Part shown: positions 1-8,005 of the stretch, in pieces
Layout: each line of letters opens with the position of its first letter
How positions within the stretch are numbered: position 1 is the first letter of the stretch
Source: Candidatus Omnitrophota bacterium
GTDB taxonomy: Bacteria; Omnitrophota; Koll11; Pluralincolimonadales; Pluralincolimonadaceae
Assembly: GCA_022709465.1 (NCBI GenBank)
Contig: JAKLIT010000060.1
Location: forward strand, 1 to 8,005
Length of the DNA: 8,005 nt
Direction of reading: 5' to 3'
Position numbers and translations under genes: made by a program
The notes under the pieces: generated by a model
Databases searched by the model: none
Told to the model about the DNA's origin: nothing
Seen by the model: only the letters and a program-made list of their open reading frames with translations

Positions 1-75
1 GGCTGCGCCCAAGGCCAGCGTCGATGCCGCGGCCGTGCCGTCAGAGTTGACGGTGAAGGTATCGGCGGTCGTGCC
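1..75 (-). repeat. GTTSxTFTVNS module, copy 3, cut by window edge (residues 1282-1306)
   Basis: Encodes GTTADTFTVNSDGTAAASTL and then LGAA at the window edge. The start of this module shows that the repetitive region continues beyond the left boundary and that the fibre protein is considerably longer than what is visible. Confidence 0.6.
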
Positions 76-3000
76 GGTAAGCGCGCTTGCCGCCGCGGAG
101 ACGGAACCGCTTAACGTGAGGTTGCCGTCCGTGTCGAGATAGGCGACATTCGCCTCGTCGCTGTCGCGCCAGACCTGGATATTGGTAGAGCCGTCGTTGG
201 TCGTGCCTTTGACAATAAGGTGGCCGAGCGCCGGGGTGCCGTCAAAATCGGTCGTACCTATGCCGACGGCTCCGCCGGGCCTCAATATGAACCTCTGGTA
301 GTAAGCCGCCCCGTCATATTCCTCTATTATAAAATCATTGACGAAACCCGCGGCCTTACGGTGCTGGACATTCCATGATTTGTCACCCGCTTCATTAAGC
401 AAATTGACGTATGAATATGCGAAAGCGTCCCCGGAACCCGTTATAATCAGGCTTGCCGCTCCTCCGGTATTATTGATCCTCGCGGTCTCCACGACATCAA
501 GGTTATACTGAGGGCTCGCCGTCCCAATTCCCACCCTGTTGCTGTTCGCATCTATAGAGAGCGTATTCGCGTCGAAGTTCAGTGCGTCCACGCCGCCTCC
601 GAGGGTAACGGCGGTATCCGCCGGCATGTTCGTCGTCAGGACGGTCCCCGTAGCATCGGGGAACGTGAAGACGTGGTCAGAGGTCTGGCCCGCCGAACTG
701 ACCGTGACACTGTTGCCGTCGGAGTTGACTTCGAAAGTATCGTTCGTGGTGCCTGTTATAGCTGTGCTTCCCCCGACAGCACCGAACGAAAGGGTGCCCG
801 AACCGTTTGTCTTAAGGACATGGCCGTCAGATCCGTCAACGCTTGGCAACGTCCAGATCAGGTCGTTCCCTATCGCGTCGGGTGCCTTGAAACCGACATA
901 GTTAGTGCCGCCCGCGGCCAGTTCGCTGAACCTCAGCTCGAGCGTATTGCCCGCGGCAGTCCCGTGGGGGCTAAAAGCCAAGCTGGTACCGCCGATCAGC
1001 GCCCTTGTCGCCGGGTCATTGTCCGCCGCTCCGGCGGTTGACGCTTTCGCGGTCTGGAATATTATCGCTGACGCTCCGGTGCCTGTCGCAGTCCCTGCCT
1101 TCAGGATGAGGTTGCCGCCGTTGAGGTTACTCCCGGTTGCATACGCGCCGCCCGCCTGCACAGTCATGTCATTTCCTGCTTGTCCCGCCGACTGATGGCG
1201 TTCCATGCCTATTGTCCTGCCTGACTGGCCGTCCAGGGATAGGATATAGCTCGGTTCGAGTACGGTCGGGTTGCCGTCGAAGGTCCCACCGATACCGATA
1301 TTTCCGCCCGCCGGTTGCAGTACCAGGTTGGTCGCTGCGGCGGCACTGCTCCATCCTCCCACCCTCGTATAATCCGTGCCGGCGACATCCTTCGTCTGTA
1401 TATACATATACGGTCCTACTGCCGCGGCATAGAATGTGCTCTCGGAACCGGTCACGACTTTTAATGTGCCCACTACTTCGAGCTGTGCGCCGGGGTTGCC
1501 CGTGTTGATGCCGACCCTGTTATTGGCAGCGTCTATCGTAAGCGTATCGGCATCGAAATTAAGCGCATTTATCGCGTCATTCAATGTGACGGCGACGGTC
1601 GCGTCTGACATATCGGTAGTGAGCACTTTTCCGGACGCGTTCGGAAAAGTATAATCATGGTCCGACGTCTGCCCGGACGAATCTATCGTCACGCTGTTGC
1701 CGTCCGTATTGACTTCCCAGGTATCCGAGGTCGTGCCTGCGGCTGAAAGCGCACCTGATATAGTGCCCGTGACATTAAGATCGCCGGAGATATCGACCCT
1801 GTCTGAGGCGGCATTAAGCCGCATGAGCTCCGCCAACACGCCGGCTTCGGTAATGCTGAATACCATATCGGCGTTTTCCGAGCCCTGGGTCACCGTCGTC
1901 AGGACCGTATCTATCGAGCCGTGTTTCTGCAGGTTGCCCGCGTCTTCAACGTAATACGCGAGCCCCGTGCCTATGCCGGCCTGCGGCGCGTTCGTCGTCG
2001 AATGCTGTATCTTCAATATGTCGCTTACGGCATTATCGACCACGTCCTCGTTGAGCAGCGCCATGCCCGCGGTAGGCGTCAGGGTGACGAGGTCGACATT
2101 GGCGGACGTGTTCGTGAACTTGAATGTATCCCACTCCTTGAACTGCATGATGTTATCCGACTGCGAGATATATATGCTGTGCGCGTAATCTGGGTTGCCG
2201 GACGCGGAACTTATGACCGCGAACGACTTCTTGTCGTACATCGTGATGTCGTCATAATGATAGGCGATGCCCGTATTCTCGAAAGCGTTCTCGACGAACA
2301 TCGATCCCGCCGCCGTCGCCTTTGCGGGCGCGGGAGCGGTCGCGTCGCGCACTATTACGGCGCTCGCTGGCTGGAGGTTCAGGTTACCGGCCGGAGTTGT
2401 TATGAACGGGTTGCCGCCATTGCCGAATGTCAGCGTGGGTGTCGCGGAGGTGTTATCGGTGTCGATAGTGAACGTGTCAGATGACGTGCCTGCTATAGAC
2501 GCGCTCGCGGCATAGAGCGTGCCGTCGACCTCGAGGTCGTTCTGGATATACGCGTCGCCCGCGCCGGCTACCGCGGCTCCCGCGTCACTGCCTACTACCA
2601 GGTTCGCTACCGGGGTAGTGTCCCCGAGCCCGAGATAACCGTTAGCGTCAAGAGTAAGCCGCCTTGTGCCGAACATTGATATGAAATATCCGCTGCCGGG
2701 GACAACGGGAGAATAACCGGCTTCGGAACTTAGGGTATCGGCGACATAATTCCTGGTTGTCGACGTATTGGCTCCCACCGAAGCATCGATGCGTATAGCG
2801 CCGCTATTCAGCCCTTCGAATTTCGCGACCTCTATAGTTCCCGTGGGATCGTAAACATGCAGCTGGTTTCCGGGGGCAGCTGCCCCTATTCCGACACGGT
2901 TATTCTGGGCATCGATAGACAGCGTATCGGCATCGAAATTCAGCGAATCTACGGCATCGTTTAGCGTGACATCCACCGTCTGGGTGGACAGATCCAGGAT

Positions 3001-3918
3001 GCCGTCATTTATATCCACCGTCCCGCCGTTCGAATCTATCACAAGGTTGCCGGATACGGTCGTCACTTGCCCGTTGCTTCCGCCGGAACCTCCGAGGCGC
3101 AAGGTGGTCAGCGCGTTGTCGTTATTGGAATTCACCGTGAACGTATGGCTTGTAGTGCCGTTTATCGCGGCGCCGGAACCCGTTATCGTGCCGACCGCGG
3201 TCACATTTCCGGCCGAGTCGACGTTAAACATCGACACTCCTCCCAGCTGCAGGTCAAACAGGAAATTCGCAGTCGCGGGGCCGCCCGCGGCCGTCTGCGT
3301 CAGGTTAAGCCGTATGCCGGTATAATTTCCCGCGGCTTTATTGATCGTCGCCGCATAATCGTACGCGATCTCATTCCCGGCAGCCGCACTCTTCGTGACA
3401 GCCCCGGTAAGGCTGTATCCCGATGCGGGGTTCAACGCGAGGTTCGCGTTAACGCCGCTTATTATATCGGCATACAGGTAGCGCCATGCCAGGCCGGAGG
3501 ATCCGAGGTCATAAGTGGAATCAACTGAGGGTATCAGCGATGACCCGAAGTAACCGGTCACGGTGACCGTGTCAGATGTCGTATCGCCAAGATACATCGC
3601 GGAATCAAAATAAGAAACACCGTCTACCTCGAAGATCCCCGTTACATGCAAGTCATCGTTGGTAGTAGCGTGGGAATTAGACCCTGTGGCGGTGCCGATC
3701 TGGGTATTTCCCCCGCTTCCGGGTGCTATGACCAGGTCCTCGTTCGCGGCAGTCGTTATATCGACCGGCACGCCGTCGAACTCAAGCTGTCCGGCATAGG
3801 CCTCGCCCGCCGCGCCCGGCGGCGCAAGCATGAACCAGCTGGCGAAAAAGTATGCCAACAATAAGATAAATACCGGAACGGACGCCCTGGCGGACACATT
3901 TTTCTTTAATGTAAGCAT
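1..3918 (-). CDS. Giant secreted repetitive tail-fibre-like surface protein (3' end outside window)
   Basis: 1306 codons without a stop, running off the left edge. The Sec signal is MLTLKK, a hydrophobic core at about 13-32, and cleavage probably after AYA (42). The rest is a mosaic of short Gly/Thr/Asn/Asp-rich beta modules. They include LEFDGVPVDI (45-54), DSTYDLGSSGLAWRYLYA (133-150), NYTGIRLNLTQTA (198-210) with a following GGVSMFNVDSAGNV stretch, and three NFDADTL..NRVGIGT-type segments (327-355, 787-815, 1114-1142). Others are AGIGTGLAYYVEDAGNLQKH (647-666), LNGGNLILKAGTATGTG (932-948), YVGFKAPDAIGNDLIWTLPS (1007-1026) and LKTNGSGTLSFG (1035-1046). These motifs are familiar from tail-fibre-like and giant bacterial surface proteins. 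No Cys is seen, and Asp/Glu far outnumber the roughly 45 Lys+Arg. Likely an elongated extracellular or cell-surface fibre, perhaps trimeric. Such proteins often end in a peptidase S74-type intramolecular chaperone or an anchor, which would lie outside the window. No enzymatic motif was seen. Exported status is well supported; the precise function is unknown. Confidence 0.85.
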   Translation of the reverse strand, partial: MLTLKKNVSARASVPVFILLLAYFFASWFMLAPPGAAGEAYAGQLEFDGVPVDITTAANEDLVIAPGSGGNTQIGTATGSNSHATTNDDLHVTGIFEVDGVSYFDSAMYLGDTTSDTVTVTGYFGSSLIPSVDSTYDLGSSGLAWRYLYADIISGVNANLALNPASGYSLTGAVTKSAAAGNEIAYDYAATINKAAGNYTGIRLNLTQTAAGGPATANFLFDLQLGGVSMFNVDSAGNVTAVGTITGSGAAINGTTSHTFTVNSNNDNALTTLRLGGSGGSNGQVTTVSGNLVIDSNGGTVDINDGILDLSTQTVDVTLNDAVDSLNFDADTLSIDAQNNRVGIGAAAPGNQLHVYDPTGTIEVAKFEGLNSGAIRIDASVGANTSTTRNYVADTLSSEAGYSPVVPGSGYFISMFGTRRLTLDANGYLGLGDTTPVANLVVGSDAGAAVAGAGDAYIQNDLEVDGTLYAASASIAGTSSDTFTIDTDNTSATPTLTFGNGGNPFITTPAGNLNLQPASAVIVRDATAPAPAKATAAGSMFVENAFENTGIAYHYDDITMYDKKSFAVISSASGNPDYAHSIYISQSDNIMQFKEWDTFKFTNTSANVDLVTLTPTAGMALLNEDVVDNAVSDILKIQHSTTNAPQAGIGTGLAYYVEDAGNLQKHGSIDTVLTTVTQGSENADMVFSITEAGVLAELMRLNAASDRVDISGDLNVTGTISGALSAAGTTSDTWEVNTDGNSVTIDSSGQTSDHDYTFPNASGKVLTTDMSDATVAVTLNDAINALNFDADTLTIDAANNRVGINTGNPGAQLEVVGTLKVVTGSESTFYAAAVGPYMYIQTKDVAGTDYTRVGGWSSAAAATNLVLQPAGGNIGIGGTFDGNPTVLEPSYILSLDGQSGRTIGMERHQSAGQAGNDMTVQAGGAYATGSNLNGGNLILKAGTATGTGASAIIFQTAKASTAGAADNDPATRALIGGTSLAFSPHGTAAGNTLELRFSELAAGGTNYVGFKAPDAIGNDLIWTLPSVDGSDGHVLKTNGSGTLSFGAVGGSTAITGTTNDTFEVNSDGNSVTVSSAGQTSDHVFTFPDATGTVLTTNMPADTAVTLGGGVDALNFDANTLSIDANSNRVGIGTASPQYNLDVVETARINNTGGAASLIITGSGDAFAYSYVNLLNEAGDKSWNVQHRKAAGFVNDFIIEEYDGAAYYQRFILRPGGAVGIGTTDFDGTPALGHLIVKGTTNDGSTNIQVWRDSDEANVAYLDTDGNLTLSGSVSAAASALTGTTADTFTVNSDGTAAASTLALGAA
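493..753 (-). repeat. Long NRVGIGT-type module, copy 3 (residues 1056-1142)
   Basis: Begins GTTNDTFEVNSDGNSVTVSS, passes through FTFPDATGTVLTT and VDALNFDANTLSID, and ends NRVGIGTASPQYNLDV. Same order of elements as copy 2, about 240 residues further toward the C-terminus. The sequence between the copies is not repeated. Confidence 0.85.
1474..1737 (-). repeat. Long NRVGIGT-type module, copy 2 (residues 728-815)
   Basis: Begins GTTSDTWEVNTDGNSVTIDS, passes through YTFPNASGKVLTT and TLNDAINALNFDADTL, and ends NNRVGINTGNPGAQLEV. About two-thirds of residues match copy 3 when aligned by eye, with a single-residue length difference. It is a tandem-related internal repeat of the fibre protein. 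Confidence 0.85.
2368..2490 (-). repeat. GTTSxTFTVNS...GNL module, copy 2 (residues 477-517)
   Basis: Encodes GTSSDTFTIDTDN, TPTLTFGNGGNPF and TTPAGNLNLQP. Its spacing matches the copy at 3031-3159 almost residue for residue, but here no NRVGIGT segment follows. A less repetitive stretch (about residues 520-620) comes next. Confidence 0.65.
2854..2994 (-). repeat. NRVGIGT-type module, copy 1 (residues 309-355)
   Basis: Encodes DLSTQTVDVTLNDAVDSL followed by NFDADTLSIDAQNNRVGIGA and ends QLHV. It matches the second half of the copies at 1474-1737 and 493-753. Twenty bases around its NFDADTL part (2921-2940) are identical to 1541-1560, so similarity extends to DNA. The upstream GTTSDTxEVN half is replaced here by the other module type (3031-3159). 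Confidence 0.8.
3031..3159 (-). repeat. GTTSxTFTVNS...GNL module, copy 1 (residues 254-296)
   Basis: Encodes GTTSHTFTVNSNN, then LTTLRLGGSGG and TTVSGNLVIDS. It shares the TFTV, TL..G, GG and GNL positions with the copy at 2368-2490. It is immediately followed by the first NRVGIGT module, so it occupies the place of the first half of the longer copies. Confidence 0.65.
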
Positions 3919-3925
3919 TTCAAAT

Positions 3926-3934
3926 TCCTCCTTT
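3926..3934 (-). promoter_or_regulatory. Shine-Dalgarno for the giant repetitive protein gene
   Basis: The minus strand reads AAAGGAGGA, with eight bases between GGAGG and the ATG at 3918. It is the strongest ribosome binding site in the window and sits in the only intergenic gap (22 bp) before this gene. It fixes the start even though the frame is open further upstream. Confidence 0.85.
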
Positions 3935-3940
3935 AGATTA

Positions 3941-4390
3941 TTATTCCAATGTGAACATGAAAGATTCTTCACCTGTCACTGTCTCCTCGGTATTCTTGAA
4001 CATCCCTTTTAGGGTTATTGTGCCGGCACCGTTAAGCACAACGGTACCGTCCTTTTTTATATACAACGCCTCATCAGATGGAGACGCCGGGGTGATCTCC
4101 CCGTATATGAAATTCCCGGTAGAAAATATCGACGGGTTGCCTCCTCCGACAGTGACAGACTTGGCCTCGAATGTCTCCCCCGCGGTGGCGGAAGACCCTT
4201 CGAGGTCTATTGTGACGTCATCTACGGACGACGGCGTTCCCTCGGGATTCCAGTTATTCGGATCGGCCCAGGTCGAAGCATCGCCGGCGGCGATCCAGTT
4301 CTTCTCGGCGCCGTATGCCTGCCCCTGGCCTGCGGCCGTAAAAACAGCCGCGCAAACCAGGGATATTAGCGTGCCCAACACATTCTTCAT
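3941..4390 (-). CDS. Small Sec-exported beta-rich protein of unknown function
   Basis: 149 residues. The N-terminus has Lys2 and a hydrophobic core (VLGTLISLVCAAVFTAA), with plausible signal peptidase I sites after GQA (25) or YGA (28). There is no lipobox and no prepilin Gly-Phe/Glu motif. The mature part starts with a Trp/Asn-Trp motif (NWIAAGDASTWADPNNW, then a GTP turn and DDVTID, to about residue 62). This resembles the W..NW..G.P...D.V.I start seen in many beta-solenoid or autotransporter-associated secreted proteins. The rest alternates strands and turns (KSVTVGGG, GTVVLNGAGTITLKGMF). The mature chain has no Cys. The ATG overlaps the stop of the gspJ-like gene as ATGA and has no ribosome binding site of its own, so its expression is coupled to the minor pilin. 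The large fibre gene starts 22 bp after its stop. I do not recognise a named family. Candidate roles are a fibre cap, adaptor or co-secreted partner (inference only). Confidence 0.8.
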   Translation of the reverse strand: MKNVLGTLISLVCAAVFTAAGQGQAYGAEKNWIAAGDASTWADPNNWNPEGTPSSVDDVTIDLEGSSATAGETFEAKSVTVGGGNPSIFSTGNFIYGEITPASPSDEALYIKKDGTVVLNGAGTITLKGMFKNTEETVTGEESFMFTLE

Positions 4391-5616
4391 CTTATGAATA
4401 ACGCGGCCCCCGATATGTCCATCTTCGTGACCTTAAGCTCCACTTCGCCTTCGCACAATACTATATTGTCGGTATCTTCATCATAGTCATAATCATACAT
4501 CCCGTTCGGGCCGAGCGAGAGCAGGTTGAGCCCCGCCTCTACGCTCGTGTTCGGCTTGTCGCTGAAGACCGTCTTTCCGGATGGATATTCTATCGTATAA
4601 GACGATATCTTCGGGGCCGCAAGGCCCGAGCGGCTGAAGTTGACCGTCAGCCTCCATTCGCTTCCTCTCGACGGCACGGCTGCCAATTGTATGACATCCT
4701 TATCATCTATACCGGAAAGGTTTGAAAGGAAAAATGTCCTTATGTGCCGGGAATCGGGAATAAGGAACCTCATTCCTTCCTTAACGGCAAATGCGCCGCC
4801 CTTCGCGGGGCTGTTCCTCAAACTGACGAAACTTATCAGGTCCTTCTTCCTGCCGGCTGTCTTATCGCCGGGACCCGGCGGCAAGCTTGCCTCGGCGGAT
4901 ATCTCTATGCCGCCGATGAACTGCAGCTTATCGTCCGGGACATCGCCTCCTTCAGAGATGCTGTTGTTGGTATTGTCAAAATATTTGAGGGAGAAGGATG
5001 TTATCTTTATGCCGAACGGGTTCTTTGATATCTCGGCCCGGCCCGCGGCATCCTCCACGAACAGCAGGCCGTCTTCTTTGGCCCACTTGTATCTCGTGAC
5101 CGTATCGGGGTTTTTCCCGGGATCGGGATGGAATGTGAAACGCAGCGAACTTCCCGGGGCTACCTTTGAGGCAAGCTGGACTTTGTTCAGCTCTTCCTTC
5201 CTGCCCCAATCAAGCATAGAAACCGCTATCGGATAATAAGCGTCGGTATCCGGCGTGCGCGCCTCCGCTATAGGGATACTCGCACCCGGCCTTATCTGCC
5301 TGTCCAGCTCGTACACGTTAAGCCCGCTCTGGGCCATATGGCTTGAATCGGTCCGCGGGTATACGACCTCAACCTCGTCCGAATACGCCTTCACTATCTC
5401 GAGTGAGTCCCGCAGTCCGCTCCTGTCCGGCGTGCCCTCTACGAGTTCCTGCATGACCTGCGAAAGGACCTTCTGTAACATCAGCTCGTCCTTCATATAC
5501 GCCCAGCTTTGCAGCGCGGTCGCCACGCTCCAGTATATAGCGCCCGTTATGAATACGGCGATAAGTACCGCTATAAGCAATTCTACTAACGTGAATCCGG
5601 ACTGCCTTTTATCCAC
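4387..5616 (-). CDS. GspJ/PilW-like minor pseudopilin with a C-terminal extension
   Basis: 409-residue prepilin using a GTG start. The leader MDKRQSG precedes FTLVELLIAVLIAVFITGAI, with Phe +1, Glu +5 and a stem to about residue 30. The helix continues as WAYMKDELMLQKVLSQVMQE (residues 38-57). Residues about 80-268 follow the GspJ/PilW plan: LRFTFH (158-163), a strand near YKWAKEDGLLFVED (176-189), ITSFSLKYFD (205-214), and a closing ISFVSLRN (261-268), where this family normally ends. Here about 140 more residues follow. They are strand-rich and include an acidic run DYDYDEDTDN (374-383) and one Cys (388). Common GspJ is about 200 residues, so this is roughly double. The stop shares four bases (ATGA) with the start of the next gene, linking its translation to the secreted 149-residue protein. 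Pilin class is firm; the extension's function is unknown. Confidence 0.85.
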   Translation of the reverse strand: MDKRQSGFTLVELLIAVLIAVFITGAIYWSVATALQSWAYMKDELMLQKVLSQVMQELVEGTPDRSGLRDSLEIVKAYSDEVEVVYPRTDSSHMAQSGLNVYELDRQIRPGASIPIAEARTPDTDAYYPIAVSMLDWGRKEELNKVQLASKVAPGSSLRFTFHPDPGKNPDTVTRYKWAKEDGLLFVEDAAGRAEISKNPFGIKITSFSLKYFDNTNNSISEGGDVPDDKLQFIGGIEISAEASLPPGPGDKTAGRKKDLISFVSLRNSPAKGGAFAVKEGMRFLIPDSRHIRTFFLSNLSGIDDKDVIQLAAVPSRGSEWRLTVNFSRSGLAAPKISSYTIEYPSGKTVFSDKPNTSVEAGLNLLSLGPNGMYDYDYDEDTDNIVLCEGEVELKVTKMDISGAALFIR

Positions 5617-6005
5617 GTCATGTCCTCGAGTAAGGTAACGAGTTCTACCACGGGGGCCTTATCATTGTTTACATTAAATACCGATACCTTAACCTTTAAG
5701 GGTTCGGAGGCTGTATCTATATCCGTATATATCCTCCATCTTCTCCCGTTCAAATCTATCGGCGGATCTTCGGCCGGAGGGTAGTACGTGCTGCCTATCT
5801 CCCTGAACTGTTTGGTCGTGAAATCGAGGTTCTTCACGCGCTCCATCTGCCATTTGGCCAGGTTAAGCGCCGTTATAGTCTCCCCCGTCATCGAGGAAGA
5901 CGCAAGCGTATGCGAGAAGAGCTGCATCATCGGCACGAAAAGCGCCGCGAGCACAGCCAGCGTGATGAGCACTTCCGTATATGTGAAGCCATTACGGGCT
6001 TTCAT
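5586..6005 (-). CDS. GspI/PilV-like minor pseudopilin
   Basis: 139-residue prepilin. The leader MKARNG is followed by FTYTEVLITLAVLAALFVPM. Cleavage is expected after Gly6, with Phe +1 and Glu +5. After the stem comes ALNLAKWQMERVKNLDF (residues 46-62), matching the family pattern of Ala-rich helix, a conserved Met-Glu and a basic residue seen in GspI and PilV. The C-terminal part (RRWRIYTDID, LKVKVSVF, VVELVTLL) gives alternating strands typical of the pilin beta sheet. There is no good ribosome binding site before the ATG at 6005, and the upstream stop is only 3 bp away, so translation probably depends on coupling. Its last 31 bp overlap the start of the next gene. Length is close to GspI (about 125). 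In GspI/J/K tip complexes it would pair with the GspJ-like and GspK-like neighbours; that is inferred from order. Confidence 0.85.
   Translation of the reverse strand: MKARNGFTYTEVLITLAVLAALFVPMMQLFSHTLASSSMTGETITALNLAKWQMERVKNLDFTTKQFREIGSTYYPPAEDPPIDLNGRRWRIYTDIDTASEPLKVKVSVFNVNNDKAPVVELVTLLEDMTWIKGSPDSR
5623..5627 (-). promoter_or_regulatory. Shine-Dalgarno that decides the GTG start of the gspJ-like gene
   Basis: The minus strand reads GAGGA six bases before GTG at 5616-5614. The ATG at 5621-5619 just upstream is in the frame of the gspI-like gene, not this one. GTG gives the leader MDKRQSG directly before the pilin motif, the expected length for a prepilin leader. Confidence 0.7.
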
Positions 6006-6008
6006 GCT

Positions 6009-6380
6009 TTAGAATGAGTTGTATTTCAACTGTATCGTCCTCGTTATCCCGCCGACCTTGCCGGTCGACGACAACAGCGATTGCTTGAAATCCAGTTTTA
6101 CCTCATATGTCCCGTCGCCGAGGGAGGTGGGGTTCACGAAATATTCCTCACTGCCTATGATTATCGCCTGGGATTTCAGCAGGAATACCGCCTGGCTGAT
6201 ACCGGCTTCCGCCAGGTACAGCGCTTTCGCGCGGTTCACCTCATACTGGTTCGTCAGCGCGATAGACGACAATAGCGCGACAAGGCTCGCGCCGATAAGG
6301 CTGACGGTCAATAGGACGATCAGTACGCCGAATAATACAGCGCCCCGCCTGTTACCATTCGTTCGGCTTCTGCCCCGCAT
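6009..6380 (-). CDS. Short PilX/GspK-like minor pilin
   Basis: 123-residue protein with a basic N-terminus ending in NRRG, a hydrophobic stem AVLFGVLIVLLTVSLIGASL (residues 14-33), and then NRAKALYLAEAGISQAVFLL (residues 49-68). The AxxLAEAGI element is characteristic of PilX N-terminal and GspK-type minor pilins. If cleavage is after Gly13, position +5 is Gly rather than the near-universal Glu. Absence of Glu5 is a known feature of GspK, which caps the pseudopilus tip. It is far shorter than GspK (about 300 residues), lacking any room for GspK's large inserted globular domain, so PilX-like is the safer name. The start ATG at 6380 lies inside the end of the gspG-like gene and has a GGGGAAG sequence just before it. 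The next gene starts 3 bp after its stop. It likely primes pilus assembly with the two following minor pilins (inference). Confidence 0.8.
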   Translation of the reverse strand: MRGRSRTNGNRRGAVLFGVLIVLLTVSLIGASLVALLSSIALTNQYEVNRAKALYLAEAGISQAVFLLKSQAIIIGSEEYFVNPTSLGDGTYEVKLDFKQSLLSSTGKVGGITRTIQLKYNSF

Positions 6381-6801
6381 AGCTTCCCCATTTTGAGCTC
6401 AACGGCTCGGTGACGTTTACCACGACGTCCGCCTTGTCCGTTATATACGCCCAGCCGCCCTTGCCGGACGGCGAATCTCCGCTCGATATGTTCTCTATCG
6501 TGCTGAGGCCCTTCTTGCTCGTCACCAGCTCGGGCGGGATGCGGTCAAGGTAAGCACGTTTTACGCCCATATCGTCGTACTGCGCGGTCAACAGCTCATC
6601 GAGGGCGTCGGGATACCTGCCCTCCTTGGCCCTGAAGAGCGTGATCCTGGTCCTTATGGAACTGAGGTTGGTCTGTGTCGCGGCTATGCGCGCCTCGACG
6701 TCGAACCCTATGAAGTTGGGTATTATCGTCGTGGCAAGAATCGCGATTATCGTTATGACTATCAGTATCTCGATAAGGGTAAAACCTTTACGCTGCCTCA
6801 T
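6352..6801 (-). CDS. gspG: GspG-like major pseudopilin (type II secretion / type IV pilin-like)
   Basis: 149-residue prepilin, expected to be cleaved and N-methylated by a PilD/GspO peptidase and polymerised into the periplasmic pseudopilus. It has a short basic leader MRQRKG, then FTLIEILIVITIIAILATT. The cleavage site is after Gly6, Phe is +1 and Glu is +5, and the hydrophobic stem runs to about residue 33. The globular part begins with a helix (ATQTNLSSIRTRITLFRAKEG) and RYPDALDELL, both typical of GspG. It ends with a beta segment GGWAYITDKADVVVNV, the place of the family's C-terminal strand. Length matches GspG (about 140-150). The usual DPWG-type loop before that strand is not visible; YLDRIPPELV followed by a Ser/Gly-rich loop stands there instead. 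ATG is preceded by AAAGGAGAG. Ile in the stem is mostly ATA. The gene overlaps the next by 29 bp. Pilin class is certain; the role as major pseudopilin is inferred from length and order. Confidence 0.92.
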   Translation of the reverse strand: MRQRKGFTLIEILIVITIIAILATTIIPNFIGFDVEARIAATQTNLSSIRTRITLFRAKEGRYPDALDELLTAQYDDMGVKRAYLDRIPPELVTSKKGLSTIENISSGDSPSGKGGWAYITDKADVVVNVTEPLSSKWGSYAGQKPNEW

Positions 6802-6805
6802 ATTT

Positions 6806-6814
6806 CTCTCCTTT
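6806..6814 (-). promoter_or_regulatory. Shine-Dalgarno for the gspG-like gene
   Basis: The minus strand reads AAAGGAGAG a few bases before the ATG at 6801. It overlaps the stop codon of the upstream gspF-like gene, so the two genes are physically interlocked. This is a strong site, fitting a pseudopilin that must be made in larger amounts than its neighbours. Confidence 0.8.
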
Positions 6815-8005
6815 ACGCTTTTATTATCTTGATGAGGTTAAATATCGGCAAAAGCACCGAAAGGGCTATGAACGCCACTATCGCTCCCATAACCAGCAGC
6901 AGGAACGGCTCGAGCAGGCTCGTGAAATTGCGCAGCGTGTATTCGACCTCCGGCTCGTAGAACGAAGCCACCTCGGAGAACATCTCTTCGAGATGCCCCG
7001 ATTTCTCGCCGCTGCTTATCAGTTGTATCACCATAGGCGGGAATATGCCCGACGACCTGAAGGCCTCGGTCACCCCCTGCCCGACATTTACCCTGTTGCG
7101 AATATCTATGAATATCCTGCGAAGCACCGTGTTCGTTATAGTGTTCTCCACGACGGCCAGGCCTTCATGGAAAGGGACACCCGTCTTCGTGAGGGCGGCC
7201 ATCGCCCTGCTGAACCTCGATATCATGACCTTCAGGTATAGTTCGCCGAAAAGCGGCGACTTCAATATATAGCCGTCTATCCTGTACCTGCCTTCGGGGG
7301 TCGAGATATACCATTTGAGCCAGAACGCGAATAAGACAAGCCCGCCTGCCGCGAGGTACCAGTAATTCCTCAGGGCCCAACTGAGGCCCAATATGACCTT
7401 CGTGGGGGCCGGAAGCTTGGCCTGCGACGCCTCGAATATCGAAACGAAATTCGGAAGCACCGCCACGAGCACGAAAGTCACTACCGCCAGTGAGAGCCCT
7501 ATAAGCACGACCGGGTAGATAAGCGAGGACTGCACGCGCGACCTTATCTCGAGCTCGTCGGCTCCGAGCGAAGCGAGGCGCTCAAGGACATCGTCGAGCA
7601 ACCCGCCGGCTTCGCCTATCTTCACCATCGAGACGAAGAACCCGTCAAACACCTGCGGGTGTTTCGCGACGGATTTCGAGAAACTCATACCGCTCTGCAC
7701 GTCCTTCATGACCTGCTTTATTACGCCCCTGAGTTTCTGGTTCTTGACCTGTTCGGCCACGTTATCAAGGGATGAGGTGAGGGTGTTTCCCGTGCGCAGC
7801 AGCGTGGCAAGCTGCCTTGTGAAGACAATTATCTCCTGCCTGCTTATCCTTGAGAACGCCCTGGAATAGTATTCCTGCAAGCCGCCCGAGGACGCCGCCT
7901 GCGGCCTTATCTCTACGATGCTGTAACCGAGGTCCCTAAGGCCGGATGCGACTTCGTATTCGTTCCCGCTCTCGGCGGACCCGGTGACCAGCTGCCCGGA
8001 CTTGT
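6813..8005 (-). CDS. gspF: GspF/PilC-family inner-membrane platform protein of a type II secretion / type IV pilus machine (5' end outside window)
   Basis: Polytopic inner-membrane protein that, in this family, couples the cytoplasmic assembly ATPase to pilin extraction and polymerisation. The frame is open to the right edge, giving 396 visible residues. Family members are about 400, so only about ten N-terminal residues seem missing. The first visible residues (KSGQLVTGSAES) match the usual start of the family, and the TTG at 7880 is therefore only an internal codon. Two tandem T2SSF domains are visible, about residues 57-180 and 263-385, each with a helical repeat (FTRQLATLLRTG, then FSRAMAALTKTG) and a GE-containing loop (KIGEAGG, SSGEKSG). 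Hydrophobic spans lie near residues 163-190, 212-232 and 365-391. The stop (6813-6815) overlaps the ribosome binding site of the next gene, with 11 bp between the genes. Family assignment is firm. T2SS versus T4P use cannot be told from this protein alone. The partner ATPase gene is probably upstream, outside the window (inference). Confidence 0.95.
   Translation of the reverse strand, partial: KSGQLVTGSAESGNEYEVASGLRDLGYSIVEIRPQAASSGGLQEYYSRAFSRISRQEIIVFTRQLATLLRTGNTLTSSLDNVAEQVKNQKLRGVIKQVMKDVQSGMSFSKSVAKHPQVFDGFFVSMVKIGEAGGLLDDVLERLASLGADELEIRSRVQSSLIYPVVLIGLSLAVVTFVLVAVLPNFVSIFEASQAKLPAPTKVILGLSWALRNYWYLAAGGLVLFAFWLKWYISTPEGRYRIDGYILKSPLFGELYLKVMISRFSRAMAALTKTGVPFHEGLAVVENTITNTVLRRIFIDIRNRVNVGQGVTEAFRSSGIFPPMVIQLISSGEKSGHLEEMFSEVASFYEPEVEYTLRNFTSLLEPFLLLVMGAIVAFIALSVLLPIFNLIKIIKA

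Follow-up and report, generated by a model that had tools for sequence, protein, structure and literature searches.

A giant fibre gene co-inherited with one type IV filament machine in Omnitrophota, and its possible role at the filament tip

Does a giant fibre gene that directly follows a set of pilin genes belong to the machine that those genes encode, and in what capacity? The question is raised by a stretch of 8,005 nucleotides from an Omnitrophota genome, referred to here as the window.

The gene row and its two outermost products

The first-pass annotation had described seven same-strand genes with gaps or overlaps of at most 31 bp, and this was borne out: all seven lie on the minus strand, with spacings of +11, -29, +3, -31, -4, and +22 bp (Table 1). 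The row likewise runs, as had been described, from gspF through four pilin-like genes into genes for two proteins with signal peptides, the last exceeding 1300 residues, of which 1306 lie within the window. For the small protein and the giant, signal peptides were called by eye. An AAGGAGG sequence precedes the ATG of the giant, and a low-power scan found no terminator-like sites at the gspJ-small-giant junctions (7 sites versus 7.5 in shuffled sequences). By profile, the window GspF matched T2SSF (PF00482) at E 3.1e-59 and TIGR02120 at 354.2 bits, under the cut-off of 424 for a protein whose 5′ end is cut. GspG reached 16.7 bits for T2SSG, under the cut-off of 21, and the GspI-like protein fell under the N_methyl cut-off.

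Table 1. Features of the window, listed from the upstream to the downstream end of the gene row
Feature	Coordinates	Strand	Remarks
gspF, GspF/PilC-type inner-membrane platform protein	6813..8003	-	396 aa, 5′ end cut by window edge
gspG, GspG-like major pilin/pseudopilin	6352..6801	-	GFTLIEIL prepilin motif; N_methyl 5e-9, over cut-off
pilX-like, minor pilin	6009..6380	-	PilX_N E 3.8e-5, 24.0 bits, under cut-off 25.5
gspI-like, GspI/PilV-like minor pilin	5586..6005	-	TIGR01707 E 1.4e-4, under cut-off
gspJ-like, GspJ/PilW-like minor pilin	4387..5616	-	409 aa; N_methyl over cut-off
Small secreted protein	3941..4390	-	149 aa; 4-bp overlap with gspJ
Giant fibre protein	1..3918	-	first 1306 aa; 3′ end beyond window
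Conserved N-terminal module of fibre, proposed docking module	3574..3807	-	residues 38-115 of fibre; conserved sequence

A search for this gene order in related genomes had been proposed. The full row gspF-gspG-pilX-gspI-gspJ-small-giant recurs in one relative (L001/G001), in which the complete giant has 2889 aa, and other relatives place the fibre after PilB instead. Between the window and L001, identity decreases from gspG (83%) through pilX (82%), gspF (79%), gspI (76%), gspJ (67%), and the small protein (58%) to the fibre (32%). Within the fibre, the N-terminal module contains 21 invariant columns across 10 aligned sequences, with a mean identity of 70% versus 30% further along. The small protein has nine homologs besides itself, and all four that carry an organism name are from Omnitrophota; its alignment omits P0004. 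Strong stand-alone matches to it were found in 10 of 384 genomes, identical to the 10 with clade-1 gspJ; this count leaves aside seven weak matches (E 1.7e-11 to 8.6e-7), each within a larger open frame, from six additional genomes. AF2 yielded no usable fold for this protein (pLDDT 42).

We also analyzed the GspJ-like pilin, whose alignment comprised 36 of 61 matches and the window's own gspJ. The predicted structure contains a pilin core at residues ∼41-271, as looked for in a test for a modular minor pilin, with an inserted beta domain at ∼87-165 and a ConA/LamG-like C-terminal domain at ∼273-409. This fold was read from a re-alignment of Foldseek matches; by itself, the Foldseek search had no match at E≤0.001. 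By this model, a minor pilin in the GspJ position may bear a lectin-like domain in a phylum of diderms. A DUF6701 protein was found in 13 of the 16 genomes that have the fibre-linked GspF clade described below, with a profile built on members near gspJ or the fibre. It had no match on plasmids and no NCBIfam name in the two members tested. With the DUF6701 protein and a lectin-like GspJ in the same set, the fibre would be one of several surface parts.

Co-occurrence of the fibre with one GspF clade

The fibre N-module (E<1e-35) was detected in 11 of 384 Omnitrophota genomes, all of them among the 16 that carry one GspF clade, and in none of the 368 genomes outside it (Fisher p 7.5e-18, uncorrected for kinship). 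Another 11 genomes, none of them among the 16, had weaker N-module matches (E 1.4e-12 to 9.5e-7) that this count omits. Because the genome searches scored a subset of first-look candidates (e.g., at most four per genome), and because the genomes may be incomplete, the counts are lower bounds of presence. The window GspF itself falls within the fibre-linked clade with support of 99/96, in a tree whose 20 other GspF genes, a subset of the paralogs, came from five genomes plus G365 (six in all); two sequences labelled otherwise in this tree, L060 (G305) as c2 and L126 (G365 C178) as other, nevertheless lie inside the fibre clade. When a GspF profile was built after excluding the sequences recovered by way of the fibre, these sequences still scored 597 to 623 bits among 51 local sequences, while sister machines reached no more than 533.5 and paralogs no more than 418. 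We drew the limit of the clade, which falls between 557 and 542 bits, with the scores already in view.

In 8 of the 11 fibre genomes the fibre lies within the gene run of this machine, in two orders: after gspJ-small (G001, G002, G337, as in the window) or after PilB (G135, G199, G231, G323, G222). Fibre and machine are distant in G216 and on separate contigs in G198; the fibre-clade machine stands without an adjoining fibre in G216 and G040, and the module is absent from all 16 sister-class gspJ genomes. Taken together, these data support co-inheritance of the fibre with the machine, as neighbours in most cases, by a link that outlasts a change of gene order. The first-pass annotation had gone further and proposed a machine dedicated to this fibre, a claim that it held to be refuted if relatives kept the pseudopilin genes without the giant beside them. 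The association held, but part of the survey shows such relatives (G216, G040, and the sister class), and strict dedication was rejected because of them. The DUF6701 protein accompanies the same machines as the fibre.

That genes for a pilus-type machine, a giant fibre, and adhesin-like parts travel together suggests that the fibre reaches the cell surface by way of this machine, perhaps on the filament's tip. The fibre could instead act on its own, as a surface adhesin or sheath protein that owes only co-expression to the operon and crosses the outer membrane by another route. Its separation from the machine in G216 and G198 would fit this, as would PMC10066038, in which giant open reading frames with adhesin domains are described as common in the phylum. 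We nevertheless consider it improbable, since all 11 fibre genomes share one GspF clade, 8 of them with the fibre in its gene run, and since the constancy of the N-terminal module points to a specific partner. Chance placement of a phage tail-fibre or prophage gene beside the operon was rejected on gene context and retains a negligible probability: PHROG 5906 matches three stretches and one relative (the L001/G001 fibre) ends in an S74 tail-fibre chaperone domain, but the Sec-type leader, the surrounding pilus genes, and linkage across many genomes speak against it, as do viral contigs, where a limited, pattern-based scan gave 36 pattern matches, none confirmed as an N-module relative. We also rejected the S74 domain as a trait common to these fibres, as five other long relatives show none; PF13884 (S74) matched in 4 of the 16 clade genomes, of which only the G001 match was inspected.

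Type of machine and a proposed mechanism

In relatives, the gspF-pilin genes are part of a PilM/PilN-PilO-secretin-GspF-PilB operon, apparently intermediate between a type IV pilus and a T2SS. G337, G365, and G040 encode PilM and PilN separately, whereas in G002, G173, and G199 the two form a single fused frame; next come a PilO-like gene, a PilQ/GspD-like secretin, and a PilB/GspE-like ATPase. PilM_2, PilN, and PilO domains exceeded the Pfam cut-offs ahead of the secretin in G337 and G040 (separate genes) and G002 (PilM-PilN fused). PilB outscored GspE in all three ATPases tested and PilQ outscored GspD in all four secretins tested. In every clade member tested PilQ and PilB were the best-scoring families, yet all scores stayed under the curated cut-offs: 275.1, 270.6, and 247.8 bits for PilQ (sister class 256.3; cut-off 284.35) and 624.8 and 603.6 for PilB (sister class 643.0; cut-off 675.65). 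GspE (602.1 and 590.5; cut-off 630.25) and GspD (260.3, 262.1, and 225.9; cut-off 351.35) were also under; in the sister class (L046), GspE was marginally over its cut-off at 632.4, and GspD was under at 253.7. T2SSM was marginally over its cut-off of 27.8 in G002 (29.1) and under it in G040. PilT exceeded its cut-off in all 10 clade-1 gspJ genomes, where several pilus systems coexist; within the operon it was not observed. We note that the relatives' genomes carry further machines besides the fibre-linked one: in ten relatives, secretins matched 2 to 8 times and GspF domains 6 to 18 times, a full GspF protein accounting for about two.

The reading we tentatively favour, at slightly less than an even chance, is that the window row forms the distal part of an Omnitrophota type IV filament operon intermediate between type IV pilus and T2SS, and that the fibre is a co-inherited tip effector or adhesin of this filament, PilY1-like in role. 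From what the data show, namely gene order, co-occurrence, GspF phylogeny, the modelled GspJ fold, and a constant N-module with a variable body, we infer docking, tip position, an adaptor role, and adhesion. The PilM/PilN, PilO-like, secretin, GspF/PilC, and PilB machine would assemble GspG-like pilin into a filament; priming would fall to the PilX-, GspI-, and GspJ-like minor pilins, of which the last bears the lectin-like domain. Sec would take the small protein and the giant into the periplasm, where the constant N-module would dock onto the minor-pilin tip complex, possibly with the small protein as adaptor. The filament would then push the fibre through the secretin and display its variable distal part at the tip as an adhesin, like PilY1, which together with minor pilins is described as a priming and tip complex in PMC7541494.

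The strongest alternative, possible though with well under an even chance, is T2SS-like export, in which a pseudopilus drives the fibre, already folded, out via the secretin for release into the medium or outer membrane, with the fibre as favoured cargo, as for SslE and T2SS-beta of E. coli. The fused PilM-PilN frame, a GspL-like layout, weighs somewhat for export and against the tip reading. The PilB and PilQ preferences and the separate PilM and PilN genes in G337, G365, and G040 count against export, and a minor pilin as bulky as the lectin-like one is easier to reconcile with display than with a piston.

Type IV filaments can present large proteins at their tips. If the tip reading is true, Omnitrophota would have a tip effector of a new kind: a giant fibre co-inherited with a single specific machine, its docking module conserved and its repeats of the phage-fibre type. 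We regard as rather unlikely the further idea that the phage-like fibre is the filament tip, its N-module plugged into the lectin-bearing minor-pilin tip, perhaps via the small adaptor, and its fast-changing distal part swapped to match the target cell, which would give some Omnitrophota a hook for partner cells. The phylum is mostly uncultured and suspected of a host-dependent life (PMC10066038), so the fibre machine is a concrete candidate for cell attachment. Such a hook for partner cells would also unite in one device type IV pili and giant surface proteins, both noted as signs of symbiosis in Omnitrophota.

Comparison with known systems

Phage S74 tail fibres resemble the fibre in their PHROG 5906-matched repeats, in the S74 end of the L001 relative, and in a constant N-terminus with a variable distal part, but the fibre has a Sec-type leader and sits in a pilus operon. 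SslE of E. coli (PMC3707838) is alike in that its gene, too, adjoins a machine of this superfamily (T2SS-beta) and its product is a surface protein. Unlike the fibre gene, the SslE gene lies upstream of its machine. We know of no pilus-like tip domain or fibre repeats in SslE. Compared with the modular minor pilin PilC of Streptococcus sanguinis and its lectin module, the carrier here is GspJ-like, has one extra domain inserted in the core, and bears a predicted lectin.

The MSHA pilus operon also includes a large non-pilin adhesin candidate, MshQ, termed the putative adhesin of this pilus in PMC7096442. As in MSHA, the operon ATPase has an MshE-related c-di-GMP motif that exceeded its cut-off, whereas the secretins scored 157.8, 156.4, 166.4, and 141.9 bits against an MshL cut-off of 250.2. 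DUF6701 is presumably linked to MshQ, and the fibre has, to our knowledge, no MSHA counterpart. The type IVa pilus with PilY1 is alike in that minor-pilin genes adjoin a very large non-pilin exported protein and in its PilM/PilN/PilO-secretin-PilC-PilB machine. The Pfam PilY1 domain had no match in the window giant (partial), the L001 giant, P0072, P0077, P0078, P0080, or P0081, and none of the window genes was recognisable as FimU/GspH. In contrast to the PilY1 system, the fibre here has fibre-type repeats of variable length.

Linkage of the fibre to one GspF clade

The first-pass annotation had proposed that this pseudopilin operon may be dedicated to its own giant cargo, here called the fibre. 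Its description of a tight same-strand run of seven genes was borne out, as no gap or overlap exceeds 31 bp (+11, -29, +3, -31, -4, and +22 bp from gspF to the giant gene). The nearest homologs with an organism name were Omnitrophota MAG proteins for the window proteins.

Directly behind the leader, the fibre carries an N-terminal module that the window has in common with six genome loci and three proteins, with 21 invariant columns. This module was detected at E < 1e-35 in 11 of 384 Omnitrophota genomes. When 47 GspF rows were placed in a tree, one 13-row clade (99/96) took in the window, those fibre-linked machines that have gspF, and four other machines. A 12-row profile of this clade recognized 16 genomes at ≥557 bits, the next score being 542, and all 11 fibre genomes were among these 16 clade genomes, with none in the other 368 (P = 7.5e-18, uncorrected for kinship). 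Because four rows of that profile had been found via the fibre, we used a 7-row control profile without fibre-found rows, scored on 51 local GspF sequences and not on all 384 genomes: ten clade members outside its training set scored 569 to 623, members of the sister class c2 (see below) at most 533.5, and paralogs at most 418.

Features of the window and placement of fibre and DUF6701 genes in relatives (G, genome; L, locus)
Feature	Where	Details
Seven-gene run	window, minus strand	gspF, gspG, pilX-like, gspI-like, gspJ-like, small, giant
Small secreted protein	window, minus strand	149 aa; between the gspJ-like gene and the giant
Giant protein (fibre)	window, minus strand	first 1306 aa in window; start ATG 3918, AAGGAGG ahead of ATG
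Fibre after gspJ-small	window, G001, G002, G337	inserted ORFs in G002
Fibre after gspJ-small	G365	4.1-kb contig gspI-gspJ-small-fibre; machine on different contig
Fibre after PilB of same machine	G135, G199, G231, G323, G222	direct or one ORF between
Fibre-DUF6701-gspJ-small	G198	
Fibre apart	G216, one 1.43-Mb contig	module 153 kb, gspJ 870 kb, machine 1.33 Mb
DUF6701 before gspJ	G135, G139, G173, G198, G199, G216	one short ORF between in G135
DUF6701 after fibre	G001, G231	
DUF6701 before PilB	G001, G002, G337, G305, G222, G367	
ORFs with repeat tracts	L061 (G002)	16322-18431
1215-aa ORF	L038 (G216)	388-4035
1746-aa protein	L045 (G189), minus strand	14690-19930

Fibre and gspF share one gene run in 8 of the 11 fibre genomes. 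The operon end is visible together with gspF in 10 clade genomes, and the fibre is there in 8 of them; the proposal fails for G216, whose 1.43-Mb contig has no fibre beside the machine, and for G040 (no module detected), where the operon is followed by other genes. In four further genomes without a detected module (G173, G139, G305, and G367), the contig stops at or before the expected fibre place.

A gspJ-like profile, built from 36 of 61 homolog matches plus the window copy, matched 27 of the 384 genomes (E ≤ 1e-15): 10 form clade 1 (E ≤ 5e-145), 16 form the second class, c2 (E 7e-82 to 1e-105), and G305, whose sole gspJ is incomplete at the edge of a contig, falls outside both. The small protein had strong stand-alone matches in 10/10 clade-1 genomes versus 0/374 others; its gene adjoins gspJ in eight, is separated from it by short inserted ORFs in G002, and lies on a different contig in G199. 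The usual c2 order is secretin-gspF-gspG-pilX-gspI-gspJ, with PilB next in some loci. Neither the fibre module nor the stand-alone small protein was detected in any of the 16 c2 genomes, and thus the wider expectation that relatives do not keep the pilin genes without the giant held only in part.

The fibre and other large proteins

Over 15 fibres, the module has a mean identity of 70% (105 pairs; minimum, 48%), while residues about 260 to 960 reach 30% (36 pairs, 9 fibres), a value that forced global alignment of repeats might by itself nearly yield. Fibre open frames span 294 to 2906 aa, several being cut by contig ends. Over its 1306 aa, the window fibre lacks cysteine altogether, and Gly, Ala, and Thr account for about 12%, 13%, and 12%. 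Three of its stretches (window 1-3918) match PHROG 5906, a phage family whose function is unknown (E 6e-11). The C-terminus of the L001 fibre is an S74 chaperone domain (E 6e-10), and PF13884 matches occur in 4 of the 16 clade genomes, the match having been inspected in G001 alone. A domain scan found no S74 domain in five long relatives (P0072, P0077, P0078, P0080, and P0081), and S74 trimerisation cannot be extended to the fibres in general. In P0077, an intein-splicing domain (PF14890, E 1e-21) interrupts a fibre bearing the same N-terminal module; an intein within a secreted repeat protein is unusual.

Of the 16 clade genomes, 13 encode DUF6701 proteins (E ≤ 1e-147), the G231 copy being truncated where its contig stops; among the other 368, G012 alone does. 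Fifteen further matches, in 11 genomes, all c2, lack at least the N-terminal third. We call this protein a putative second large partner of the clade machines. DUF6701 occurs in MshQ. Passages of PMC7096442 describe MshQ as a putative MSHA adhesin.

At c2 locus L045, the 1746-aa protein has a DUF6701-like part and directly precedes gspI-gspJ; we call it a further predicted giant partner for this pair of pilins. The 1215-aa ORF of L038, upstream of DUF6701-gspJ-small, has a weak, below-cut-off FBPase-like region and fibre-type repeats at its end. Between gspJ, small, and fibre of L061 are ORFs with repeated PYSPLS/PYQGK-like tracts, together with what we take to be a GxxExxY-like protein and a 23S-IVP-like protein of four helices. 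In other Omnitrophota (G148, G165, G130, G131, G055, and G186), weak small-protein matches form part of much longer open frames, 848 to 6479 aa in length. The small protein may therefore be a domain of giant proteins that here stands as a gene by itself.

Identity of the machine

Ahead of gspF in G337 (L039) lie genes for a ParA-like protein, PilM, PilN, PilO, and a secretin; in G001, the closest complete fibre locus (L001/L062), the fibre is followed by the DUF6701 protein and then a PilB/GspE ATPase. PilM and PilN domains share one ORF in G002 (L061), G173 (L041), and G199 (L042) and are separate genes in G337, G365, and G040, so their fusion state varies within one machine clade. The top-scoring models were PilQ for 4/4 secretins and PilB for 3/3 ATPases tested, all below cut-off. 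Among the ATPases tested, the GspE model reached its own cut-off solely in sister-class L046, and an MshE-related c-di-GMP motif scored above cut-off. In G002, the T2SSM model also hits the PilO-like gene, slightly above cut-off. We class the system as a probable type IV filament machine that resembles T4aP but shows T2SS traits.

In ten relatives, secretin matches number 2 to 8 per genome and GspF domain matches 6 to 18 (a full protein giving about two), and each genome has at least one PilT match, so every cell has several such machines. The DUF6701-gspJ-small run of L040 (G139, contig C43) has a PilB-like gene and a distant GspF beside it; the clade machine of G139 is on another contig (C18).

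Possible roles of the fibre

For Omnitrophota, PMC10066038 lists both type IV pili and giant ORFs as signs of symbiosis, and its passages on pilin, pilus, and giant draw no link between the two; our literature searches gave nothing else relevant to such a link, a statement limited to these searches. Identity to L001 falls from 76-83% for the pilins and platform protein to 67% for gspJ, 58% for the small protein, and 32% for the fibre, a gradient that fits a conserved machine whose outer components are exposed. Alternatively, the fibre may be exported as free or surface cargo, as described for SslE in passages of PMC3707838, or may simply be co-expressed with the machine. We favour the fibre as a putative tip effector, given this identity gradient and the precedent of PilY1 in passages of PMC7541494.
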